Below, in pieces: positions 1 to 64,000 of a stretch of DNA of 64,000 bases (positions are counted from its first letter, which is position 1; every line of letters starts with the position of its first letter). Made by a program: the position numbers and the translations under genes. Below the pieces are notes generated by a model. The model had not been told where the DNA came from, did not search any database, and saw only the letters and a list, made by a program, of their open reading frames with translations. The stretch spans positions 1,530,001 to 1,594,000 of the forward strand of contig NZ_CP082918.1 of assembly GCF_019931755.1 (NCBI RefSeq), given 5' to 3'. Source of the DNA: Sutcliffiella horikoshii. GTDB taxonomy: Bacteria; Bacillota; Bacilli; Bacillales; Bacillaceae_I.

Positions 1-826
1 AGCAGGCGGCTCCACATCTCAACCAACACCAGCACCAGCTCCGAGCCAACCTACTTCTATTACGTACACGATTAAAGCCGGAGATTCTTTGTCCATCATT
101 GCAAGGGAACATCAAACAACCTTAGCCAATCTTTTGAAACTGAATCCCTCCATTAAAGACGTTAACAGAATCTATATAGGCCAGAAAATAAATGTTGCAG
201 CACCAAATAGCACGGCACCGAGCCAACCTGTCACGCCTGCTCCTAGTCCAAGCCAACCGGCGCCTAAGGCTAGTACATATACCATCAAGAGCGGGGATAA
301 CCTTTCATCTGTAGCAAACAGACATGGTGTAACACTTAATGCCTTGTTGTCTGCAAATCCTTCTATCCAAAATGCAAACCGTATTTATGTTGGCCAAGTT
401 ATCAATATCCCAGGAAATGTAACTGCTAATCCTGGAAATGACGCGTCTTGGGAAGCGAAAGCGGATGCAATTATTGAAACAGGAAAAAAGTATTTAGGTG
501 CTAAATACTTGTATGGTGCTTCCACAAACCGTACGGATGCATTTGATTGTTCTTCCTATACGGTAAAGGTATTTGCTGAAAACGGGATCAACCTACCAAG
601 AACTTCCGCGCAACAAGGGAATGTAGGAAAGGAAATACCATTGAGTGAGATTCGTAAAGGGGACTTGGTATTTTTTGATACAGAAGGCGATGGTGTCATC
701 AACCATGTTTCCATCGTGACGGATTCAAACACTCTCCTTCATGCAGCTACTAGTACAGGGGTTGCTTTCTCTTCTTATAATACTTATTGGAAACCGAGAG
801 CGGTAAAAGCGGTTCGTGTTCTTTAA
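1..826 (+). CDS. LysM-NlpC/P60 cell-wall endopeptidase (5' end outside window)
   Basis: The reading frame is open from base 2, so the true start lies upstream; the ATG at 89 is internal, in the middle of a LysM repeat. What is visible is a Pro/Ser/Ala/Thr-rich linker, a LysM repeat (YTIKAGDSLSIIA onward), a second linker, another LysM (YTIKSGDNLSSVA) and a C-terminal NlpC/P60 domain. The domain carries the catalytic Cys in DCSS and His in NHVSIV, with a further His in LLHAA. Proteins of this build, such as LytE, LytF and CwlS, are secreted D,L-endopeptidases that bind peptidoglycan through LysM and cut stem peptides during cell separation or growth. The signal peptide must lie outside the window. 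Which paralogue this is cannot be decided. Confidence 0.93.
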   Translation, partial: AGGSTSQPTPAPAPSQPTSITYTIKAGDSLSIIAREHQTTLANLLKLNPSIKDVNRIYIGQKINVAAPNSTAPSQPVTPAPSPSQPAPKASTYTIKSGDNLSSVANRHGVTLNALLSANPSIQNANRIYVGQVINIPGNVTANPGNDASWEAKADAIIETGKKYLGAKYLYGASTNRTDAFDCSSYTVKVFAENGINLPRTSAQQGNVGKEIPLSEIRKGDLVFFDTEGDGVINHVSIVTDSNTLLHAATSTGVAFSSYNTYWKPRAVKAVRVL

Positions 827-1040
827 GCTTTACAAAATGTTAATATAACCATCAAACCAGTTTAACAAAGTAGAAATATAATGTTTTTTTAAGGTTGTTT
901 CACAACTTTAGTAGAACAATGCTGTTGCCTTGTCTAACATGTCATGAATTACTCCCCTTTTTCATAATGAATAGATGCAACGGAACAACCTTTACCCTTT
1001 ATCATTAAAATTAGGCTACTTTCACAAACTTGATGCCAGG

Positions 1041-1076
1041 AAAAAAGAGATGGATCGGATGCATCTCTTTTTTTCG
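1041..1076 (+). terminator. Rho-independent terminator
   Basis: The arms AAAGAGATG and CATCTCTTT flank a short loop and are followed by a T run. It lies about 215 bases after the endopeptidase stop. The stretch 827-1040 holds no convincing gene, so this may end a long 3' UTR or an unrecognised short transcript. Confidence 0.75.
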
Positions 1077-1111
1077 TGGCTTTTTTCTTGAGATAAGAAA
1101 GCATATAATTC

Positions 1112-1454
1112 GGTTGATTTCCGTTCCAGGCGCTTCGCTTGCCTGCGGGCGGTCCGTGAGCCTCCTCACTCCGTTGCGGGGTCTCACCTGTCCCTTCCTC
1201 CCGCGGGCGTCTGCGCGCCTTCCACTACAATCAACAAGGTGACTGTGTTCACCTAAGGGTTTGTGAAAAGGTATTTAACCGAGTTAACTGTATAAGCACT
1301 AACATTTCGTTCACCTAATTTCTAGCTGTGGATTGGAGCAAATGGCGAAGACTCCTGAGGGAGATAGCGCTAGGTGGAGACCCCACAGGCGTAGCCGAGG
1401 AGGCTCCAGCAGCGCCCCTAGGAAAGCGAAGCCATTTGCGGAAATCAACAGCGG
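1112..1454. repeat. Composite dispersed repeat, copy 1
   Basis: Two GC-rich modules of about 125 bases face each other across a spacer of about 90 bases. The left module (1112-1237) begins GTTGATTTCCGTTCC and ends near CAATCAAC. The right module (1325-1454) begins near GGATTGGAGCAAATGGCG and ends GGAAATCAACAG. The reverse complement of the left resembles the right, sharing GAGACCCC, GAGGAGGCTC and AAGCGAAG blocks. Copies with the same order and a related spacer lie at 21552-21888 and 28988-29328. Open frames across it reflect GC-rich sequence and are not genes. Confidence 0.9.
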
Positions 1455-1663
1455 TGCATGAACAAGCAATTAAAAAGGACATGGCGTTTTTGCTCGGTTT
1501 TTCTTATCTCCTCCTCAAGACTTAGTATCTTTCGGTATAAAGCTGGAAATGACTGTAGGTAAAAGAATGAAAGAAAACCATTCTGCAGTATGTTATCGAA
1601 AACAGCGTAAAAATCTATACTAAGAGTGAGAACAAAACAAAGGAATGATGGAGGATGAAAACA

Positions 1664-1780
1664 ATGTTAACATTACTATTCGGAAGAAAAAATGAGGAAT
1701 TGGCGAAAAAGCATGAAGCATCGATGGATGAAAAAAGAATAGAAATATATCTAAAAAGTGATTTCGTTCGAAGATTCTAA
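1664..1780 (+). CDS. Small hypothetical protein, 38 residues
   Basis: The frame begins at ATG 1664 with GGAGG at 1650-1654, nine bases upstream. An in-frame ATG at 1655 abuts the ribosome site and is less likely. The product starts MLTLLFGRKNEELAKKHEAS and ends in a basic RRF. It is charged, probably helical, and has no membrane segment or known motif. It stands alone between a repeat and the sigma/anti-sigma pair. The good ribosome site is the main support; no function can be given. Confidence 0.5.
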   Translation: MLTLLFGRKNEELAKKHEASMDEKRIEIYLKSDFVRRF

Positions 1781-1908
1781 TGGGAGCTGCTGAAAATTGG
1801 TGGCTTCTTTTTTTATGGCCATTTAATTAAAGAATACATTCATTTTTCTGAAAATACACCTTGTAAATGGTATAATTGTTGATATAAGACAAAAGATTCA
1901 TAAAAAGG

Positions 1909-4071
1909 GTGAAAAAGGATTTGAATGAAGAAAGTCTAGAAATAAAAGAGATATTAGCTGGCAGCAAAGATAAATATTTTCAACTAATCGATCGCTATAA
2001 GGACAAGCTTTTTGCAGTAGCTTATCATATGTCTGCAAGTGAAGCAGAAGCAGAAAAAATAGTAGAAAAAGGTTTTATTGAAGTTTATCAAAACCTAGAA
2101 AAATACGATGATTCCCTCTTTTTTTCTGATTGGCTTTACGAACGATTCATTCCAATATTATGTGTGAAGAGAGACAAGGATAGTACCCAACAGGCCAAAC
2201 TGCCTTTTCATAATCCGCATTATATAGAGATGGAAGAAGCCCTTCATTCCTTGGCATCTGAAGCAAAGTTTCAATTCCTACTAATGAAGCTGTTGGATTT
2301 CCCTACTGCTAAACTCTCGGGACTAATCGGCATAAGTAAAGAGGAAATAGAAGAAAATTATTCCAACTCATTAAATCAAATTCGACGTTCTACATTATCA
2401 AATGATATCAAACTAGAAGGCGAAGAATGCCATAGTGAGGAAGAGCTTTCTTTGTATTTTGATGGGAAGTTAAGCAATGAAAAGTTACGGAAGATAGAGG
2501 AACATTTAGAGTTCTGTCCGGATTGTAGAGAAGTATTACATTTTCTTAAACAAGAAGAATCTACGTTAGAGAAGGTATTGGAATACCCAAAACTTAATGA
2601 ATCATTTAACGATCAAGTATTGAGGAAGCTCGACCCTTATGTTCCAGCTAAACCAAAGCATCGCACATGGAAATATCAACTTAGTGCAGTGGGAATATTA
2701 GGCGCAATCTTCTTATTCAGTGTCGTTATTTTACCAACCCTTAAGCCGCTTGCATCCATGGTGTCTACATATATGCAGCATGGAACCATTTATAATGTCT
2801 GGACGGAAGGTACATATGCAGTAACCGATGAAGAAATTACTTTAGAGATCACAAAAGTGGAAATTGATTCCCTATACATGGCTGTTTACTATGAGATTAG
2901 CAGAGAAGGAGAAGAACTACCCAAGACATTTCCAGTTGAAGATGTGGATTTTTATAGCTCTAAGCCATTGAGGATTGTAGATGAATCTGGGAAACAATAC
3001 CCAGTTGACGCAACGATCCCAGACCATCTTCGGTATGCTAGTAGTCTTGCTGAAGAGGAAGGGGTGGAAAAAGAAAGACCCTACTATCTTTTGAAAATGC
3101 CTGATAAGCTACCTGACGAGTTTAACCTTGAAATAAACTTTGCAAGGCTTCAAGGACAATTTGGGAAATGGAACATAGAAATTCCGATAAGGTATGACAA
3201 GGTGGAAGACACAGCTGTGACAGTTAAACTGGACAAAACATTGAATATTGACGATAAAGCAGTCGTTGAGATAATGGATGCTACCTATAGTAAAAACGGC
3301 AGCAGATTAAGGTATAAAATTAATCACACGGATGAAGAGGAAGCTAGATTAATGAAGCTCCTGAAAGAACATGATCAAGAATATCGGATGGAAGAAATAC
3401 TACAGGGACGTCATGTCGGACTGCATGTTACAACGGAAGAAGAACATCTTGTCTTGCCTAACTACTTTCACTTTATGGACCCTTATGGACCCAATGAACC
3501 GGTAGAATTATATTTTTCAAATTATTATATTGGCAATGAGGAACAGATACAAATGGGGAGGCATCAAATAGAGGGGCAAATAGAAAATCCAATGGAAGAA
3601 CTTTATATAAAAATGTTGGGTGCTTCTTTTCAAGAACCGACATTCTTCTCTCTGGAAGTACCACTTGAAGAAACAGAGACTACTCCCTTGGAGGGTACCA
3701 TCAATAACTACAAGTTATCGGATTACAGTCTAACTCCTGTTAAAGACGGAGAAGGAAATATCACGAAGTATGCGCTCATAATTAATGGGGAGAACCAACA
3801 AAAGGGAGCAAGTGGAGATATTGGTTGGGAACTATCTGATCAATCTGGTAATTATATTCCAACAGAAGGCTGGTATCATTACGAAGATATGCAAAAAGAA
3901 GGCGTCAAAAAGTTGCTGCATGTTGATATCGTCCCACATAACACTGGAAACGAATTTCCTGAAAATTTGGTGATAAAAGCGGATTATATTTATACACATT
4001 ACAATGAAAAAGAATGGGAAAAGATCCCTTTGTTCGATGAAGAAGAGAAAAACGATAGTGAGTCAGAGTGA
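1909..4071 (+). CDS. Fused ECF-sigma-like / zinc-finger anti-sigma membrane protein (DUF4179-like)
   Basis: The start is a GTG, with an extended -10 (TGGTATAAT) near 1868-1876. Residues about 10-90 resemble ECF sigma region 2. Residues about 110-165 look like a degenerate region 4 (FPTAKLSGLIGISKEEIEEN). Residues about 173-215 form a zinc-type anti-sigma motif, with a Cys and His early and then HLEFCPDC. One membrane segment lies near 258-280 (AVGILGAIFLFSVVILPTL). The remaining 430 or so residues should be extracytoplasmic and begin NVWTEGTYAVTDEEITLEIT, resembling DUF4179-type sensor domains. Separate sigma and anti-sigma proteins are normal; here both are in one chain. The next gene is a paralogue joined by a TGATG stop-start overlap. 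Whether the sigma part still works is unknown, since its core and DNA-recognition residues look weak. Confidence 0.8.
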   Translation: MKKDLNEESLEIKEILAGSKDKYFQLIDRYKDKLFAVAYHMSASEAEAEKIVEKGFIEVYQNLEKYDDSLFFSDWLYERFIPILCVKRDKDSTQQAKLPFHNPHYIEMEEALHSLASEAKFQFLLMKLLDFPTAKLSGLIGISKEEIEENYSNSLNQIRRSTLSNDIKLEGEECHSEEELSLYFDGKLSNEKLRKIEEHLEFCPDCREVLHFLKQEESTLEKVLEYPKLNESFNDQVLRKLDPYVPAKPKHRTWKYQLSAVGILGAIFLFSVVILPTLKPLASMVSTYMQHGTIYNVWTEGTYAVTDEEITLEITKVEIDSLYMAVYYEISREGEELPKTFPVEDVDFYSSKPLRIVDESGKQYPVDATIPDHLRYASSLAEEEGVEKERPYYLLKMPDKLPDEFNLEINFARLQGQFGKWNIEIPIRYDKVEDTAVTVKLDKTLNIDDKAVVEIMDATYSKNGSRLRYKINHTDEEEARLMKLLKEHDQEYRMEEILQGRHVGLHVTTEEEHLVLPNYFHFMDPYGPNEPVELYFSNYYIGNEEQIQMGRHQIEGQIENPMEELYIKMLGASFQEPTFFSLEVPLEETETTPLEGTINNYKLSDYSLTPVKDGEGNITKYALIINGENQQKGASGDIGWELSDQSGNYIPTEGWYHYEDMQKEGVKKLLHVDIVPHNTGNEFPENLVIKADYIYTHYNEKEWEKIPLFDEEEKNDSESE

Positions 4072-6131
4072 TGGATGAAAAAATATATGTGAAAAGAGTA
4101 CTAGCAGGTGACTTGGAAGCTTTTGACCCAATCATTGAAAAATATAAAAACAGTGTGTACAGGGTGGGGTATTGGTTATCAGGGAGTCAGGCATTAGCTG
4201 AAAAAGTTACAAATAAATGCTTTGTAAAAGTGTTTGGAAACCTATCAAACTATCAAGAAAAGGAACTGTTCTCGTTTTGGTTGTATCAGGAGGTATTACC
4301 TCTCCTGAAAGAGTTGCCTATATTGGAGGATGGAAAGGGTTTTGGAAACTGGCTTTCTGATAATCCACATTATATGCAGTTGCAGGAAGAGATACTTTCT
4401 ATAAGAAAGGAAACGAGGGTTCCCTTGTTGATTTCCTATTTACTCATTGAGTTAACGGATGAACGGAAAGCGGTCCTTTCTGAAAATAGCGTGAGAGAAT
4501 TCACTGGGTATCTATTGGAAGCGAAAAAAATAATTAGGCAGAACTTTGTTTCCCAAAATGAGAAGCCTACTGATTCCTGCTTGGGAGTGGAAGAACTAAT
4601 TGCCTATCAAAACGAAATACTGGAGAGTCCGGAAAAGATTCGGATGGATGACCATCTGGAATTTTGCCCGGTATGCAGAGAATTGCTTCAACATTTAGAG
4701 CGGGAAGAGGGAATGTTGCAGCATGTGCTTCAAGCACCGGCGCTGGAAGATGATTTTAATGTAAAGGTCTTAGCGCAATTGACACCATATACAGTCAAGA
4801 CACCTAAACAACGTACCATGGCTTATCAGTTGGGTGTGATTGGTGTGATGATCTCTGTGATTGTCGGTGGGTTTGTTGTTTTGCCGACTGTTATCCCATG
4901 GACAAAGATGGTAAGCAATTATTTAATTTACGGTAGTTTTTATAATGTATGGGCAGAGGGAACTTACACAGCAGAAGACAATGATATTACGGTGGAAATA
5001 ACAGGCGTTGATGTGGATCCTTTGCATATGGTCGTTCACTATGAAGTATCCAGTGAAGTAAAGGAATCAGGTGCGGGTGGGGTTGACAGGTTTACCGTTT
5101 ATGCCGTAGATGAAGATGGTAAAACGTATCCGATGGAGGCTGCATCCGCAAAAGATAGTCTTATGGAGAAAACCGGAGCAAGCCAGGAAAAGAAAAGGTT
5201 AGCTGACACCAATTTTTATGTAAGAGCAATGAACGAAACAGCCCTGCCGGATAAATTTACGCTTATCATTCGATACCATATGTTGAACAGCAGGGGCGGA
5301 GATTGGGAGATTGAGGTTCCAATAGAATATGATAAAGCAATGGAAGATATAGAAGTGCTGGAATTAAATGAAATACTAGTTGTTGATGAAAAAATTGAAC
5401 TTGAAATCCTTTCTATAGAAAAAGGAAAGTACGGGAGCAGATTGAAATATGATGTAAGACTGAAGGAAGAGGAAATCGAGAGAATTGATACCAACCTGAA
5501 ACGGACAAATCAGAAATATGATGAACAGTTTTTTATGAGTTATCACGATGTGTATGCCTCAGTGGTATTGGTCAACAATCAAAATGAGTACCTGATTCCA
5601 ATCGGTTACCCTTCTATAAATAATATGAGCTCCCTGTATCAAATTGATTTTTCAAATGTTTACGCTGATCAGGACTTAAAGGGAATTAAAGGTGTAGCTA
5701 CAGGGGATGAAAAGCTGTTTGCAGAAATTAAGGCCATCTACTACCATGAACCGGGCTTTTATTCTCTTACCGTTCCTTTGGAGGAAACAACGGAGAAACC
5801 ATTAAATATTGATTTAGATGGATACACTTTAGACGAGCTTTCTGTAAAAAAACAAGAAGGTGAACCTACCAACGTTTTGATAACAGGCCAACGAACACAA
5901 AATTATAAATCTCGCAACTTCCATTGGGAGTTTTTTGATGATAACGGGCAAAGGATGAATGTGTACAATATACCTGACTATGATTGGTTTGATCGACAGG
6001 AAGTAAACCGCAAAGTGGAATTGATTAACGTGGAAGTAGATCCTGAAGAATCACAATTAATGATACAAGCCACTCAAATATCCAATGATTATTTTTTTGA
6101 AAAAAAGGAACATAGAATTCCAGTAAATTAA
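4071..6131 (+). CDS. Second fused ECF-sigma-like / anti-sigma membrane protein
   Basis: The start ATG at 4071 overlaps the upstream stop as TGATG, which suggests translational coupling; a GTG one codon earlier is less likely. The layout matches the upstream protein. It has a sigma region 2-like N-terminus (residues about 8-85), a poorly conserved region 4-like part, an anti-sigma motif with HLEFCPVC near residue 200, one membrane helix (GVIGVMISVIVGGFVVLPTV) and a long outer domain beginning NVWAEGTYTAEDNDITVEIT. The two clearly arose by duplication but have diverged widely. They may sense different signals or form a heteromeric sensor. The family assignment rests on motif reading alone. Confidence 0.8.
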   Translation: MDEKIYVKRVLAGDLEAFDPIIEKYKNSVYRVGYWLSGSQALAEKVTNKCFVKVFGNLSNYQEKELFSFWLYQEVLPLLKELPILEDGKGFGNWLSDNPHYMQLQEEILSIRKETRVPLLISYLLIELTDERKAVLSENSVREFTGYLLEAKKIIRQNFVSQNEKPTDSCLGVEELIAYQNEILESPEKIRMDDHLEFCPVCRELLQHLEREEGMLQHVLQAPALEDDFNVKVLAQLTPYTVKTPKQRTMAYQLGVIGVMISVIVGGFVVLPTVIPWTKMVSNYLIYGSFYNVWAEGTYTAEDNDITVEITGVDVDPLHMVVHYEVSSEVKESGAGGVDRFTVYAVDEDGKTYPMEAASAKDSLMEKTGASQEKKRLADTNFYVRAMNETALPDKFTLIIRYHMLNSRGGDWEIEVPIEYDKAMEDIEVLELNEILVVDEKIELEILSIEKGKYGSRLKYDVRLKEEEIERIDTNLKRTNQKYDEQFFMSYHDVYASVVLVNNQNEYLIPIGYPSINNMSSLYQIDFSNVYADQDLKGIKGVATGDEKLFAEIKAIYYHEPGFYSLTVPLEETTEKPLNIDLDGYTLDELSVKKQEGEPTNVLITGQRTQNYKSRNFHWEFFDDNGQRMNVYNIPDYDWFDRQEVNRKVELINVEVDPEESQLMIQATQISNDYFFEKKEHRIPVN

Positions 6132-6216
6132 TGCGTTGGCGTATGAATGTCCCAATTGCTCATCTTTCTTGGTATAATGGGGAAAAGATGAAGTGGACGA
6201 TGAAGGAGTATTTTAT

Positions 6217-6519
6217 ATGAATGAAAAAGCGATCCAAACCTTTCGGGATTGTATCCCATTATTCCAAGTACTGGCGGATGAAGCGAGACAGGATATTATT
6301 CTGCTATTGGCAGAAAAAGAAGCATTGACTGTAACAGAAATCGCAGAAACATCCAGGCTTTCAAGGCCCGCCATTTCCCACCACTTGAAAATATTACGGG
6401 ATAATAAACTGGTGGAAATTGAGCAAAAGGGAACTCAACGAATTTATTCTCTGAGTTTGGAACCATCCGTTGCCATGCTAAAGGATTTGATTGGAATTGT
6501 GGAGAGTGAGTGTTTATAG
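6217..6519 (+). CDS. ArsR-family winged-helix regulator
   Basis: The start ATG at 6217 has AAGGAG eight bases upstream; a GTG at 6193 is in frame but has no ribosome site. The 100-residue product has the ArsR fold: FQVLADEARQDIILLLAE, then TVTEIAETSRLSRPAISHHL as recognition helix, then a wing (VEIEQKGTQRIYSL). It lacks the CxC metal site of classical ArsR/SmtB sensors, having only a Cys near the start and one at the end, so the inducer may not be a metal. The SDR gene follows but has its own terminator and promoter between. The target is probably its own promoter or that SDR. Confidence 0.85.
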   Translation: MNEKAIQTFRDCIPLFQVLADEARQDIILLLAEKEALTVTEIAETSRLSRPAISHHLKILRDNKLVEIEQKGTQRIYSLSLEPSVAMLKDLIGIVESECL

Positions 6520-6530
6520 TTTATAGGGGA

Positions 6531-6560
6531 AGCAGCCATCAGAGTGTGGCTGTTTTTTTA
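6531..6560 (+). terminator. Rho-independent terminator after the ArsR gene
   Basis: A CAGCCA/TGGCTG hairpin is followed by seven T residues, separating the ArsR gene from the SDR gene. Confidence 0.75.
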
Positions 6561-6570
6561 TGCCTCATTC

Positions 6571-6599
6571 GTTACAACACAAATTGTAAACGTTATAAT
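6571..6599 (+). promoter_or_regulatory. Probable promoter of the SDR gene
   Basis: TATAAT at 6594-6599 lies 17 bases from GTTACA at 6571-6576. GTTACA and the later TGTAAAC form an imperfect inverted repeat that could be an operator. Confidence 0.45.
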
Positions 6600-6629
6600 A
6601 GAAGTATTATAAAAGGAAGGACGTGTTGT

Positions 6630-7418
6630 TTGGTGGAAATGAATCTTAAAGGAAAAACGGCTTTAGTTTTGGCTTCTAGCCAAGGTCTTGGAAAGGCGAT
6701 TGCCTCTTCACTCATTGGCGAAGGAGTCAATGTGGTTCTTGCTAGCAGAAACGAAGAAAAGTTAGCTGATGTGCAACGTGAATTAAGAGGAATTGATGGT
6801 GGTCAAGCTACTTATATTCAAACGGACATAACAGAGCCTTCTCAGATTAAACGTGCCGTAAATCATGCGGTGGATACATATGGTCGACTAGATATTTTGG
6901 TGAACAACGCTGGGGGTCCCCCTGCAGGTTCATTTGAACAGATAACAGATGAGCAGTGGCAGCAGGCTTTTGAATTAAATCTATTAAGCTATATCAGAAC
7001 TATCCGCGAAGCACTTCCCCACCTTAAGAAAAACGGAGGGAAAATCATCAATATTGCTTCGTCATCCATCAAGGAACCAATTCCCGGCTTATTGCTGTCC
7101 AATACGTTCCGTACAGGAATCGTTGGTTTGACCAAGACTTTAGCTGGTGAGCTTGCGGGAGATAACATTTTGATTAATACTGTCGCACCGGGGAGAATTG
7201 CTACAGACAGAGTGGCATTTTTGGATGAAGTGAATGCGGAAAAACAAGGTATCACGAAAGCGGAGATGGAAGAGAAAGTTAAAGGGGGAATTCCGCTTGG
7301 TCGTTACGGTGAGCCGGAGGAATTTGCAAAAGTGGTAACGTTTCTTGTGTCAGATGCAAACAGCTATATGACGGGAAGCTCGTTCTTGGTTGATGGCGGC
7401 ATGGTCAAATCCATATAA
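6630..7418 (+). CDS. SDR-family oxidoreductase with atypical active site
   Basis: This is a Rossmann-fold short-chain dehydrogenase of about 262 residues. The nucleotide motif reads ASSQGLG, followed by NNAGG, the NIASSS strand and a C-terminal DGG. In place of the usual YxxxK, the region after the active-site serine reads LSNTFRTGIVGLTK, so the canonical tyrosine is missing. A subgroup of SDRs carries this SN..R.G version, so it is probably a family trait and not damage. The ribosome site AAGGAAGG at 6613-6620 best fits TTG 6630 (nine bases) or GTG 6633; the ATG at 6639 has only a poor site. The substrate is unknown. Confidence 0.85.
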   Translation: MVEMNLKGKTALVLASSQGLGKAIASSLIGEGVNVVLASRNEEKLADVQRELRGIDGGQATYIQTDITEPSQIKRAVNHAVDTYGRLDILVNNAGGPPAGSFEQITDEQWQQAFELNLLSYIRTIREALPHLKKNGGKIINIASSSIKEPIPGLLLSNTFRTGIVGLTKTLAGELAGDNILINTVAPGRIATDRVAFLDEVNAEKQGITKAEMEEKVKGGIPLGRYGEPEEFAKVVTFLVSDANSYMTGSSFLVDGGMVKSI

Positions 7419-7458
7419 AATAGTAGTAATTGTTTAAGAGAAGGGAAGCTAGGGAGTT

Positions 7459-8073
7459 ATGAAGAATTTATTACTGTTAATACTTGGAGGGTTTGCAATA
7501 GGAATTCTCTTGGGAGTTCTGAATGTTCAATTCAACTTCTGGATATTTGTTGTGCTCCTTGTTTTAGCATTTATCGCCTTATCTTACAGGGATGTTAAAT
7601 ATATGTTTTTATCCCGGGATGTGGAGAAGATAGAGAAATATTTAGAAAAAAAGCGTCATGAGCCGTATTATGGGTTTGTTTTAGAATTGGCAGACGGGAA
7701 TTTGACTGGTGCCAAGAAAGAGCTGGAGGAGCTTGAACGGAAGTGGAAAGGAAAAAAGACCGCAGTCTTTTGGGCTCAGTATTATTTAAGAGTCGGCAAC
7801 TACACAAAGGCGAAAGAGCAAGTTGTAAAAGTGGATCAGCACGAAATTAAGACGTATATCACGGCTGGAATTGCCGTGGCAGAAAAAGATTACAAGAAGG
7901 CGGAAGAGCTTAGAGGCGAAGTGAGAAAAGATTGGATGAAGTTTGCCATCGATACGGAGCTTGCTTTAAGCCGCAAAAACTATACACTTGCAAAAGAAAA
8001 AAAGGAACAGGCACTAGCGGCCACAAAAGGTTTGCAATATTATATGATGTCCAAGGAGTTTCAAGAAATTTAA
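7459..8073 (+). CDS. Membrane-anchored TPR-like protein
   Basis: The 204-residue product begins with two closely spaced hydrophobic segments (residues about 3-20 and 26-42). After these comes a charged helical domain with repeated pairs of the FWAQYYLRVGNYTKAKEQ type, resembling degenerate TPR units. Such proteins usually sit in the cytoplasmic membrane with the helical part in the cytoplasm, probably as a scaffold. It lies between the SDR gene and hutP with no clear terminator after it. I do not recognise an experimentally named homologue. Confidence 0.7.
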   Translation: MKNLLLLILGGFAIGILLGVLNVQFNFWIFVVLLVLAFIALSYRDVKYMFLSRDVEKIEKYLEKKRHEPYYGFVLELADGNLTGAKKELEELERKWKGKKTAVFWAQYYLRVGNYTKAKEQVVKVDQHEIKTYITAGIAVAEKDYKKAEELRGEVRKDWMKFAIDTELALSRKNYTLAKEKKEQALAATKGLQYYMMSKEFQEI

Positions 8074-8165
8074 AAGGAGAAACTCCTTGACAGGAAGGCA
8101 CGGACAAATTTACACTTGAGGTAGACATTAGTTATTAGAAAATTTTCAGTATTGAGGTAATGCAT

Positions 8166-8606
8166 ATGGTACTAGCGATAGATCGACGAATTGGCAAATA
8201 TGCAATACTTCTCGCGATGAACGGCGACCAGGAGGAATTTCCGGTAGCAACACCGCCACAATGGAAAAGCTGTATGGGAAAAGTCGGTTCCATGGATTCG
8301 CAAAAAGTGGTAGCAGCTATTGAAACTGCCGCCAAGCGGGAAGGTATCATCAAATCCGATGGATACCGGGAAACACATGCACTATATCATGCCATCATGG
8401 ATGCTCTTAGTGGAGTGACACGCGGTCAAGTCCAGCTTGGTTCTGTCATGAGGACCGTAGGCTTGCGTTTTGCCGTTGTAAGGGGAAATCCTTATGAGGA
8501 TCTAGAAGAAGGCGACTGGATTGCAGTTGCACTTTATGGAACGATTGGGGCTCCTGTCAGGGGATCGGAGCATGAAACAATCGGTCTGGGAATAAATCAC
8601 ATTTAA
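8166..8606 (+). CDS. hutP: HutP, histidine-responsive antiterminator
   Basis: HutP is an RNA-binding hexamer that needs L-histidine and a divalent metal. When bound it prevents termination ahead of hutH. The roughly 146-residue product keeps family landmarks: [20 protein letters not shown], the metal/histidine site region [33 protein letters not shown] and the terminal [17 protein letters not shown] at 8153-8157 favours ATG 8166 over ATG 8160, which is only two bases away. The expected target hairpin follows at 8637-8685. Confidence 0.96.
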
Positions 8607-8636
8607 ATATTTTTGCCCATAGTTGCTGATAAATAG

Positions 8637-8685
8637 GGGGCTGTACTTTGATCATCTTACATGGTCGAAGTATGGCCTCTTTTTG
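8637..8685 (+). terminator. HutP-controlled terminator before hutH
   Basis: Bases 8637-8655 pair with 8661-8679 over 19 positions, several being G-U, around the loop CTTAC. A run of five T follows. UAG triplets at about 8622 and 8634 precede it, fitting the NAG-type sites HutP binds. By analogy with B. subtilis hut, histidine-bound HutP would open this hairpin. The pairing is seen directly; control by HutP is inferred. Confidence 0.85.
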
Positions 8686-8742
8686 TGTGGGAAAAGGGGG
8701 AAATCGTCTATGGAGAAACAGCGGGAAAAGGGGAGAGTCGCA

Positions 8743-10242
8743 ATGATTACATTAAACGGCGAATCGTTGACACTTGATAAATTGAACGGAATTTTATTTG
8801 AAGATGATCAGGTGGAAGCATGCAAGGACGCAATGGTGAAGGTTGTCGGTAGTCGGGCAGCGGTGGAGAATATTGTGCATAAAGGGGAAGTAGTTTACGG
8901 GATTACAACTGGCTTTGGGAAATTCAGCGATGTTTTGATTCCATTTGAAGAGACGGCAGACTTGCAAAGGAATCTCATTCACTCTCATGCATGTGGAGTA
9001 GGTGATGCCTTTGATGAGGTGATAGGGCGTGCAATGCTGGTTTTACGTGCAAATGCCCTTCTGAAAGGTTATTCCGGAGTCCGTCCGATCGTCATTGAAC
9101 GGCTTTTACAATATGTAAATGAGAGAATACATCCCGTTGTTCCCCAGCAAGGATCGCTAGGAGCAAGCGGAGATCTTGCGCCATTGTCGCATTTAGTATT
9201 GACCTTGCTTGGCGAGGGAGAGGTCTTTTATGAAGGTAAAAGAAGAGATACTGCAAGTGTGCTGGCGGAAAAAGGGATTACCCCGATTGAGTTGAAAGCA
9301 AAAGAAGGTCTTGCTTTAATAAATGGCACCCAGGCAATGACGGCTGTTGGGGTAGTCGCATACCTGGAGGCGGAGAAAATGGCTTTCCAAGCGGAGTCGA
9401 TTGCAGCAATGACCTTTGAAGGGCTTGAGGGAATTGTGGATGCATTGGACCATGATGTCCACAGGGTCCGAGGGTACAAGGAGCAAGTGGAAGTCGCAGA
9501 GCGGTTCAGAAAGTTGTTGGATGGAAGCAAGCTTGTGACAAGGCAGGGTGAGAAGCGTGTGCAGGATGCCTATTCATTAAGGTGTATCCCACAAGTACAT
9601 GGAGCGTCCTGGCAGGTGCTGGGTTATGTAAAAGAAAAACTGGAAATAGAGATCAATGCGGCGACAGATAATCCATTGATTTTCGATGATGGAGGCAAGG
9701 TGATTTCTGGAGGCAACTTCCACGGCCAACCTATTGCCTTTGCGATGGATTTTCTGAAGCTTGGCGTGGCGGAGCTTGCAAATATTTCCGAGCGCAGAAT
9801 TGAACGGTTGGTTAACCCCCAGCTGAATGACTTGCCCCCTTTCCTAAGTCCAAAGCCAGGACTACAGTCAGGTGCCATGATCATGCAATATTGTGCCGCA
9901 TCGCTAGTTTCAGAGAATAAAACGTTGGCACATCCGGCAAGTGTGGACTCCATTCCGTCCTCTGCCAACCAAGAGGATCATGTGAGCATGGGAACGATTG
10001 GTGCTAGGCATGCCTATCAGATTGTTGCCAATGTGCGAAGAGTCCTTGCCATCGAATGGATGTGTGCGATGCAAGCCCTTGAATTCCGCGGAGTCTTCCT
10101 ATCTGCACCACTCATGCAAAAATGGTACCAAGAAGGGCGCACCATCGTCCCAAGCATCACCGAAGACCGCATCTTCTCCAAAGACATCGAAGCACTTGCC
10201 GCGTGGATGAAGGATGAGGGCAGCGTTCTATGTAGAGCGTGA
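8743..10242 (+). CDS. hutH: Histidine ammonia-lyase
   Basis: HutH removes ammonia from L-histidine to give urocanate, the first step of the pathway. The electrophilic MIO group is built from Ala-Ser-Gly in [14 protein letters not shown]. Other family segments are [13 protein letters not shown] near the N-terminus, NGTQAM, and the C-terminal active-site region from NLPPFL-like LNDLPPFLS onward. ATG 8743 has AGGGGAG upstream and yields 499 residues, close to the usual 500-510. ATG 8710 would add eleven residues and cannot be excluded. Any start further upstream would fall inside the terminator hairpin. Confidence 0.96.
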
Positions 10243-10249
10243 AATTCCT

Positions 10250-10268
10250 AGGGGGGTCTGACCCCCCT
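10250..10268. repeat. GGGGTCTGACCCC-type palindrome between hutH and hutU
   Basis: The perfect palindrome AGGGGGGTCTGACCCCCCT is enclosed by a second stem, GCGTGAA at 10237-10243 with TTCACGC at 10282-10288. The same core occurs at 15192-15204 and 57058-57070. No T run follows, so it is not a normal terminator; within the hut mRNA it could act as a processing or stability element. Confidence 0.8.
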
Positions 10269-10350
10269 CAGAAATTTAATATTCACGCAACAATCCTGTA
10301 ACATGATCTAAAACCAAAATTTATGAATCTATCAAAGGGGATGAATTGAT

Positions 10351-12021
10351 ATGGAAAAGGAAATGGTGAAGGTTATTCGCGCTCCTAGGGGCAGTGAGTT
10401 AAATACGAAGGGGTGGGTGCAGGAGGCTGCATTGCGCATGTTGATGAACAATTTAGACCCGGAAGTCGCAGAAATTCCAGAAGAATTAGTGGTGTACGGT
10501 GGAATCGGGAAAGCGGCAAGAAACTGGGAGAGCTTTGATGCCATTGTGGAATCACTTAAAAACTTGGAAGAAGATGAAACATTACTTGTTCAATCAGGTA
10601 AGCCGGTTGCAGTGTTCCGCAGTCATGCAGATGCGCCTCGTGTATTGTTGGCAAACTCCAATCTTGTACCAAAATGGGCAAATTGGGAACATTTCCATGA
10701 GTTAGATCAAAAAGGGCTGATGATGTATGGCCAGATGACTGCAGGTTCTTGGATATATATCGGTACTCAAGGGATCCTACAAGGAACCTATGAAACGTTT
10801 GCGGAAGCGGCCAAGCAATCATTTAACAATACTCTAAAAGGTACGATTACTGTAACAGCCGGACTTGGAGGCATGGGTGGTGCACAGCCGCTTGCCGTTA
10901 CCATGAACGGTGGGGTGTGTATCGCGATTGAAGTGGATGAACATCGTATTGACCGCCGCATTGAAACGAGATATTGCGATGTGAAGGTCAAAACAGTGGA
11001 TGAAGCCATACAAAAGGCGGAAGAGTATAAGAAGTTAGGAAAACCTTTATCTATTGGACTTTTAGGAAATGCAGCAGAGGTCCTTCCGCAACTAGTTGCA
11101 AGAGGATTTACACCAGATCTTTTGACAGATCAAACTTCTGCTCATGACCCATTAAACGGTTATATTCCGATTGGAATGACTTTAGAAGAGGCAGCAAAAC
11201 TAAGAAAAGAAAAACCGGCACAATACGTGAAGCTTGCAAAAGAAAGTATGGCAGAGCATGTGAAAGCAATGCTTGACCTGCAACAAAAAGGTGCGATCAC
11301 ATTTGATTACGGTAACAACATCCGCCAAGTCGCTCTGGATGAGGGAGTGGAAAATGCATTTGATTTTCCTGGATTCGTACCGGCATTCATCCGTCCGCAA
11401 TTTTGTGAAGGAAAAGGACCTTTCCGCTGGGTGGCACTTTCTGGTGATCCGGAAGATATTTATAAAACAGACGAAGTAATTTTAAGAGAGTTTTCCGATA
11501 ACAAGCATCTTTGCAATTGGATCAAGATGGCAAGAGAAAAAGTAGCATTCCAAGGGTTGCCTTCAAGAATCTGCTGGCTGGGTTATGGCGAGCGCGCCCG
11601 TTTTGGAAAAATCATCAATGAAATGGTTGCAAATGGGGAGCTGTCTGCCCCAATCGTCATTGGGCGAGATCATCTGGATTGCGGATCTGTAGCGTCACCG
11701 AACCGTGAGACAGAATCGATGCTTGATGGAAGTGATGCGGTAGCGGATTGGCCGATACTGAATGCCCTGATCAATGGTGTCAATGGTGCGAGCTGGGTTT
11801 CCGTTCACCACGGTGGCGGAGTGGGAATGGGGTACTCCCTTCACGCAGGCATGGTGATTGTGGCCGATGGAACGAAAGCAGCAGGAAAACGATTGGAGCG
11901 TGTACTTACTTCAGACCCTGGAATGGGTGTAGTGAGACATGCGGATGCAGGCTATGACCTTGCGAAAAAAGTGGCCAAAGAAAAAGGCGTGCACATTCCT
12001 TTACTAAAGGAGAGTGAGTAA
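10351..12021 (+). CDS. hutU: Urocanate hydratase
   Basis: HutU converts urocanate to 4-imidazolone-5-propionate using tightly bound NAD. The length of 556 residues matches the family. Visible landmarks include [14 protein letters not shown], the nucleotide-binding region [18 protein letters not shown], the catalytic region around [14 protein letters not shown], and [17 protein letters not shown] near the C-terminus. It follows hutH after about 110 bases and precedes hutI by three bases, so it is part of one transcript. Confidence 0.97.
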
Positions 12022-14245
<2,224 letters not shown>

Positions 14246-14246
14246 A

Positions 14247-14288
14247 GAAAAGGCGACTGCGTCTTGTGAATGCAGTCGCCTTTTTGAT
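14247..14288. terminator. Terminator of the hut operon
   Basis: AGGCGACTGC pairs with GCAGTCGCCT and is followed by TTTTT. It sits between the convergent hutG and ykwC ends, and the A run on the other side may let it serve both. Confidence 0.9.
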
Positions 14289-15176
14289 TTAGTTTGCTGA
14301 ACCTTTTTGGAAAAGCTTATAAAGTGCTTGCGTCCCGCTATTTTCTTCTCCACTAGCAGAAAGCTTCACATACATTTCTCGTGCCAAGGAAAGCCCTGGA
14401 ACTTCAAGTCCCATTTTGTCTGCTTCATCAAGGGCGATTTCCATGTCTTTAATGAAATGTTTAACGAAAAATCCTGGTTCATAGTTTCCTGCGATAATGC
14501 GAGGAGCAAGATTGGATAGAGACCAGCTTCCGGCAGCCCCGCTTGAAATACTTTTTAGGACATCTTCAGGATCAAGTCCTGCTGTCTCTGCATATGCCAA
14601 AGCTTCGCACACACCGATCATGTTCGTGGCAATAGCAATCTGGTTGCACATTTTAGTGTGCTGTCCCGCGCCTGCTTCCCCTTGGTGGATGATGTTCGAA
14701 CCGAATGCTTGGAAGATAGGCTGGCATGCCGCAAAAGCATCTTTGTCCCCACCGACCATTATGGTGAGCCGAGCTTCCCTCGCGCCGATATCGCCACCAG
14801 AAACAGGGGCATCCAAGCTATGTAAGCCGTGTTCCTTCGCTTGCAAGTAAATTTGTTTGGCAAGTGTCGGAGTGGAAGTGGTCATATCGATCAAGTATGC
14901 CCCTTTTTCAGCATTCGTTAAAATACCGTTGTCTCCCAAATAAACCTCTTCCACATCTTTAGGGTAGCCGACCATGGTAATCACAACATCAGCACCGCGA
15001 GCTGCCTCACCAGCACTTGCCTTCCACACCGCACCGCGCGAAACCAAACCCTCAGCCTTCTCTTGCGTCCGCGTAAACACACTCACCTCAAACCCTCGAT
15101 CCAACAAATGCCCCGCCATACTACTGCCCATCACACCCGTACCAACAAAAGCAACCTTATGTAATTCTCTGTTCAT
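14289..15176 (-). CDS. ykwC: 3-hydroxyisobutyrate dehydrogenase-family protein (YkwC-like)
   Basis: This is a beta-hydroxyacid dehydrogenase with an N-terminal NAD(P) motif (VAFVGTGVMGSSMAGHLL), the substrate-binding stretch DAPVSGGDIGARE, the catalytic lysine region GAGQHTKMCNQIA and a helical C-terminal domain. Sequence and length (295) follow B. subtilis YkwC closely. On the minus strand AGGAGGT lies eight bases before ATG 15176; the TTG two codons earlier is less well placed. The palindrome at 15192-15204 lies just upstream of the ribosome site, so it would be in the 5' UTR. The natural substrate is not known. Confidence 0.9.
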   Translation of the reverse strand: MNRELHKVAFVGTGVMGSSMAGHLLDRGFEVSVFTRTQEKAEGLVSRGAVWKASAGEAARGADVVITMVGYPKDVEEVYLGDNGILTNAEKGAYLIDMTTSTPTLAKQIYLQAKEHGLHSLDAPVSGGDIGAREARLTIMVGGDKDAFAACQPIFQAFGSNIIHQGEAGAGQHTKMCNQIAIATNMIGVCEALAYAETAGLDPEDVLKSISSGAAGSWSLSNLAPRIIAGNYEPGFFVKHFIKDMEIALDEADKMGLEVPGLSLAREMYVKLSASGEENSGTQALYKLFQKGSAN

Positions 15177-15460
15177 GTGCAAATACCTCCTGGGGTCTGA
15201 CCCCTTTTTGTCTTTTTTTTTCTACTTTTTTATTCCCCTATTATACAGGTTTCTTTTGGGTGGTGGTAGATTGGGAGGTGGTTGGGGGGGGAATCTATTA
15301 TTTTGGGAGGATTGAACTAGGGTAATTAGTTATAATATTTAGAAAAATAAAGAAATTTGTAGTATAATAGGGGATATTGAAAATTGAGGACAATTTGGTT
15401 TTATAAAAAGGTTGTTGAAAGATAAAAGTTCACGATAGATTACGAAGGGAGGAACGTGTA
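15177..15460. other. Intergenic region between divergent ykwC and the kinase
   Basis: This gap holds the palindrome above, a T-rich tract, and a G-rich stretch at about 15258-15291 with GGG runs and one eight-G run on the plus strand, which could fold as a G-quadruplex. A TATAAT at 15363-15368 is a plausible -10 for the kinase gene, but no good -35 was found. No gene was seen. Confidence 0.5.
15192..15204. repeat. GGGGTCTGACCCC palindrome upstream of ykwC
   Basis: A perfect 13-base interrupted palindrome flanked by T residues on the plus-strand side. In the ykwC mRNA it would form a hairpin immediately 5' of the ribosome site. It is one of three copies in the window. Confidence 0.8.
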
Positions 15461-17308
15461 ATGAGTACCCCTGACTCTTTATTAAAAAAGGAGAATACAA
15501 AATCTGTTGAATCCATTTCTAAGGTCCAGCTTATCATTGTCGTTTCCGATGTAGGAGATATACAATATGTCTCTTCCACCTGTGAAGCGCTATTAGGATA
15601 TGCCAGGGCAGACCTGATAGATACGAGGTTAGAGAACTGGATCAATTCAGAAGACCTGTATTTAATAGAGAGCTTAATCTACCAGCCCTCCCATCAAACT
15701 CACTGTTATTTTCGCATGAAAAAGAAGGATGGAACTCTTGTTTGGATGGAAGCGGTACTGTCTGAAGTCAAATCATCTACAGGGGAAGAAAAAGAAATCG
15801 TTTTAATGCTTTCCCGTACATCTGATTATCAGAATTCGACTAATCAAGATAGAGGACCGACCATCGCTATGCCTACTAGCCAAAGGAGAAAAAATGAGGA
15901 CCTCCAAATAGACGAAGATTATTCTGCCTATGACCTTATTGAATACCTCCCGAATGGTGTCTTCATTTTTGTTGATGGAATTATAAAGTATGTGAATGAA
16001 GCAGGTACGTCCATGCTTGGGGCATGCCATAAAGAACAAATTCTTGAGACCTCTGTTTATGAATACATAGAAGAAAATTATCATGAAATTGTGGAAAAGA
16101 GAATCAAGTCGGTCCAACAAGGATACCGAGTGGGGCAAATGGAACAACGCTGGAAGAGATTTGACGGACGGGCAATTGATGTGGAGATTACTTCTAATCA
16201 TACTACTTTCAAGGGGAAACCAGCTTCTTTTGTCATGCTTGTGGATATTTCGCACCGGAAGAGCTTTCATAAAATTCTGCAAAACAGTCGAGAACGATTC
16301 CGAAAGCTGGTGCAGAATTCGATTGATACAATCGGCGTGATTTGTGAAGAAAAATGGACGTTTATTAATGAATCCGGACTTAAGATGCTTGAAGTTGATA
16401 ATTATGGGGAGATATTTGGGAAAAGCATTTATGATAATCTCCCGAAAGAAGATTTCGATAAGATATGGCAAGAAGTGCATGAACAACATAATGGCACGAA
16501 ATTGCCGACATTTGAACAAGAATGGAAGACGATGAAAGGAAATGCCATTCATACCGAGCTCGTTGGAATCCCCACGACTTATTTAGGAAAAGAAGCCATG
16601 CAAGTCATTATCCGTGACATAACAGAACGGAAGCAAGCCGAAGCGTTGATGCTGCAATCGGAAAAGCTTACTGTCGCAGGTCAATTGGCTGCCGGAATAG
16701 CGCATGAAATCCGCAATCCTCTTACAGCTATCAAGGGCTTTTTCAAACTTTTAGAAAGAGAGATGGAAGAAAAGAAAGAATACTTCCACATTATTGAGTC
16801 AGAGCTAAGCAGGATCGAACTTATTTTAAGTGAGTTACTGTTGCTCGCAAAACCGCATCAAGTTTATGTGCATCCGGTTTCCGTTCATTCCTTGCTTAAG
16901 GATGTAACGACGCTTTTAGAAACGCAGGCAATCATGAACAATGTATGGTTTGATTTAAAATTGAAGGCAAATTCTCCAACCATAAAATGCGATGAAAATC
17001 AGATGAAACAGGTGTTTATCAATTTAATTAAAAATGGGATAGAAGCAATGCCGAGCGGAGGAACTATCTATATTGATACAGAGGATTCGGGTGATGAAGT
17101 AGTGGTTACGCTTCGTGATGAGGGGACAGGCATCTCAGAAGATATCATCAAAAGGCTGGGGGAACCATTTTTCACAACCAAAACTACGGGAACCGGCTTG
17201 GGATTGATGATTACATTTAACATCATTAAAAATCACCATGGAACTGTAAACGTAACAAGTGAAGTGAATGAAGGAACCCAAATAGAAGTTCGATTTCAAA
17301 AGGCGTGA
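15461..17308 (+). CDS. Soluble PAS-domain sensor histidine kinase, sporulation-kinase type
   Basis: The 615-residue product has three PAS-like regions (about 20-120, 150-265 and 275-390). A HisKA domain follows with the phospho-acceptor His in AHEIRNPLTAIKGFF, then a HATPase with N box (NLIKNGIEAM), G1 (DEGTGIS), F box (EPFFTTK) and G2 (GTGLGL). No membrane segment is present, so it senses a cytoplasmic signal as KinA and KinE do. There is no partner response regulator next to it, which is normal for kinases that feed the Spo0F/Spo0A phosphorelay. Assignment to that relay is inference. TTTAAGGGA-type controls were not searched. Confidence 0.9.
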   Translation: MSTPDSLLKKENTKSVESISKVQLIIVVSDVGDIQYVSSTCEALLGYARADLIDTRLENWINSEDLYLIESLIYQPSHQTHCYFRMKKKDGTLVWMEAVLSEVKSSTGEEKEIVLMLSRTSDYQNSTNQDRGPTIAMPTSQRRKNEDLQIDEDYSAYDLIEYLPNGVFIFVDGIIKYVNEAGTSMLGACHKEQILETSVYEYIEENYHEIVEKRIKSVQQGYRVGQMEQRWKRFDGRAIDVEITSNHTTFKGKPASFVMLVDISHRKSFHKILQNSRERFRKLVQNSIDTIGVICEEKWTFINESGLKMLEVDNYGEIFGKSIYDNLPKEDFDKIWQEVHEQHNGTKLPTFEQEWKTMKGNAIHTELVGIPTTYLGKEAMQVIIRDITERKQAEALMLQSEKLTVAGQLAAGIAHEIRNPLTAIKGFFKLLEREMEEKKEYFHIIESELSRIELILSELLLLAKPHQVYVHPVSVHSLLKDVTTLLETQAIMNNVWFDLKLKANSPTIKCDENQMKQVFINLIKNGIEAMPSGGTIYIDTEDSGDEVVVTLRDEGTGISEDIIKRLGEPFFTTKTTGTGLGLMITFNIIKNHHGTVNVTSEVNEGTQIEVRFQKA

Positions 17309-17470
17309 AATTTTACAATAACTTGAGGTTAAGGAATATCCTGTGCTGAAAGTGAGAATCCTTACAATGTACAGGGGAAGAGTAGGTTGTACTTTACAGA
17401 AAATTCCCTATACATTTTTAAAAAAGGATAGTATTATAGGAGACTAATCTTGAAATAGGAGTTTTAGTAT

Positions 17471-18817
17471 ATGAAACAGCATGAGCAATGGACGTCAAAG
17501 ATTGGCTTTATTTTAGCAGCTGCAGGGTCCGCTATCGGTCTCGGCGCAATATGGAAGTTTCCGTATATGGCGGGCACAAATGGTGGAGGAATATTCTTCT
17601 TATTGTTTATTCTCTTCACACTCATTATTGCTACGCCAATGTTATTGGCTGAGTTTATAATAGGCAGGTCTACTCAAAAGGATGCGATCACAGCGTATAA
17701 GACCTTAGCGAAGGGGTCTAAATGGCATTATATCGGAATTCTAGGAGTGGTTGCCTCCTTCATTCTTTTATCATTTTACAGTGTGGTAGGAGGATGGATT
17801 GTTACATACTTAGGTAAAAGTATTACAGGGGGACTTTCCCAATTTTCACTTGAGGAGTACGGAGGTCTTTTCGAACAGACAATAGCTAATCCTACTCAAG
17901 TGTTAATCTCTCAGTTTATCTTCCTTGCCATTACGATTTGGGTGGTCCAGGCCGGAGTGCAAAGTGGAATCGAAAAGGCCAGCAAAGTATTAATGCCTTT
18001 ATTATTTATTATTTTTATGGTGTTGCTGGTTAGGTCGCTTACACTGGAAGGCGCATCAGAAGGGATCCTTTACTTTTTGCAGCCGGATTTATCTCTTATC
18101 ACTCCCAACACATTCTTAATGGCGCTTGGACAAGCTTTGTTTTCACTAAGTGTTGGTATATCAATTATGGTTACTTACAGTTCCTACTTGGAAAAAGGAG
18201 AAAACTTAGTTCGATCTGCTGGTTCAGTGGTTTGGTTGAATATCATTATCTCGCTTTTATCAGGACTCGTCATTTTCCCGGCGGTATTTGCTTTAGGACT
18301 GCAACCTGATGAAGGCCCTGGTCTCGTATTTGTCGTATTACCGGCAGTTTTTGATCAGTTGCCACTTGGCGGAATCTTCTTGACTATGTTCTTGGTCTTG
18401 TTGTTATTTGCAACTTTGACCTCTGCGTTTTCAATCTTGGAGATAATAGTTGCAGTTATCGTAAAAGACAATCAGGAAAAGAGAAGGAAAATTGCAATTA
18501 TAGGAGGTATGATCATTTTCATTCTAGGCATACCTTCCGCATTGTCATTTGGTGTCCTATCCGGTATTACCATTGGAGACCTTCTCATATTTGATGTAGC
18601 TGATTTTCTCGTCAGTAATATTGCCTTGCCTGTAGGTGCATTCTTCATTTCCATTTTTGTCGGATATCGAATACCTAAAAACATCCTGGAAGATGAGTTT
18701 TTCCAAGGCTCTACAGTGAAAATAGGGTTATTCCAAGTTTGGTACTACCTGCTCAGATATGTGATCCCGGTAGGAATACTTCTTGTATTTTTACAGTCGT
18801 TCGGACTTTTTGGTTAG
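17471..18817 (+). CDS. Sodium-dependent NSS/SNF-family transporter
   Basis: This integral membrane protein of 448 residues has about eleven or twelve hydrophobic segments. It carries the family signature in its first helix ([25 protein letters not shown]), which forms part of the substrate and sodium site in LeuT-like transporters. B. subtilis YhdH and YocR are similar. It most likely imports an amino acid or related compound with Na+. It is monocistronic, with a terminator directly after it. The substrate cannot be read from the sequence. Confidence 0.93.
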
Positions 18818-18837
18818 TTAAATTAAATTACCTATGA

Positions 18838-18874
18838 AAACACACTCGACTTTCTTGGTCGGTGTGTTTTTTTG
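18838..18874 (+). terminator. Terminator of the NSS transporter gene
   Basis: AACACAC(T)CGAC pairs with GTCGGTGTGTT with one bulge, followed by seven T. Confidence 0.85.
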
Positions 18875-18926
18875 CATTCCACCTACAAGTTACAGGGGAA
18901 AGAAGGAAGTTATGACAGATATTCCT

Positions 18927-18988
18927 ATTGGGAAAATAGTGCTCGTTTTTCTGGTTTAATAGGGTGTTCCATTGCTCGTTTTCCCAAT
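18927..18988. promoter_or_regulatory. Inverted and direct repeats upstream of the first subtilisin gene
   Basis: ATTGGGAAAA at 18927-18936 and TTTTCCCAAT at 18979-18988 form a perfect ten-base inverted repeat. Inside it TGCTCGTTTT occurs twice (about 18940 and 18973) as a direct repeat. It lies 90-150 bases before the protease start, a usual place for binding of exoenzyme regulators such as DegU, ScoC or AbrB. No specific factor can be named. Confidence 0.5.
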
Positions 18989-19076
18989 ATGAAATAGGGG
19001 TGACAGGTGGTAAACTGTTCATAACGATTCTTAATAGTAAGAATTGTTAAAAAACTTTATTCAAGGAGTGAATTTA

Positions 19077-20222
19077 TTGAAAAAGTGGACGAAAGGTTTA
19101 TCAGTGATACTTATTGCAATTCTTGCTTTCTCGTTAGCTTTTGGATCTGCACAAGCAGCAACTTCAGATTCGAGTGCTAATGTTAAGAAAGAGTACTTAG
19201 TAGGGTTTACGAAAGGAAATAAAGCAAGTGCGCAGTCTTCCAAAAACTTAATCAAGGCGGCAGGTGGCGATATTCAACATACCTTCCAGTTCATGGATGT
19301 TGTCGAAGTCAGTTTGCCTGAAAAAGCAGCATTAGCTTTAAAGAATAACCCCAACATTGCATTTGTAGAGGAAAACGCAGAAGTTCATGCTACTGCACAA
19401 ACAGTTCCTTGGGGAATTCCTCATATTAAAGCAGACAAAGCACACGCTTCAGGTGTAACAGGAAGTGGAGTAAAAGTTGCGGTCCTTGATACAGGAATTG
19501 ATGCAAATCATGCTGACCTGAATGTTAAAGGCGGAGCAAGCTTTGTTTCCGGTGAGCCGAATGCTTTACAAGATGGTAATGGCCATGGAACGCACGTCGC
19601 AGGAACGGTTGCTGCATTGAATAATACAACAGGAGTGCTTGGCGTAGCGTACAATGCTGATCTTTATGCAGTTAAAGTTCTTAGCGCTTCTGGTAGCGGT
19701 ACATTAAGTGGAATCGCACAAGGAATTGAATGGTCCATTGCTAATGATATGGATGTTATCAATATGAGCCTTGGTGGAAGTTCAGGATCCACCGCCCTTC
19801 AGCAAGCGTGTGACAATGCCTATGCAAGTGGTATTGTAGTGATTGCTGCTGCTGGAAACTCCGGTTCAAAAGGTAAGAGAAATACTATGGGTTACCCTGC
19901 AAGATACAGTTCTGTTATCGCAGTTGGAGCGGTGGACAGCAGTAACAACCGTGCATCTTTCTCAAGTGTTGGAAGTGAGCTTGAAGTAATGGCTCCAGGT
20001 GTTAATATCCTTAGCACAACTCCTGGGAACAATTACTCTTCATTCAATGGTACGTCTATGGCTTCTCCGCACGTTGCAGGAGCAGCTGCATTAATCAAAG
20101 CAAAATACCCTAGCATGACAAATGTACAAATTCGTGAAAAACTTAAAAATACAGCCACAGATCTTGGTGATCCGTTCTATTATGGACATGGTGTAATCAA
20201 CGTTGAAAGTGCTTTGCAATAA
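19077..20222 (+). CDS. Secreted subtilisin-type alkaline serine protease
   Basis: This is an S8 protease made as a pre-pro-enzyme. The start is TTG 19077, with AAGGAG eight bases upstream. A signal peptide ([10 protein letters not shown] to SAQA) precedes a pro-peptide of about 80 residues with the inhibitor-I9 form ([10 protein letters not shown]). The mature enzyme begins near [17 protein letters not shown]. The catalytic triad is Asp in VLDTGID, His in GHGTHVAG and Ser in GTSMASPH, with the oxyanion Asn in AAAGNSG. It is close to AprE-type subtilisins and would supply peptides from extracellular protein. A paralogue follows with its own terminator between them. Confidence 0.96.
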
Positions 20223-20246
20223 CTAAGTTATCCCCCCTATGAATAG

Positions 20247-20300
20247 AAGCACCAGAATCAACTCTGATAATAGAGAAGACACTGGTGCTTTATTATTTTT
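20247..20300 (+). terminator. Terminator after the first subtilisin gene
   Basis: AAGCACCAG pairs with CTGGTGCTT around a loop of about 26 bases, followed by T-rich sequence. Confidence 0.75.
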
Positions 20301-20328
20301 ATAAAAAAATTAAGGAGAGTGAGTTTTT

Positions 20329-21468
20329 ATGAATAAGTCTTTAAGAAAAATAGCTACCTTATTTTTAGCCGTAGTAATGGTTTTATCCTTCTCATTCACG
20401 CCAACAGATGCAAGTGCACAAGGAAAGCCGTTGATGAAAGAATATCTGATTGGCTTAAAAAGCGGTCCTTCGATAGCCAAAGCAGATAAGTTAGTATCCA
20501 CTCTCGGCGGTTCGGTGGAACATCAATTCAAACATATGAATGTGTTACATATCACGTTGCCGGAAGTGGCAGCTGCAGCGCTTGAGAAAAATCCGCTTGT
20601 AGCATATGTAGAAGAAAATATTGAAATGCATACGACAGCACAAACAGTTCCTTACGGAGTCCCACATATTAAAGCAGATGTGGCACATGCTCAAGGAGTA
20701 ACAGGATCTGGTGTAAAAGTGGCAGTACTTGATACAGGAATCGATGCAAGTCATGAGGATCTGAATGTAGTAGGCGGGGCAAGTTTTGTTTTCGAAGAAC
20801 CCGATGCCCTGACAGATGGCAATGGCCATGGTACACACGTGGCAGGAACAATTGCAGCAGTAAATAATAATACGGGAGTACTTGGAGTCGCTTATGATGT
20901 AGATCTTTATGCTGTAAAAGTTTTAAGTGGAGCGGGAAGTGGGACACTTGCAGGTATCGCTCAAGGAATTGAATGGGCGATTGATAACGATATGGATGTT
21001 ATCAATATGAGTTTAGGAGGCAGCACAGGGTCAAGTACATTGAAGCAGGCAAGCGACAATGCTTATAACAGTGGTATCGTTGTAGTGGCTGCCGCTGGAA
21101 ACAGCGGTTCCTTCTTTGGATTGATTAACACCATCGGATATCCTGCTAGATATGATTCTGTTATTGCTGTAGGAGCGGTGGATTCCAATAATAACCGCGC
21201 TTCCTTCTCTAGCGTCGGCAGCCAGCTTGAAGTGATGGCTCCTGGTGTTTCCATCAACAGTACATTGCCTGGCAATCAATACGGGGAATTGAATGGAACA
21301 TCCATGGCATCTCCTCATGTTGCAGGTGCAGCGGCATTATTATTGGCGCAAAATCCAAACATGACAAATGTGGAAGTTCGCGAAAGATTACGCAGTACGG
21401 CAACCAACTTAGGATCGACTTTCAACTATGGCTATGGTGTCATCAACCTAGAAGCGGCATTACAATAA
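20329..21468 (+). CDS. Second secreted subtilisin-type protease
   Basis: This tandem paralogue of the preceding gene encodes 379 residues. The ATG start follows AAGGAGAG. A signal peptide ends near DASA, then comes an I9-type pro-peptide ([10 protein letters not shown]) and a mature domain from [17 protein letters not shown]. The triad is intact: [14 protein letters not shown] and GTSMASPH, with AAAGNSG. Compared with the upstream enzyme the surface is more acidic in places (FEEPDAL, YDVDLY) and the segment after the oxyanion Asn differs, so specificity may have diverged after duplication. Confidence 0.96.
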
Positions 21469-21487
21469 TCTAACAAACCATTAAGCT

Positions 21488-21522
21488 AAGACCCTCCCTT
21501 TTATCACGGGAAGGGTCTTTTC
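21488..21522 (+). terminator. Terminator after the second subtilisin gene
   Basis: AAGACCCTCCC pairs with GGGAAGGGTCTT with a small internal mismatch, followed by T residues. Confidence 0.85.
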
Positions 21523-21551
21523 TAATTTAACGAATAAGAGTGTAATAATAC

Positions 21552-21888
21552 GGTTGATTTCCGTTCCAGGCGCTTCGCTTGCCTGCGGGCGGTCCGTGAG
21601 CCTCCTCACTCCGTTTCGGGGTCTCACCTGTCCCTTCCTCCCGCGGGCGTCTGCGCGCCTTCCACTACAATCAACAAAGTTACTTCATTCACTTAAGGTT
21701 TATGAAAATCATCAAACCGAGTTAACTGTAAAAGCATTATCTTTTCGTTATCGTAATTTCTAGCTGTTGATTGGAGCAAAAGGCGAAGACTCCTGAGGGA
21801 GATAGTGCTAGGTGGAGACCCCGCAGGCTTGCCGAGGAGGCTCCAGCAGCGCCCCTAGCAAAGCGAAGCCATTTGCGGAGATCAACAG
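21552..21888. repeat. Composite dispersed repeat, copy 2
   Basis: It has the same head-to-head arrangement as 1112-1454. The left module is nearly identical to copy 1 over about 125 bases, and the right module differs at only a few positions. The spacer also matches in blocks, such as CCGAGTTAACTGTA and AATTTCTAGCTGT, so the whole unit of about 340 bases, not just the GC-rich modules, was duplicated. No gene lies between 21523 and 22057. Confidence 0.9.
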
Positions 21889-22057
21889 TGGTGTCTAACA
21901 AAAACTAATCTTTGTAAAAACCTCCACTAATTCCCTCGCTTTATGCTACGTTAATATATATCTACCAAAAAAACATTTTTTTGCAAAAAGTTGAAACTAT
22001 TTATGATGAACCTGCATCTTTAGTATATACCTCAAAAGAAAGGGGGGTGAGCGAGCT

Positions 22058-22627
22058 TTGCACCTAGTAGAACGATTAAAAAATAAAGAGGAATCCGCAC
22101 TAAAAGAAATGATGAACTTTTATGGTGACTATCTGTTACGAACGGCGTATTTACTGGTAAAAGATAATCATCTTGCTGAAGAAATAGTGCAGGATACCTT
22201 CATCACAGCTTATCAAAAGATTCATCAACTAGATGAAGAAGAAAAACTAAAAAGCTGGCTCACCTCCATTACAGTCAACCGTTGCAAAATGCAAATGCGT
22301 AAATGGAGCTTCAGGCGAATTCTGTTAAACTTTGAATTTGCTGAACGGGTTACAGAGGACGAAGTGACAGATGGTCCTGAAGCGCAGTTATTGCTAGATT
22401 TTCAAAATCAATCTTTAAGCGAATCGATACAAAAGTTGGATTATAAATACAGGGAAGTAATCATTCTTTATTATTTCAATGAGATGAAAATAAGCGAAAT
22501 CGCAGTACTGTTAGCTATTGCAGAAAGTACCGTGAAAACAAGATTAAAAAGAGGGCGTTCTTATTTAAAGGACATTATCGAGAAAGGGGAGGATGAAAGT
22601 GCAACACAAAGAAAAACAAGCGGTTAA
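22058..22627 (+). CDS. ECF sigma factor
   Basis: The start is TTG 22058, with AGGGGGGTGA seven bases upstream. The 189-residue protein has sigma region 2 (YLLRTAYLLVKDNHLAEEIVQDTFITAY, then LKSWLTSITVNRC) and region 4 with a helix-turn-helix (KYREVIILYYFNEMKISEIAVLL then AESTVKTRLKRGR). It belongs to the SigW/SigX/SigM-like class that answers envelope stress. It is the first gene of a three-gene operon whose other products are membrane proteins. Confidence 0.93.
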   Translation: MHLVERLKNKEESALKEMMNFYGDYLLRTAYLLVKDNHLAEEIVQDTFITAYQKIHQLDEEEKLKSWLTSITVNRCKMQMRKWSFRRILLNFEFAERVTEDEVTDGPEAQLLLDFQNQSLSESIQKLDYKYREVIILYYFNEMKISEIAVLLAIAESTVKTRLKRGRSYLKDIIEKGEDESATQRKTSG

Positions 22628-22940
22628 AGAAAGACTTGACCAAGAATTAAAGGACTTCCATTTTACCGGATGTGAAAAAGTTTTACAGAAAACTCATACG
22701 AAAAGTTTTGTAGATAAACTTTCATCCTTCTGGAATAAGGAAATCGAGGTGCCTGTCCTTCCAATCGTAGTGGCCGCAACCTTAATACTCTCGACTATTT
22801 CATTAAAGGATGACTTAAAAAACAATGAAATAACCACAACTCAGGCCGAACGTGAAATAATCCAGATAGCCGGATACACCTATTGGAAGGACGACTACGA
22901 AAGAGCGGTGAAGTTACATGAAAATAAAAGTGAAAATTAA
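22599..22940 (+). CDS. Small membrane protein, candidate anti-sigma factor
   Basis: Start choice: GGGGAGG at 22586-22592 touches the ATG at 22593, so the in-frame GTG at 22599, six bases away, is more likely. The frame overlaps the sigma gene by about 30 bases. The 113-residue product has a charged N-terminal part of about 55 residues that should be cytoplasmic, one membrane helix (VLPIVVAATLILSTISL) and a short outer tail. Order, overlap and topology fit a membrane anti-sigma factor for the ECF sigma. It has no HxxxCxxC zinc motif, so it would be a non-zinc or novel type. Confidence 0.65.
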   Translation: MQHKEKQAVKERLDQELKDFHFTGCEKVLQKTHTKSFVDKLSSFWNKEIEVPVLPIVVAATLILSTISLKDDLKNNEITTTQAEREIIQIAGYTYWKDDYERAVKLHENKSEN

Positions 22941-24978
22941 ACACATAGTACTAACTGTGGTTTCATTTGTTTTATTTCTTCCAGTATTCTTCTATTTAAT
23001 ACAACCCCAGTACACTATATACATGGCTAAACAGCAGATGGCAAACGGGGAGCAAATTGGAAAAGAGAGAATACAGGAGCTGCTAGACAATGGAAATATT
23101 TTTTCTGAGCAGAGATTTGCACTTATCCGGGAGTTTATGATCGAGGACTCCAATACCATGGAATATGATGTATATGTCGGCACTACCTTAACTCATTGGT
23201 CTGATCCTAATCAGGCAAAAGTGAAATTCTCCTTTGAAGAACGCCAACCTTACTTGTTGGAGTATGTAGAAGAAGGACCGGCTGATGGATATATGGAGGC
23301 AGCGGCCAAGGAACTAGCGGATTATTATAACCGGGAGGGAGAATGGCAAAAAGGGGACAAAGTGCTGCAATCTGCTTTAGATAGGGGAAGTGAAACTTAT
23401 TTCAGATCTGAATTGGCAACAAAACAAATCGATTTGGCAGTTCAAAATGAAAAACACGAGCTTGCCTTACAATATATAGAAGAATTTACTTCAAAGGTTT
23501 CAAATGAGGACACATATACAAAAGCAATAGTGGATAAGATTAAAAACAGGCTAAACTCAGGTAATACTGTTCGAGGAAAAGTACTAGTCAACTCCGATGG
23601 TGAAACACCTGTGGAAGGTGTGGGGGTATATCTGCGTGATAAAAATAATTTATACTATAGTATTGGGGCAGAAGAACAATACCAATCAGTTACGGATAAA
23701 AATGGAGAATACGTCTTCCAGAACGTTTCACCCGGCAGTTATCAGCTTGGATTTGGATTTACCTTTGAACAGATAGATGGTTTTGCTTTATCCATTCCTT
23801 CTAATCCTTGGATTGAAGTAGACGACAAAAATGTTGTTGCGCAGGATTCATATATTCATCCATTGATTGAAATCCATCAGCCGGTTAATTCCGAAGAGAT
23901 TTCAGAAGATCAACTTCAGATTTCATGGGAACCTGTGGAAGGGGCGGAATATTACAATATCAGTGTAGGCAGGGAAATTGAAGGTGGCTCCGTATCACAT
24001 GATCTAAAGAGCGGTATAAAAAGTACAAAACTTACTGTCCCGGTAGAAGACCTCTACTTTTCGCAAGGAGGCATTCAGTTTACGGAAGACAGTGACTGGA
24101 AGGGGATTGATTACTCCTCAGTACTTGGTTTCGCAGATCCTCGAGGACGCTTTTTCTGGAATGTGGAGGCATATGATGAAAATGGTAATTTAATCACGCA
24201 AAGTCACGGTTACAGATTAGGAGCCGACACATTTGGAAACCTGCCGACTTTTTATTTAAAGAACAGAGAATTATCAAAGGCAGATAAAGTTTTATTAAAG
24301 AATAAGCCGGAAGAAGCGTTGGAAATGTATAAGCGGAATTATGCAAAGGACCCAGATGACCTGCATAGTTTGCTAATGATTAGCAAGATTATTGGTGTCG
24401 AGGAGTCGGTGGTGAATAAGTCATCAAAAGAGTTGGCAATACCTTACTTAGAGCAATTGGCTGAAAAAGCCCCTAACGAAATCTTGTTTCTCGATATTCT
24501 CCAATACTATTATGAAAAGGAAGATTGGCAAACCTATAAAAAATGGTATGAAAGGTTTGGAGTTATTAAGGGAGATATTTTAAATGAATATATTGAGGGG
24601 AATCACGCAATGGCCCTCTTAAAGCAAAAAAAGTATGAAGAGGCAAGATTACAGTTTCAACTGGTAATGGAGCAAGGAAATCGCCATGAATATATCGGCG
24701 AATGGATAGCATTAGAACTGCTTTTAGGTGAGCCTCTTGATAAGGCAGTAGAATTGGCTAAAGAACATCCAGAGCAAGGGATTTATGATGTGAGAATTGA
24801 TTGGGAACTTTTGATTAAAAATATCCAGCGAGAAGAAGTGCAGTTTGATGGATATTTGAAAGAACTTGAAAAGGTATTGGGATGGCACTTTAAAGGGGAA
24901 AATAAAAGATTGGAAGATTGGTCGAATACCACAGAAAAGGTAGAATTGAAAAGGTTTATGGAAGAGCTTAGAAAATAA
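22918..24978 (+). CDS. Extracytoplasmic protein with carboxypeptidase-regulatory-like and TPR-like domains
   Basis: The product has 686 residues. An N-terminal membrane anchor (HIVLTVVSFVLFLPVFFYLI) is followed by a helical region (about 40-210), a beta-sandwich of the CarboxypepD_reg/SdrD-B type (about 215-300: VRGKVLVNSDGETPVEGVGVYL and DKNGEYVFQNVSPGSY), a Fn3-like part (ISWEPVEGAEYYNISV) and C-terminal TPR-like helices (about 455-686). It overlaps the preceding gene by 23 bases, so the two are coupled. It may be the sensor or an effector of the ECF system. No enzymatic motif was recognised. Confidence 0.75.
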   Translation: MKIKVKIKHIVLTVVSFVLFLPVFFYLIQPQYTIYMAKQQMANGEQIGKERIQELLDNGNIFSEQRFALIREFMIEDSNTMEYDVYVGTTLTHWSDPNQAKVKFSFEERQPYLLEYVEEGPADGYMEAAAKELADYYNREGEWQKGDKVLQSALDRGSETYFRSELATKQIDLAVQNEKHELALQYIEEFTSKVSNEDTYTKAIVDKIKNRLNSGNTVRGKVLVNSDGETPVEGVGVYLRDKNNLYYSIGAEEQYQSVTDKNGEYVFQNVSPGSYQLGFGFTFEQIDGFALSIPSNPWIEVDDKNVVAQDSYIHPLIEIHQPVNSEEISEDQLQISWEPVEGAEYYNISVGREIEGGSVSHDLKSGIKSTKLTVPVEDLYFSQGGIQFTEDSDWKGIDYSSVLGFADPRGRFFWNVEAYDENGNLITQSHGYRLGADTFGNLPTFYLKNRELSKADKVLLKNKPEEALEMYKRNYAKDPDDLHSLLMISKIIGVEESVVNKSSKELAIPYLEQLAEKAPNEILFLDILQYYYEKEDWQTYKKWYERFGVIKGDILNEYIEGNHAMALLKQKKYEEARLQFQLVMEQGNRHEYIGEWIALELLLGEPLDKAVELAKEHPEQGIYDVRIDWELLIKNIQREEVQFDGYLKELEKVLGWHFKGENKRLEDWSNTTEKVELKRFMEELRK

Positions 24979-24983
24979 AAGGG

Positions 24984-25021
24984 AAAAGGAACGACTCATT
25001 GTGCAGAGAGTCGTTCCTTTT
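24984..25021. terminator. Bidirectional terminator
   Basis: AAAAGGAACGACTC pairs perfectly with GAGTCGTTCCTTTT between convergent genes, with A and T runs on both sides. Confidence 0.9.
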
Positions 25022-25025
25022 CTAC

Positions 25026-26180
25026 TTAGAAGTTATTCAAAAACCGTTCCATACGGTCCATAGCTTTTTCAAGGGTTTGCATGTCATAGGCATAGGAGAG
25101 TCTTACATACCCTTCTCCAAGCTCGGAGAAGGCACTACCTGGTACAACTGCAACTCCAGCTTCCTCTACAAGTTTTAACGCAAAATCAAATGACTTTATG
25201 TTAAACTTTTGGATCGAAGGGAAAAGGTAAAACGCTCCATCTGGCTTCACTACTTCAAGCCCCATGTTGACAAGGCGATTATATACATAATTCATTCTCT
25301 TCTGATACTGTGTTTTCATAACATCTGCATCATTTATCCCTGCAGTTAATGCTTGCAATGCTGCGTATTGCGAGACGGAGCTTGCGCAAGAAACATTGTA
25401 CTGATGCACTTTTAGCATCTGTTTCATGACAAATTCAGGACCGAAAACAAGGCCTATTCTCCAACCTGTCATGGAATGAGATTTGGATACTCCATTGATG
25501 ACGATGGTTTTCTCTCTCATGCCGGGTAGAGTGGCGATGGATTGGTGGCTGCCCTCAAAAACAAGTTCACTATAAATTTCATCTGACAAAATAAAAATAT
25601 CCTTGTCCTGCAACAAGTCTGCAATTTTTCTTAATTCCGTTTCTGATATTGCTGCACCAGTCGGATTAGAAGGATAGGGCAGAATGATACAACGGGTTTT
25701 ATCGGTAATGTTTTTTTCTATTAATTCTGCCGTTAATTGAAAATCAGTTTCTCTTGTATCAATATGAACAGGGGTTGCACCGCATAATTTGATAATGGGT
25801 TCGTAACCTGGATAGACTGGTCCAGGTAGGATAACTTGGGTACCGGGTTCTAATATGGTACGAAAAGCAATATCAATTCCTTGGCTTGCGCCTATGGAAA
25901 CGATCACCTCAGAATCAGGATCATAATCCATATTGTATTTCTTTTTAACAAAGTCACTTGCAGCCTTACGGAGTTCAGGAATACCAGCATTTGGAGTATA
26001 AACGGTTTTATTCATTTCGATTGCAGCTTTGCCGGCTTCTTTTACATGTGTTGGAGTAGGGAAATCTGGTTGCCCGATGGTAAGTGAAAGTACATCATCA
26101 TATTTTGCTACAAGGTTGAAAAACTTGCGAATGCCTGAAATTTCAATATCTCGCACATTCGAGTTGATTAGATGTTCCAT
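25026..26180 (-). CDS. patA: PLP-dependent aminotransferase, PatA type
   Basis: This class I/II fold aminotransferase of 384 residues is closely similar to B. subtilis PatA, which makes N-acetyl-LL-2,6-diaminopimelate in lysine and cell-wall precursor synthesis. Visible features are IGQPDFPTP, YTPNAGIPELR, PYPSNPTGA, LSDEIYSELV, the PLP lysine in GVSKSHSMTGWR and the C-terminal RLSYA arginine. It is transcribed alone toward the shared terminator. Related enzymes act on aromatic amino acids or aspartate, so the substrate rests on similarity. Confidence 0.9.
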   Translation of the reverse strand: MEHLINSNVRDIEISGIRKFFNLVAKYDDVLSLTIGQPDFPTPTHVKEAGKAAIEMNKTVYTPNAGIPELRKAASDFVKKKYNMDYDPDSEVIVSIGASQGIDIAFRTILEPGTQVILPGPVYPGYEPIIKLCGATPVHIDTRETDFQLTAELIEKNITDKTRCIILPYPSNPTGAAISETELRKIADLLQDKDIFILSDEIYSELVFEGSHQSIATLPGMREKTIVINGVSKSHSMTGWRIGLVFGPEFVMKQMLKVHQYNVSCASSVSQYAALQALTAGINDADVMKTQYQKRMNYVYNRLVNMGLEVVKPDGAFYLFPSIQKFNIKSFDFALKLVEEAGVAVVPGSAFSELGEGYVRLSYAYDMQTLEKAMDRMERFLNNF

Positions 26181-26527
26181 ATAAATTGCCCCTTTATGTA
26201 TTCAAGCTTTTTAAGTTAGTGTAACTGACTTTTTTCCCCTTGTCCAAGAGATTATTGTAGTAAAATGAATAGGTATGAAGAGGGATTCCTTGATACCTAG
26301 AAAGGGAAGGGAAACGTTTGTTTGGTCCTTGACATAATAGGGAAGACCTATAAAAATAAGAAGCTAGTAGGATAGGAAAAAACTTACATAAGATTTATAA
26401 TAATTATAAACACAGAATATTCACATAACTTTAACTGCCGTCTCCATTGCCTTTGGATGCACTCCTTTCACCTTTGAATTACTGGGATTTGGTGTCTGTT
26501 GGATTCCGTCTGAAAGGGGATTGTGTA
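26181..26527. other. Intergenic region, nothing recognised
   Basis: This AT-rich gap separates patA from the small membrane protein. No coding frame with a ribosome site, terminator or riboswitch was recognised. A TTGACA near 26330 lacks a well-spaced -10. Confidence 0.4.
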
Positions 26528-26749
26528 ATGGATATTGTGCTACAAATTTGGGTTACGTTGTTGGAAAGGTATGCAGAGGAGTTATTTTTTCAGGATTCAT
26601 CATCAGGGGTCTTTTCGTTTATGATTATTGGGGTGCTCGCTTACTTGTACAAGCAGGAAAAAGAGACAAAGAAAAATTGTTCTTGTTGCCAAACAGAGGC
26701 GAAAACAGAAGAGAAAAAGCTCCCCGAAAAGCAAGAAGAAGCGGAATGA
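26528..26749 (+). CDS. Small single-pass membrane protein
   Basis: ATG 26528 has AAAGGGG about seven bases upstream. The 73-residue product has an amphipathic or hydrophobic N-terminal segment (MDIVLQIWVTLLERYAEELF), a clear membrane helix (VFSFMIIGVLAYLY) and a Lys/Glu-rich tail containing CSCC. The Cys-Ser-Cys-Cys could bind metal or form disulfides, but no function is known. The stop codon lies inside the terminator hairpin. Confidence 0.6.
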   Translation: MDIVLQIWVTLLERYAEELFFQDSSSGVFSFMIIGVLAYLYKQEKETKKNCSCCQTEAKTEEKKLPEKQEEAE

Positions 26750-26770
26750 GTTTCCGCTTCTTTTTTTGTG
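26736..26770 (+). terminator. Terminator overlapping the end of the small membrane protein gene
   Basis: AGAAGCGGA pairs with TCCGCTTCT and a T run follows. Confidence 0.85.
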
Positions 26771-26786
26771 GGATAAGGTAAACCCG

Positions 26787-26912
26787 CTGTTGATTTCCGC
26801 AAATGGCTTCGCTTTCCGCGGGGCGACCTTGAGCCTCCTCACTTCGTTGCGGGGTCTCAACATTGCCGCTACTCCCCCGCTGGAGTCTTCGCCTTTTGCT
26901 CCAATCAACAGC
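26787..26912 (-). repeat. Single dispersed repeat module
   Basis: One module of the dispersed family occurs here without partner. Read on the minus strand it begins near TGTTGATTGGAGCAAAAGGC and ends GCGGAAATCAACAG. It is nearest to the right-hand module of copy 3 (29195-29328), sharing the CGGCAATGTTGA block near its middle. Confidence 0.85.
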
Positions 26913-26952
26913 TATAAATCCTCAATTTTTCGAATTCAACTTTAACTTAATT

Positions 26953-27189
26953 TTACTGTAAATGAGAGAACTGATCTAGTAGGGTGTTATATTCGCTTGA
27001 TAAGGTTTTGAATTTTTGACGGTTGCCTTCACCTAATGCTTGATCTATTTCGTTCATCAGCCTGTTTTTATGGAATTGAAAGACAGAAGAGTCGACAATG
27101 ATTTGAGCGACTTTCTCCTCTCTGGTCATATCAAAGCTTTTGAGATTGGAAACAGATTGTTCAGGTTGAAAAGAAAAATGCTTATTCAT
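26953..27189 (-). CDS. IDEAL-domain protein
   Basis: This 78-residue protein has the short C-terminal IDEAL motif, here EIDQALGEGNRQKFKTLSSEYNTLL, found in small Bacillus proteins such as YpiB and YozD. Some family members act as adaptor or stability modules. A ribosome site (AGGGGG on the minus strand) lies before ATG 27189. It is monocistronic and no partner gene suggests a role. Confidence 0.75.
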   Translation of the reverse strand: MNKHFSFQPEQSVSNLKSFDMTREEKVAQIIVDSSVFQFHKNRLMNEIDQALGEGNRQKFKTLSSEYNTLLDQFSHLQ

Positions 27190-27544
27190 AATTTCTACCC
27201 CCTGTGCGGAATTTTGGAATGCTTATTAATGGGTGAATCATGAAAAGGATGTGAAAGTATGCTTGCTCATCCTTTTTCCTATTATCTGATATTTTGTCCT
27301 GTTTGTGAAGTATAATTTTTAGAAAATTTAGATATATCAGAAAAAATAGCGGAAACTTTGTAAAAGAGTGACATTTGATTAAATGATTTTGTTTGGTTAC
27401 TTATTTTTGAATATACCCAAAATAGCAATGGGGAAAACAAGTAGAGCGTATTAACCTGAAGAAGTTGAAAAAAGTTAGCTAACTTATGAAAAAAGGTGAT
27501 TCGGAAAAATAATAAAGTCATGGATAGGAATTTTCGATTTTCTC
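27190..27544. other. Intergenic region upstream of the purine permease
   Basis: AT-rich sequence without a convincing gene. A 79-codon frame on the minus strand has no ribosome site and Phe-rich, random-looking composition. No G-box purine riboswitch core was seen. Confidence 0.5.
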
Positions 27545-27603
27545 TTGAAAAATCAATAGAAAACGAATATTATTAGTAAGGTTTCAATAATACATTCGTT
27601 TTT
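27545..27603 (+). promoter_or_regulatory. Promoter with overlapping PurR-like inverted repeat
   Basis: TTGAAA (27545-27550), a 17-base spacer and TATTAT (27568-27573) form a good sigma-A promoter. AAAACGAATATTATT and the downstream AATAATACATTCGTTTT form an inverted repeat across the -10 and start region. The CGAA/TTCG cores in A/T-rich flanks resemble paired PurBoxes. With a purine permease next, repression by PurR is a reasonable inference. Confidence 0.55.
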
Positions 27604-27617
27604 GGGGGATTTTTAAG

Positions 27618-28913
27618 TTGGAAAACTATTTTGATTTTAAAAAGTTTAATACGTCAATTAAACAAGAGGTATTAGCGGGGATAACGACTTTCCTTACGAT
27701 GGTTTATATAATTTTTGTCAATCCGGCTATTCTTTCAGCAGCTGGTATTCCATTTGAGCAAGTGTTTATGGCAACGATCATTGCTGCTGTGATCGGGACG
27801 GTAACGATGGGTCTATTTGCAAAGTATCCAATAGCGGTTGCTCCCGGGATGGGCCTTAATGCATATTTTACAAGTGTTGTAGCTACTCAGGGACTTACCT
27901 ATCAAGCAGTGTTGGGAACGGTGTTTTTAGCTGGACTTGTTATTATTATTTTAAGTTTGACCAATTTAAGAAAAGCGCTTATTGAAGCGATTCCTGCGCC
28001 TTTAAAGTATGGGATTACAGCGGGTATTGGCTTATTCATTGCGTTTCTTGGTTTAAAGATGGCAGGTATTGTTGTACCGAGTGAAGCAACGATGATTACA
28101 CTTGGGGACCTCACAAGTCCGGTTACGGCTCTTGCTATCGGTGGACTGTTCGTCACCCTCATCCTTATGGCAAAACGGGTATCCGGTGCGCTATTTTATG
28201 GGATGGTATTGACGGCAATCGCAGGCTATTTCTTTAATATGCTTTCATTTAATGGCATTGTGGATATGCCTCCTGCACCTCAATTTATCCATATTGGAGA
28301 TGCACTTAGTGGTGTGGTTACAAACGGTTTATATACGGTGGTATTTGCATTCATTCTTGTTACTATTTTTGATTCTACTGGTACGCTTGTAGGAGTTTCA
28401 GAACAAGCTGGATTTATGAAGGATGGCAAACTAGAAAGAACGAAGCCTGCGACACTTTCCGATGCGATAGCAACGACAGCTGGTGCTGCCCTTGGGACAA
28501 GTCCTTCTTGTGCTTATATCGAATCTTCTGCTGGGGTTGCAGCGGGTGGCAGAACAGGATTGACCTCTATTGTGGTAGCTGGTTTGTTTCTTTTATCGAT
28601 GTTCTTTTCCCCGGCAATTTCCGCTATATCCAGTTTACCGGCGATCACTGCACCGATATTAATTATTGTCGGGTGTTTTATGATGGAAGGTTTAGCGAAG
28701 ATACAATGGAGAAATTTTGATGAAGCGTTTCCTGCTTTCGCGATTATTTTGACGATGCCATTGACTTCAAGCATCGCTACAGGGATTGCTGTTGGTTTTA
28801 TTACGTATCCAATCATGAAAGCTGTAAATGGAAAATGGAAAGATGTTCATCCGCTCATTTACGTATTTGCAGTTATTTTCTTAATTCAAATGATTTATTT
28901 TCCGGCACACTAA
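27618..28913 (+). CDS. NCS2-family purine permease (PbuG/PbuO type)
   Basis: This 431-residue membrane protein belongs to the AzgA/PbuG branch of NCS2 H+ symporters, which import guanine, hypoxanthine or xanthine. Family motifs are TTFLTMVYIIFVNP, PIAVAPGMGLNAYF, ILVTIFDSTGTLVG and ALGTSPSCAYIESSAGVAAGGRTG. The start is TTG 27618 with GGGGG nine bases upstream. It is monocistronic and ends in a strong terminator. PbuO is perhaps the closest named relative, but the substrate cannot be fixed by sight. Confidence 0.92.
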   Translation: MENYFDFKKFNTSIKQEVLAGITTFLTMVYIIFVNPAILSAAGIPFEQVFMATIIAAVIGTVTMGLFAKYPIAVAPGMGLNAYFTSVVATQGLTYQAVLGTVFLAGLVIIILSLTNLRKALIEAIPAPLKYGITAGIGLFIAFLGLKMAGIVVPSEATMITLGDLTSPVTALAIGGLFVTLILMAKRVSGALFYGMVLTAIAGYFFNMLSFNGIVDMPPAPQFIHIGDALSGVVTNGLYTVVFAFILVTIFDSTGTLVGVSEQAGFMKDGKLERTKPATLSDAIATTAGAALGTSPSCAYIESSAGVAAGGRTGLTSIVVAGLFLLSMFFSPAISAISSLPAITAPILIIVGCFMMEGLAKIQWRNFDEAFPAFAIILTMPLTSSIATGIAVGFITYPIMKAVNGKWKDVHPLIYVFAVIFLIQMIYFPAH

Positions 28914-28921
28914 AGGATAAA

Positions 28922-28960
28922 AAAACGACGCACCCAACATTTCGGGTGCGTCGTTTCTTA
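28922..28960. terminator. Terminator of the purine permease gene
   Basis: AACGACGCACCC pairs perfectly with GGGTGCGTCGTT, with A and T residues at either side. Confidence 0.9.
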
Positions 28961-28987
28961 TTTAAATGTAGGAAGGTGTAGATTCCA

Positions 28988-29328
28988 GTTGATTTCCATT
29001 CCAGGCGCTTCGCTTGCCTGCGGGCGGTCCGTGAGCCTCCTCGGCTTGCAGCCTGTGGGGTCTCACCTGTCCCTTCCTCCCGCGGGCGTCTGCGCGCCTT
29101 CCACTCCAATCAACAAGATGTTTTCATTCACCTTAAGATCAAAGAGGCTATTTAACCGATTTACTGAAAACCCAATAACCATTCTTTAAAGAAATTTCTA
29201 GCTGTGTATTGGAGCAAATGGCGGAGACTCCTACGGGGAAGTAGCGGCAATGTTGATACCCCGCAGGCTTGCCGAGGAGGCTCAAGGTCGCCCCGTGGAA
29301 AGCGCAGCCATTTGCGGAAAGGAACAGC
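28988..29328. repeat. Composite dispersed repeat, copy 3
   Basis: Left module 28988-29111 is almost identical to those of copies 1 and 2, apart from a GGCTTGCAGCCTGT replacement. Right module 29199-29328 has diverged and carries the GGCAATGTTGA block shared with the single module at 26787-26912. The spacer retains TTAACCGA and AAATTTCTAGCTGT. The mixed identity suggests exchange between modules. Confidence 0.88.
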
Positions 29329-29381
29329 GGACTAAACAAATAACTTATAATTAAAAAGGGGAGAGGGGGATCCGCTCCTTC

Positions 29382-29927
29382 TTAGCCTTCCTGATTAAAT
29401 AACCCTTCTTCTGCATCTTCTTGAAGTCTTTGTAGCCATTTTAATTCTACTTGGCATAGTTCATGGGCATTTTCCATGATGGCTTGTGACCCTTTGGGGG
29501 CATGGATACCAAATTGGTTATACACTCTTTCCAGCATTTCAAGTTGCATTTTGGTATGGGAGATTCGCTCAGATAAAGCTTCTCTAATCAGGTTTGCATC
29601 CCCAAGATGTATAAATGCAAGTGCGGTGTACATTGGATGAAAGTGCGTGCTTTCTGCTTGTAGCTGCTTTTTCAGTAATTGTTGAAAAGCTTCTATCCCA
29701 TCAGGAGTAATGCTATATATGGTCTTATCAGGACGTGTCTGGTCCGTTACAACTTGTTTGACTTTAATTAGTTTTTTGTTGAGTAGCTGCTCTACAGCAT
29801 AATAGAGTGACCCTTTTGCCATTTTGATATATTGATCCATATTGCGGTCATGCATCACTTGTTGGATTTCGTATGGATGCTTGTCTCCTTCCATGAGAAG
29901 ACCAAGTATTACAAGTTTTATTGCCAA
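29382..29927 (-). CDS. PadR-family regulator
   Basis: The 181-residue protein has the PadR N-terminal winged helix (LVILGLLMEGDKHPYEIQQVM, GSLYYAVEQLLNKKLIKV) and the Vir_C-like helical dimerisation tail (FHPMYTALAFIHLGDANLI). It starts at TTG with AAAGGTG upstream. PadR proteins repress multidrug or stress genes and usually autoregulate. The divergent gene is the KinB-like kinase about 280 bases away; a direct link is not established. Confidence 0.9.
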   Translation of the reverse strand: MAIKLVILGLLMEGDKHPYEIQQVMHDRNMDQYIKMAKGSLYYAVEQLLNKKLIKVKQVVTDQTRPDKTIYSITPDGIEAFQQLLKKQLQAESTHFHPMYTALAFIHLGDANLIREALSERISHTKMQLEMLERVYNQFGIHAPKGSQAIMENAHELCQVELKWLQRLQEDAEEGLFNQEG

Positions 29928-30210
29928 ATTCGTTCACACCTTTGTATGTAAAGAGTGGTTTGTCTTCTATTATAAAGGAAAGATGAGATGCCGGATACTA
30001 ATAATAGGTTTAGTGAAATATTCAAGTATTAATTAATATCCCACTATTCAGGTGAGCTTTTAAGAAAATGTCATGTGCTTCTAGACGAACTCTTACAAGA
30101 AGCCTATAATGGATGGGGTGCTGAATTATAAAATTTAACACTTTACCCATTAAATTGAGAAGGGTGGGTAATATAAGTAATGTTGTTATTAATTGGAGGA
30201 TTTGTTGTGA
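29928..30210. other. Divergent intergenic region between padR and the kinase
   Basis: No gene was seen. TTACCCA at 30143-30149 and TGGGTAA at 30165-30171 form a perfect inverted repeat about 40 bases before the kinase start and could be an operator. Confidence 0.4.
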
Positions 30211-31470
30211 ATGATTTACCTAATTAAACCGCTAATTGTTAATATAACCATCATCTTTTCTTTGATGTTCAATGCGAATTTATTTTTTCCCTTCAGCAAA
30301 AGAAAACCCCTTAATTTTAAACAGCAAACCATTCTAGGGCTGTTTAGTGCATTTTCTGCAAAGTTATGTATGCTTTATCCCATTGAAACACTGGAAGACA
30401 CCAATTTTGACTTTAGGATGATACCTATCCTAATTGTTACGCTGTATGGAGGCTGGTACCCTGGCCTACTTTGTACAGCTATTGTGGTGATGCTGCGATA
30501 CTTGATTGGTGGAGAATATGTTTACGTTGGTATAGCGGTCTCCATTCTTGCTTTAGGAATCGGTGTTCTGTTCCGTTCTGGTTTTCTAAGGAGTGCCAAT
30601 AAAGTGTTATATGGAGTAATCGTCATATCCTTTTATTATTTGGTTTACATTTTCATTTTGTTTAGTACGGTATCTTTTTTAGATATTAATTTTTATATTG
30701 TTTATTTTCTTGCATTCAGCTTAACTTTTACTGCTTTGATCTATACGGTAGAAAAATTAATCATTGCTAATCAACAGTTTGATGAGACATTGTATCTTGA
30801 TAAGCTTTCAACAGTCAGTCAAATGGCAGCAGCATTTGCTCACGAAATCAGAAACCCCATTACAACTGTCAGAGGCTTTATTCAGTTTATTAACTCCGAC
30901 ACCAAAGATGAAAATTTAAAGCAATTTGCTCCACTAATTCTTGATGAATTGGATAGGACGAATAAAATAATTACGAATTATTTGACTGTGGCACGGCCGA
31001 CAAACTTCACTTTATCTTATATCGATGTTAATAAAGCCCTGCAAGACTCCGTTGAGTTGCTCAGACCATTTGGATCATACCGGAATGTTTCCATAGACCT
31101 TAAATTAGAGGGGGAGCATTATATCTACAGTGATGAACAACATTTAAAGCAAGTATTAATGAACATCATTAAAAATGGAATTGAGGCAGTGGAAGAGGAA
31201 CAAGGTGGATATGTGAAAATCGTGAAAAAGCCTGCAGATGAAAGAGGGCAGATTGAAATCACCTTTGTGGATAATGGAATAGGGATGAGCGAGGAGCAAT
31301 TAGAGAAGCTCGGATTACCTTATTATACGACAAAAACAAAAGGGACAGGATTGGGAAGCATGATAACGAACAGGTTGATTCATGAAATGAAAGGTAAAAT
31401 ACATTATGAAAGCAAGGTTCATAATGGAACATCTGTCACGGTTATATTACCAACTGTTAGCAAAGAGTAA
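30211..31470 (+). CDS. Membrane sensor histidine kinase, KinB-like
   Basis: The N-terminal 180 residues contain about six hydrophobic segments with a 5TM-LYT-like signature (LIVTLYGGWYPGLLCTAIVVMLRYL). The kinase core then follows, with the acceptor His in AHEIRNPITTVRGFIQF, N box NIIKNGIEAV, G1 DNGIGMS, YYTTKTKGTGLGS and a C-terminal strand. Size (419) and layout match KinB, a membrane kinase of the sporulation phosphorelay that acts with a lipoprotein KapB. A lipoprotein lies convergent just downstream but does not look like KapB. GGAGGA precedes the ATG by nine bases. Confidence 0.88.
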   Translation: MIYLIKPLIVNITIIFSLMFNANLFFPFSKRKPLNFKQQTILGLFSAFSAKLCMLYPIETLEDTNFDFRMIPILIVTLYGGWYPGLLCTAIVVMLRYLIGGEYVYVGIAVSILALGIGVLFRSGFLRSANKVLYGVIVISFYYLVYIFILFSTVSFLDINFYIVYFLAFSLTFTALIYTVEKLIIANQQFDETLYLDKLSTVSQMAAAFAHEIRNPITTVRGFIQFINSDTKDENLKQFAPLILDELDRTNKIITNYLTVARPTNFTLSYIDVNKALQDSVELLRPFGSYRNVSIDLKLEGEHYIYSDEQHLKQVLMNIIKNGIEAVEEEQGGYVKIVKKPADERGQIEITFVDNGIGMSEEQLEKLGLPYYTTKTKGTGLGSMITNRLIHEMKGKIHYESKVHNGTSVTVILPTVSKE

Positions 31471-31479
31471 GGAAACAAA

Positions 31480-31517
31480 AGAGGCTGATGTTGAAAATCA
31501 ACGCCAGCCTCTTTTTC
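31480..31517. terminator. Bidirectional terminator
   Basis: AGAGGCTG pairs with CAGCCTCT between convergent genes, with A and T runs at both ends. Confidence 0.85.
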
Positions 31518-31938
31518 ATTTTTTCCATAAAGAAACTTCACCAGTATTTCGATTGACCTTGTACCATCCGCGTGATAATTTTTCCGGTTGATTATTAAAA
31601 TGTACAAGATCAGAAACATGGAATAAATAAAATTCCCCATCAATGCCCTCATAAGCAACATCTGTACTATCATGCCTGGTAAGCTCCAAATACTCCATTA
31701 AACTTGATCTCGCTTCTTGTCTGGAGATCTTTACTTGATCACTATTGCCATTTGTGTTGTCTACATTTATTAATGCTTCATTCCGTGAATCTCTTATCAA
31801 TTCATCATTGGACATCAATCCAGGTTGATTTCTTTCTTCTGTAATAGTTGGTCCCTTTGCGCTTGGTTCTTCCCTTTGATTGGCACAACCACAGGAAAGA
31901 ACCAATACTAATGGGATAATCAGCAGTTTTAGATGCAT
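31516..31938 (-). CDS. Lipoprotein of unknown function
   Basis: ATG 31938 has AAGGAGG about nine bases upstream, which is better than the GTG three codons earlier. The 140-residue product has a type II signal peptide (MHLKLLIIPLVLVLSCGCAN) with the lipobox Cys in LSCG or at the following GC. The remainder is hydrophilic, with an acidic central helix and a C-terminal beta-rich part (YEGIDGEFYLFHVSDL, WYKVNRNTGEVSLW) like small PepSY or YpmB folds. It is anchored on the outer face of the membrane. Confidence 0.7.
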   Translation of the reverse strand: MHLKLLIIPLVLVLSCGCANQREEPSAKGPTITEERNQPGLMSNDELIRDSRNEALINVDNTNGNSDQVKISRQEARSSLMEYLELTRHDSTDVAYEGIDGEFYLFHVSDLVHFNNQPEKLSRGWYKVNRNTGEVSLWKK

Positions 31939-32160
31939 ACATGACACCCTCCTTCATATTTTCCACATGTTGATTATTGATAGTATGAAGTAGGAAGAAA
32001 GATTTCATGCAAGTTAGCGCTTTTTGCAGAATTGAGCAGCATATAATGGATAAAGACAGACATCGTGTAAATATTACGTAAAAAATCATGAAGAAAGGAG
32101 GAGTGGAGGGTTTATTAGAGAATAGTCTTCTTATCACATTAATTGATGGAGGAAGTTTCA

Positions 32161-33489
32161 ATGGCAAATTTGGAACCAAAAGTGGAACAAGGAAACAATC
32201 AAGAAAAACCAAGATCTCCATTGGCCTTATATTTTTCTCTGCCTATTATTTCTTGGGCTCTTTATGATTTTGCCAATACTATTTTTTCATCCAATATCAT
32301 TACGATCTTTTTCCCTTTTTATCTACAGGAAGTGATAGGGACAAATGAAAGAATGGATCAAATTGCAAGTACATTCCTATCCTATGCAAATGCAACGGCA
32401 AGTTTTTTTCTCGTATTGTTTTCCCCGTTATTCGGGGTAATGATTGACCGGACAGGCAAAAGGAAAAAATTTATCATTCCTTTTACCTTAATAGCCGTTT
32501 TTTCCACCATCTTAATGGGCGTTTTTGCATCACTTCAAACTTCCCAAACTATGTTCGGATTACCGATTAGTTTCATCCTGGTGCTCCTGTTGTTTGTTGT
32601 AGCGAAATTTTTCTTTCATTCCTCGCTCATATTTTATGACACGATGCTTCCTGACCTGGGGACAAAAAAGGAATTGCCGCTAATATCAGGGTTTGGTATC
32701 GCAGTAGGTTATATGGGGACATTGCTCGGACTAACCGTGTACCTATATGTTGGGGATAGTGATTTTCATCGTGCTTTCATCCCGACCGGAGTGTTATTTC
32801 TTTTATTCTCCTTGCCCCTGTTTTTCATCTTTAAGGAAAAGCCTAAAGAAATACAAGAGAAAAAGTCATTTTTCAGTGGCTATAAAGAGATATACCAGAC
32901 ATTTAAAGAGATGCGTTTGTATCGGCCTGTCTTTCTCTTTATGATTGCATATTTCTTTATCAATGATGCAATTGCAACGGCGATTGCGATGATGGCTATC
33001 TATGCGAGGGCAATCGGGGGCTTTTCGGCAACAGAATTTATTTTGCTTTATCTTGTTTCGACTTTTTCAAGTATCATCGGGTCATTTATCTACGGGTATA
33101 TCTCAAGAAATATCGGATCAAAGCTTGCAGTAGCATCAGTAGCCGGGCTCTTGATAGTGGCATTGTGTTTTGCCGTTTTTGCCATTGTTCCTTGGATGCT
33201 TTGGCTTGCAGGAAGTTTATTTGGAGTCGCTCTCGGTGCAACATGGGTAACGTCCAGAACATTTATCATTGAGCTGACACCAGAAGGAAAAAGAGGGCAG
33301 TTCTTCGGGCTCTTTGCCTTCTCCGGTAAAGTTTCATCAATTGTTGGACCGCTGTTATACGGAACCATCACCTTAGTCCTTGCAGGGTATGGAAACCTCG
33401 CAAGCCGAACAGCACTTGGCTCCCTAATCATCCTAGCCTTCATCGGCCTAATCATCACCCTGAGAGTACCATACAAAAAAGAAGCGTAA
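32161..33489 (+). CDS. MFS transporter of the UMF1/Atg22-like group
   Basis: ATG 32161 has GGAGGAAG eight bases upstream; an in-frame ATG at 32143 precedes this site. The 442-residue product has about twelve membrane segments and the group signature WALYDFANTIFSSNIITIFFPFYL with FFHSSLIFYDTMLPDL. B. subtilis YxiO is similar. Substrates of the bacterial members are mostly unknown. It is monocistronic with a terminator overlapping its end. Confidence 0.88.
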   Translation: MANLEPKVEQGNNQEKPRSPLALYFSLPIISWALYDFANTIFSSNIITIFFPFYLQEVIGTNERMDQIASTFLSYANATASFFLVLFSPLFGVMIDRTGKRKKFIIPFTLIAVFSTILMGVFASLQTSQTMFGLPISFILVLLLFVVAKFFFHSSLIFYDTMLPDLGTKKELPLISGFGIAVGYMGTLLGLTVYLYVGDSDFHRAFIPTGVLFLLFSLPLFFIFKEKPKEIQEKKSFFSGYKEIYQTFKEMRLYRPVFLFMIAYFFINDAIATAIAMMAIYARAIGGFSATEFILLYLVSTFSSIIGSFIYGYISRNIGSKLAVASVAGLLIVALCFAVFAIVPWMLWLAGSLFGVALGATWVTSRTFIIELTPEGKRGQFFGLFAFSGKVSSIVGPLLYGTITLVLAGYGNLASRTALGSLIILAFIGLIITLRVPYKKEA

Positions 33490-33509
33490 GTTAGCTTCTT
33501 TTTTTTTAT
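33478..33509 (+). terminator. Terminator of the UMF1-like gene
   Basis: AAAGAAGC pairs with GCTTCTTT and a T run of nine follows. Confidence 0.85.
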
Positions 33510-33557
33510 CCCTAAGCATTTTATTTTAATTATCTATTTATAATAAGTATAATCTAG

Positions 33558-33616
33558 TTGACAGTAAATAATGATATGAATATAATATAAAATGTATTAA
33601 ATAATAATTATTATAA
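33558..33616 (+). promoter_or_regulatory. Consensus sigma-A promoter with PerR/Fur-like box
   Basis: TTGACA (33558-33563), 17 bases and TATAAT (33581-33586) match the consensus perfectly. TAATAATTATTATAA at 33602-33616 matches the PerR consensus (TTATAAT-N-ATTATAA) at 13 of 14 specified positions and the Fur consensus at 12. It lies just after the expected start of transcription, where a repressor would block. The surrounding AT-rich sequence makes a chance match possible. Confidence 0.6.
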
Positions 33617-33654
33617 AAAGATAATTCATATAAAAACAAAAGGGAGAGAGTAGA

Positions 33655-34101
33655 ATGAAATTAAGAGAACAAATGCCCGAACTAACAGGCGCGACGGAAT
33701 GGATTAATGAAGAAATAACAATGGACGAGCTAAAGGGGAAAGCGACCCTAATCCATTTCTGGTCCGTTAGCTGCCATCTTTGTAAGGAAGCAATGCCTGA
33801 AATCAACGAACTGCGTGACGAATATGATGACGACTTGAATGTAATTGCTGTTCACATGCCACGTTCTGAAGATGACCTTGATATGGGCGTAATCCGTTCC
33901 ATGGCAATGGGGCATGACATCACACAACCGATTTTTGTAGACAGTGAACATAAACTAACGGAAGCATTTGAAAACAAATACGTACCAGCTTACTATGTAT
34001 TTGACGAGGAAGGAAAACTTCGTCATTTCCAAGCAGGCGGAAGTGGAATGAAAATGCTAAAAAAACGCATCAACCGCGTTTTAGGCATAGAAGAAAAATA
34101 A
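33655..34101 (+). CDS. Thioredoxin-like redoxin (TlpA/ResA-like)
   Basis: The 148-residue protein has a thioredoxin fold with the redox pair in FWSVSCHLCKEAMPEI (CHLC) and the cis-Pro region NKYVPAYYVFDEEGKL. It has no signal peptide or membrane anchor, so it should be cytoplasmic, unlike ResA. The ribosome site is GGGAGAG. The motif order fits AhpC/TSA-Redoxin families. A PerR-like box in the promoter suggests peroxide control. Confidence 0.88.
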   Translation: MKLREQMPELTGATEWINEEITMDELKGKATLIHFWSVSCHLCKEAMPEINELRDEYDDDLNVIAVHMPRSEDDLDMGVIRSMAMGHDITQPIFVDSEHKLTEAFENKYVPAYYVFDEEGKLRHFQAGGSGMKMLKKRINRVLGIEEK

Positions 34102-34118
34102 TGAGTAATTAAAACCAT

Positions 34119-34164
34119 AGTTGATCGTAGTGGAAAGCGAAGCGCCTGCAACGAAGATCAACAG
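34119..34164. repeat. Deleted remnant of the dispersed repeat module
   Basis: A 46-base unit starting AGTTGATCGTAGTGGAAAG and ending GAAGATCAACAG keeps both termini and the AAGCGAAGCGCCTG block of the dispersed module but has lost its core. Its ends form an inverted repeat (GTTGAT/ATCAAC). Confidence 0.75.
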
Positions 34165-34169
34165 TCTAA

Positions 34170-34200
34170 GAGAAACCATAAATACGGTTTCTCTTTTTTG
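34170..34200 (+). terminator. Terminator of the redoxin gene
   Basis: AGAGAAACC pairs with GGTTTCTCT, followed by TTTTTT. Confidence 0.85.
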
Positions 34201-34276
34201 TCTGAATAAAAGCATGAACTCCCCACATATACATAGCTATAGAGTTTTATCGAGAATATAACTGGGGAGGAGGCTG

Positions 34277-34705
34277 ATGAAAAAAAAGCATACAAACCCA
34301 TGGGAAACGATGAACGATAAAATTGACGAGGTATTGGGAGATAAGTTTTGGAAAGACATGCTCCCGGTCATGCCAAAAAGAATCCCTCTAATCGACATCA
34401 TGGAAACAGAAGATAAAGGACTAATAATAATGGAACTTCCCGGATTAAAATCTGCTGAAGACATCCAAATCTCCGTCAAAAACAATCAGTTATTCATTAA
34501 AGGCAGCATCCCGTACCCATACCCGATACCAAGAGAAAACCTACTCCAAGGAGAAAGGTTTTTTGGTGACTTTCAGCGTGTTGTTCAAATACCCTTTTCA
34601 TTTGTACCAGAGAAATTGACAGCACAATACAAGCAAGGTTTACTAACGCTCATTTTTCAAAAGAATGCACAAGATGTTTCGGTGGAGATAGATTTTATAG
34701 AATAA
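34277..34705 (+). CDS. Hsp20/alpha-crystallin protein, CotP-like
   Basis: The 142-residue protein has the alpha-crystallin core from PLIDIMETEDKGLIIMELPGL to the beta strand region ending YKQGLLTLIFQK, with a short unusual N-terminus. The size and its setting beside GerP-like genes suggest a spore-coat small heat-shock protein such as CotP or CotM. CATATACATA at about 34222 could be a sigma-K type -10, but the -35 was not confirmed. Confidence 0.8.
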   Translation: MKKKHTNPWETMNDKIDEVLGDKFWKDMLPVMPKRIPLIDIMETEDKGLIIMELPGLKSAEDIQISVKNNQLFIKGSIPYPYPIPRENLLQGERFFGDFQRVVQIPFSFVPEKLTAQYKQGLLTLIFQKNAQDVSVEIDFIE

Positions 34706-34730
34706 ATTTACTTTGTAAGGAGGGGGCGGC

Positions 34731-34937
34731 TTGAAGTTTGAGGTGAAAGATTTCAAAGTGGATATACTGATGAACTCATCCTCTTTAAATAAAGGCAAAA
34801 ACGTAAGTTGGAATACGAAGTCAACCCAAAAGGAAAATCAAGGTTTTGGAATACTTTCGGGTGAAAGAAACACTATCCGACAATCAAGTAATACAGTAAA
34901 AAGCCAAGGTGACGGCAACGAACAAACATCTTCCTAA
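34731..34937 (+). CDS. Short GerPF/GerPA-like spore protein
   Basis: TTG 34731 follows AAGGAGGGGG by about six bases. The 68-residue product has a hydrophobic-alternating start (VKDFKVDILMNSSSLNKGKN), a central NQGFGILSGERNTI and a polar Gln/Ser/Asn tail. The layout (short strand, N.G.G...G..N motif) recalls GerPA and GerPF and recurs in the three other small proteins of this cluster. GerP proteins lie in the spore coat and help germinants reach their receptors. Divergence is strong, so the link is tentative. Confidence 0.6.
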   Translation: MKFEVKDFKVDILMNSSSLNKGKNVSWNTKSTQKENQGFGILSGERNTIRQSSNTVKSQGDGNEQTSS

Positions 34938-34953
34938 TTGGTTGTGATGATTT

Positions 34954-35367
34954 ATGTCTAACAATGATGAAATGGTAAAAAGGCTTGAAGAGCTGGAGCA
35001 AAAAGTGGAGCAACTTACAACACTATTTTACAAGATGAATGATACAAGGCAACAGGTTGTCCACTATCATATTAAAACGCTGGAGATTCAAAACGCACAA
35101 ATTGAAAAGCTTCACTATCATCTCGATAGTATTGGCATAGAACAGCTTAGCGGTACGTTAAATATTGGTAATAATTTTGACGCTAAACAGCCAACTCCCA
35201 TACAGAAACCCACGTTGAAAAAAGATAAGGAATCCAAAGAAAAAATCAGTACATCGTATCGTCCTTTAAAAAAGCAGAACAACCAAAGCGAGGAAAGCCG
35301 TCATATAAGTGTTACAAATAGAAAAAACGGGTTTTTTGTTAAGATAAATGGGAAGGAGGAGAGTTGA
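34954..35367 (+). CDS. GerPC-like coiled-coil spore protein
   Basis: The 137-residue protein starts with a coiled coil (VKRLEELEQKVEQLTTLFYKM). It then has YHLDSIGIEQLSGTLNIGNNF, which strongly resembles the GerPC segment ending in EGTLNIG. It is shorter than GerPC (about 200 residues) and ends in a basic, Ser-rich tail. The stop overlaps the next start as TGATG. Its presence supports reading the neighbours as GerP-like. Confidence 0.72.
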   Translation: MSNNDEMVKRLEELEQKVEQLTTLFYKMNDTRQQVVHYHIKTLEIQNAQIEKLHYHLDSIGIEQLSGTLNIGNNFDAKQPTPIQKPTLKKDKESKEKISTSYRPLKKQNNQSEESRHISVTNRKNGFFVKINGKEES

Positions 35368-35669
35368 TGAGTGATTATTCGCCTAATTTCTTCATAGGAA
35401 GCATCCGGATCGGAGTGGTGGAAAGTGCTTCTTGCATTAACATGGGGAACAATTACCCCTCCCAGTTTCAAAGTCATAAAAAGCATAACCAGGGGGTAGG
35501 AAATATAAGTGGCGATGAAAATGATATTCATGGAACGAAAAGCCAGGTTAGTGACTCTTCCTTTATTGATATGTTTGAACAATCAGATGATACGCAAGAA
35601 TTGCCGCAATGGCTACAAAATGTGATAAAAGAAAAGGAGGATATGCAAGACGGAGAAAACCCCGATTAA
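35367..35669 (+). CDS. GerPF-like spore protein
   Basis: ATG 35367 overlaps the previous stop, with AAGGAGGA six bases upstream. The 100-residue product begins with a strand (FFIGSIRIGVVESASCINMGNN), carries HNQGVGNISGDENDIHG, and has an acidic C-terminal helix (LPQWLQNVIKEKEDMQ). It shares the N.G.G...G..N motif with its neighbours. It meets the minus-strand gene tail to tail with a four-base overlap and no terminator. Confidence 0.62.
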   Translation: MSDYSPNFFIGSIRIGVVESASCINMGNNYPSQFQSHKKHNQGVGNISGDENDIHGTKSQVSDSSFIDMFEQSDDTQELPQWLQNVIKEKEDMQDGENPD

Positions 35670-35908
35670 TTGCTAGATTTATTCTGTACCGGCATATCCA
35701 CCACATCAGGGTCATGAACGATATTTACATTGGAATCGGAATCATTATATTCTCCTGCCACCACGCCAAACCCCATATTCGTTTTTTGGTAGGTCCTCCA
35801 ATTGGCCTGCATGTTTTCTCCTGTAAATATCCCGGAACAATTCATAATGGACATGACTTCAATTTTATCAAGCAGTATGTGAATTTGCGAAGATTGCTTT
35901 CTTTTCAA
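35666..35908 (-). CDS. GerPF-like spore protein
   Basis: On the minus strand GGGGG lies seven bases before TTG 35908, which sets the start and gives 80 residues. The protein has an N-terminal strand (IHILLDKIEVMSIMNCSG), the shared TNMGFGVVAGEYND motif, and ends HDPDVVDMPVQN. That ending is very close to the DPDVVDxP signature of GerPA and GerPF. This is the clearest GerP relative of the set. Confidence 0.72.
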   Translation of the reverse strand: MKRKQSSQIHILLDKIEVMSIMNCSGIFTGENMQANWRTYQKTNMGFGVVAGEYNDSDSNVNIVHDPDVVDMPVQNKSSN

Positions 35909-35921
35909 ATTAAAGCCCCCT

Positions 35922-36191
35922 TTAGAATTGTGCGGTCGGTTGCGGGTTGTTGATTTCTGGATTCGCAATGGAAGTATCAACACCGTCTGCATCAAATACT
36001 ACGTTACAAACATTTGTAACTGCTACCGCTCCTATTTCAATTCCATTTCCCATATTGATTTTTCCTTGTGTGCTCCAATCAGGTTGGTTGTTTTGACCTG
36101 TAGCAATGGTAGAACTCTGACTGATGCTGTTAACGTTGATTTGATTAAATATGATGGAAACTGGCAATATGAACCCTCCAATCCGTGGCAT
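35922..36191 (-). CDS. GerPA/GerPF-like spore protein
   Basis: The 89-residue product starts MPRIGGFILPVSIIFNQINV, as GerPA and GerPF do (MP.I.G...), has GKINMGNGIEIGAVAVTN, and ends with FDADGVDTSIANPE. The ribosome site is weak. It lies 13 bases before the next minus-strand gene, so the two form an operon facing the plus-strand GerP-like genes. Confidence 0.7.
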   Translation of the reverse strand: MPRIGGFILPVSIIFNQINVNSISQSSTIATGQNNQPDWSTQGKINMGNGIEIGAVAVTNVCNVVFDADGVDTSIANPEINNPQPTAQF

Positions 36192-36275
36192 TTCGGACTT
36201 CTTTAATGTAAGGTATTCCTTTAAAATGAATAACGTGAAGAAAGTAGGGAATTAACAGAAAATAAAAAATGTTTG

Positions 36276-36303
36276 TTGAAAATAAAAAACGGTATGGTAA
36301 TAT
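36276..36303 (+). promoter_or_regulatory. Probable promoter of the amidohydrolase cluster
   Basis: TTGAAA (36276-36281), a 16-base spacer and TAATAT (36298-36303), preceded by TGG as an extended -10. Confidence 0.55.
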
Positions 36304-36372
36304 GTAATTACGGCACAATTAAGGAATATTTCCTTTATTTAATTTTACAACTTGAAAGGACGTGCTCCATCG

Positions 36373-37575
36373 ATGACTCAAACAGTTCCAGCAATGGACG
36401 ATACAATACGGAAACAGTTGATTGAGTTTAGAAGAGACATTCACCAGTTTCCCGAAGTAAGCGGCGAAGAATACGAAACCTCTAAAAAAATTCAGTCGCA
36501 ACTGAGTAAACATGGCATCCCTTTTCAGACAGGTTTTGCCAAGACAGGTGTCCTTGGAATAATAAAGGGTGCTAAGCCTGGTCCTACAGTTGCATTAAGA
36601 GCGGATATAGATGCTCTGCCTATTACGGAGAAAACGGACCTGCCATTTGCATCTCTTAAAGAAGGAAGCATGCATGCCTGTGGTCATGATGCCCATACGA
36701 CGATGCTTTTAGGCGCAGGAATTTTATTAAACCATCATAAAAATGAACTGGCTGGAACGGTACTGTTGGTCTTTCAACCTGCAGAAGAAGCTTCACCTAA
36801 TGGTGGTGCGAAACCTATGATGGATGACGGAGTGTTTGATGAATATGTACCCGATGTCATTTTTGGACAACATGTTTGGCCGGATCTGCCTGTTGGCCAG
36901 ATTGGTGTCCGGTCTAAAGAAATGATGGGGGCAACCGATCGATTCAAAGTGGTGATAAACGGTTCAGGTGGTCATGCGAGCATGCCGCATCAAACCAATG
37001 ATGCCATCATTGCAGCTAATCATGTGGTGACCATGCTACAAACCATCGTGAGCAGAAATGTGAACCCTATTGATGCAGCCGTTGTAACGGTCGGAAGAAT
37101 AGAAGGCGGATACAGATATAATGTGATAGCTGATACTGTAACGTTGGAAGGCTCCATCCGTACCTATAAAGAAGAAACAAAAGCAAGAGTAAAACAAAGG
37201 TTCTTTGAAGTAGTGGATCATGCTGCAAAAGCAATGGGTGCAACTGCTGAAATTGAATATATTGACGGTTATGAAGCAACCATTAATACACCTGAATGGG
37301 CTGAAGTTGTAAAAGAAACAGCCAATAACATACTCGGATCTGAAGAAGCTACCCCAACTGTTGACCCTTCACTGGGAGGGGAAGACTTTTCAAGATTCCT
37401 TAACCGGTATCCAGGCGCCTTTTTCTGGTTGGGCTCAGCCATAGAAGGGAGAGAAGTTCAAAAACCTCTCCATGACCCCAAATTTGAATTCAATGAAAAA
37501 GCCCTGCCAATAGGTGTGAACATGCTTGTTGAGGTCACATTGAACGCACTGGAAAAACTCCAACATAAAAACTAG
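36373..37575 (+). CDS. M20-family amidohydrolase
   Basis: The 400-residue enzyme is a metal-dependent N-acyl-amino-acid or aminobenzoyl-glutamate type hydrolase. The metal ligands are visible in HACGHDAHTTMLLGA, FQPAEEASPNGG, IFGQHVWPDL and the C-terminal HDPKFEFNEKAL. The dimerisation domain (about 185-295) includes GSGGHASMPHQTNDAI. ATG 36373 is preferred, with GAAAGGA upstream; a TTG at 36352 precedes this site. It begins a cluster with another M20 enzyme, a regulator and an AbgT transporter. Confidence 0.9.
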   Translation: MTQTVPAMDDTIRKQLIEFRRDIHQFPEVSGEEYETSKKIQSQLSKHGIPFQTGFAKTGVLGIIKGAKPGPTVALRADIDALPITEKTDLPFASLKEGSMHACGHDAHTTMLLGAGILLNHHKNELAGTVLLVFQPAEEASPNGGAKPMMDDGVFDEYVPDVIFGQHVWPDLPVGQIGVRSKEMMGATDRFKVVINGSGGHASMPHQTNDAIIAANHVVTMLQTIVSRNVNPIDAAVVTVGRIEGGYRYNVIADTVTLEGSIRTYKEETKARVKQRFFEVVDHAAKAMGATAEIEYIDGYEATINTPEWAEVVKETANNILGSEEATPTVDPSLGGEDFSRFLNRYPGAFFWLGSAIEGREVQKPLHDPKFEFNEKALPIGVNMLVEVTLNALEKLQHKN

Positions 37576-37587
37576 GAGGTGGATATG

Positions 37588-38892
37588 ATGGTGATAGACG
37601 TTTCAGATTTTGTTTCTTCCATATCGGATTCTTTGATCTCCTGGCGTAGACATTTACACAAATTTCCCGAACTAGGTTGGACCGAATATGAGACAACCTA
37701 CCTTATTGCCAAGGAACTTGATAAGCTTGGTTATACTCTATTCTTGGGTAAGGATGCCTTAGTGTCCCAAGAAAGAATGGGCGTTCCAACTCCTGATGTC
37801 CTTCGTAACGCTGAAAATAAAGCGCTCCAAAACGGTGTGCCTATAGAATGGATGTCAAAAATGGAGAGTGGTCATACTGGTGTAGTTGCTACGCTTGATA
37901 CAGGAAGGCCTGGAAAGCATATAGCGCTTCGTTTTGATATAGATGCCCTGCCAATATTGGAAAATAAAGATTCGTCAAAGGATCACTTTCCTACTTCAAA
38001 TGAATTTTCATCACAATGTTTAAACGTGATGCACGCATGCGGCCATGATGGACATGCAGCAATCGGACTTGGTGTAGCTTCTTTTCTTGCAACCTATCAA
38101 GGAGAGTTATCAGGAACCTTTACCCTTCTTTTTCAGCCTGCAGAAGAGGGAAGCAGAGGGGCAAAGGCAATGGTCGCTAAGGGATGGTTGGATGATGTGG
38201 ATGTATTTTTAAGTGGTCATATCGGAATATCATCGATGCAAATTGGAGATGTGGTAGCATCGGCACATGGATTTCTTGCTACCTCCAAACTTGATGTATC
38301 GTTCAACGGAAGATCCGCCCACGCAGGGGTGGAACCCCAAGAAGGAAGGAACGCCTTGCTTGCTGCAGCCTCCGCATCCTTACACCTACATGCTATCCCA
38401 AGGCACTCAGGCGGTGAAACGAGAATAAACGTTGGGACGCTTCAAGCGGGTAGCGGTAGAAATGTCATCCCGGATCACGCGGTTATGTCATTGGAAACAC
38501 GCGGGGAAACAAGCATCCTCAATCAATACATGGAGGATGAAGCCACTAAAATCATTCAACATTCCGCTGCTATCTATGGTGTGGAATGTGACATTCGGAT
38601 TGTGGGTAAAGGAGTGGAAGCCACATCAGAGCAAGGATGGAAAGAATTTTTGGAAGATGCAACAAAGAGCAGCAAGTTGGTGAAGATGGTGAAAGAAACG
38701 TTGCCCCTTAAGGCATCAGAGGATGCAGCTTATATGCTCAATCATGTTAGAGACCGAGGAGGGAAAGCCACTTATTTCATCTTCGGTACCCCACTTGCAG
38801 CTGGCCATCATCATCCATTATTTGATTATGATGAAAAGGTTCTTGAAGTGGCACTTGACGTATATATCTCCTCTATTCTATCTTTATCCTAG
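37588..38892 (+). CDS. M20-family amidohydrolase, AbgA-like
   Basis: AGGAGGT at 37574-37580 favours ATG 37588 (seven bases); ATG 37585 is also possible. The 434-residue protein has RRHLHKFPELGWTEYETT, MHACGHDGHAAIGLG, FQPAEEGSRGAKAM, LSGHIGISS and a C-terminal GHHHPLFDYDEKVL. The insert after residue 55 (LVSQERMGVPTPDVL) is typical of AbgA, a subunit of p-aminobenzoyl-glutamate hydrolase. Neighbouring AbgT supports that, although peptide or acyl-amino-acid substrates remain possible. Confidence 0.87.
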   Translation: MVIDVSDFVSSISDSLISWRRHLHKFPELGWTEYETTYLIAKELDKLGYTLFLGKDALVSQERMGVPTPDVLRNAENKALQNGVPIEWMSKMESGHTGVVATLDTGRPGKHIALRFDIDALPILENKDSSKDHFPTSNEFSSQCLNVMHACGHDGHAAIGLGVASFLATYQGELSGTFTLLFQPAEEGSRGAKAMVAKGWLDDVDVFLSGHIGISSMQIGDVVASAHGFLATSKLDVSFNGRSAHAGVEPQEGRNALLAAASASLHLHAIPRHSGGETRINVGTLQAGSGRNVIPDHAVMSLETRGETSILNQYMEDEATKIIQHSAAIYGVECDIRIVGKGVEATSEQGWKEFLEDATKSSKLVKMVKETLPLKASEDAAYMLNHVRDRGGKATYFIFGTPLAAGHHHPLFDYDEKVLEVALDVYISSILSLS

Positions 38893-38935
38893 AATAGAAA
38901 AGTGTGGTATATCTGCTTTATTATGAGGTGAAGAA

Positions 38936-40246
38936 GTGAAAGTTAAAATAGGTATAATCGGTCCGAGTGATTCCATCGAGAGAATCATGTTAGTGGGAAA
39001 AGAATTTAAGAGTGTAGACATGTTTTCTTTTCCATATACAGCTCTAGAAGAAATCGATTTAATTATCAATAACAACAGGGGATCAGTCGATCAATGGATG
39101 TTTTCTGGTCAAGTTCCCTTCACATATGCAATGTCCCTGGATTTGCTGAAAGAAAATGAGGGTGGATTCGCAGAACTTTATGGTTCTAGTTTTCTTGGCA
39201 CCCTTTTGGAAGCCCAAGTGAAGGAAGAGAAGATTCTTAAAACAGTTAGCCTAGATACAATAAGACAAGACAGAATTGAGATGAACAGAAACTTTTTCTC
39301 TCTTCAAGCAATCAACTTCCACTCCTATTCCTATGAGGGGATTGTAGCGGTAGAAGATTTGGTCTCTTTTCATCAAGAATTATATGAAAATAAAAAAATA
39401 GAGGTAGCCTTTACCTGCATTCAAGCAGTCTATAGAAAGCTGAAGAAACTAAACATCCCTTGCTACCGGGTCATTCCTTCTGACCTTGCCATATTGTCTA
39501 CATTGGAAATACTGATTGAACGGGCGCATTCATTGCGTTACAGGAAATCACAGATTGCCATTCTAGGTATTGAAGTCATCCATACCCAAGCTTCGTTAGA
39601 AGAAATGCATTACTCTCATAAAATGAAAATCAAGGAGCTGGAATTAAAAAGATTGATGCTCCGATTTGCAGAAGAGGTAAATGGTTCTTTTGTACAGTTT
39701 GGTGACGGGCTTTTCTTCCTCTTCACAACAAGAGGGGAGCTTGAGTGGCATATTGAAGGAGAGTCCTTACTTCAATTGGTAGAGGATATTAATGTGCAAA
39801 GCGGCTTGAAAGTAAGGCTAGGCCTAGGGTTTGGTGAGACAGTACTTGCTGCAGAAGAAAATGTACGTCAAGCTTTCCACCATGCAAGAGCGCAGGGGTC
39901 CTCCACACTTGTTTGTGTCAATGAGGATAGAGAAATCACTGAATTCTTTGGATCGACTGATAAACTTTCCTTTCAATCCCGTTCACTTGGGGAAGAGTGG
40001 GAAGAAAAGCTTAAGGATCTTTCTATCAGCCCTACCATCGTTTCTAGAATAAAGTCATTAGCCCACTACTATCAAAAAGATGTCGTCACATCACAGGACT
40101 TGGCAAGTTGGCTGAAAAGTACAGAAAGAAATGCACGTAGAATCCTTACTGAAATGGAACGGTCTGGGCTTATAAAAGTTTCAGGAGAAGAACAATCCGG
40201 ACACCGTGGCAGACCAAGAAAAATATATCAATTATCGTTTCTGTGA
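38936..40246 (+). CDS. Regulator with a GGDEF-like core and C-terminal winged helix
   Basis: GTG 38936 follows GAGGTGAAG. The 436-residue protein has three parts. The N-terminal half (about 1-200) looks like an alpha/beta binding domain (KIGIIGPSDSIERIMLVG). A middle part (about 205-330) contains VRLGLGFGETVLAAEENVRQAFHHA, reminiscent of the substrate region of degenerate GGDEF domains. A C-terminal winged helix (about 365-436) has VTSQDLASWLKSTERNARRILTEMERSGLI and the wing GHRGRPRKIYQL. It probably controls the surrounding amidohydrolase-transporter genes. I do not recognise a characterised homologue. Confidence 0.72.
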   Translation: MKVKIGIIGPSDSIERIMLVGKEFKSVDMFSFPYTALEEIDLIINNNRGSVDQWMFSGQVPFTYAMSLDLLKENEGGFAELYGSSFLGTLLEAQVKEEKILKTVSLDTIRQDRIEMNRNFFSLQAINFHSYSYEGIVAVEDLVSFHQELYENKKIEVAFTCIQAVYRKLKKLNIPCYRVIPSDLAILSTLEILIERAHSLRYRKSQIAILGIEVIHTQASLEEMHYSHKMKIKELELKRLMLRFAEEVNGSFVQFGDGLFFLFTTRGELEWHIEGESLLQLVEDINVQSGLKVRLGLGFGETVLAAEENVRQAFHHARAQGSSTLVCVNEDREITEFFGSTDKLSFQSRSLGEEWEEKLKDLSISPTIVSRIKSLAHYYQKDVVTSQDLASWLKSTERNARRILTEMERSGLIKVSGEEQSGHRGRPRKIYQLSFL

Positions 40247-40411
40247 ATAGGTGGGAAATCTTAGTTAGATTTCCCAGTTTTCAAAAACGGATGAAATGAC
40301 TGAAAATTTATTTTATTATAAATGGAACAAATCTTTTGACTAGATTGCCCACGATTATTAAGCAGTAATTTCGGAACAAAAAAGGAACTATACCTAAAAG
40401 GAGTGAGGAGA

Positions 40412-41944
40412 ATGAGTCAATTACAAACACAGCAAGAGAAATCCACCTCTATGCTTGATAGATTCTTAGGGGGCGTCGAGCGGATAGGCAACAAACTACC
40501 AGATCCTTTTATGCTATTTGTCTATTTATCTCTATTCATCATAGGAGTTTCTTTTGCCGTCAATCAATTTGGAGTAACGGTTGAACATCCTGGTACTGGA
40601 GAAGAACTGGCCATTAAGAGCTTATTGTCAGGGGAAGGAATTGAATTCATTCTGACCTCCATGCTTACCAACTTCACTGGGTTTGCTCCTTTAGGTCTAG
40701 TGTTGGCAATGATGCTCGGAATAGGTCTTGCTGATAAAGTGGGATTAATTGAAGCGGGTATCAAAAAGACCATTTTAAATGCACCAAAAGCATTGATCAC
40801 TTATGCGGTGGTTGGTACAGGTATTTTAGGAAACCTTGCATCTGATGCAGCGTTTGTTATAGTACCGCCCCTTGCTGCCATGATCTTTTATACGGTTGGC
40901 AGACACCCTCTTGCAGGGCTTGCAGCAGGTTTTGCTGGTGTTGGCGCAGGGTTTACAGCAAATGTCATAGTTGCCGGTACGGATGCATTATTGTCTGGCA
41001 TTGCGACAGAAGCCATTAAACCTTTTGATGAGTCGTTAATCGTCACACCTGTAGACAATTATTATTTTATGGTTGTCTCTGTGTTTATACTTGCGGTGGT
41101 AGGTGCTTTAATTACAGAAAAAATTATCGAACCGCGTCTTGGCACATATAAAGGGAAAGTAGACAAGGAACTAGAAGAACCAAACCCTCTTGAAAGCAAA
41201 GGATTGAGAAATGCTATTCTGGCTGGACTTGCTTACTTGATCCTGTTGGCAGTTGGAGTATTTTGGCCTGATTCCATATTAAGAAATGAAGACGGTGGAC
41301 TTGTTCCTTCCCTTTTCCTTACTGCCATCGTACCCATCACCCTATTCTTTTTTATCGTGGTAGGTGTAGCTTATGGGGTGACAGTAGGGAAAATTAAAAA
41401 TACGGCAGATGTGCCAAAATTGATGACAGAATCCATGAAAGATATGGCGGGATATATCGTCCTCATTTTCGCAGCGGCACAGTTTATCGCATACTTTAAC
41501 TGGTCGAACCTTGGAATATGGATTGCTGTTAATGGGGCAGGATTCTTAGAAAGCATGAACCTGACAGGAATTCCAGGAATTATTGGTTTTGTTCTTCTTG
41601 CAGCCGTGTTGAACCTGATCATTTTCAGTGGATCTGCACAATGGGCTCTGATGGCTCCAATATTTATCCCTATGTTTTGGATGTTGGATTATCACCCTGC
41701 ATTTATTCAGGCGGCATTCCGTATCGCAGATTCGTCCACAAATATTATTACGCCATTGAATCCCTATATTATCGTCGTCTTGGCGTTTATGAAAGATTAT
41801 GATAAAAAAGCAGGACTGGGGACTTTAATTGCTCTGATGTTGCCATACAGCCTTATTTTCTTAGGTGTCTGGATCATCCTGCTGGTTATATTTGCACTAG
41901 GTGGCATACCGATCGGGCCAGGTGTAGAGATGATGATTAAATAA
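40412..41944 (+). CDS. AbgT-family transporter
   Basis: This is a membrane protein of 510 residues with family motifs NKLPDPFMLFVYLSLF, LGNLASDAAFVIVPPLAAMIF, GFTANVIVAGTDALLSGI and IIFSGSAQWALMAPIFIPMF. AbgT proteins carry p-aminobenzoyl-glutamate, and some export sulfonamides. AAAAGGAG eight bases before ATG 40412 sets the start. It closes the amidohydrolase cluster, so uptake then hydrolysis of a folate breakdown product or similar acyl-glutamate is the likely logic. Confidence 0.93.
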   Translation: MSQLQTQQEKSTSMLDRFLGGVERIGNKLPDPFMLFVYLSLFIIGVSFAVNQFGVTVEHPGTGEELAIKSLLSGEGIEFILTSMLTNFTGFAPLGLVLAMMLGIGLADKVGLIEAGIKKTILNAPKALITYAVVGTGILGNLASDAAFVIVPPLAAMIFYTVGRHPLAGLAAGFAGVGAGFTANVIVAGTDALLSGIATEAIKPFDESLIVTPVDNYYFMVVSVFILAVVGALITEKIIEPRLGTYKGKVDKELEEPNPLESKGLRNAILAGLAYLILLAVGVFWPDSILRNEDGGLVPSLFLTAIVPITLFFFIVVGVAYGVTVGKIKNTADVPKLMTESMKDMAGYIVLIFAAAQFIAYFNWSNLGIWIAVNGAGFLESMNLTGIPGIIGFVLLAAVLNLIIFSGSAQWALMAPIFIPMFWMLDYHPAFIQAAFRIADSSTNIITPLNPYIIVVLAFMKDYDKKAGLGTLIALMLPYSLIFLGVWIILLVIFALGGIPIGPGVEMMIK

Positions 41945-41998
41945 GTTCAGGTTTAGGCAAAAGTACTATTTTACGAAAATTATTCATGAAGTTATATA

Positions 41999-42043
41999 CC
42001 CTCACATACCATATATAAATTTGGTATTGTGGGGGATTTTTTT
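41999..42043 (+). terminator. Terminator that also holds the ribosome site of the next gene
   Basis: CCCTCACATACCA (41999-42011) pairs with TGGTATTGTGGGG (42022-42034) with a bulge and a mismatch, followed by seven T. The GGGGG of the 3' arm is the only ribosome site for the HPr-like gene whose ATG follows at 42044. The hairpin therefore can both end AbgT transcription and hide that site. Confidence 0.7.
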
Positions 42044-42310
42044 ATGGTATCGAAGCAAATAACAGTCGCACTTGAAAACGGACTTCATTCTAAGCCAGCT
42101 CACTACTTTGTGGAGAAAGCAAGTAGTTTTGTTTCAGACATACGTGTAGTAAGGCACAATAAGGTAATTGACGCAAAGAGTTTCCTCGGATTATTGTCCC
42201 TGGGAATTTCTAATGGCAGTGTCGTAACAGTGAAAGCGGAAGGTTCTGATGAAAAGGAAGCAGTAGATTGGTTGACCAGGTTTTTAAAAGGAGAAGACGT
42301 GTTGTACTGA
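42044..42310 (+). CDS. HPr-family phosphocarrier paralogue
   Basis: The 88-residue product has the HPr length and both regulatory sites. The active-site loop is NGLHSKPAHYFVEKAS, with His in the His15 position and Lys in place of the usual Arg17. The Ser46 region is DAKSFLGLLSLGISNG. Crh lacks the histidine, so this is not Crh. It is not linked to ptsI, so it is probably an auxiliary HPr for regulation. A GTG at 42029 lies upstream of the ribosome site and was not used. Confidence 0.88.
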   Translation: MVSKQITVALENGLHSKPAHYFVEKASSFVSDIRVVRHNKVIDAKSFLGLLSLGISNGSVVTVKAEGSDEKEAVDWLTRFLKGEDVLY

Positions 42311-42311
42311 A

Positions 42312-42353
42312 AGAGACAGGTGGATGAAGGTGTCCATCTGTTCTTATTTTTTT
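42312..42353 (+). terminator. Terminator of the HPr-like gene
   Basis: ACAGGTGGA pairs with TCCATCTGT, with T-rich sequence after it. Confidence 0.8.
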
Positions 42354-42493
42354 GTGGAAGATGAAAGGAAATTATTACATTCCTCCAACGGACAAGTTCA
42401 TGTTATACTCTTCGAATGAATATATGTCCATGTTTATGTGGTGCATAAATGTGGGTAAATACCTTCGTATAACTGGAAATGGAGGAGAACACC

Positions 42494-43483
42494 ATGAAAA
42501 CTCGCGATTCCTTCTTTGATAATGCGAAGTTTATCTTAATTTTTCTTGTCGTATTTGGACATATCATTTCGCCATATCGTGCAAATGATGAGTGGCTTGT
42601 GTCCATCTACCATTTTATCTTTATTTTTCATATGCCGGCATTTATTCTATTGGCTGGACATTTCAGTACCAACTTTCATAAAAAAGGCTATTATGTAAAA
42701 ATTATTACGAGATTACTAGTACCATATTTAATTTTGCAAACCATCTATACACTGTTTTACAGTCAGCTTTATGCAGATCCTTCCATGACTTTGGAGTACT
42801 TTACACCAAGATGGGCTATGTGGTTCTTATTAAGTATGATTGCCTGGAAACTGATGTTGCCACTGTTCGGGAAATTACAGGCGAGATACAGTATACCATT
42901 GGCAATACTACTGGGTGTCGTAATTGGGTTTGTTGATATTCCGGAAAGATTCTTAAGCTTGGACAGAACGTTTTATTTCTTTCCATTCTTTTTGATAGGG
43001 TACTATTTAACAAGAACAGACTTATTTGAGAAATTGAAAAACGGTGCGTATCGTGTGTATGCAACTGCATTTCTTGTCGTGCTGTTTGCTGGAATTTACG
43101 TTTGGTTAGGTGGAATTGACGGAGCGAGTATCCTTTATGGGACTTACACTTTCTCTTCTGTGACCGATCTGTTGATTCGGATTGGCATATATGCAGGCAG
43201 CATGCTTGTAACCATTGCATTTTTCGCACTCGTGCCTAAAGATAAATATATTTTTACAGGCATCGGACGAAGATCGTTCTATGTGTATATCCTACACGGC
43301 TTTATCATCAAATGGTTCTTTGAAACAAGTTTCGGCCAAGCCGTCAATTCTCCTGCAGGATATATGTTGCTGCTGTTATTGAGTATTCTGGTGACGGTGA
43401 TAACAGGTAATAAATACGTGGTAAAAGCCATTCAGACGCCATTTGGGTATTTGAAGGAAAGTTTGTCGTTGAAGAATGGTTAA
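42494..43483 (+). CDS. Acyltransferase-3 family membrane protein
   Basis: The 329-residue protein has about ten membrane segments and the acyltransferase-3 opening RDSFFDNAKFILIFLVVFGH with its conserved His, followed by YHFIFIFHMPAFILLAGHF. B. subtilis YkrP is similar. Such enzymes O-acylate cell-surface glycans or lipids. ATG 42494 is preceded by GGAGGAGA; an ATG at 42479 overlaps this site. It is monocistronic. Confidence 0.9.
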   Translation: MKTRDSFFDNAKFILIFLVVFGHIISPYRANDEWLVSIYHFIFIFHMPAFILLAGHFSTNFHKKGYYVKIITRLLVPYLILQTIYTLFYSQLYADPSMTLEYFTPRWAMWFLLSMIAWKLMLPLFGKLQARYSIPLAILLGVVIGFVDIPERFLSLDRTFYFFPFFLIGYYLTRTDLFEKLKNGAYRVYATAFLVVLFAGIYVWLGGIDGASILYGTYTFSSVTDLLIRIGIYAGSMLVTIAFFALVPKDKYIFTGIGRRSFYVYILHGFIIKWFFETSFGQAVNSPAGYMLLLLLSILVTVITGNKYVVKAIQTPFGYLKESLSLKNG

Positions 43484-43491
43484 TAAGTGAG

Positions 43492-43533
43492 CCGCCCCGG
43501 TAACTTTTATGGTTGTCGGGGCGGTATTTTTGT
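43492..43533 (+). terminator. Terminator of the acyltransferase gene
   Basis: CCGCCCCGGTAAC pairs with GTTGTCGGGGCGG, followed by ATTTTT. Confidence 0.88.
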
Positions 43534-43584
43534 TGGATAGGAGAAATTATAATATGAGCGTATTGTGTAGTAGTCTTTATGCTG

Positions 43585-43870
43585 ATTCTTCAGGGGGCGT
43601 GATGAAGACCTGTGTGACCAGGGAAAAGGTGGGGGGAGGTCCTCATGGTCGATATGAAGACCTCAGTTATTAGGGAAAAGGAGTCGGGAGGTCCTCATCG
43701 CGGTAATGAAGACTTCTGTGGCTAGGAAAAAGGAGTCGGGAGGTCCTCATCGCGGTAATGAAGACTTCTGTGACCAGGAAAAAGGAGTGCGGATGTTCTC
43801 ATCGTGGTTATGAAGATCTCTGTGACTAGAGAAAAGGAAGAGAGAAGTCCTCATCGCCGGTATAAAGAAA
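43585..43870. repeat. Tandem repeat, 52-base period
   Basis: The block AGGTCCTCAT recurs at 43637, 43689, 43741, 43793 (degenerate) and 43845 (partial), with a diverged copy before 43637, so the period is exactly 52. Each unit has two short dyads, GAGGTCCTC and GAAGACTTC, separated by about eleven bases, and an AAAAGG tract. No reading frame is conserved through the array. Confidence 0.85.
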
Positions 43871-43912
43871 GAACTAAATGAATATAGCCGCTTTTTAGGT
43901 GTGAAAAAATGG

Positions 43913-44125
43913 TTCGGACAAAAATCATCTTGCTTCAGACAAAAAAATCTTGAAAAACTGGAAGGTTCGGTCAAGTTTCTGAGGTCTTCGGTCAACTTTT
44001 ACCGGTGGTTCGGCCATATCAAATTAAATTTTGGTTCGGTCAAATATCGAAAAACTTCGGTCAACTTTCCCAAAACTTCGGTAAACTCTGCGAAATCTTT
44101 GGTCAACTTTCAAAAATCTTCGGAC
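43913..44125. repeat. Phased TTCGGTCAACTTT repeat array, mostly 21-base period
   Basis: TTCGG-type cores start at 43913, 43934, 43966, 43987, 44009, 44035, 44056, 44077, 44098 and 44119. Six of nine steps are exactly 21 bases. Units also carry A runs, so A tracts recur at about two helical turns, which favours DNA curvature. One plus-strand frame reads as imperfect FGQLSK-like heptads, but it has no ribosome site and no reason to be a gene. Confidence 0.8.
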
Positions 44126-44200
44126 ATTTGCTTTGGACAGCCCAATATACCAACCAAGTTACCTCAGCATCCTGCGCTATTCAGTAGCAATAAATCCTTA

Positions 44201-44656
44201 TTACTGAAAAGCCTTTTCCCATTCGCTCAAATGTAATACACCTAATTCAGGTTTTGGTTCCTGGTCGATTAGAGCGAGATACTCCAAACTATTGCCGTCA
44301 GGATCTGAGAAATAATAGCAGGCTGCCGGCATCCATGCGTGGACAACGGGTTGGCTTGCGTCCAATCCAAAGCTTGGGGAAAGCGCAATACCCTTTGCAT
44401 CTAAAAATGTTGGAATGCCCAGCAACTGTTCGAGCGTGACCTTAAAAGCAAAATGGGAGCGAACAAATTCATGCTCATTAACCTCCCAAACCCCCAACAT
44501 CTGTTGTTTCTTATCTGAATCACCTAAAAAGAAAAATGCTACTCTCCGCTCCTCTAAAAAGTATGCAAGCTCCAACCCTAGGCTTTTATAGAAAGCTACC
44601 GCCGACTTCAAATTTACCGTTTTCACATGCGTTTCATATAATTCCGCGTTTTTCAT
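44201..44656 (-). CDS. VOC/glyoxalase-fold protein
   Basis: The 151-residue product has two beta-alpha-beta-beta-beta modules typical of the vicinal-oxygen-chelate fold: ETHVKTVNLKSAVAFYKSLGLELAYFLEE first, and YYFSDPDGNSLEYLAL at the end with the metal-type Glu. Candidate ligands are the early His (ETHV), another His and the late Glu. Members include fosfomycin resistance enzymes, dioxygenases and binding proteins; the substrate is unknown. AGGAGGT precedes the ATG by eight bases. Confidence 0.85.
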   Translation of the reverse strand: MKNAELYETHVKTVNLKSAVAFYKSLGLELAYFLEERRVAFFFLGDSDKKQQMLGVWEVNEHEFVRSHFAFKVTLEQLLGIPTFLDAKGIALSPSFGLDASQPVVHAWMPAACYYFSDPDGNSLEYLALIDQEPKPELGVLHLSEWEKAFQ

Positions 44657-44757
44657 TGAAAGTTACCTCCTAATATTTTTTAACTACTTTTATTGTATAG
44701 GAGTTTCTAGACCAGACCTCCGGAATAAGTGTGGAGATCCCATTCTACTTGAGACGG

Positions 44758-44792
44758 AAAAAACACACAACCAAATGTGGTTATGTGCCTTT
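44758..44792 (-). terminator. Terminator of the small membrane protein gene
   Basis: On the minus strand CACATAACCA pairs with TGGTTGTGTG (one G-T step) and six T follow. Confidence 0.75.
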
Positions 44793-44803
44793 ATCACAAT
44801 ATA

Positions 44804-45085
44804 TTATGGAGTTTGTTTATCTAATTGTTTCGGAGCGATTTTGACAGTACGATAGTTGTTCACAACCCATATCCCTAACAGTGAGAGGACGGTGGACATC
44901 GTAATTATGGCAGGTAACCAATCGGTGATTCTTGCAATCAGACTATATAAGATTCCAAAACTGACCATGGTAAGAATCACACTGACAAAATGAACTTTTT
45001 TGTTCAAGTATGCCATTAAACTGCCACCTGAAAATACAAGCATACCTAACAAGAATAGCGCAATCACTGGAAAAAGATATTCCAT
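44804..45085 (-). CDS. Small three-helix membrane protein
   Basis: The 93-residue product consists of three membrane segments (PVIALFLLGMLVFSGGSL, VSVILTMVSFGILYSLIA and IITMSTVLSLLGIWVV) and a short basic tail. GGAGGT on the minus strand is about eleven bases from ATG 45085 and only two from ATG 45094, so the inner start was chosen. It resembles unnamed YesK-like Bacillus proteins. No function is known. Confidence 0.65.
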   Translation of the reverse strand: MEYLFPVIALFLLGMLVFSGGSLMAYLNKKVHFVSVILTMVSFGILYSLIARITDWLPAIITMSTVLSLLGIWVVNNYRTVKIAPKQLDKQTP

Positions 45086-45181
45086 GTCTTGCATAACCTC
45101 CGTTATGATGGTTTCTGTTTCTTTATCTATAGTATATCATAAAAGTGATAAAAGATTCAGAAATCGGAAAGTAGGTCGGTT

Positions 45182-45631
45182 ATGAAAGTCAGAAAAGCCG
45201 TTGGGGCAATTGTAACGATTGGTGAAGATTATGTTTTAATTTTGAAAACAAAAATACATACAACAGAAGGAAAAAAAGAAATTGAGGGAGAATGGGATTT
45301 TATAAAAGGCGGGGTGGAGGAAGAGGATTCTTCTCTTGAGGAAGCTATTTTAAGGGAATTAGAGGAAGAGACGGGAATGAAGGTATTTCTAGTTAAGAAA
45401 GAATTTGAAGAAAAAATAAGCTTCAAATTTCCTAAAGAAGTAGCTGACAAGATCGGATATCATTCCCAAGAGACAACCATGTTTCTTGTTGAATATAGAG
45501 GGGAAAACAAAGATTGGTTGCCACAAGATGACGAGGTCAGTGAGATTGGTTTTTTCAAAAAAGAAGTGGTGCTTAGAAAGCTTGCACACGAGGAAACAAG
45601 GAAATATTTCAAAAAGCATTGTTTGAATTAG
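45182..45631 (+). CDS. Nudix hydrolase
   Basis: The 149-residue protein has the Nudix box, here GGVEEEDSSLEEAILRELEEETGM, with the catalytic REL.EE residues intact. Nudix enzymes hydrolyse nucleoside diphosphates linked to another group, either for cleaning the pool or mRNA decapping. The substrate is not deducible. It lies just upstream of the ABC-F promoter. Confidence 0.92.
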   Translation: MKVRKAVGAIVTIGEDYVLILKTKIHTTEGKKEIEGEWDFIKGGVEEEDSSLEEAILRELEEETGMKVFLVKKEFEEKISFKFPKEVADKIGYHSQETTMFLVEYRGENKDWLPQDDEVSEIGFFKKEVVLRKLAHEETRKYFKKHCLN

Positions 45632-45633
45632 GA

Positions 45634-45662
45634 TTGACAATATGTAAAAGGGAAAATATACT
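45634..45662 (+). promoter_or_regulatory. Strong sigma-A promoter of the ABC-F transcription unit
   Basis: TTGACA at 45634-45639, a 17-base spacer and TATACT at 45657-45662. Transcription should begin near 45669, about 30 bases before the leader peptide. It overlaps the end of the Nudix gene by nothing but three bases of spacing. Confidence 0.8.
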
Positions 45663-45699
45663 AATAGTGCAAGACGATACGAGAAAAGGAAGGTACTAG

Positions 45700-45744
45700 G
45701 TGCGATGTGGAATTAATCTATTTTTTAGGAGTGAACTCATGTGA
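45700..45744 (+). CDS. 14-residue leader peptide of the ABC-F gene
   Basis: GTG 45700 has AAGGAAGG at 45686-45693, six bases upstream, and encodes MRCGINLFFRSELM before TGA. A second ribosome-like site (TAGGAG) sits within it, before an ATG-TGA start-stop pair at its end. Antibiotic-responsive ABC-F and methylase genes often have such leader peptides, at which a drug-arrested ribosome changes mRNA folding. The frame and its site are seen; the role is inferred. Confidence 0.65.
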   Translation: MRCGINLFFRSELM

Positions 45745-45760
45745 TTAATAAAATGAGAAC

Positions 45761-45940
45761 CCTGGAGAATTGGATTAGTCTGCCCGTTTTTTACCTGCCA
45801 TAAGTATCGATGTATAGTTTCTTCGCTATCCGTGATGGATTAGTGTTATTTTGTGATACTTACTTGTAGAATAGGCGTTGTTTGCATATGCAATCGACTT
45901 TTCTTTTAAACCTCTCCAGGATTCCGGGGAGGTTTTTTGT
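45761..45940 (+). promoter_or_regulatory. Terminator/antiterminator attenuator of the ABC-F gene
   Basis: AACCTCTCC (45911-45919) pairs with GGGGAGGTT (45928-45936), followed by TTTTTT: a terminator. CCTGGAGA (45761-45768), seventeen bases after the leader stop, is perfectly complementary to TCTCCAGG (45915-45922), which covers most of the terminator 5' arm. The two structures exclude one another. TAAGTATC (45801-45808) pairs with GATACTTA (45855-45862) to bring them together. This is the expected design of a ribosome-controlled attenuator. Confidence 0.75.
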
Positions 45941-45944
45941 GAGT

Positions 45945-47798
45945 GTGCCAGGCATGGCATCTATCTAGGTGGTGAAAGTCCACTGTGGGGGTACACATCG
46001 ACCAACCACTAAGGAAGCGCAAGGTACTTACCGTGAGGTAAGGGCGGGAGGAAGCGTGGAATAAAATCTTGGCTCGACGAACAGAAATCTGATACTAAGG
46101 CTCTTCAAAGGGATGAGGCTCCTCAACAAGTCAAAGTCCAAAAGATGTGCGTAACTTTGTAGGGTAAATCAGGCGAGTAAAAGAGGAAAGATAGTTGTCT
46201 TACCCTGGGAGGTCTTGCGGATGTACCAAGGTACAGTCGAAAAAGGTTTGCCGCAAGAAGTCAGCCGAAGCCATAGTAGTGGAATTATTCCATGAAGGGC
46301 TGAACAATTTATAGTGTTTCGACACCACGAATGCGTAAGTGAAGTGTTCCGAATGTGTTAATGGTGAACGTATGAGCGTATCTCAGAGGATAACCAAAAT
46401 GGAATAATCACTTACTACGTGAACGGATAGGAGAAACGAGTGTGGAACTTTTAGAACAAATACTAAGTAATCAAAACATGAATGAAGCTTACCTTCGTGT
46501 CTATAAAAACAAAGGTGCGAGTGGGGTCGACGGAATAACGGTCGATGAATTAAAGCAATATCTGAAAGAGCACAAAGACGAGCTGCGTCAGCGCATCAGA
46601 ACAAGAAAATACCAACCACAAGCTGCCTTAAGAGTGGAAATCCCAAAAGAAAATGGCAAGATGCGCAAATTGGGAATACCAACAGTAGTGGATAGGGTAG
46701 TTCAACAAGCCATCCATCAAATACTCAGCCCGATATTTGAAAAGCAGTTCAGCGAATTTAGTTATGGCTTCAGACCCAAAAGAAGCTGTGAGATGGCAAT
46801 TATTAAAAGCCTTGAATTTCTAAATGATGGACATAACTGGGTTGTGGACATTGATCTTGAAAGGTTTTTCGATACAGTCCACCATGATAAACTCATGCGA
46901 ATCATCTCTAACACAATAGATGATGGAGATGTCATCTCTCTAATAAGAAAATATCTCGTCAGTGGAGTGATGGTGAATGGAAGATATGAGACCACACCAG
47001 TTGGGACTCCGCAAGGAGGAAACCTAAGTCCACTTCTGAGTAATATTATGTTGAACGAATTGGATAAGGAACTAGAAAGTAGAGGACTCCAATTTGTAAG
47101 ATATGCAGATGACGCCCTAATTTTTGTGAAGAGTGAGAAAGCGGCTAATAGAGTGATGGATTCAATTGTACGGTTCATAGAAAAGAAATTAGGACTGATA
47201 GTCAACATGGAAAAGAGTAAAATCTCTCGTCCCAATGACTTGAAATTCTTAGGTTTTGGTTACTACTACGATAGTAAAAGTAAGAAATATCAAGTACGAC
47301 CTCATCCTGACTCCATTCAAAAATTCCAACGGAAGCTTCGGAAATTAACAAAGCGAAATTGGAGTATACGGTTGGACTATCGAATAATAAAACTAAAACA
47401 AGTCATAATCGGATGGGTTAATTACTTTAGAACTTCAAATATGAAAACAGCAATGACTGAGATAGACCAGAAGCTTCGCTCCAGAATCAGAGTTATCATT
47501 TGGAAGCAATGGAAGGTACCGAAAAAACAAATCAAATCGCTTGTCCAACTAGGAATTCCGAAGGAAGAAGCGAAAGGGTTAACTTTCTGTCGGAGAGGTT
47601 ACCGGTTCATCGGACTATCAAAAGTTATTCATAGAGCTATCTCAAACAAAAGATTAAAGCAGAGGGGATTCCCCTCTGCTTTAGAACATTATCTAAAAGT
47701 ACACACTGTAATATAAATTGAACCGCCGTATACGGAACCGTATGTACGGTGGTGTGAGAGGGGCGAAAATAATTTAAGTTATTTTCCCTCTACTCGAT
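45945..47798 (+). mobile_element. Group II intron, class C type
   Basis: The 5' end reads GTGTGCCAGGCATGG, a GUGYG-like intron start, lying a few bases beyond the terminator T run. Domain V is near 47719-47758 and contains CGCCGTATAC, where most group II introns have AGC; a CGC triad is a class C mark. Domain VI follows, and the 3' end is probably ACTCGAT. Class C introns are known to insert after terminator hairpins, as here. The exact ends are uncertain by a few bases. The intron separates the ABC-F attenuator from its gene. Confidence 0.85.
46442..47716 (+). CDS. ltrA: Group II intron reverse transcriptase/maturase
   Basis: GTG 46442 has AGGAGA seven bases upstream. The 424-residue protein has reverse-transcriptase blocks RVEIPKENGKMRKLGIPTVV, FSYGFRPKRSC, VVDIDLERFFDTVHH, GTPQGGNLSPLL and the catalytic FVRYADDALIF, then the maturase/thumb region (WSIRLDYRIIKLKQVIIGWVNYF). 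No HNH endonuclease domain follows, as in class C intron proteins of about 420 residues such as GsI-IIC. The frame is intact, so the intron may still be mobile. It both splices the RNA and copies it at new sites. Confidence 0.95.
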   Translation: MELLEQILSNQNMNEAYLRVYKNKGASGVDGITVDELKQYLKEHKDELRQRIRTRKYQPQAALRVEIPKENGKMRKLGIPTVVDRVVQQAIHQILSPIFEKQFSEFSYGFRPKRSCEMAIIKSLEFLNDGHNWVVDIDLERFFDTVHHDKLMRIISNTIDDGDVISLIRKYLVSGVMVNGRYETTPVGTPQGGNLSPLLSNIMLNELDKELESRGLQFVRYADDALIFVKSEKAANRVMDSIVRFIEKKLGLIVNMEKSKISRPNDLKFLGFGYYYDSKSKKYQVRPHPDSIQKFQRKLRKLTKRNWSIRLDYRIIKLKQVIIGWVNYFRTSNMKTAMTEIDQKLRSRIRVIIWKQWKVPKKQIKSLVQLGIPKEEAKGLTFCRRGYRFIGLSKVIHRAISNKRLKQRGFPSALEHYLKVHTVI

Positions 47799-47856
47799 TG
47801 ATTGATACTATGGCTGCTCATTTATAAACAAAAAAACGATGATGAGGTGCATATGT

Positions 47857-49581
47857 ATGACGATGATACTACAAGTGAAACAAATGAATAAAAGTTTTGG
47901 GGAACGGGATATTTTGAAGGATATCTCTTTTGATATAAGAAATGGTGAAAAGATTGGATTGGTTGGATGGAACGGCGCAGGGAAGACGACTTTGATGAAG
48001 TTATTGATGGGCTCGATCAAGCCAGATTCAGGAAGTATTTCTAGAATCCCAGCTACATTAAAGGTCGGATATCTGCCGCAAAGCACCGATTATACGATTA
48101 ATACAGATCAGGAAATGATGGAGGAAGCCAAAGAGCTCTTGCGTACACAAAGTGAGTTGGGTTTGGTTAAATCCCTTACAAAAGATGGAGCTTCCTCTGA
48201 CAACTTGAGTGGTGGTGAGAGACTTAAGCTAGCGTTGGCAAAAATTTGGACCCAATCACCACAGCTTCTTTGTCTGGATGAGCCGACAAACCACATGGAC
48301 TTGAAGGGTGTACACTGGCTAGTATCAGAACTGAACAAGTTTGCTGGTGCGGCAGTCATCATCTCTCATGACAGATACTTCTTAGATAAGACGGTTTCTA
48401 AGATTTATGAAATAGAAGACTGTAAGTTGATGGAGTATGAAGGTAATTATACAGCTTATCGTCAAGAGAAACAGCGTCGTCTCGATCAGCAAACCCGTGA
48501 CTATGGGAAGCAACAGCGAAAAATAAAAATGATTGAAGATCAAGTTGCCAACTTGAAGCAATGGTCGGAAAAAGCGCATAGGGAGGCAGGGAAGAGAGAT
48601 AATCCTGGTGAGCGTAAGCAGATGGGCCTCAAGGAGTTCGAGCGGGTAAAAGCGAAGAAAAAGGATAATCAAATTAAATCAAAGACCAAAAGGCTGGAGC
48701 TTGAACTGTCCAAACATAAAGTGGAAAAGCCGAAGGAAGAAGTCCAGGTCAAATTTGAATTTGAAACGGACGGAAAAAGAGGAAAAAGAATTCTGGAAGC
48801 GAAAGGGCTGACCAAGCAATATGGAGATCGGCTTCTCTTTGAAAAAAGTCATTTTTATGTGAAACATGGAGAAAGAATAGGGTTAATTGGTGAAAATGGA
48901 GCAGGGAAAACCACTTTTATCAAAATGCTGTTGGAACAGGAATCTACGACAAAAGGTTCTCTGTGGAAAAGTGCTTCCCTGAAAATTGCCTATCTGAGTC
49001 AGGAAGTCAGTGACATGCCTATGGATAAAACTGCTATGGAATTTTTAGACCTTATTGGATGGGAGCGTGTATCCAAAGCTCGCACGATTTTTGCGAATAT
49101 GGGAATGCATGAGGAAAAGCTCACTAAACCTCTTGAAACTCTGAGTCTTGGGGAAAAGACAAGAGTCAAGTTGGTCCACATGATTATGCAGGAATATGAT
49201 GTTTTAATCCTGGACGAACCGACCAATCATCTGGACTTACCAAGCAGGGAGCAGATGGAAGCTACTTTGTCTACGTTCAATGGTACGCTCATCGTTATCT
49301 CCCATGACCGCTATTTTATGGAGAAGCTATGTGAAAAGCTGCTGGTGATTGAAAATAAAAGAATCAAACGGGTAGAAACAGGCCTAAAAGAGTATGAAGA
49401 GAGTAAAAGGGAGCAGGTGTCATCTTCTGAAAAAGAAGCCAGAGAAAAGGTTGCGATTTTGGAGGCCAGGATTACCGAATTATTGGGGAAAATCAGCATG
49501 GTAAATAGGGATAGTCAAGAATATTCCGATATTGATAATGAGTTACTCAAGTTAATGCAATTAAAAAAAGAATTGGCGTAA
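47857..49581 (+). CDS. ABC-F ribosome-protection ATPase, VmlR-like
   Basis: ATG 47857 has GAGGTG seven bases upstream; in-frame upstream ATGs lack a site. The 574-residue protein has two ABC domains without membrane segments: Walker A GWNGAGKTT and GENGAGKTT, signatures LSGGERLKLA and LSLGEKTRVK, and LDEPTNH twice. A long charged linker (about 185-300) contains LKQWSEKAHREAGKRDN, which matches the VmlR/Vga kind of antibiotic-resistance ABC-F protein. These bind the ribosomal E site and displace drugs such as lincosamides, pleuromutilins or streptogramins. The leader upstream supports an inducible resistance role. Confidence 0.92.
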   Translation: MTMILQVKQMNKSFGERDILKDISFDIRNGEKIGLVGWNGAGKTTLMKLLMGSIKPDSGSISRIPATLKVGYLPQSTDYTINTDQEMMEEAKELLRTQSELGLVKSLTKDGASSDNLSGGERLKLALAKIWTQSPQLLCLDEPTNHMDLKGVHWLVSELNKFAGAAVIISHDRYFLDKTVSKIYEIEDCKLMEYEGNYTAYRQEKQRRLDQQTRDYGKQQRKIKMIEDQVANLKQWSEKAHREAGKRDNPGERKQMGLKEFERVKAKKKDNQIKSKTKRLELELSKHKVEKPKEEVQVKFEFETDGKRGKRILEAKGLTKQYGDRLLFEKSHFYVKHGERIGLIGENGAGKTTFIKMLLEQESTTKGSLWKSASLKIAYLSQEVSDMPMDKTAMEFLDLIGWERVSKARTIFANMGMHEEKLTKPLETLSLGEKTRVKLVHMIMQEYDVLILDEPTNHLDLPSREQMEATLSTFNGTLIVISHDRYFMEKLCEKLLVIENKRIKRVETGLKEYEESKREQVSSSEKEAREKVAILEARITELLGKISMVNRDSQEYSDIDNELLKLMQLKKELA

Positions 49582-49591
49582 TAAGTGAAGA

Positions 49592-49633
49592 GGCTGACAT
49601 TAGGTACAATAATACCCTAATGTCAGCCTTTTT
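49592..49633. terminator. Terminator after the ABC-F gene
   Basis: GAGGCTGACATTAGG pairs with CCTAATGTCAGCCTT and a run of T follows. Confidence 0.9.
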
Positions 49634-49642
49634 CATTAATCA

Positions 49643-50158
49643 TCATGTAGCTGGAGGTGCAGCGCTGTTTTGTGAACTTCTTCTTTTCTGGATGGCGTTC
49701 ATTCCCATCACCACTGCTACTAATTCTTCCGTCTCTAAGTCCGTTGTGTAGTCGGATAATTCAAATGCCGCTGACTCAAAGAAGCTATCTGTTCTTTTGA
49801 ATTCTGCAGCCAATTCATCGTTTTCATCAAAAAGTGTATATTCCCTTGAAAACGCGGGACTTTCCAAGCGATAAATTCCACGACCGTGGGCTTTGTATTC
49901 ATAAATGGATTTGAAGAATGCGAACCGTTCACGAAGCTCTCCTAACTCTTTTTCTTCATGATCCTTTATATACCACTTATTCGAGAAAAAACCGAAACTT
50001 CCACTTAAAATTATTTTCCCGTCAGGAGTTTTGATATCTACAGCAGCAGAAAAAGCACTCCTTAAATCTAACTTTCCAATAATCTTTTGATCCTCGTTAG
50101 ATATCTCCGTTTCTCCAGAAGAGAAGAAGTTATCTGAAAAATAGACAGTCTTTTTCAT
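49643..50158 (-). CDS. LURP-one/tubby-like domain protein
   Basis: The 171-residue protein is rich in beta strands and aromatic residues: KLDLRSAFSAAVDIKTPDGK, GSFGFFSNKWYIKDHEEKELGEL and the single hydrophobic C-terminal helix (ELVAVVMGMNAIQKRR). The pattern of a barrel wrapped around a central helix is that of LURP-one and tubby-C2-like proteins, for instance YxjI. These may bind lipids or DNA; the role is unknown. AAGGAGG precedes the start. Confidence 0.55.
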   Translation of the reverse strand: MKKTVYFSDNFFSSGETEISNEDQKIIGKLDLRSAFSAAVDIKTPDGKIILSGSFGFFSNKWYIKDHEEKELGELRERFAFFKSIYEYKAHGRGIYRLESPAFSREYTLFDENDELAAEFKRTDSFFESAAFELSDYTTDLETEELVAVVMGMNAIQKRRSSQNSAAPPAT

Positions 50159-50224
50159 TCGCTGTTCCTCCTTTATTCTATATCTACTAATACGAATAAG
50201 GATGGAGATAGTTTCATATTTAAT

Positions 50225-50899
50225 TTAGTTTAGTCTCAATTTCTGTCCTGAATAAATGGTATTGGAGGTAAGTTCATTAAGTTCTTTTAAGGCAGCAACT
50301 GATGTTCCGTATTTTTTAGATAACGAATACAAGGTGTCCCCTTTTTTTACTGTGATGGTGAAGCTCTCCGGAGAAGTGGAGAGGAAGAGTTTTTGGCCGA
50401 CCTTAATGGTGTCAGTAGTTAGGCTGTTCCAGTCCTTCAGTTGCTCGACGGAAGTGTTAGCTTTTTTAGCTAAAGAGTATAGAGTATCTCCTTTTTTTAC
50501 CTCGATAATGACAGGAGCTTTTACTAAAAGTTTTTGGCCGGTATAAATATTGTCATAGGTTAACAGATTCCATTCTTTTAACTTCTTTACGGTAGTTCCG
50601 TGAGTTTTTGCAAGGGAGTAGAGGGTGTCACCCTTTTTCACAACGATGTCTGTTGCTTCTTTTATAATAAGTTTCTCTCCCGCAATAATTTTAGAACTTG
50701 TTAGATCATTCATCTTTTTGAGCTCGTCGATAGTGACATCGTATTTCTTTGAAAGACTGTAAAGTGTATCCCCTTTTTTAATGGTGATAACTTCATCAGT
50801 GCTTGAAGCAAAAGCAGGTTCATAAGATGAGAACCCAAGTGCACCCGATAGGCCAAGGGTAATGGCTAATGCAAGAATGGCTTTTTGATGTTTTTTCAT
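50225..50899 (-). CDS. Secreted protein made of four LysM repeats
   Basis: ATG 50899 follows GGAG by eight bases. A signal peptide (ILALAITLGLSGALGFSS, cleaved near AFA) precedes four LysM modules, each starting with a KKGDTLYSL-type motif, with nothing after the last. It would bind peptidoglycan without cutting it. The four repeats are very similar, especially KKGDTLYSL, and may recombine. It may act as wall adaptor or competitor of LysM hydrolases. Confidence 0.9.
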   Translation of the reverse strand: MKKHQKAILALAITLGLSGALGFSSYEPAFASSTDEVITIKKGDTLYSLSKKYDVTIDELKKMNDLTSSKIIAGEKLIIKEATDIVVKKGDTLYSLAKTHGTTVKKLKEWNLLTYDNIYTGQKLLVKAPVIIEVKKGDTLYSLAKKANTSVEQLKDWNSLTTDTIKVGQKLFLSTSPESFTITVKKGDTLYSLSKKYGTSVAALKELNELTSNTIYSGQKLRLN

Positions 50900-51015
50900 G
50901 TTGAACACTCCAATTTAGAATTTTTGATTACACTTACTTTGACGTAGTTGGTTGAAATTTGTCGCTTGTACATGAAAAATAGTTAAGCCCATTTTTATAA
51001 GAGGGAGATTAAAAC

Positions 51016-51047
51016 GAAGAAGCCTGCGATTACCAACATCGCAGGCT
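51016..51047 (-). terminator. Terminator of the epimerase gene
   Basis: AGCCTGCGAT pairs with ATCGCAGGCT; on the minus strand a CTTCTTCGTTTT tract follows. The T run is imperfect. Confidence 0.6.
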
Positions 51048-51061
51048 GTCTTAAACATGAT

Positions 51062-52093
51062 TTATGCTCTTGTTTTCCAAGCATTCAACACATTCTGTTC
51101 TTTTTCTCTATGAATTCCAGCTTTTCGCTCTTCATCCACTTTTGATGCCACCCAATCTCGGACATCTTTTACCGTTTCTTCTACGGAACGCACTTCCAAT
51201 CTGTGCTGCAGCGCTTTTTCAATACTTATGGAGCTAGCGCCACGCCAAGGTTCACTGCCTTCTACTAGTGGATGCTCTTCTGGAATCCAAAGTGGCATTT
51301 CTGTCCAAGGTGCAACATTTTGTTCCAATAAGAAGCTTTCCTCTGCCCAGACAAATTCAGCATCTGAACCACTTACTGTTTTGCATACATTAAGGTAATC
51401 TTCCATGCTAACAGGTGTTGTCGGTCCTGTTACGTTAAAATTGCCGGTTATTTTTTCATCTGCCATTTTAAGTATCCACAGTGCCATGTCTCTGGCATCA
51501 ATATATTGGATTTCTCTTTCTTTTCTGCCTGGCGCTAATACCTCGCCACCTTCAGCAACCCGATTGACCCAGTAGCTGAAACGATCAGAATAATCATGTG
51601 GTCCAACCAGGAGTCCAGAACGGACATGCAATACCTTGTTAGGCATATTTTGCTCTGCGGCGAGTTCACTTTCTGCTTTCAAAGCTCCATAATGGGCATT
51701 GATTTGCTCTTGTGTTCCATAGCCGATTTCTTCTATTTCCTTTTCTGTTAAGGATTGAACGGGATAGTCCTCTTTAATGTCTGTTGGAATCCAATCTTTG
51801 TAAACCGAAATGCTCGAAATAAAAGTATAATGGTCGACTTTATCCGCCAGCACCCTTGTGGATTCAGCAATTGCTTTAGGCGTATAACCGCAAGTATCTA
51901 TTGCTACATCCCATTTTCCAGCTTCAAGAAGGGAAAGGTCTTTGTTGCGATCTCCTACAATGCATTCAACCTGCGGAAACAAATCTACATGATTGCCACG
52001 ATTGAACATCGTAACTTCATGACCTTGCTTTAACGCTTCTTCTACTATAAATCTTCCTAAAAACCGCGTACCGCCAATCACTAAAATTCTCAT
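51062..52093 (-). CDS. NAD-dependent epimerase/dehydratase (extended SDR)
   Basis: The 343-residue protein begins with MRILVIGGTRFLGRFIVEEAL, a GxxGxxG-type Rossmann motif in the variant GGTRFLG, and FNRGNH for adenosine ribose. The active-site area reads SSISVYKDW, then YGALKAESE, giving YxxxK. It resembles chloroplast-type CSP41 and bacterial reductase/epimerase proteins. The substrate may be a sugar nucleotide or an RNA-like ligand. GGAGG is placed correctly on the minus strand. It is monocistronic. Confidence 0.85.
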   Translation of the reverse strand: MRILVIGGTRFLGRFIVEEALKQGHEVTMFNRGNHVDLFPQVECIVGDRNKDLSLLEAGKWDVAIDTCGYTPKAIAESTRVLADKVDHYTFISSISVYKDWIPTDIKEDYPVQSLTEKEIEEIGYGTQEQINAHYGALKAESELAAEQNMPNKVLHVRSGLLVGPHDYSDRFSYWVNRVAEGGEVLAPGRKEREIQYIDARDMALWILKMADEKITGNFNVTGPTTPVSMEDYLNVCKTVSGSDAEFVWAEESFLLEQNVAPWTEMPLWIPEEHPLVEGSEPWRGASSISIEKALQHRLEVRSVEETVKDVRDWVASKVDEERKAGIHREKEQNVLNAWKTRA

Positions 52094-52165
52094 ATGTAGG
52101 CCTCCATGAATAGGTTATAGTTAGCTAATTCTCTATAACAGACAAATAATCCTCTTTTTTGACTT

Positions 52166-53230
52166 TTACGCAATTTTTTCTTTTGGAATTCTCCTAAAAT
52201 ACCACTTAAGAAGAGGTGGGACAACAATAATAATGAATAATAGACGTATTAATTGCAAAGAGCTGACAACAGCAGGATCTCCTCCTACAGACGTTGCTGT
52301 CAACACCATTTCAATTAGCCCGCCGGGTGCGACGCTCAAGATGGCAGTCGGCAAATCCAAACTGGTCATCGCTGCGAGAATCGTCCCAAGTCCAAAAGAT
52401 ACCATTATTAACGTTACCGTCAAACCAAAATAAACAACGCAATATTTACCCCCAAGCTTCAGATCTGCAAATGCTATTCCTTTTCCCATTCCAATTCCTA
52501 CAGTTATCTGCGCGAGTATCAATAACAAAGGAGGAAGCGTGGCCATTTCTATAAGGGTTATGTTAAACATGGCAGTCAAGGCAAGTGGTACGATGACAAT
52601 GCCAGCTGGTACTTTATTTTTCAAAAGCACCCCTCCAATTACTGCTGGAAGGAACCAAAGATAGTGCCATCCCCCAAATTCATACGTGCTCCCAATGGTG
52701 GCCGTAACATCTTGACCAATCCCATCAGATGAAAAAGTATGGACGACAATAAAAGGAACCAAGAACAACACTGTTAGTAAACGTACTGTTTGGAAAATGA
52801 CTACCAAGGAACTTTTAGCATTAAGGGATTCACTTGCAATCACCATTTCGGAAAGTCCCCCAGGAATCGAACCAAATACACTCGTAATTTTATCTACGGA
52901 TATCCACTTCGTAACTAGTACACTGTTTAAAATACTCACTGCAACCAAAGCAATGGTGGATAAGACATAAGGTAGTATGTACGGAGCAACCGTCAATAAG
53001 GTGTCTTTTGTAAAATAAAGGCCGAAAAACAATCCGAGAACCAAAAATCCACTTTGTTTTAAAGGATCTGGGCAGTATACCTTCCGCTTAGAAAAACCTT
53101 GATAAAGCATGATGGAAGAGAGTGCTCCGAGAACCCAAGGCAGAGGCAGGTTAGCAAGATAAAAGATATATCCTCCAATTCCGCCTAGCATATATGCTTC
53201 TATTAGTTTAAAAATAGGTATATTTCGCAT
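52166..53230 (-). CDS. AbrB-family membrane protein (PF05145 type)
   Basis: On the minus strand AAGGAG lies nine bases before ATG 53230, giving 354 residues. The product has two similar halves, each with about five membrane segments and a repeated motif: FGSIPGGLSEMVIASE in the first and LSVAPGGLIEMVLTAT in the second. This is the AbrB duplication protein once called putative ammonia monooxygenase; it is unrelated to the transition regulator AbrB. It is probably a transporter. An extended frame could add about 50 residues from an upstream ATG near 53375 with its own GGAGG, but the extension is not family-like. Confidence 0.85.
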   Translation of the reverse strand: MRNIPIFKLIEAYMLGGIGGYIFYLANLPLPWVLGALSSIMLYQGFSKRKVYCPDPLKQSGFLVLGLFFGLYFTKDTLLTVAPYILPYVLSTIALVAVSILNSVLVTKWISVDKITSVFGSIPGGLSEMVIASESLNAKSSLVVIFQTVRLLTVLFLVPFIVVHTFSSDGIGQDVTATIGSTYEFGGWHYLWFLPAVIGGVLLKNKVPAGIVIVPLALTAMFNITLIEMATLPPLLLILAQITVGIGMGKGIAFADLKLGGKYCVVYFGLTVTLIMVSFGLGTILAAMTSLDLPTAILSVAPGGLIEMVLTATSVGGDPAVVSSLQLIRLLFIIIVVPPLLKWYFRRIPKEKIA

Positions 53231-53401
53231 GTCTAAATACTCCTTTATCCGAATAAAGCAATTGTAACATATTTTAGGGGGAGTTTGGTTTATATAAAGG
53301 GTTTCCTTGACTGTGTGGAAGTCCTCAATCGCCCAATCCATAATTTTGGGTGAAACTGGGAAAACTTCTTCCATTGACACCAGCCTCCAAAAGTCATAAA
53401 A

Positions 53402-53420
53402 TACTAAAGTTGATTTAGTA
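53402..53420. promoter_or_regulatory. Palindromic operator between divergent genes
   Basis: TACTAAA-GTTGA-TTTAGTA is a perfect seven-base inverted repeat. It overlaps TTGATT (53410-53415), a possible -35 for the MFS gene. The location fits a repressor site for the MFS exporter, for example of MarR or TetR type, although no such regulator is adjacent. Confidence 0.55.
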
Positions 53421-53456
53421 AGAGGCACGAAATAAATAATAGGAAGAAGTGACATA

Positions 53457-54653
53457 ATGGCACCTGAACAACGTAAGAAAATGATCATTTTAATGATAAA
53501 TATGTTTATTGCAGTGGGGAGTTTCGGAATAATCATACCTATTCTTCCGGCATACTTGGATTCCATCGGTGAAGGCGGATTGGCTGCGGGGTTAATGATT
53601 GCCATATTCGCAGGTGCGCAGTTTGTCATGTCACCGTTGGCTGGAAAATGGGCCGATCAATATGGGCGACGTATTATGATTATTTTAGGTTTAGCAGGGT
53701 TGACCTTGTCCATGTTTGTTTTTTATGGATTTGATTCTGTGTGGATGCTTTACTTTTCGCGTGTTATTGGTGGAATAGGAGCAGCACTTTTAATACCCGC
53801 CCTTTTTGCTTATGTAGCGGATATCACCACGATGGATCAACGGGCAAAAGGGAACAGTTACATTTCCGCTGCCATGTCATTGGGTATCGTGATTGGCCCT
53901 GGAATTGGCGGGTTCTTAGCTGACTTCGGATTAAAAACTCCATTGTTGGTATCTGCTTTGATTTCGCTAGTGGCAACTGTTTTCTCTATTCTTGTGTTAA
54001 AAGAAAGTAGGGAGAAAGAGACGGTAATGGCACAAGAGGGAAATCCAGAGCCGATGATTAAAAAACTGGCCCTTTCGGTTAACAAACCGTATTTTATCCC
54101 GCTAATTATAACGCTTGTGATGAGCTTTGGATTGATGGCATATGAGTCTGTTCTCGGGTTATTCATTGATAATCAGTTTGGCGCAACTCCGCAAGAGATT
54201 GCCGTAATGATTACGGCTACTGGAATAATCAGTGTTATCGTGCAGCTTTTTGTAGTAGATCGAATTGTGCGGGCTATAGGAGAAGGAAATGTATTAAATA
54301 TCTTCTTATGCGTAGCGGCAATCGGTTTCTTGGTTTCTTTATTTGCTTCAAGTTATGGTGTGTTCTTTGGGATCACCTTGATTATTTTCTTGGCAACTTC
54401 AATCTTGAGACCTGTCATCAATACCTTAATTTCGAAATTGGCAGGCAATGAGCAAGGATTTGCGATGGGAATGAACAATGCATATATGAGTATTGGAAAC
54501 GTCTTGGGGCCAACACTTGCTGGATTATTATACGATGTGAATATCATCTACCCGTTTGTGCTTGGACTGTTCGTTTTAAGTGTGACGATCGTTGTATCTT
54601 TCACATGGCAATCGAAACAAAAGAAAAGATTGGCTCAGGTGGAAGCAAACTAA
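53457..54653 (+). CDS. MFS drug:H+ antiporter, DHA1 type
   Basis: The 398-residue product has twelve membrane segments. Motif A is GKWADQYGRRIMIILG, and motif C, typical of antiporters, is visible as AAMSLGIVIGPGIGGFLADF. This layout matches NorA, Blt and Bmr, exporters of drugs and dyes. It is divergently oriented from the AbrB-type gene and shares a palindromic operator region. No terminator hairpin of quality was seen before the rsgA leader. Confidence 0.9.
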   Translation: MAPEQRKKMIILMINMFIAVGSFGIIIPILPAYLDSIGEGGLAAGLMIAIFAGAQFVMSPLAGKWADQYGRRIMIILGLAGLTLSMFVFYGFDSVWMLYFSRVIGGIGAALLIPALFAYVADITTMDQRAKGNSYISAAMSLGIVIGPGIGGFLADFGLKTPLLVSALISLVATVFSILVLKESREKETVMAQEGNPEPMIKKLALSVNKPYFIPLIITLVMSFGLMAYESVLGLFIDNQFGATPQEIAVMITATGIISVIVQLFVVDRIVRAIGEGNVLNIFLCVAAIGFLVSLFASSYGVFFGITLIIFLATSILRPVINTLISKLAGNEQGFAMGMNNAYMSIGNVLGPTLAGLLYDVNIIYPFVLGLFVLSVTIVVSFTWQSKQKKRLAQVEAN

Positions 54654-54681
54654 TTTCTTTTAAGAAAATTCAGATAGCCTA

Positions 54682-54710
54682 TTTACTTTTAGCTAAAAAT
54701 ACCATAATAT
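54682..54710 (+). promoter_or_regulatory. Probable promoter of the rsgA leader
   Basis: TTTACT (54682-54687), 17 bases, TAATAT (54705-54710). It would give a transcript of about 255 bases ahead of rsgA. Confidence 0.5.
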
Positions 54711-54752
54711 GAATTGTGTAATAAAAAACGAATGGAAGCGAGGGATGTTTTT

Positions 54753-54824
54753 ATGAAAAAGTTAATTGTTGTAAATGCCAATCAATTAAATAATGAAGCA
54801 CAGCCCTTGCATAGAAATCGTTAA
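54753..54824 (+). CDS. 23-residue leader ORF upstream of rsgA
   Basis: ATG 54753 has GAGGG eight bases upstream and encodes 23 residues starting MKKLIVVNANQLNNEAQ and ending in a basic RNR. Its codons 16-22 contain the 5' arm of a stem (54799-54806), so a translating or stalled ribosome would alter leader folding. No known peptide was recognised. Confidence 0.55.
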   Translation: MKKLIVVNANQLNNEAQPLHRNR

Positions 54825-54935
54825 ATTAATCTGTTCTTTTTCTGATGAGATTGTAGATTTCCATGGGCTGTGACGTAACGTCTCATGGTTTATAAATGAT
54901 TTTGCAAAAGACCGTGCGAACGGTCTTTTTGTTTT
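54799..54935 (+). promoter_or_regulatory. Putative attenuator of rsgA
   Basis: CACAGCCC (54799-54806) pairs with GGGCTGTG (54865-54872), extended by GAAAT/ATTTC (54814-54818 with 54857-54861). AGACCGT-GCGA-ACGGTCT, followed by T-rich sequence at about 54909-54934, is a compact terminator 40 bases before rsgA. AACGTCT just after the first stem could pair with AGACCGT, with one bulge, as an antiterminator. The stems are seen; the switch is inferred. Confidence 0.55.
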
Positions 54936-54975
54936 GCCAAAAAAATTATCTACTTTCCATTAGGAGGAAAACACA

Positions 54976-56037
54976 TTGAAAAGAAATCAATTAGGTTGGA
55001 ATGAATTTTTAAATAAAGCTTTCATTGAATATGAAGAGCAAGGATATACAGTGGGCAGAGTGATGCTCGAGCATAAAAGGTTGTACAGAGTGGAAACGGA
55101 CCATGGTGATTGCCTGGCGGAAGTGTCGGGAAAATACCGGTTTGAAGCTGTAGCTAGAGAAGATTATCCGGCTGTTGGGGATTGGGTTGTGTTGAGTGAA
55201 CGTCAGGAAGAAGGCAAAGCAACGATCCACGCTTTGTTACCAAGGTTCAGTAAATTTTCTAGAAAAGCAGCTGGTCTAACGACGGAAGAGCAGATTGTAG
55301 CAGCAAATGTGGATACCGTATTTCTTGTGCAATCTTTAAACTATGATTTTAATCCAAGAAGATTGGAAAGGTACCTGGTGATGGCGTGGGAAAGTGGCTC
55401 CAATCCAGTGGTGGTCTTAACGAAGTCTGATTTGTGTGAAGATATTCCCGGGAAAATTGCCGAGGTGGAAGCAGTTGCCTTTGGTGTTCCAATTCATGCG
55501 GTAAGTGTGAAGGCAGAAACGGGATTAGAGGAACTGGCATCCTATTTTACAGAGGGAAAAACAGTGGCATTATTAGGTTCATCAGGAGCGGGGAAGTCCA
55601 CGTTGACGAATTATCTTCTTGGAGAAGAGAAGCAACTTATTCAAGAAGTTCGTAGTGATGACGACAAGGGGAAACATACGACAACCTACCGGGAATTGTA
55701 CATGTTGCCTACTGGCGGTCTTGTACTGGATACTCCTGGTATGAGGGAACTTCAATTATGGGAAGCGGATGGCGCGATCGGTCAAAGTTTTCAAGATATT
55801 GAAGAGCTGGCTGAGCAGTGCTATTTCCGGGATTGTAAGCATGCTAATGAGCCAAAGTGTGCTGTTCAAGGCGCGATTGAAGAAGGCACTTTGGATGCTG
55901 GCAGATACCAAAGCTATGTAAAGCTGCAGCGGGAACTTGCATTCTTGGAGAGAAAAAATGACAAACGTGCTCAACTTGCAGAAAAAGAGAAGTGGAAGAA
56001 AATCACGGCTGGAGTACGCGGCGGGAAAAAGAAATAA
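54976..56037 (+). CDS. rsgA: RsgA-type ribosome-assembly GTPase (paralogue)
   Basis: RsgA is a circularly permuted GTPase that checks maturation of the 30S subunit. TTG 54976 has AGGAGG eight bases upstream. The protein of 353 residues has an N-terminal OB fold (about 40-105), permuted GTPase motifs TKSD (G4), GSSGAGKST (G1), KHTTTYREL (G2) and LDTPGM (G3), and a zinc knuckle, CYFRDCKHANEPKC. It is longer than the B. subtilis prkC-linked form (about 298), and no prpC-prkC genes lie nearby. It is therefore probably a second copy with its own control. Confidence 0.92.
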   Translation: MKRNQLGWNEFLNKAFIEYEEQGYTVGRVMLEHKRLYRVETDHGDCLAEVSGKYRFEAVAREDYPAVGDWVVLSERQEEGKATIHALLPRFSKFSRKAAGLTTEEQIVAANVDTVFLVQSLNYDFNPRRLERYLVMAWESGSNPVVVLTKSDLCEDIPGKIAEVEAVAFGVPIHAVSVKAETGLEELASYFTEGKTVALLGSSGAGKSTLTNYLLGEEKQLIQEVRSDDDKGKHTTTYRELYMLPTGGLVLDTPGMRELQLWEADGAIGQSFQDIEELAEQCYFRDCKHANEPKCAVQGAIEEGTLDAGRYQSYVKLQRELAFLERKNDKRAQLAEKEKWKKITAGVRGGKKK

Positions 56038-56047
56038 GGGAGAGAAG

Positions 56048-56083
56048 CCACAAGGTGCGAGTTAGGTGCCTTGTGGTTTTTTG
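56048..56083 (+). terminator. Terminator of rsgA
   Basis: CCACAAGG pairs with CCTTGTGG, followed by TTTTTTG. Confidence 0.88.
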
Positions 56084-56090
56084 TTTAAAA

Positions 56091-56126
56091 AAATAACTAG
56101 AGGGTCTTTACGCCTCTAGTTATTTA
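56091..56126 (-). terminator. Terminator of the hydrolase gene
   Basis: AATAACTAGAGG pairs with CCTCTAGTTATT; seven T follow on the minus strand. It overlaps the last bases of the hydrolase gene. Confidence 0.85.
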
Positions 56127-56912
56127 TGCCGTAATTCTGATCTTATCAACACGTTTCATAAAAGAGACGGCAAGATCATTGAATTTGTCACTTTCTTCAA
56201 TATTACATACATGCCCACATTTCTCAATCACTTCTAATGTGGAGTTTTCTTCCTGCTTAACATATTCCTTCGTATTGCTTAAAAACATATGATCTTCAGA
56301 ACCGGAAATATATAGCTTCGGAATCTTATTCTTAATTGCTTTCAAGCGATCATAAGTGGTGTAACCGTTCAGACCAGAGAGGACCCATCCTAGATAGGTT
56401 TCTTTGGAAAGTTTATAAGCCTCTTTAATGAAAGCTTTTCTTGAATCTGAGTGATTCTTCTTTGGTAGTAGTACCCGTGCAAAAATACGATAAGGTACCA
56501 TATGTGGCAGTATTTTTCTCAGAGGATAGAATACGGACAGTCGGCAAAGAAACTCACCCCATTTTTTCAGTTTTGGAGTTGCGCCGCCAAGTACCATCGA
56601 TTTAATGACAGAAGGTTTACGGAGCGCAATTTCCTGCATGATAATGGTTCCAAGTGAAATACCAACAAAGTGAGCGGATTCAATTTTCAGTTTGTTCAAA
56701 ATCCCAATCGTCTGTTCAGAGGAATACTCAAAAAGATCTACGCCATTCGGGTATGGAGACTTTCCGTGACCAGGCAGATCTAATAAAAGAATATTATATT
56801 CAGCGCGGAAAGCTTTCAGCTGCTTATAAAAAATGGAAGAATTCCCCCCAAACCCATGAAACAGCACAATCCACTCTTTCGATGAAGAATGAGTAAGCGT
56901 TTTATAATACAT
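56124..56912 (-). CDS. Alpha/beta-fold hydrolase
   Basis: The 262-residue enzyme has the oxyanion region VLFHGFGGNSS, strand LLLDLPGHGKS, the nucleophile elbow GISLGT, an acid near SGSEDHMF and the catalytic His in CGHVCNIE. This is the BioH/MenH-like branch. GAGGA on the minus strand is five bases from ATG 56912; the GTG four codons earlier includes that site. The substrate is unknown. Confidence 0.88.
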   Translation of the reverse strand: MYYKTLTHSSSKEWIVLFHGFGGNSSIFYKQLKAFRAEYNILLLDLPGHGKSPYPNGVDLFEYSSEQTIGILNKLKIESAHFVGISLGTIIMQEIALRKPSVIKSMVLGGATPKLKKWGEFLCRLSVFYPLRKILPHMVPYRIFARVLLPKKNHSDSRKAFIKEAYKLSKETYLGWVLSGLNGYTTYDRLKAIKNKIPKLYISGSEDHMFLSNTKEYVKQEENSTLEVIEKCGHVCNIEESDKFNDLAVSFMKRVDKIRITA

Positions 56913-56930
56913 AATAGTCCTCACTTAATT

Positions 56931-57194
56931 TGCATATTTCAAATCAACAATCAATACCCAAAAAACCAAATAAAAAAACTTGTAATACCAAGTATACACA
57001 TACCACACCAAGATTCTCAACCCGCAAATTCTTACTATTTTGTGAAGAATGAAAAAAGGGGTCTGACCCCTTTTATTCATTTTTTGCATAAATATTCTTA
57101 TTCTAGTATAACTCTAGTTTTTATTGTGGTTTTCTGGAAAGTTATAGAAGTTTTGTGGGTTTGTTTGGTAGAATAGTAGGTAAATTGGTTTGTA
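56931..57194. other. Divergent intergenic region
   Basis: This AT-rich gap between divergent genes contains the GGGGTCTGACCCC palindrome. No gene was seen. Confidence 0.4.
57058..57070. repeat. GGGGTCTGACCCC palindrome
   Basis: Third copy, flanked by AAAAAA and TTTTATT. In this setting it could act as a terminator in either direction, but it lies between divergent genes, so it may be a dispersed palindrome of REP kind. Confidence 0.8.
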
Positions 57195-57209
57195 ATGGAG
57201 GTTGGGGTT

Positions 57210-58196
57210 ATGATGGTACCGGCAAGGCTTAGAGAGGGAGATGAAGTAAGGATTATTGCACCGTCCACTTCTCATTCGATCCTGTCAAAGGAAAATATCG
57301 AGTTGTCGACACATAGACTAGAACAATTAGGACTAAAAGTGACATTCGGGAAGCATATCAATGAATGTAACAGTTTGATGACATCATCCATAGAATCTCG
57401 AATAGAGGATCTTCATGACGCATTCAAAGATAAAAATGTAAATGCAATACTATCTACAATCGGAGGGTACCAGGCAAATCAGCTATTATCCTATATTGAT
57501 TATGATTTGATTAGAGATAATCCAAAGATTTTTTGTGGGTACTCAGATATTACTGCGTTGGGTAATGCGATTTATGCTAAATCTGGGCTTGTCACTTACT
57601 CCGGGGTTCACTTTTCTTCATTTGGGATGGTGAAGGGCTTCGAATATTCGCTGGAATACTTTAAGAAGATGTTACTTGAAGAAGCTGCTTCCTCTTTTGA
57701 GATAGAACAGTCTTCAGAATTGAGTAATGATGCGTGGTATATGGACCAGGATAACAGAAAGTTTTACCCCAATGAAGGTTATCTTGTTATTAATGAAGGA
57801 GAATGTGAAGGAACAATAATCGGCGGGAATCTATGTACATTGAATCTTCTTCAAGGAACTGAATTTATGCCAAGTCTTAAAGATTCCGTACTCTTTCTTG
57901 AGGATGATAAATTAACGTGCCCGAAGACGTTTGATCGTGATTTGCAATCTCTCATCCACCAACCAGGCTTTAGTGATGTGAAAGGGATTGTGATAGGTCG
58001 TTTTGAGAAAGTGTCCAATGTTACTAATGAGCTGATTCAAACAATCATTCACTCGAAAAAAGAGCTATCCCATATTCCAGTTGTGGCAAATGCAGATTTC
58101 GGTCATACCAGTCCGATGTTCACTTTTCCGATAGGAGGGAAAGTAAAACTACAAGTGAAGCAAAACGACGTGAAAATTACATTGCATACGATATAA
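57210..58196 (+). CDS. LD-carboxypeptidase, S66 family (MccF-like)
   Basis: GGAGG at 57197-57201 sets ATG 57210 over ATG 57195. The 328-residue protein has the S66 features: RIIAPSTSHSI, GGYQANQLL, the nucleophile Ser in CGYSDITAL, GGNLCTLNLLQGT, the acid in LFLEDD and the His in NADFGHTSPMF. Members cut LD-peptide bonds in recycled murein or destroy microcin C-like antibiotics (MccF). The sequence before the elbow fits the MccF branch, so self-immunity or peptide-antibiotic detoxification is possible. Confidence 0.88.
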   Translation: MMVPARLREGDEVRIIAPSTSHSILSKENIELSTHRLEQLGLKVTFGKHINECNSLMTSSIESRIEDLHDAFKDKNVNAILSTIGGYQANQLLSYIDYDLIRDNPKIFCGYSDITALGNAIYAKSGLVTYSGVHFSSFGMVKGFEYSLEYFKKMLLEEAASSFEIEQSSELSNDAWYMDQDNRKFYPNEGYLVINEGECEGTIIGGNLCTLNLLQGTEFMPSLKDSVLFLEDDKLTCPKTFDRDLQSLIHQPGFSDVKGIVIGRFEKVSNVTNELIQTIIHSKKELSHIPVVANADFGHTSPMFTFPIGGKVKLQVKQNDVKITLHTI

Positions 58197-58257
58197 CTGA
58201 AACATAACTCAACAATCATACGTATTCAAAATATCAGATAAAAAGGAGGCGATTTTT

Positions 58258-58548
58258 TTGGACTTATGGTTAGCTGTTACCATTATTGCATGTGCATATT
58301 TTTTGTTTGAGGCAATAAAAGGTTTCTCACCACAATCCAACAGCAGAAACCCGTTGGATACATTGTTCGATGAGGAAGAAGACCTTATAGTGAAAGAGCA
58401 AGATTTGCATTCTCATATTGGTTTAACAAAAGAAGAAACGAGGGCGCTTCTATACCAATACCCCGAAATACCGAAACTTGATATTAGCGGCAGAAACTAT
58501 TATTCTCCTGAACAAGTAAAAGGCTGGATCAAGAAGCAGATTTCATAG
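58258..58548 (+). CDS. Small membrane-anchored protein with DNA-binding-like tail
   Basis: TTG 58258 follows AAGGAGG by eight bases. The 96-residue product has one N-terminal membrane helix (LWLAVTIIACAYFLFEAI), an acidic linker (FDEEEDL) and a C-terminal helical part ending YYSPEQVKGWIKKQIS, like the end of a MerR or excisionase helix-turn-helix. It is close to ywaF and may be cotranscribed. No function is known. Confidence 0.6.
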   Translation: MDLWLAVTIIACAYFLFEAIKGFSPQSNSRNPLDTLFDEEEDLIVKEQDLHSHIGLTKEETRALLYQYPEIPKLDISGRNYYSPEQVKGWIKKQIS

Positions 58549-58583
58549 CCAGATATTTAGAAGCAAAAGGAGGTCCTGTGCAG

Positions 58584-59324
58584 ATGTTTAGTACTTATAC
58601 CGATCCGGAAGCTTATATGGAAGGCTCACTCCTTTTTTCAGCTTCCCACTTAATAAGTTTATGCGTAACTTTAGCACTCCTTCTTTTTCTATTTTTATTT
58701 AGAAATAAACCATGGATGAAGCGGGGAGGCAGATGGTTGATTCTCTTGGGCCTGGCTGGCTCTGAGATATGGCTGAACTATTGGTATTTTTCCACCAACA
58801 TGTGGGATATCCGATACACCTTACCATTCCAATTATGTTCTATAAGTCTATATCTTTGTGTATGGATGCTTCTGATGAGGCAGAAATGGGTATTTGAAGT
58901 GGTGTACTTTCTGGGTGTCGGCGGGGCGCTACAGGCTTTGCTTACTCCGGAGCTTTTTTATGACTTTCCTCATTTTCGATTCTTACATTTTTTCATAGCT
59001 CATATATCCATCATTCTGGCTGTATTTTATATGCTATGGGTTGAAAAGTTTCAAGTGAAATTCATGTCCGTTTGGAAAGCATTTGCTGCTTTAAATGTTA
59101 TTGCTTTAGTGGTGTTTTTGGTAAACCGGTTGACGGGTGGGAATTACATGTTCCTCGCTCAAAAGCCTACTAATGCAAGTCTCATTGACTTTTTGGGTCC
59201 TTATCCTTGGTATATTCTGTGGCTTGAATTAGTTGTATTAGTTATCTTTTTATTGTTATATGCTCCTTTCTTTATTAAAGAAAAGTTGAAAACAAATAAG
59301 CATGAAAAAGCTGGGGGTTTGTAG
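58584..59324 (+). CDS. ywaF: TIGR02206-type integral membrane protein, YwaF-like
   Basis: The 246-residue protein has about seven membrane segments with family landmarks WDIRYTLPFQLCSISLYLCVW, ALLTPELFYDFPHFRFLHFFIAH and GPYPWYILWLELVV. AAGGAGG lies ten bases before ATG 58584; GTG 58578 at four bases is less likely. The function of the family is not known. Confidence 0.82.
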   Translation: MFSTYTDPEAYMEGSLLFSASHLISLCVTLALLLFLFLFRNKPWMKRGGRWLILLGLAGSEIWLNYWYFSTNMWDIRYTLPFQLCSISLYLCVWMLLMRQKWVFEVVYFLGVGGALQALLTPELFYDFPHFRFLHFFIAHISIILAVFYMLWVEKFQVKFMSVWKAFAALNVIALVVFLVNRLTGGNYMFLAQKPTNASLIDFLGPYPWYILWLELVVLVIFLLLYAPFFIKEKLKTNKHEKAGGL

Positions 59325-59356
59325 TAATTGCTAAGTAAGTGGAGGAATTCCTCCAA

Positions 59357-59480
59357 TAGACAATTCCCGTGCTGATTGAGGTGGTTCGGTAGAATAGAGG
59401 GGTTCTATTAGACAATTCCCGTGCTGATTGAGGTGGTTCGGTCGAATAGAATGCTACTAATAGACATTTCCACTTACTAG
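59357..59480. repeat. Tandem repeat, 52-base period
   Basis: TAGACAATTCCCGTGCTG begins at 59357 and again at 59409, and a partial TAGACATTTCC at 59461; steps are exactly 52 bases. Copies 1 and 2 are nearly identical over 40 bases. The sequence is unrelated to the 52-base array at 43585, although the period is the same. Confidence 0.85.
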
Positions 59481-59566
59481 GAAACCATTTAGGGTTAATA
59501 TAATCCTTTATTTCCCAACGTGTTAGCTATTAGGACCCTAATGCATAAACAAGTTTAAGCACAACC

Positions 59567-59604
59567 AAAAAAACCGCCCCCAATTCAAAAAGGGAGCGGT
59601 TCTT
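59567..59604 (-). terminator. Terminator of the 31-residue membrane peptide gene
   Basis: On the minus strand AACCGCTCCC pairs with GGGGGCGGTT (one mismatch) and eight T follow. Confidence 0.8.
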
Positions 59605-59700
59605 TTAATACTTCCTGATCGTTTTCATCACATATTTATATACGCCAAAAAAGATTAAAGAAAATACAACAACAATTAATATATCAATAAGAATTCCCAC
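59605..59700 (-). CDS. 31-residue single-pass membrane peptide
   Basis: On the minus strand GGAGGG (59711-59716) lies ten bases before GTG 59700. The peptide starts MGILIDILIVVVFSLIFFGV and ends with a basic tail, KTIRKY. A strong terminator comes directly after the stop, so a dedicated transcript is likely. The form (short N-terminus, one membrane helix, basic C-terminus) recalls small membrane regulators and type I toxins such as TxpA and BsrG, but no antisense RNA was identified. Confidence 0.65.
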   Translation of the reverse strand: MGILIDILIVVVFSLIFFGVYKYVMKTIRKY

Positions 59701-59857
59701 TTAAGCAATACCCTCCAATCAAAATCCTTTTACACCAATTCTATCCACATTTCCTTCAAGTTGCAAACCATTATGTAACAGAAGAGTTAATTTGTAATAG
59801 TCCTGTCACAATCCCGTATTTCGTCATAGTATGTAGAAAAACGAAGGGAAGATAAAG
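59701..59857. other. Divergent promoter region
   Basis: Short AT-rich region between the membrane peptide gene and the next plus-strand gene. Nothing further was recognised. Confidence 0.3.
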
Positions 59858-60136
59858 ATGGGAAGCGTAAAGAAATTTTTACTTTTGTACGCGGTGATTG
59901 TGGGGTTGTTTTACGGTATGTTTGCCGTATTGAGCTATAACAGTATTCAAATTAAAATAGAAAAGCTTGAAGTATTGGAAGAACAATATCTTGAAAAAGA
60001 GGCTCAAGGAGAAGTTCCGTACTCATTTAAGCAACAATATGCGAAGGAATATCATGAATATGATCGTCTTCAAAATAGACTGCAATCCTTTTGGATGAAG
60101 TGGGTATTCGACTTTCCTGAGTTCAAACAGCCTTAA
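59858..60136 (+). CDS. Small membrane protein with coiled-coil domain
   Basis: The 92-residue product has an N-terminal membrane helix (FLLLYAVIVGLFYGMFAVL), then a charged helix with heptad spacing (IKIEKLEVLEEQYLEKEAQ) and a Trp/Phe-rich C-terminus (WMKWVFDFPEF). AAGGGAAG precedes ATG 59858. No relative with a known role was recognised. Confidence 0.7.
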   Translation: MGSVKKFLLLYAVIVGLFYGMFAVLSYNSIQIKIEKLEVLEEQYLEKEAQGEVPYSFKQQYAKEYHEYDRLQNRLQSFWMKWVFDFPEFKQP

Positions 60137-60277
60137 ATGTTGAAATTGGTACATTAATCTTTTTCTCATGAGGCCTGCTATGAAAGAGTTTAGGGGGAAG
60201 CTTGTAAGCATCTAGGAAAAAATTAGTAACGGATGTATGTTACACTATAGCTAAGTCGAATATTTGGAGGTGTCATC

Positions 60278-60604
60278 TTGAAAATCAACGTATTTCTAGA
60301 TGATAGTCGAACATGTCCTGATGGGTATATACTCGCAGAAGACATAGACCAATGCCTCACCTTGTTAGAGAGCCATGCAATTTCGCATCTCTCTTTGGAC
60401 CATGACTTGTTGAATAAACATCGAAATGGTCTGCTTCTCGTTCATAAGATGGTGGAGAACGAGCTGTATGCGGATAGAATTACTATTCATTCTGCAAACT
60501 CGGTTGGCAGTAAAGCAATGTATCGATATCTCAAGCAAGCGCAAGAAGATATGAAAATGCCGCCAAACATAAAAGTACTATTAAGACCCCTGCCGCTTTT
60601 TTAG
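60278..60604 (+). CDS. Cyclic-phosphate processing receiver (cREC) domain protein
   Basis: TTG 60278 follows GGAGGTG. The 108-residue product is a stand-alone receiver-like fold with FLDDSRTCPDGY at the first strand, HLSLDHDLL at the second and ITIHSANSVGSKAM later. This is the cREC signature, found with RNA-repair and nucleotide-signal genes, where it is thought to process cyclic phosphates. Here it is isolated. It is not a usual phospho-accepting response regulator. Confidence 0.8.
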   Translation: MKINVFLDDSRTCPDGYILAEDIDQCLTLLESHAISHLSLDHDLLNKHRNGLLLVHKMVENELYADRITIHSANSVGSKAMYRYLKQAQEDMKMPPNIKVLLRPLPLF

Positions 60605-60751
60605 GCGTCGCCCCTACATCTTCGTAACACTCATTTTCATCAAACCGCAAAAGGGTTCGTACTTCTTCACACAAATCGGATCTTTCAACTAGAGTAATAT
60701 TACGGATAATCAAGACAAACAGTAACATTATCCGCTTAATAATAGATAATG

Positions 60752-60786
60752 AAATGGACTAGGCGGAAAGCTTCCGTTTGGTCTTT
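60752..60786 (+). terminator. Probable terminator downstream of the cREC gene
   Basis: CGGAA-AGC-TTCCG with weak outer pairs (GAC/GTC), followed by TTTTTCG. Confidence 0.55.
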
Positions 60787-60830
60787 TTCGTTATTGTTGT
60801 TAGAATAAAAAGAAAAAAGAGGTGAGGAAA

Positions 60831-61358
60831 ATGCAGTCGATATATGACCATATCGACCATGATTTACATATTCTTTTTGTCGGTTACAATCCTAGTATCC
60901 GCTCTGGTGAAACGGGCCATCATTATGCAAACCCAACCAACAGATTTTGGAGCATACTTTTTGAGTCAGATATCACGCCCAGAAAATATGCACCAACGGA
61001 GGATTTTAAGCTAGTGGATCTTCAATATGGTTTGACCAACATTGTATCAAGGCCTACAGTTGGAGCGGCGGATATAACCAAAGAGGAATACCAAAAAGGT
61101 AGAGTGGAGTTGAAAGAGAAAATAGAATACTTTCAACCAAAAATCGTCTGTTTTGTTGGTAAAGGGGTGTATCAGGAATATAGCGGTGTACGTCAAGTTG
61201 AGTGGGGAAAACAGGATGAAAACCTAGTAGAAGGGACCATAGATTTTGTAGCGCCATCATCTAGTGGGCTTGTCAGAATGAAAAAAGAGGAGATCGTAGA
61301 CATCTACCGGAATCTCAATACACTAAAAAATAGTATCGTAGCCCAAAAATTAAATTAA
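60831..61358 (+). CDS. mug: Mismatch-specific uracil/thymine DNA glycosylase, Mug type
   Basis: Mug removes uracil or ethenocytosine opposite guanine. The 175-residue protein has the active-site motif GYNPSIRSGETGHHYANPTNRFW, with the Asn of motif 1, and the intercalation motif APSSSGLVR near the end. AGAGGTGAGG upstream favours ATG 60831 over GTG 60822. The gene is monocistronic, ending in a strong terminator. Confidence 0.93.
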   Translation: MQSIYDHIDHDLHILFVGYNPSIRSGETGHHYANPTNRFWSILFESDITPRKYAPTEDFKLVDLQYGLTNIVSRPTVGAADITKEEYQKGRVELKEKIEYFQPKIVCFVGKGVYQEYSGVRQVEWGKQDENLVEGTIDFVAPSSSGLVRMKKEEIVDIYRNLNTLKNSIVAQKLN

Positions 61359-61360
61359 AA

Positions 61361-61397
61361 AAACACTTCCTCCATCACTGAGCGAAGTGTTTTCTGT
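61361..61397. terminator. Bidirectional terminator
   Basis: AAACACTTC pairs with GAAGTGTTT between convergent genes, with A and T runs on both sides. Confidence 0.88.
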
Positions 61398-61408
61398 GTT
61401 CGGAAGAA

Positions 61409-61669
61409 TTACTTTGGAATAACAGGCGGCTTTTGTTCTTGTTCTAAGGACCTTAACGCATTTCTTATTTCTAACATATTTTCAATTTGGAGGGTGAGTG
61501 TGTGTTTAATTAATGTATTCTTCTCTTGTTGCCCATCCTTCAAATTGGTAACATCTTTTTTTAATACAGCACTATTATGTTTTAGCGTTTCTTGTTCTTG
61601 CAAAAGAGCTAATTGAGCTGCTTTTATTTCTTTTAATTCAACTAGTATGTCATTTAGTACCTTCTCCAT
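61409..61669 (-). CDS. Small coiled-coil protein
   Basis: The 86-residue product is almost all charged helix: a heptad-like EKVLNDILVELKEIKAAQLA, then LKKDVTNLKDGQQEKN and IENMLEIRNALRSLEQEQK, with a Pro end. It resembles small Bacillus proteins of phage-like or structural coiled-coil type. AAGGAG precedes the start on the minus strand. Function is unknown. Confidence 0.65.
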   Translation of the reverse strand: MEKVLNDILVELKEIKAAQLALLQEQETLKHNSAVLKKDVTNLKDGQQEKNTLIKHTLTLQIENMLEIRNALRSLEQEQKPPVIPK

Positions 61670-61815
61670 CTCTCTTCACTCCTTTTATAAGAAGGAATAT
61701 CTTCTTATTTTTTCATATACCCTACATACTTAGATATATATAGTTTAAATACTCTTTCTCGAAGGACTTTAAACACAATAAGGCAAACTTGACCGATTTA
61801 AAAACGAGGGAATAG

Positions 61816-61842
61816 AAAAACCCGACAGTTTAACGTCGGGTA
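61816..61842 (-). terminator. Terminator of the rsbR-like gene
   Basis: ACCCGAC pairs with GTCGGGT, with TTTTT after it on the minus strand; it overlaps the last codons of the gene. Confidence 0.8.
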
Positions 61843-62675
61843 TTGGATGAATGAGGCAATGTCAGTGCGCCTGCCAATGTAGGCTTTATAGAGATATTAT
61901 TAAAAGATATACCCAGTTGAACGGTTGTTTGCGCGATTTCGGGTCTGATTCCTGATAGTGTTGTCTTTACTCCAATCAGGTTCAACGCCTTAATTAAATT
62001 GAAAATTTGGTCGGCAACAAGTGTATCAATGATAACCACGCCTGAGAGGTCAATATATAAATGATTGATCCCCTTTTCCCCACATTGCTCCAAGGTATTC
62101 TCAAGTATGAATTTTGCCCTGCTTGTATCAATATCTCCAACTAAAGGCAAGAGGGCCCGATTATTATCAAGGGCAATGACAGGAGAACTTAATTCTTTGA
62201 TCATGTCCTGCTGGGCTTGCAGTCGTTCCTCTGAATACTTTTGATTTTCTTCGACGAATTTAAGCACCACATTATCAAAAGCTTTCGTTATCATATGATT
62301 CCATAATAACTGATGCTCTTTTTCCTCTTGATGCAGCGCGACAAACTCGTCAATGAAATTCAAATACTGGCCACGAACTCTAAAGAACTCTTGCAAGATA
62401 TGATGGATTGGTGTTTGTAGATGTTGTTCATCCTGTGCAATAGACAATATCCAATCCTGAAAGTCTTTGAAGAATTTATCTTCTTCTTCAATGAAAATTT
62501 TGCATAATTGAAGGTGGAAATCGAAATTCTGCTTTTTTAACGTAGCGACCACCTCAGGGTTTGTGGAAGCATAAACTCCTTTGGAATTTGTTTTATCCAA
62601 GGATTCGTACCATTCGTCAGTAAGCAGCTTTGCTTTATCTAATAAAAATGTATGTAATTCACTATTACGATGCAT
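61830..62675 (-). CDS. RsbR-family stressosome protein
   Basis: AGGAGG on the minus strand is eight bases before ATG 62675; another ATG at 62693 precedes this site. The roughly 281-residue protein has an N-terminal non-haem globin-like sensor domain (about 1-140) and a C-terminal STAS domain. Two Thr positions that RsbT phosphorylates in RsbRA are kept: DIDTSRAKF and GVVIIDTLVADQIF. It also keeps TTLSGIRPEIAQTTVQLG. It would join RsbS in stressosomes that control sigma-B. No rsbS, rsbT or sigB is in the window, as is usual for the scattered RsbR paralogues. Confidence 0.92.
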   Translation of the reverse strand: MHRNSELHTFLLDKAKLLTDEWYESLDKTNSKGVYASTNPEVVATLKKQNFDFHLQLCKIFIEEEDKFFKDFQDWILSIAQDEQHLQTPIHHILQEFFRVRGQYLNFIDEFVALHQEEKEHQLLWNHMITKAFDNVVLKFVEENQKYSEERLQAQQDMIKELSSPVIALDNNRALLPLVGDIDTSRAKFILENTLEQCGEKGINHLYIDLSGVVIIDTLVADQIFNLIKALNLIGVKTTLSGIRPEIAQTTVQLGISFNNISIKPTLAGALTLPHSSNTRR

Positions 62676-62732
62676 ATTCTTTCCTCCTAACATTTCCGTA
62701 TTTACCCTCTTTACTAGCTAACTAAACCAATA

Positions 62733-63695
62733 TTAATAGCCTTTTTTGTAATCAACCAAATTTATTGAGGGATTTTCCCTTTTTAAATAGTGTTTCAGAT
62801 TTGGAATGAAAATATCCTCTATGACACGTTTAGTATAGTGCTCTGTGGAACCTGAAGTATGAGGGGTGATAATGACATTATCCATATCCCATAAAGGGCT
62901 ATTTTCTTCTAAAGGCTCTTTGGTAAAAACATCAAGACCGGCTCCGGCGATGACGTTTTCTTGTAAGGCTTGTATTAGTTCATTTTCCACGATTACTTCT
63001 CCGCGCCCTATATTAATGAGGAAAGCTGATTTTTTCATGCTATTAAATTCTTCTGTCCCAAACACTCCTTCCGTTTCATCTGTCAAAGGAAGTGTAATAA
63101 CCACGTAGTCGCATTTTGTTAAAACTTCATGCAATCTGTCAGGCGTGAACATTTCATCAACATTGTCAGTAGGTTTGCCAGAATGGCGAACTCCAACTAC
63201 ATTCATTCGAAAAGCTTTAGCTATTTTAGCGGTTTCTTTTCCAATCTTACCTACTCCAATAATACCTAGTGTCTTCCCGTGAATTTCAAGGTTCATCTGT
63301 GCATGATGCCACTTTTTCTGCTGTTGTTGCTGCACATATGTATGAATCTTTCTGGTCAAACCCAGCATTAGAGCAAAAATCGTCTCAGAAATTGGATAAG
63401 CATGAACACCGTTCGCACTTGTTAACACAATACCATTCTCAGAAAGTGTTGTTAACGGCATATTGTTGACACCTGCACTCCACGATTGTATCCAACGAAG
63501 ATTAGAACCTTCGACCAATGAAAGCTCCTCCAAATCCTTTTTCCATCCAACAACTATTTCAGCCTCTTTTGCATGAGGCGTCCATATTTCTTTGTCTTTT
63601 CCTACTATAACTTCAAATTCTGGCGCAAGGTCTTTAATTTGTTGAGTATAATCTTCTCCGATATTTTGAGTGATAAGCATAAGTCGTTTTGACAT
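62733..63695 (-). CDS. D-2-hydroxyacid dehydrogenase
   Basis: The 320-residue enzyme has the NAD motif LGIIGVGKIGKETAKIAKAF and the catalytic set Arg in INIGRGEVI, Glu in the stretch AGAGLDVFTKEPL, and His in IITPHTSGS. The N-terminal catalytic lobe includes SWSAGVNNMPL. Enzymes of this family reduce 2-keto acids or act as phosphoglycerate or glyoxylate dehydrogenases. No ACT domain is present, so it is not SerA. AAGGAG precedes the start on the minus strand. Confidence 0.9.
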   Translation of the reverse strand: MSKRLMLITQNIGEDYTQQIKDLAPEFEVIVGKDKEIWTPHAKEAEIVVGWKKDLEELSLVEGSNLRWIQSWSAGVNNMPLTTLSENGIVLTSANGVHAYPISETIFALMLGLTRKIHTYVQQQQQKKWHHAQMNLEIHGKTLGIIGVGKIGKETAKIAKAFRMNVVGVRHSGKPTDNVDEMFTPDRLHEVLTKCDYVVITLPLTDETEGVFGTEEFNSMKKSAFLINIGRGEVIVENELIQALQENVIAGAGLDVFTKEPLEENSPLWDMDNVIITPHTSGSTEHYTKRVIEDIFIPNLKHYLKRENPSINLVDYKKGY

Positions 63696-63856
63696 TTATA
63701 TTGACTCCTTCAATTGTGGTCTTTAATTCATTTTAACAGATTATAGATAATTATTAGAAATTTAAAGGGGAGTTCCTAGGATTTGAGGGTGAAATGTCGA
63801 ATATTAGTAGTGGGATTAATAAGTATATAATGAAGGAACTATTCTAGAACGGCAGA

Positions 63857-63898
63857 AGTAAAGGGACGCAGCTTAAAACCGATGTGTCTCTTTACTTT
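63857..63898 (+). terminator. Terminator-like hairpin
   Basis: AGTAAAGGGAC pairs with GTCTCTTTACT (one G-T or mismatch), with a T-rich tail. No gene precedes it on the plus strand within 160 bases, so it may close a small transcript or face the minus strand. Confidence 0.45.
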
Positions 63899-63928
63899 TA
63901 TAGTGGTTTTTCCGACTATCATACAGTT

Positions 63929-63945
63929 TGTACAGATTTCGTACA
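63929..63945. promoter_or_regulatory. Inverted repeat, putative enhancer-binding site
   Basis: TGTAC-AGATTTC-GTACA is a perfect five-base dyad, 31 bases before the sigma-54 promoter, a common place for an activator of the RocR/AcoR/BkdR type. Confidence 0.5.
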
Positions 63946-63975
63946 CTTTTTCATATTAAATACTACCAACATTAC

Positions 63976-63991
63976 TGGCATGCTTTTTGCA
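63976..63991 (+). promoter_or_regulatory. Sigma-54 (SigL) promoter
   Basis: CTGGCATG-CTTT-TTGCA matches the -24/-12 consensus (YTGGCACG-N4-TTGCW) at all but one position, with GG (63977-63978) and GC (63989-63990) twelve bases apart. It points rightwards out of the window, so the next gene is probably a SigL-dependent catabolic gene. Confidence 0.8.
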
Positions 63992-64000
63992 TTAAACATT

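Follow-up and report, generated by a model that had tools for sequence, protein, structure and literature searches.

Organization of the locus

The window, that is, the whole 64,000-nucleotide stretch of Sutcliffiella horikoshii DNA that was analysed, contains a group IIC intron inserted upstream of an ABC-F gene, directly behind the terminator of a leader that looks like a ribosome-stalling attenuator. The features of this locus, with the evidence for each, are as follows.

45634..45662, plus strand: promoter TTGACA-17-TATACT (promoter scan; conserved in relatives)
45688..45693, plus strand: GGAAGG, probable uORF ribosome-binding site (sequence; GGAAGG in L092-L106)
45705..45716, plus strand: three-codon uORF ATG TGG AAT TAA, Met-Trp-Asn (relatives' leaders)
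45712..45779, plus strand: predicted anti-antiterminator hairpin SL-1, basal helix 45712-45718 with 45773-45779 (folding, conservation)
45761..45768, plus strand: predicted antiterminator 5' arm CCTGGAGA (folding, covariation, footprint control)
45908..45938, plus strand: putative attenuator terminator, hairpin 45908-45935 and T-run 45933-45938 (conservation, folding, covariation)
45939..45942, plus strand: IBS1 GTGA (3 of 4 positions paired with EBS1)
45943..47798, plus strand: group IIC intron, 1856 nt (Rfam models, five identical genomic copies)
46123..46126, plus strand: EBS1 TCAA, in intron domain I (EBS1-IBS1 covariation)
46442..47716, plus strand: intron-encoded reverse transcriptase/maturase of bacterial class C, 424 aa (ORF, domain and structure-relative matches)
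47721..47798, plus strand: intron domains V-VI (RF00029)
47817..47846, plus strand: predicted hairpin sequestering the ABC-F SD, CTCAT 47817-47821 with ATGAG 47842-47846, all in the 3' exon (folding)
47844..47849, plus strand: GAGGTG, ABC-F ribosome-binding site (sequence; conserved in 17/18 aligned leaders, missing in L104)
47857..49581, plus strand: VmlR2-like ABC-F ribosome-protection protein, 574 aa (ORF, profile and structure-relative matches)

The ABC-F start at 47857 had been placed correctly in the first-pass annotation of this DNA. The protein possesses two ABC domains with an interdomain linker and scores 489.5 bits with NF000355. Its best solved relative is 8buu (646 bits, residues 4-573), an entry labelled ExpZ which we take to be N. 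vireti VmlR2; VmlR (6ha8) scores 401 bits. By these matches it is closest to VmlR2, and a role in resistance is predicted.

The intron and its genomic copies

The first-pass annotation had assigned the intron to class C of group II, and the Rfam models, the class C maturase and the insertion behind a terminator agree with this. Our covariance-model search, which it had suggested, gave scores above the Rfam gathering threshold for RF02001, RF01998 and RF00029; a GUGYG 5' end, domains I-IV and domains V-VI were detected, and the intron runs from GTGTG to CGAT. The maturase has the announced 424 residues, with RVT_1 and GIIM domains (Pfam), a TIGR04416 score of 428 bits and no HNH match in the domain search. 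Its best solved relative is 7uim (537 bits), presumably the group IIC E. rectale RNP, against 362 bits for the GsI-IIC RT and 155 for LtrA. Judged from its sequence, the intron is an intact group IIC element. Its limits follow from comparing the five identical copies in the genome and from the empty sites of relatives: the 3' end at 47798 was retained, while the 5' end, first put at about 45945, was moved to 45943, 4 nt past the terminator T-run. A scan for plus-strand terminators inside the intron found none, and the same scan also missed the attenuator hairpin.

EBS1-IBS1 pairing over 28 sites averaged 3.57 out of 4, against 2.30 when shuffled (0/5000 as good). The copy at the ABC-F gene (the focal copy) pairs at 3/4 positions and its four sister copies at 4/4, one including a G-U, so splicing may be weaker at the focal copy. 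The five copies show 0 mismatches over 1856 nt, and all five are preceded by a hairpin and a T-run, as judged by eye. A regulatory leader was found only at the focal copy; the four sisters seem to sit behind ordinary terminators, and the element is thus not dependent on the focal locus.

The intron is missing at the ABC-F gene in 15/15 Sutcliffiella congeners. In all 11 of the closest relatives (L092-L102) the site is exactly empty, with the 5' and 3' flanks meeting within 2 nt, and is accompanied by the conserved leader. These empty leaders retain the uORF and the terminator, and the first-pass reading, which an intron-free leader devoid of both would have refuted, stands this test. No maturase match at E<=1e-120 was found in the 15 congeners; at a looser cut-off, G014 proved to carry another class C intron (48% identity) and G002 a fragment.

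The leader and its predicted switch

The TTGACA-17-TATACT promoter described in the first pass was located at 45634-45662, where it matches 11/12 consensus positions. The promoter scan found 4 promoter-like sites against 6.4 expected, which is not above chance, so that support for this promoter comes from its conservation in relatives (plus-strand loci). The leader sequence is strongly conserved among relatives. None of 200 shuffled sequences was as stable as the 5' leader, whose folding energy lies 3.0 SD under theirs. All 18 close leaders contain ATG-TGG-AAT/C-TAA, with a synonymous AAC in one, and ATG-N6-TAA lies upstream of the gene in 11/11 more distant loci, compared to 24% of letter-shuffled sequences. 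On this conservation, Met-Trp-Asn is the leader uORF, and its translation is predicted. It replaces the 14-codon leader peptide annotated at 45700-45744, a frame intact in just 6/18 leaders, which has lost its start codon in 5 (L092, L099, L107-L109) and has another length in 7.

The basal helix of SL-1 keeps 7/7 pairs in 18/18 leaders (G-U allowed). The antiterminator arm was verified at 45761-45768. Its partner TCTCCAGG, which is both the 5' arm of the terminator and the 3' arm of the antiterminator, had been put at 45915-45922 in a terminator at 45911-45940; pairing and hairpin both hold, but at 45913-45920 and 45908-45935, with the T-run ending at 45938. One terminator/antiterminator position covaries three ways, in 4/18 leaders. 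Nascent RNA was folded for the focal leader and 6 of the 18 relatives, with, without or with a displaced ribosome footprint. The antiterminator was absent from free RNA (P 0.00-0.03) and formed with a ribosome on the uORF. In the focal leader P reached 0.75, 0.98 and 0.99 for footprints extending to +16, +19 and +25, respectively, and in the six relatives 0.28-0.99 at +19 and 0.96-0.99 at +25; L096 hardly responded until the footprint was long (P 0.02 at +16, 0.28 at +19, 0.96 at +25). In a control on 3 leaders, displacing the footprint past the antiterminator arm left P at 0.00 at 11/11 positions in each. The antiterminator also formed with footprints lying 10-20 nt downstream of the uORF position, so it is conservation, and not folding, that singles out the three-codon uORF against longer frames. 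In the complete 5' exon, equilibrium folding gave a terminator P of 0.97-1.00 in every condition, and antitermination therefore rests on a kinetic argument. Conservation and these folding predictions suggest that the leader is a VmlR-type ribosome-stalling attenuator, whose terminator seems to be passed only while ribosomes are stalled by an antibiotic.

Expression behind the terminator

We consider it probable that the intron is a recent, opportunistic insertion behind a VmlR-like attenuator, that ABC-F can still be expressed, and that one intron copy is incidentally gated by antibiotics. An intact group IIC intron would have retrotransposed recently into the DNA hairpin of the attenuator terminator, following its normal target rule of hairpin, T-run and short IBS1. 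A peptidyl-transferase drug would stall the ribosome on the Met-Trp-Asn uORF and block the anti-antiterminator; CCTGGAGA would then pair with TCTCCAGG, and the polymerase reading through would make intron and ABC-F as a single RNA. The attenuator hairpin doubles as the 5'-exon hairpin of the intron, and could re-form for this recognition once its 3' arm has emerged. We examined whether the antiterminated state might block splicing by dissolving this hairpin; it returns at P>=0.97 in the full 5' exon, so no lasting block is predicted. The target is indeed the regulatory terminator itself, as first noted, since the insertion lies directly behind the attenuator hairpin. The accompanying claim, that the intron is transcribed only with the attenuator open, is likewise supported: from this position the focal copy would be transcribed only after antitermination or by leaky readthrough, barring a promoter of its own. 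Drug stress is probably the main condition under which the focal copy is transcribed, but a coupling of drug stress to intron mobility is not indicated.

The SD-sequestering hairpin had P 0.51-0.99 across 11 relatives and, in the focal sequence, 0.97 when the 3' exon was folded by itself or behind the last 60-120 nt of the intron, and 0.51 behind 200 nt. An ATGAG:CTCAT helix that would free the ABC-F SD in the antiterminated state, and that would span the intron and so make splicing necessary, found no support: its P was 0 in 11/11 intron-free relatives, even with the antiterminator held, and the hairpin is wholly 3'-exonic. The unspliced RNA has the whole ABC-F ORF, the ribosome-binding site and the hairpin over it in the 3' exon. 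The first-pass annotation had required splicing or readthrough for an ABC-F mRNA; the need for splicing was overstated, and either form of the RNA, spliced or not, would allow ABC-F translation. The insertion may be tolerated because it falls between the two regulatory elements.

The insertion could instead be damaging, with inducible ABC-F lowered by a leader 1.9 kb longer, weak EBS1-IBS1 pairing and poor splicing, the locus heading to loss or constitutive readthrough and a weakened terminator as an early sign. The 3/4 pairing would fit, and so would the terminator: with T changed to C at 45925, an A bulges from its stem, and its hairpin has -14.9 kcal/mol compared to -18.5 to -18.7 in L092-L101, so that leaky, drug-independent readthrough may be larger. 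However, hairpins are also weaker in the intron-free congeners L102 (-16.3 kcal/mol, with a similar bulge) and L106 (-15.0 kcal/mol), so the change need not follow insertion, and the ABC-F ORF and both regulatory elements are intact. We regard damage as unlikely.

Survey of class C insertion sites

Class C sites were drawn from two 400-genome searches, which scored up to 4 candidates per genome; part of the listed places was fetched. Loci without a usable 5' end were dropped, 20 of 136 in L121-L256 (leaving 116) and 5 of 79 in L257-L335 (leaving 74). The 5' ends were called by motif, a few probably wrongly (e.g. L126 and L152, placed inside the intron). A fixed rule of hairpin plus T was satisfied at 155/190 sites, against 125/3800 random upstream positions. 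The Rfam search covered 82 of the 189 non-focal sites (80, plus two more of the own copies), among them all 51 without a nearby upstream ORF stop (same strand, ORF >=70 aa, within 150 nt). At least 2 of the 190 sites lie behind conditional terminators, the focal attenuator and a SAM riboswitch in L312; this is a lower bound, since no Rfam model matches a VmlR-type leader.

It seems rather improbable to us that class C introns repeatedly occupy conditional terminators, such as antibiotic attenuators and riboswitches, as a niche that makes some copies signal-gated, and that here, with stalling on the three-codon uORF opening transcription of the mobile intron, a drug-induced pulse of maturase RNP would lead to stress-linked retrotransposition and splicing with an imperfect IBS1 would set the rate of ABC-F mRNA maturation. 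We give still less credit to a site adaptive for intron or host, whether through RNP and mobility induced by drug stress or through splicing that tunes ABC-F. The terminator facing the polymerase is conditional, and the riboswitch site in L312 has a SAM-I counterpart in the accessible text of a published study (PMC9481103). However, the raw count of 2/190 gives no hint of preference; no regulatory leader was found at the terminators of the four identical sisters, which argues that the intron is not specialised; and the intron is missing from the ABC-F gene in all 15 congeners. That hairpin 45908-45935 merely terminates another transcript is scarcely credible: no Rfam leader model matches the focal leader and the attenuator rests on conservation and folding, but uORF, anti-antiterminator helix and antiterminator arm are conserved upstream in 18 relatives, with three-way covariation, a footprint-specific folding switch and a layout that fits the experimentally studied VmlR plan as far as it is given in the accessible part of PMC9226507.

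Comparison with known systems

The comparisons below concern the accessible parts of the cited articles. The probable opportunistic insertion described here follows the published general rule that class C introns insert after intrinsic terminators (PMC8919778, PMC7161350, PMC10190682). It shares with group IIC introns the class C maturase, the RF02001 and RF00029 domains, the hairpin and T-run target and the short EBS1-IBS1 pairing, but its terminator appears to be a ribosome-controlled conditional attenuator before a resistance-type gene and not a gene-end terminator. The mechanism described for VmlR comprises a three-codon uORF, an anti-antiterminator, an antiterminator, a terminator and an SD hairpin (PMC9226507). 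The focal leader has this plan, ABC-F gene included, in common with VmlR and VmlR2 (PMC9226507, PMC10201436), but its uORF encodes Met-Trp-Asn instead of MIN (VmlR) or MK[L/Q] (VmlR2), and a 1.9-kb intron parts the terminator from the SD hairpin. In a published case, a group IIC intron downstream of a SAM-I riboswitch was discounted, among riboswitch-ribozyme tandems, as possibly a false positive (PMC9481103). There too a class C intron comes immediately after a regulatory leader's terminator, but the leader is a metabolite riboswitch and not a ribosome-stalling uORF, and the accessible text discusses no consequence for expression. Transcription of class C introns is considered rare, as terminators shield them (PMC8919778). 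A copy behind a conditional terminator would be a natural case in which a known signal can lift or restore this shield, so that the timing of class C intron transcription becomes directly testable in one strain, with the four identical copies behind other terminators as an internal control within the same genome.

Results

A class C intron between attenuator and gene

In this Sutcliffiella-genus genome, a group II intron lies between the leader terminator of an ABC-F gene and the gene itself. The locus is laid out as follows:

45634-45662, + strand: promoter, downstream of a NUDIX gene and ahead of the leader
45705-45716, + strand: three-codon uORF ATG-TGG-AAT/C-TAA (Met-Trp-Asn), from aligned leaders of relatives
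45908-45938, + strand: terminator, between leader and group II intron
45943-47798, + strand: group II intron, between terminator and ABC-F gene
46123-46126, + strand: EBS1 (TCAA), from aligned intron domain I
47817-47846, + strand: SD hairpin of ABC-F, from folding of the 3' exon
47857, + strand: ABC-F gene start, 3' of the intron

The first-pass annotation had read the intron as class C with a maturase devoid of HNH domain, and both points were borne out. The covariance-model search that it proposed matched group-II-D1D4-3, D1D4-1 and Intron_gpII (Rfam) inside the intron. The encoded RT/maturase (424 aa) matched TIGR04416 at 428 bits, RVT_1 and GIIM, and a domain search gave no HNH match in it. 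Among solved structures, 7uim scored best (537 bits), followed by the 5hh structures and the GsI-IIC RT (362 bits), with LtrA far behind (155 bits). The intron belongs to class C. The genome carries five copies with 0 mismatches across 1856 nt, so the intron has expanded recently. Each of the five follows a hairpin and T-run. The 5' flanks of the four sister copies are the ends of small or large ORFs (two judged by eye), where Rfam gave the intron alone.

5' flanks of the five intron copies
Window copy: ends ...TTTTTTGTGA; hairpin + T-run
Two sister copies: both end ...TTTTTTTGA; hairpin + T-run
Another sister copy: ends ...TTTTTTGA; hairpin + T-run
Remaining sister copy: ends ...TTTTTTGG; hairpin + T-run

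The intron is absent from the ABC-F gene in all 15 same-genus genomes, and among 30 loci (L091-L120) the window's own locus alone matched it. A 150-genome search gave no maturase hit in any of the 15 congeners at E<=1e-120; at a cut-off of 1e-75, a class C maturase of 48% identity appeared in G014 and a fragment in G002. Comparison with intron-free relatives, as had been suggested, revealed a precise empty site in the 11 closest (L092-L102), where the 5' and 3' flank matches adjoin or lie within 2 nt, without duplication (e.g. TTTTTTGTGATGATTGATAC).

Target choice

Domain I was aligned for 28 insertions with maturases at least 78% identical; the set contains nine different tetramers and, through its identical copies, some rows that are not independent. 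A variable tetramer 3' of CTCC mirrors the four bases preceding each insertion, pairing 4/4 at 18 sites, 3/4 at 8 and 2/4 at 2 (mean 3.57 versus 2.30 when shuffled; 0/5000 shuffles as high). This identifies TCAA as EBS1 and confirms where the intron is cut at its 5' end. In the window, IBS1 (GTGA) pairs 3/4; the four sister sites pair 4/4, one including a G-U, so that the attenuator appears a slightly off-consensus target.

Class C introns were sought in the source genome, 150 relatives, 397 order genomes, 10 copy-rich genomes and 398 phylum genomes (overlapping sets; at most four candidates per genome scored in the two largest), leaving 190 distinct sites at which the 5' end could be called. 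By a fixed rule, a hairpin and T-rich run lay immediately upstream at 155/190 sites, versus 125/3800 random upstream positions. Rfam covered 82 of the 189 non-window sites. At one of these, L312, it matched a SAM riboswitch (93.2 bits) whose terminator the intron (start about 1143) directly follows; a cystathionine-synthase-like ORF (named by eye) begins about 123 nt past the maturase match end. Conditional terminators thus occur at at least 2 of the 190 sites, the window and L312. Introns L239 and L243, from two genomes, lie about 46 and 59 nt 3' of 6S RNA genes, and L283 about 50 nt 3' of a tRNA gene. In a pair of genomes from one genus (G171, G196), nine introns (L150, L151, L167, L175, L196, L197, L198, L201, L202) follow hairpins that resemble one another (AGCTGTCTTTAAGGCAGC type), and a repeated terminator-like element seems to be a preferred target. 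L130 (G139) and L304 (G601) are inserted right after the apparent 3' end of another intron (flank ending CTACTCGAT) and look like tandem copies.

A predicted ribosome-sensing switch

The Met-Trp-Asn uORF is kept in 18/18 aligned relatives, of which 15 are congeners and 3 are not; the sole variation is a synonymous AAC in L109. The 14-codon leader peptide originally proposed is intact in 6/18, has lost its start codon in 5 and is shorter or longer in 7; it was dropped in favour of the uORF. All 11 more distant loci have at least one ATG-N6-TAA within 400 nt upstream of the gene, a motif that 24% of shuffled sequences contain by chance. The seven basal pairs of SL-1, the anti-antiterminator hairpin (45712-45779), are retained in 18/18 leaders (G-U allowed). 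In four leaders one base of the terminator 5' arm is T for C, and both its terminator and antiterminator partners are changed to match. Apparently unpaired bases at other antiterminator columns in L107-L109 reflect a one-column alignment shift (read by eye), and L104 and L106 are each genuinely mismatched at a single position.

Leader folding, also advised at the outset, was performed for the window and for six relatives from the set of 18, on nascent RNA extending as far as the terminator 5' arm. Free RNA hardly formed the antiterminator (P 0.00-0.03). With a ribosome footprint reaching uORF +16/+19/+25, the antiterminator formed in the window at P 0.75/0.98/0.99, and in the six relatives at 0.28-0.99 (+19) and 0.96-0.99 (+25); the weakest, L096, gave 0.02 at +16. 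As a control, a 35-nt footprint was slid along three leaders. P was near 1 only at shifts 0 to +20, on the uORF or just 3' of it, with 0.49-0.98 at +30, 0.09-0.53 at -10, and 0.00 at -20 or beyond the antiterminator arm. The modelled sensing site therefore falls in the uORF region; folding cannot separate a three-codon from a longer ORF, but conservation can.

Once its 3' arm was included, the terminator formed at P 0.97-1.00 under every condition, so that readthrough would depend on kinetics. For the same reason the intron's recognition hairpin should re-form after readthrough, class C introns using a hairpin in 5'-exon recognition (PMC7161350). The window's C at 45925, in place of T, bulges an A out of the terminator stem (-14.9 kcal/mol in the relatives' frame, versus -18.5 to -18.7 in L092-L101). 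Intron-free congeners L102 (-16.3) and L106 (-15.0 kcal/mol) also have weaker terminators, and the other six relatives range from -18.0 to -20.9 kcal/mol. Basal readthrough may be higher in the source strain, and the 45925 change may be older or younger than the insertion.

The SD hairpin formed at P 0.97 in the window's 3' exon, both by itself and when 60-120 nt of intron tail preceded it, and at 0.51 with 200 nt of tail. Its release by an upstream ATGAG was unsupported by folding (P=0 in 11/11). The L104 leader (G014) seems to have lost its 3' part, the ABC-F match starting directly after the terminator, without SD hairpin.

Discussion

The observation that opened this analysis, an intron behind the attenuator terminator of an ABC-F gene, is real, with its leader peptide corrected to Met-Trp-Asn. 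We propose that a drug would stall the ribosome at this uORF, letting the antiterminator form and polymerase pass the terminator; intron and ABC-F would then be transcribed as one, and splicing would give back the natural leader. Drug response, readthrough and splicing are what we infer. Unspliced RNA retains the ABC-F ribosome-binding site and ORF. A rule-based scan for plus-strand terminators within 45500-48000 found none, weak evidence for their absence inside the intron because it missed the attenuator hairpin also. A perfect 13-bp palindrome towards the 3' end of the maturase ORF (47655-47683), terminator-like on the - strand, might keep antisense transcription out of the intron. Several introns of 84-89% identity have similar palindromes (11-15 bp), that of L123 with a compensating base change, and other introns lack them.

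The simplest account is opportunistic insertion following the ordinary target rule. As the anatomy places the intron behind the attenuator, antibiotic gating of the window copy's transcription is likely. Antibiotic-coupled mobility has a low probability; for this idea, the identical sister copies at four other loci of the genome are built-in controls.

The ABC-F protein's nearest solved structure is 8buu (646 bits, labelled ExpZ), which we take to be the N. vireti VmlR2 of the study PMC10201436, followed by VmlR 6ha8 (401 bits). The leader shares its plan with that of B. subtilis VmlR, described with toeprint and expression evidence as a tripeptide uORF (MIN), anti-antiterminator SL-1, terminator SL-3 and SD-sequestering SL-4 (PMC9226507). 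The uORF peptide differs: Met-Trp-Asn here, MIN in VmlR and the consensus MK[L/Q] in VmlR2 leaders (PMC9226507, PMC10201436). Among titles and abstract openings, with subscription journals thinly covered, we found no report that places a class C intron within an antibiotic attenuator of the ribosome-stalling type. A SAM-I and group IIC pair came up in a review of tandem riboswitches and was discarded there as a terminator insertion (PMC9481103). Intron and attenuator are thus each of known kinds, and their combination is new, with a close precedent at riboswitches.
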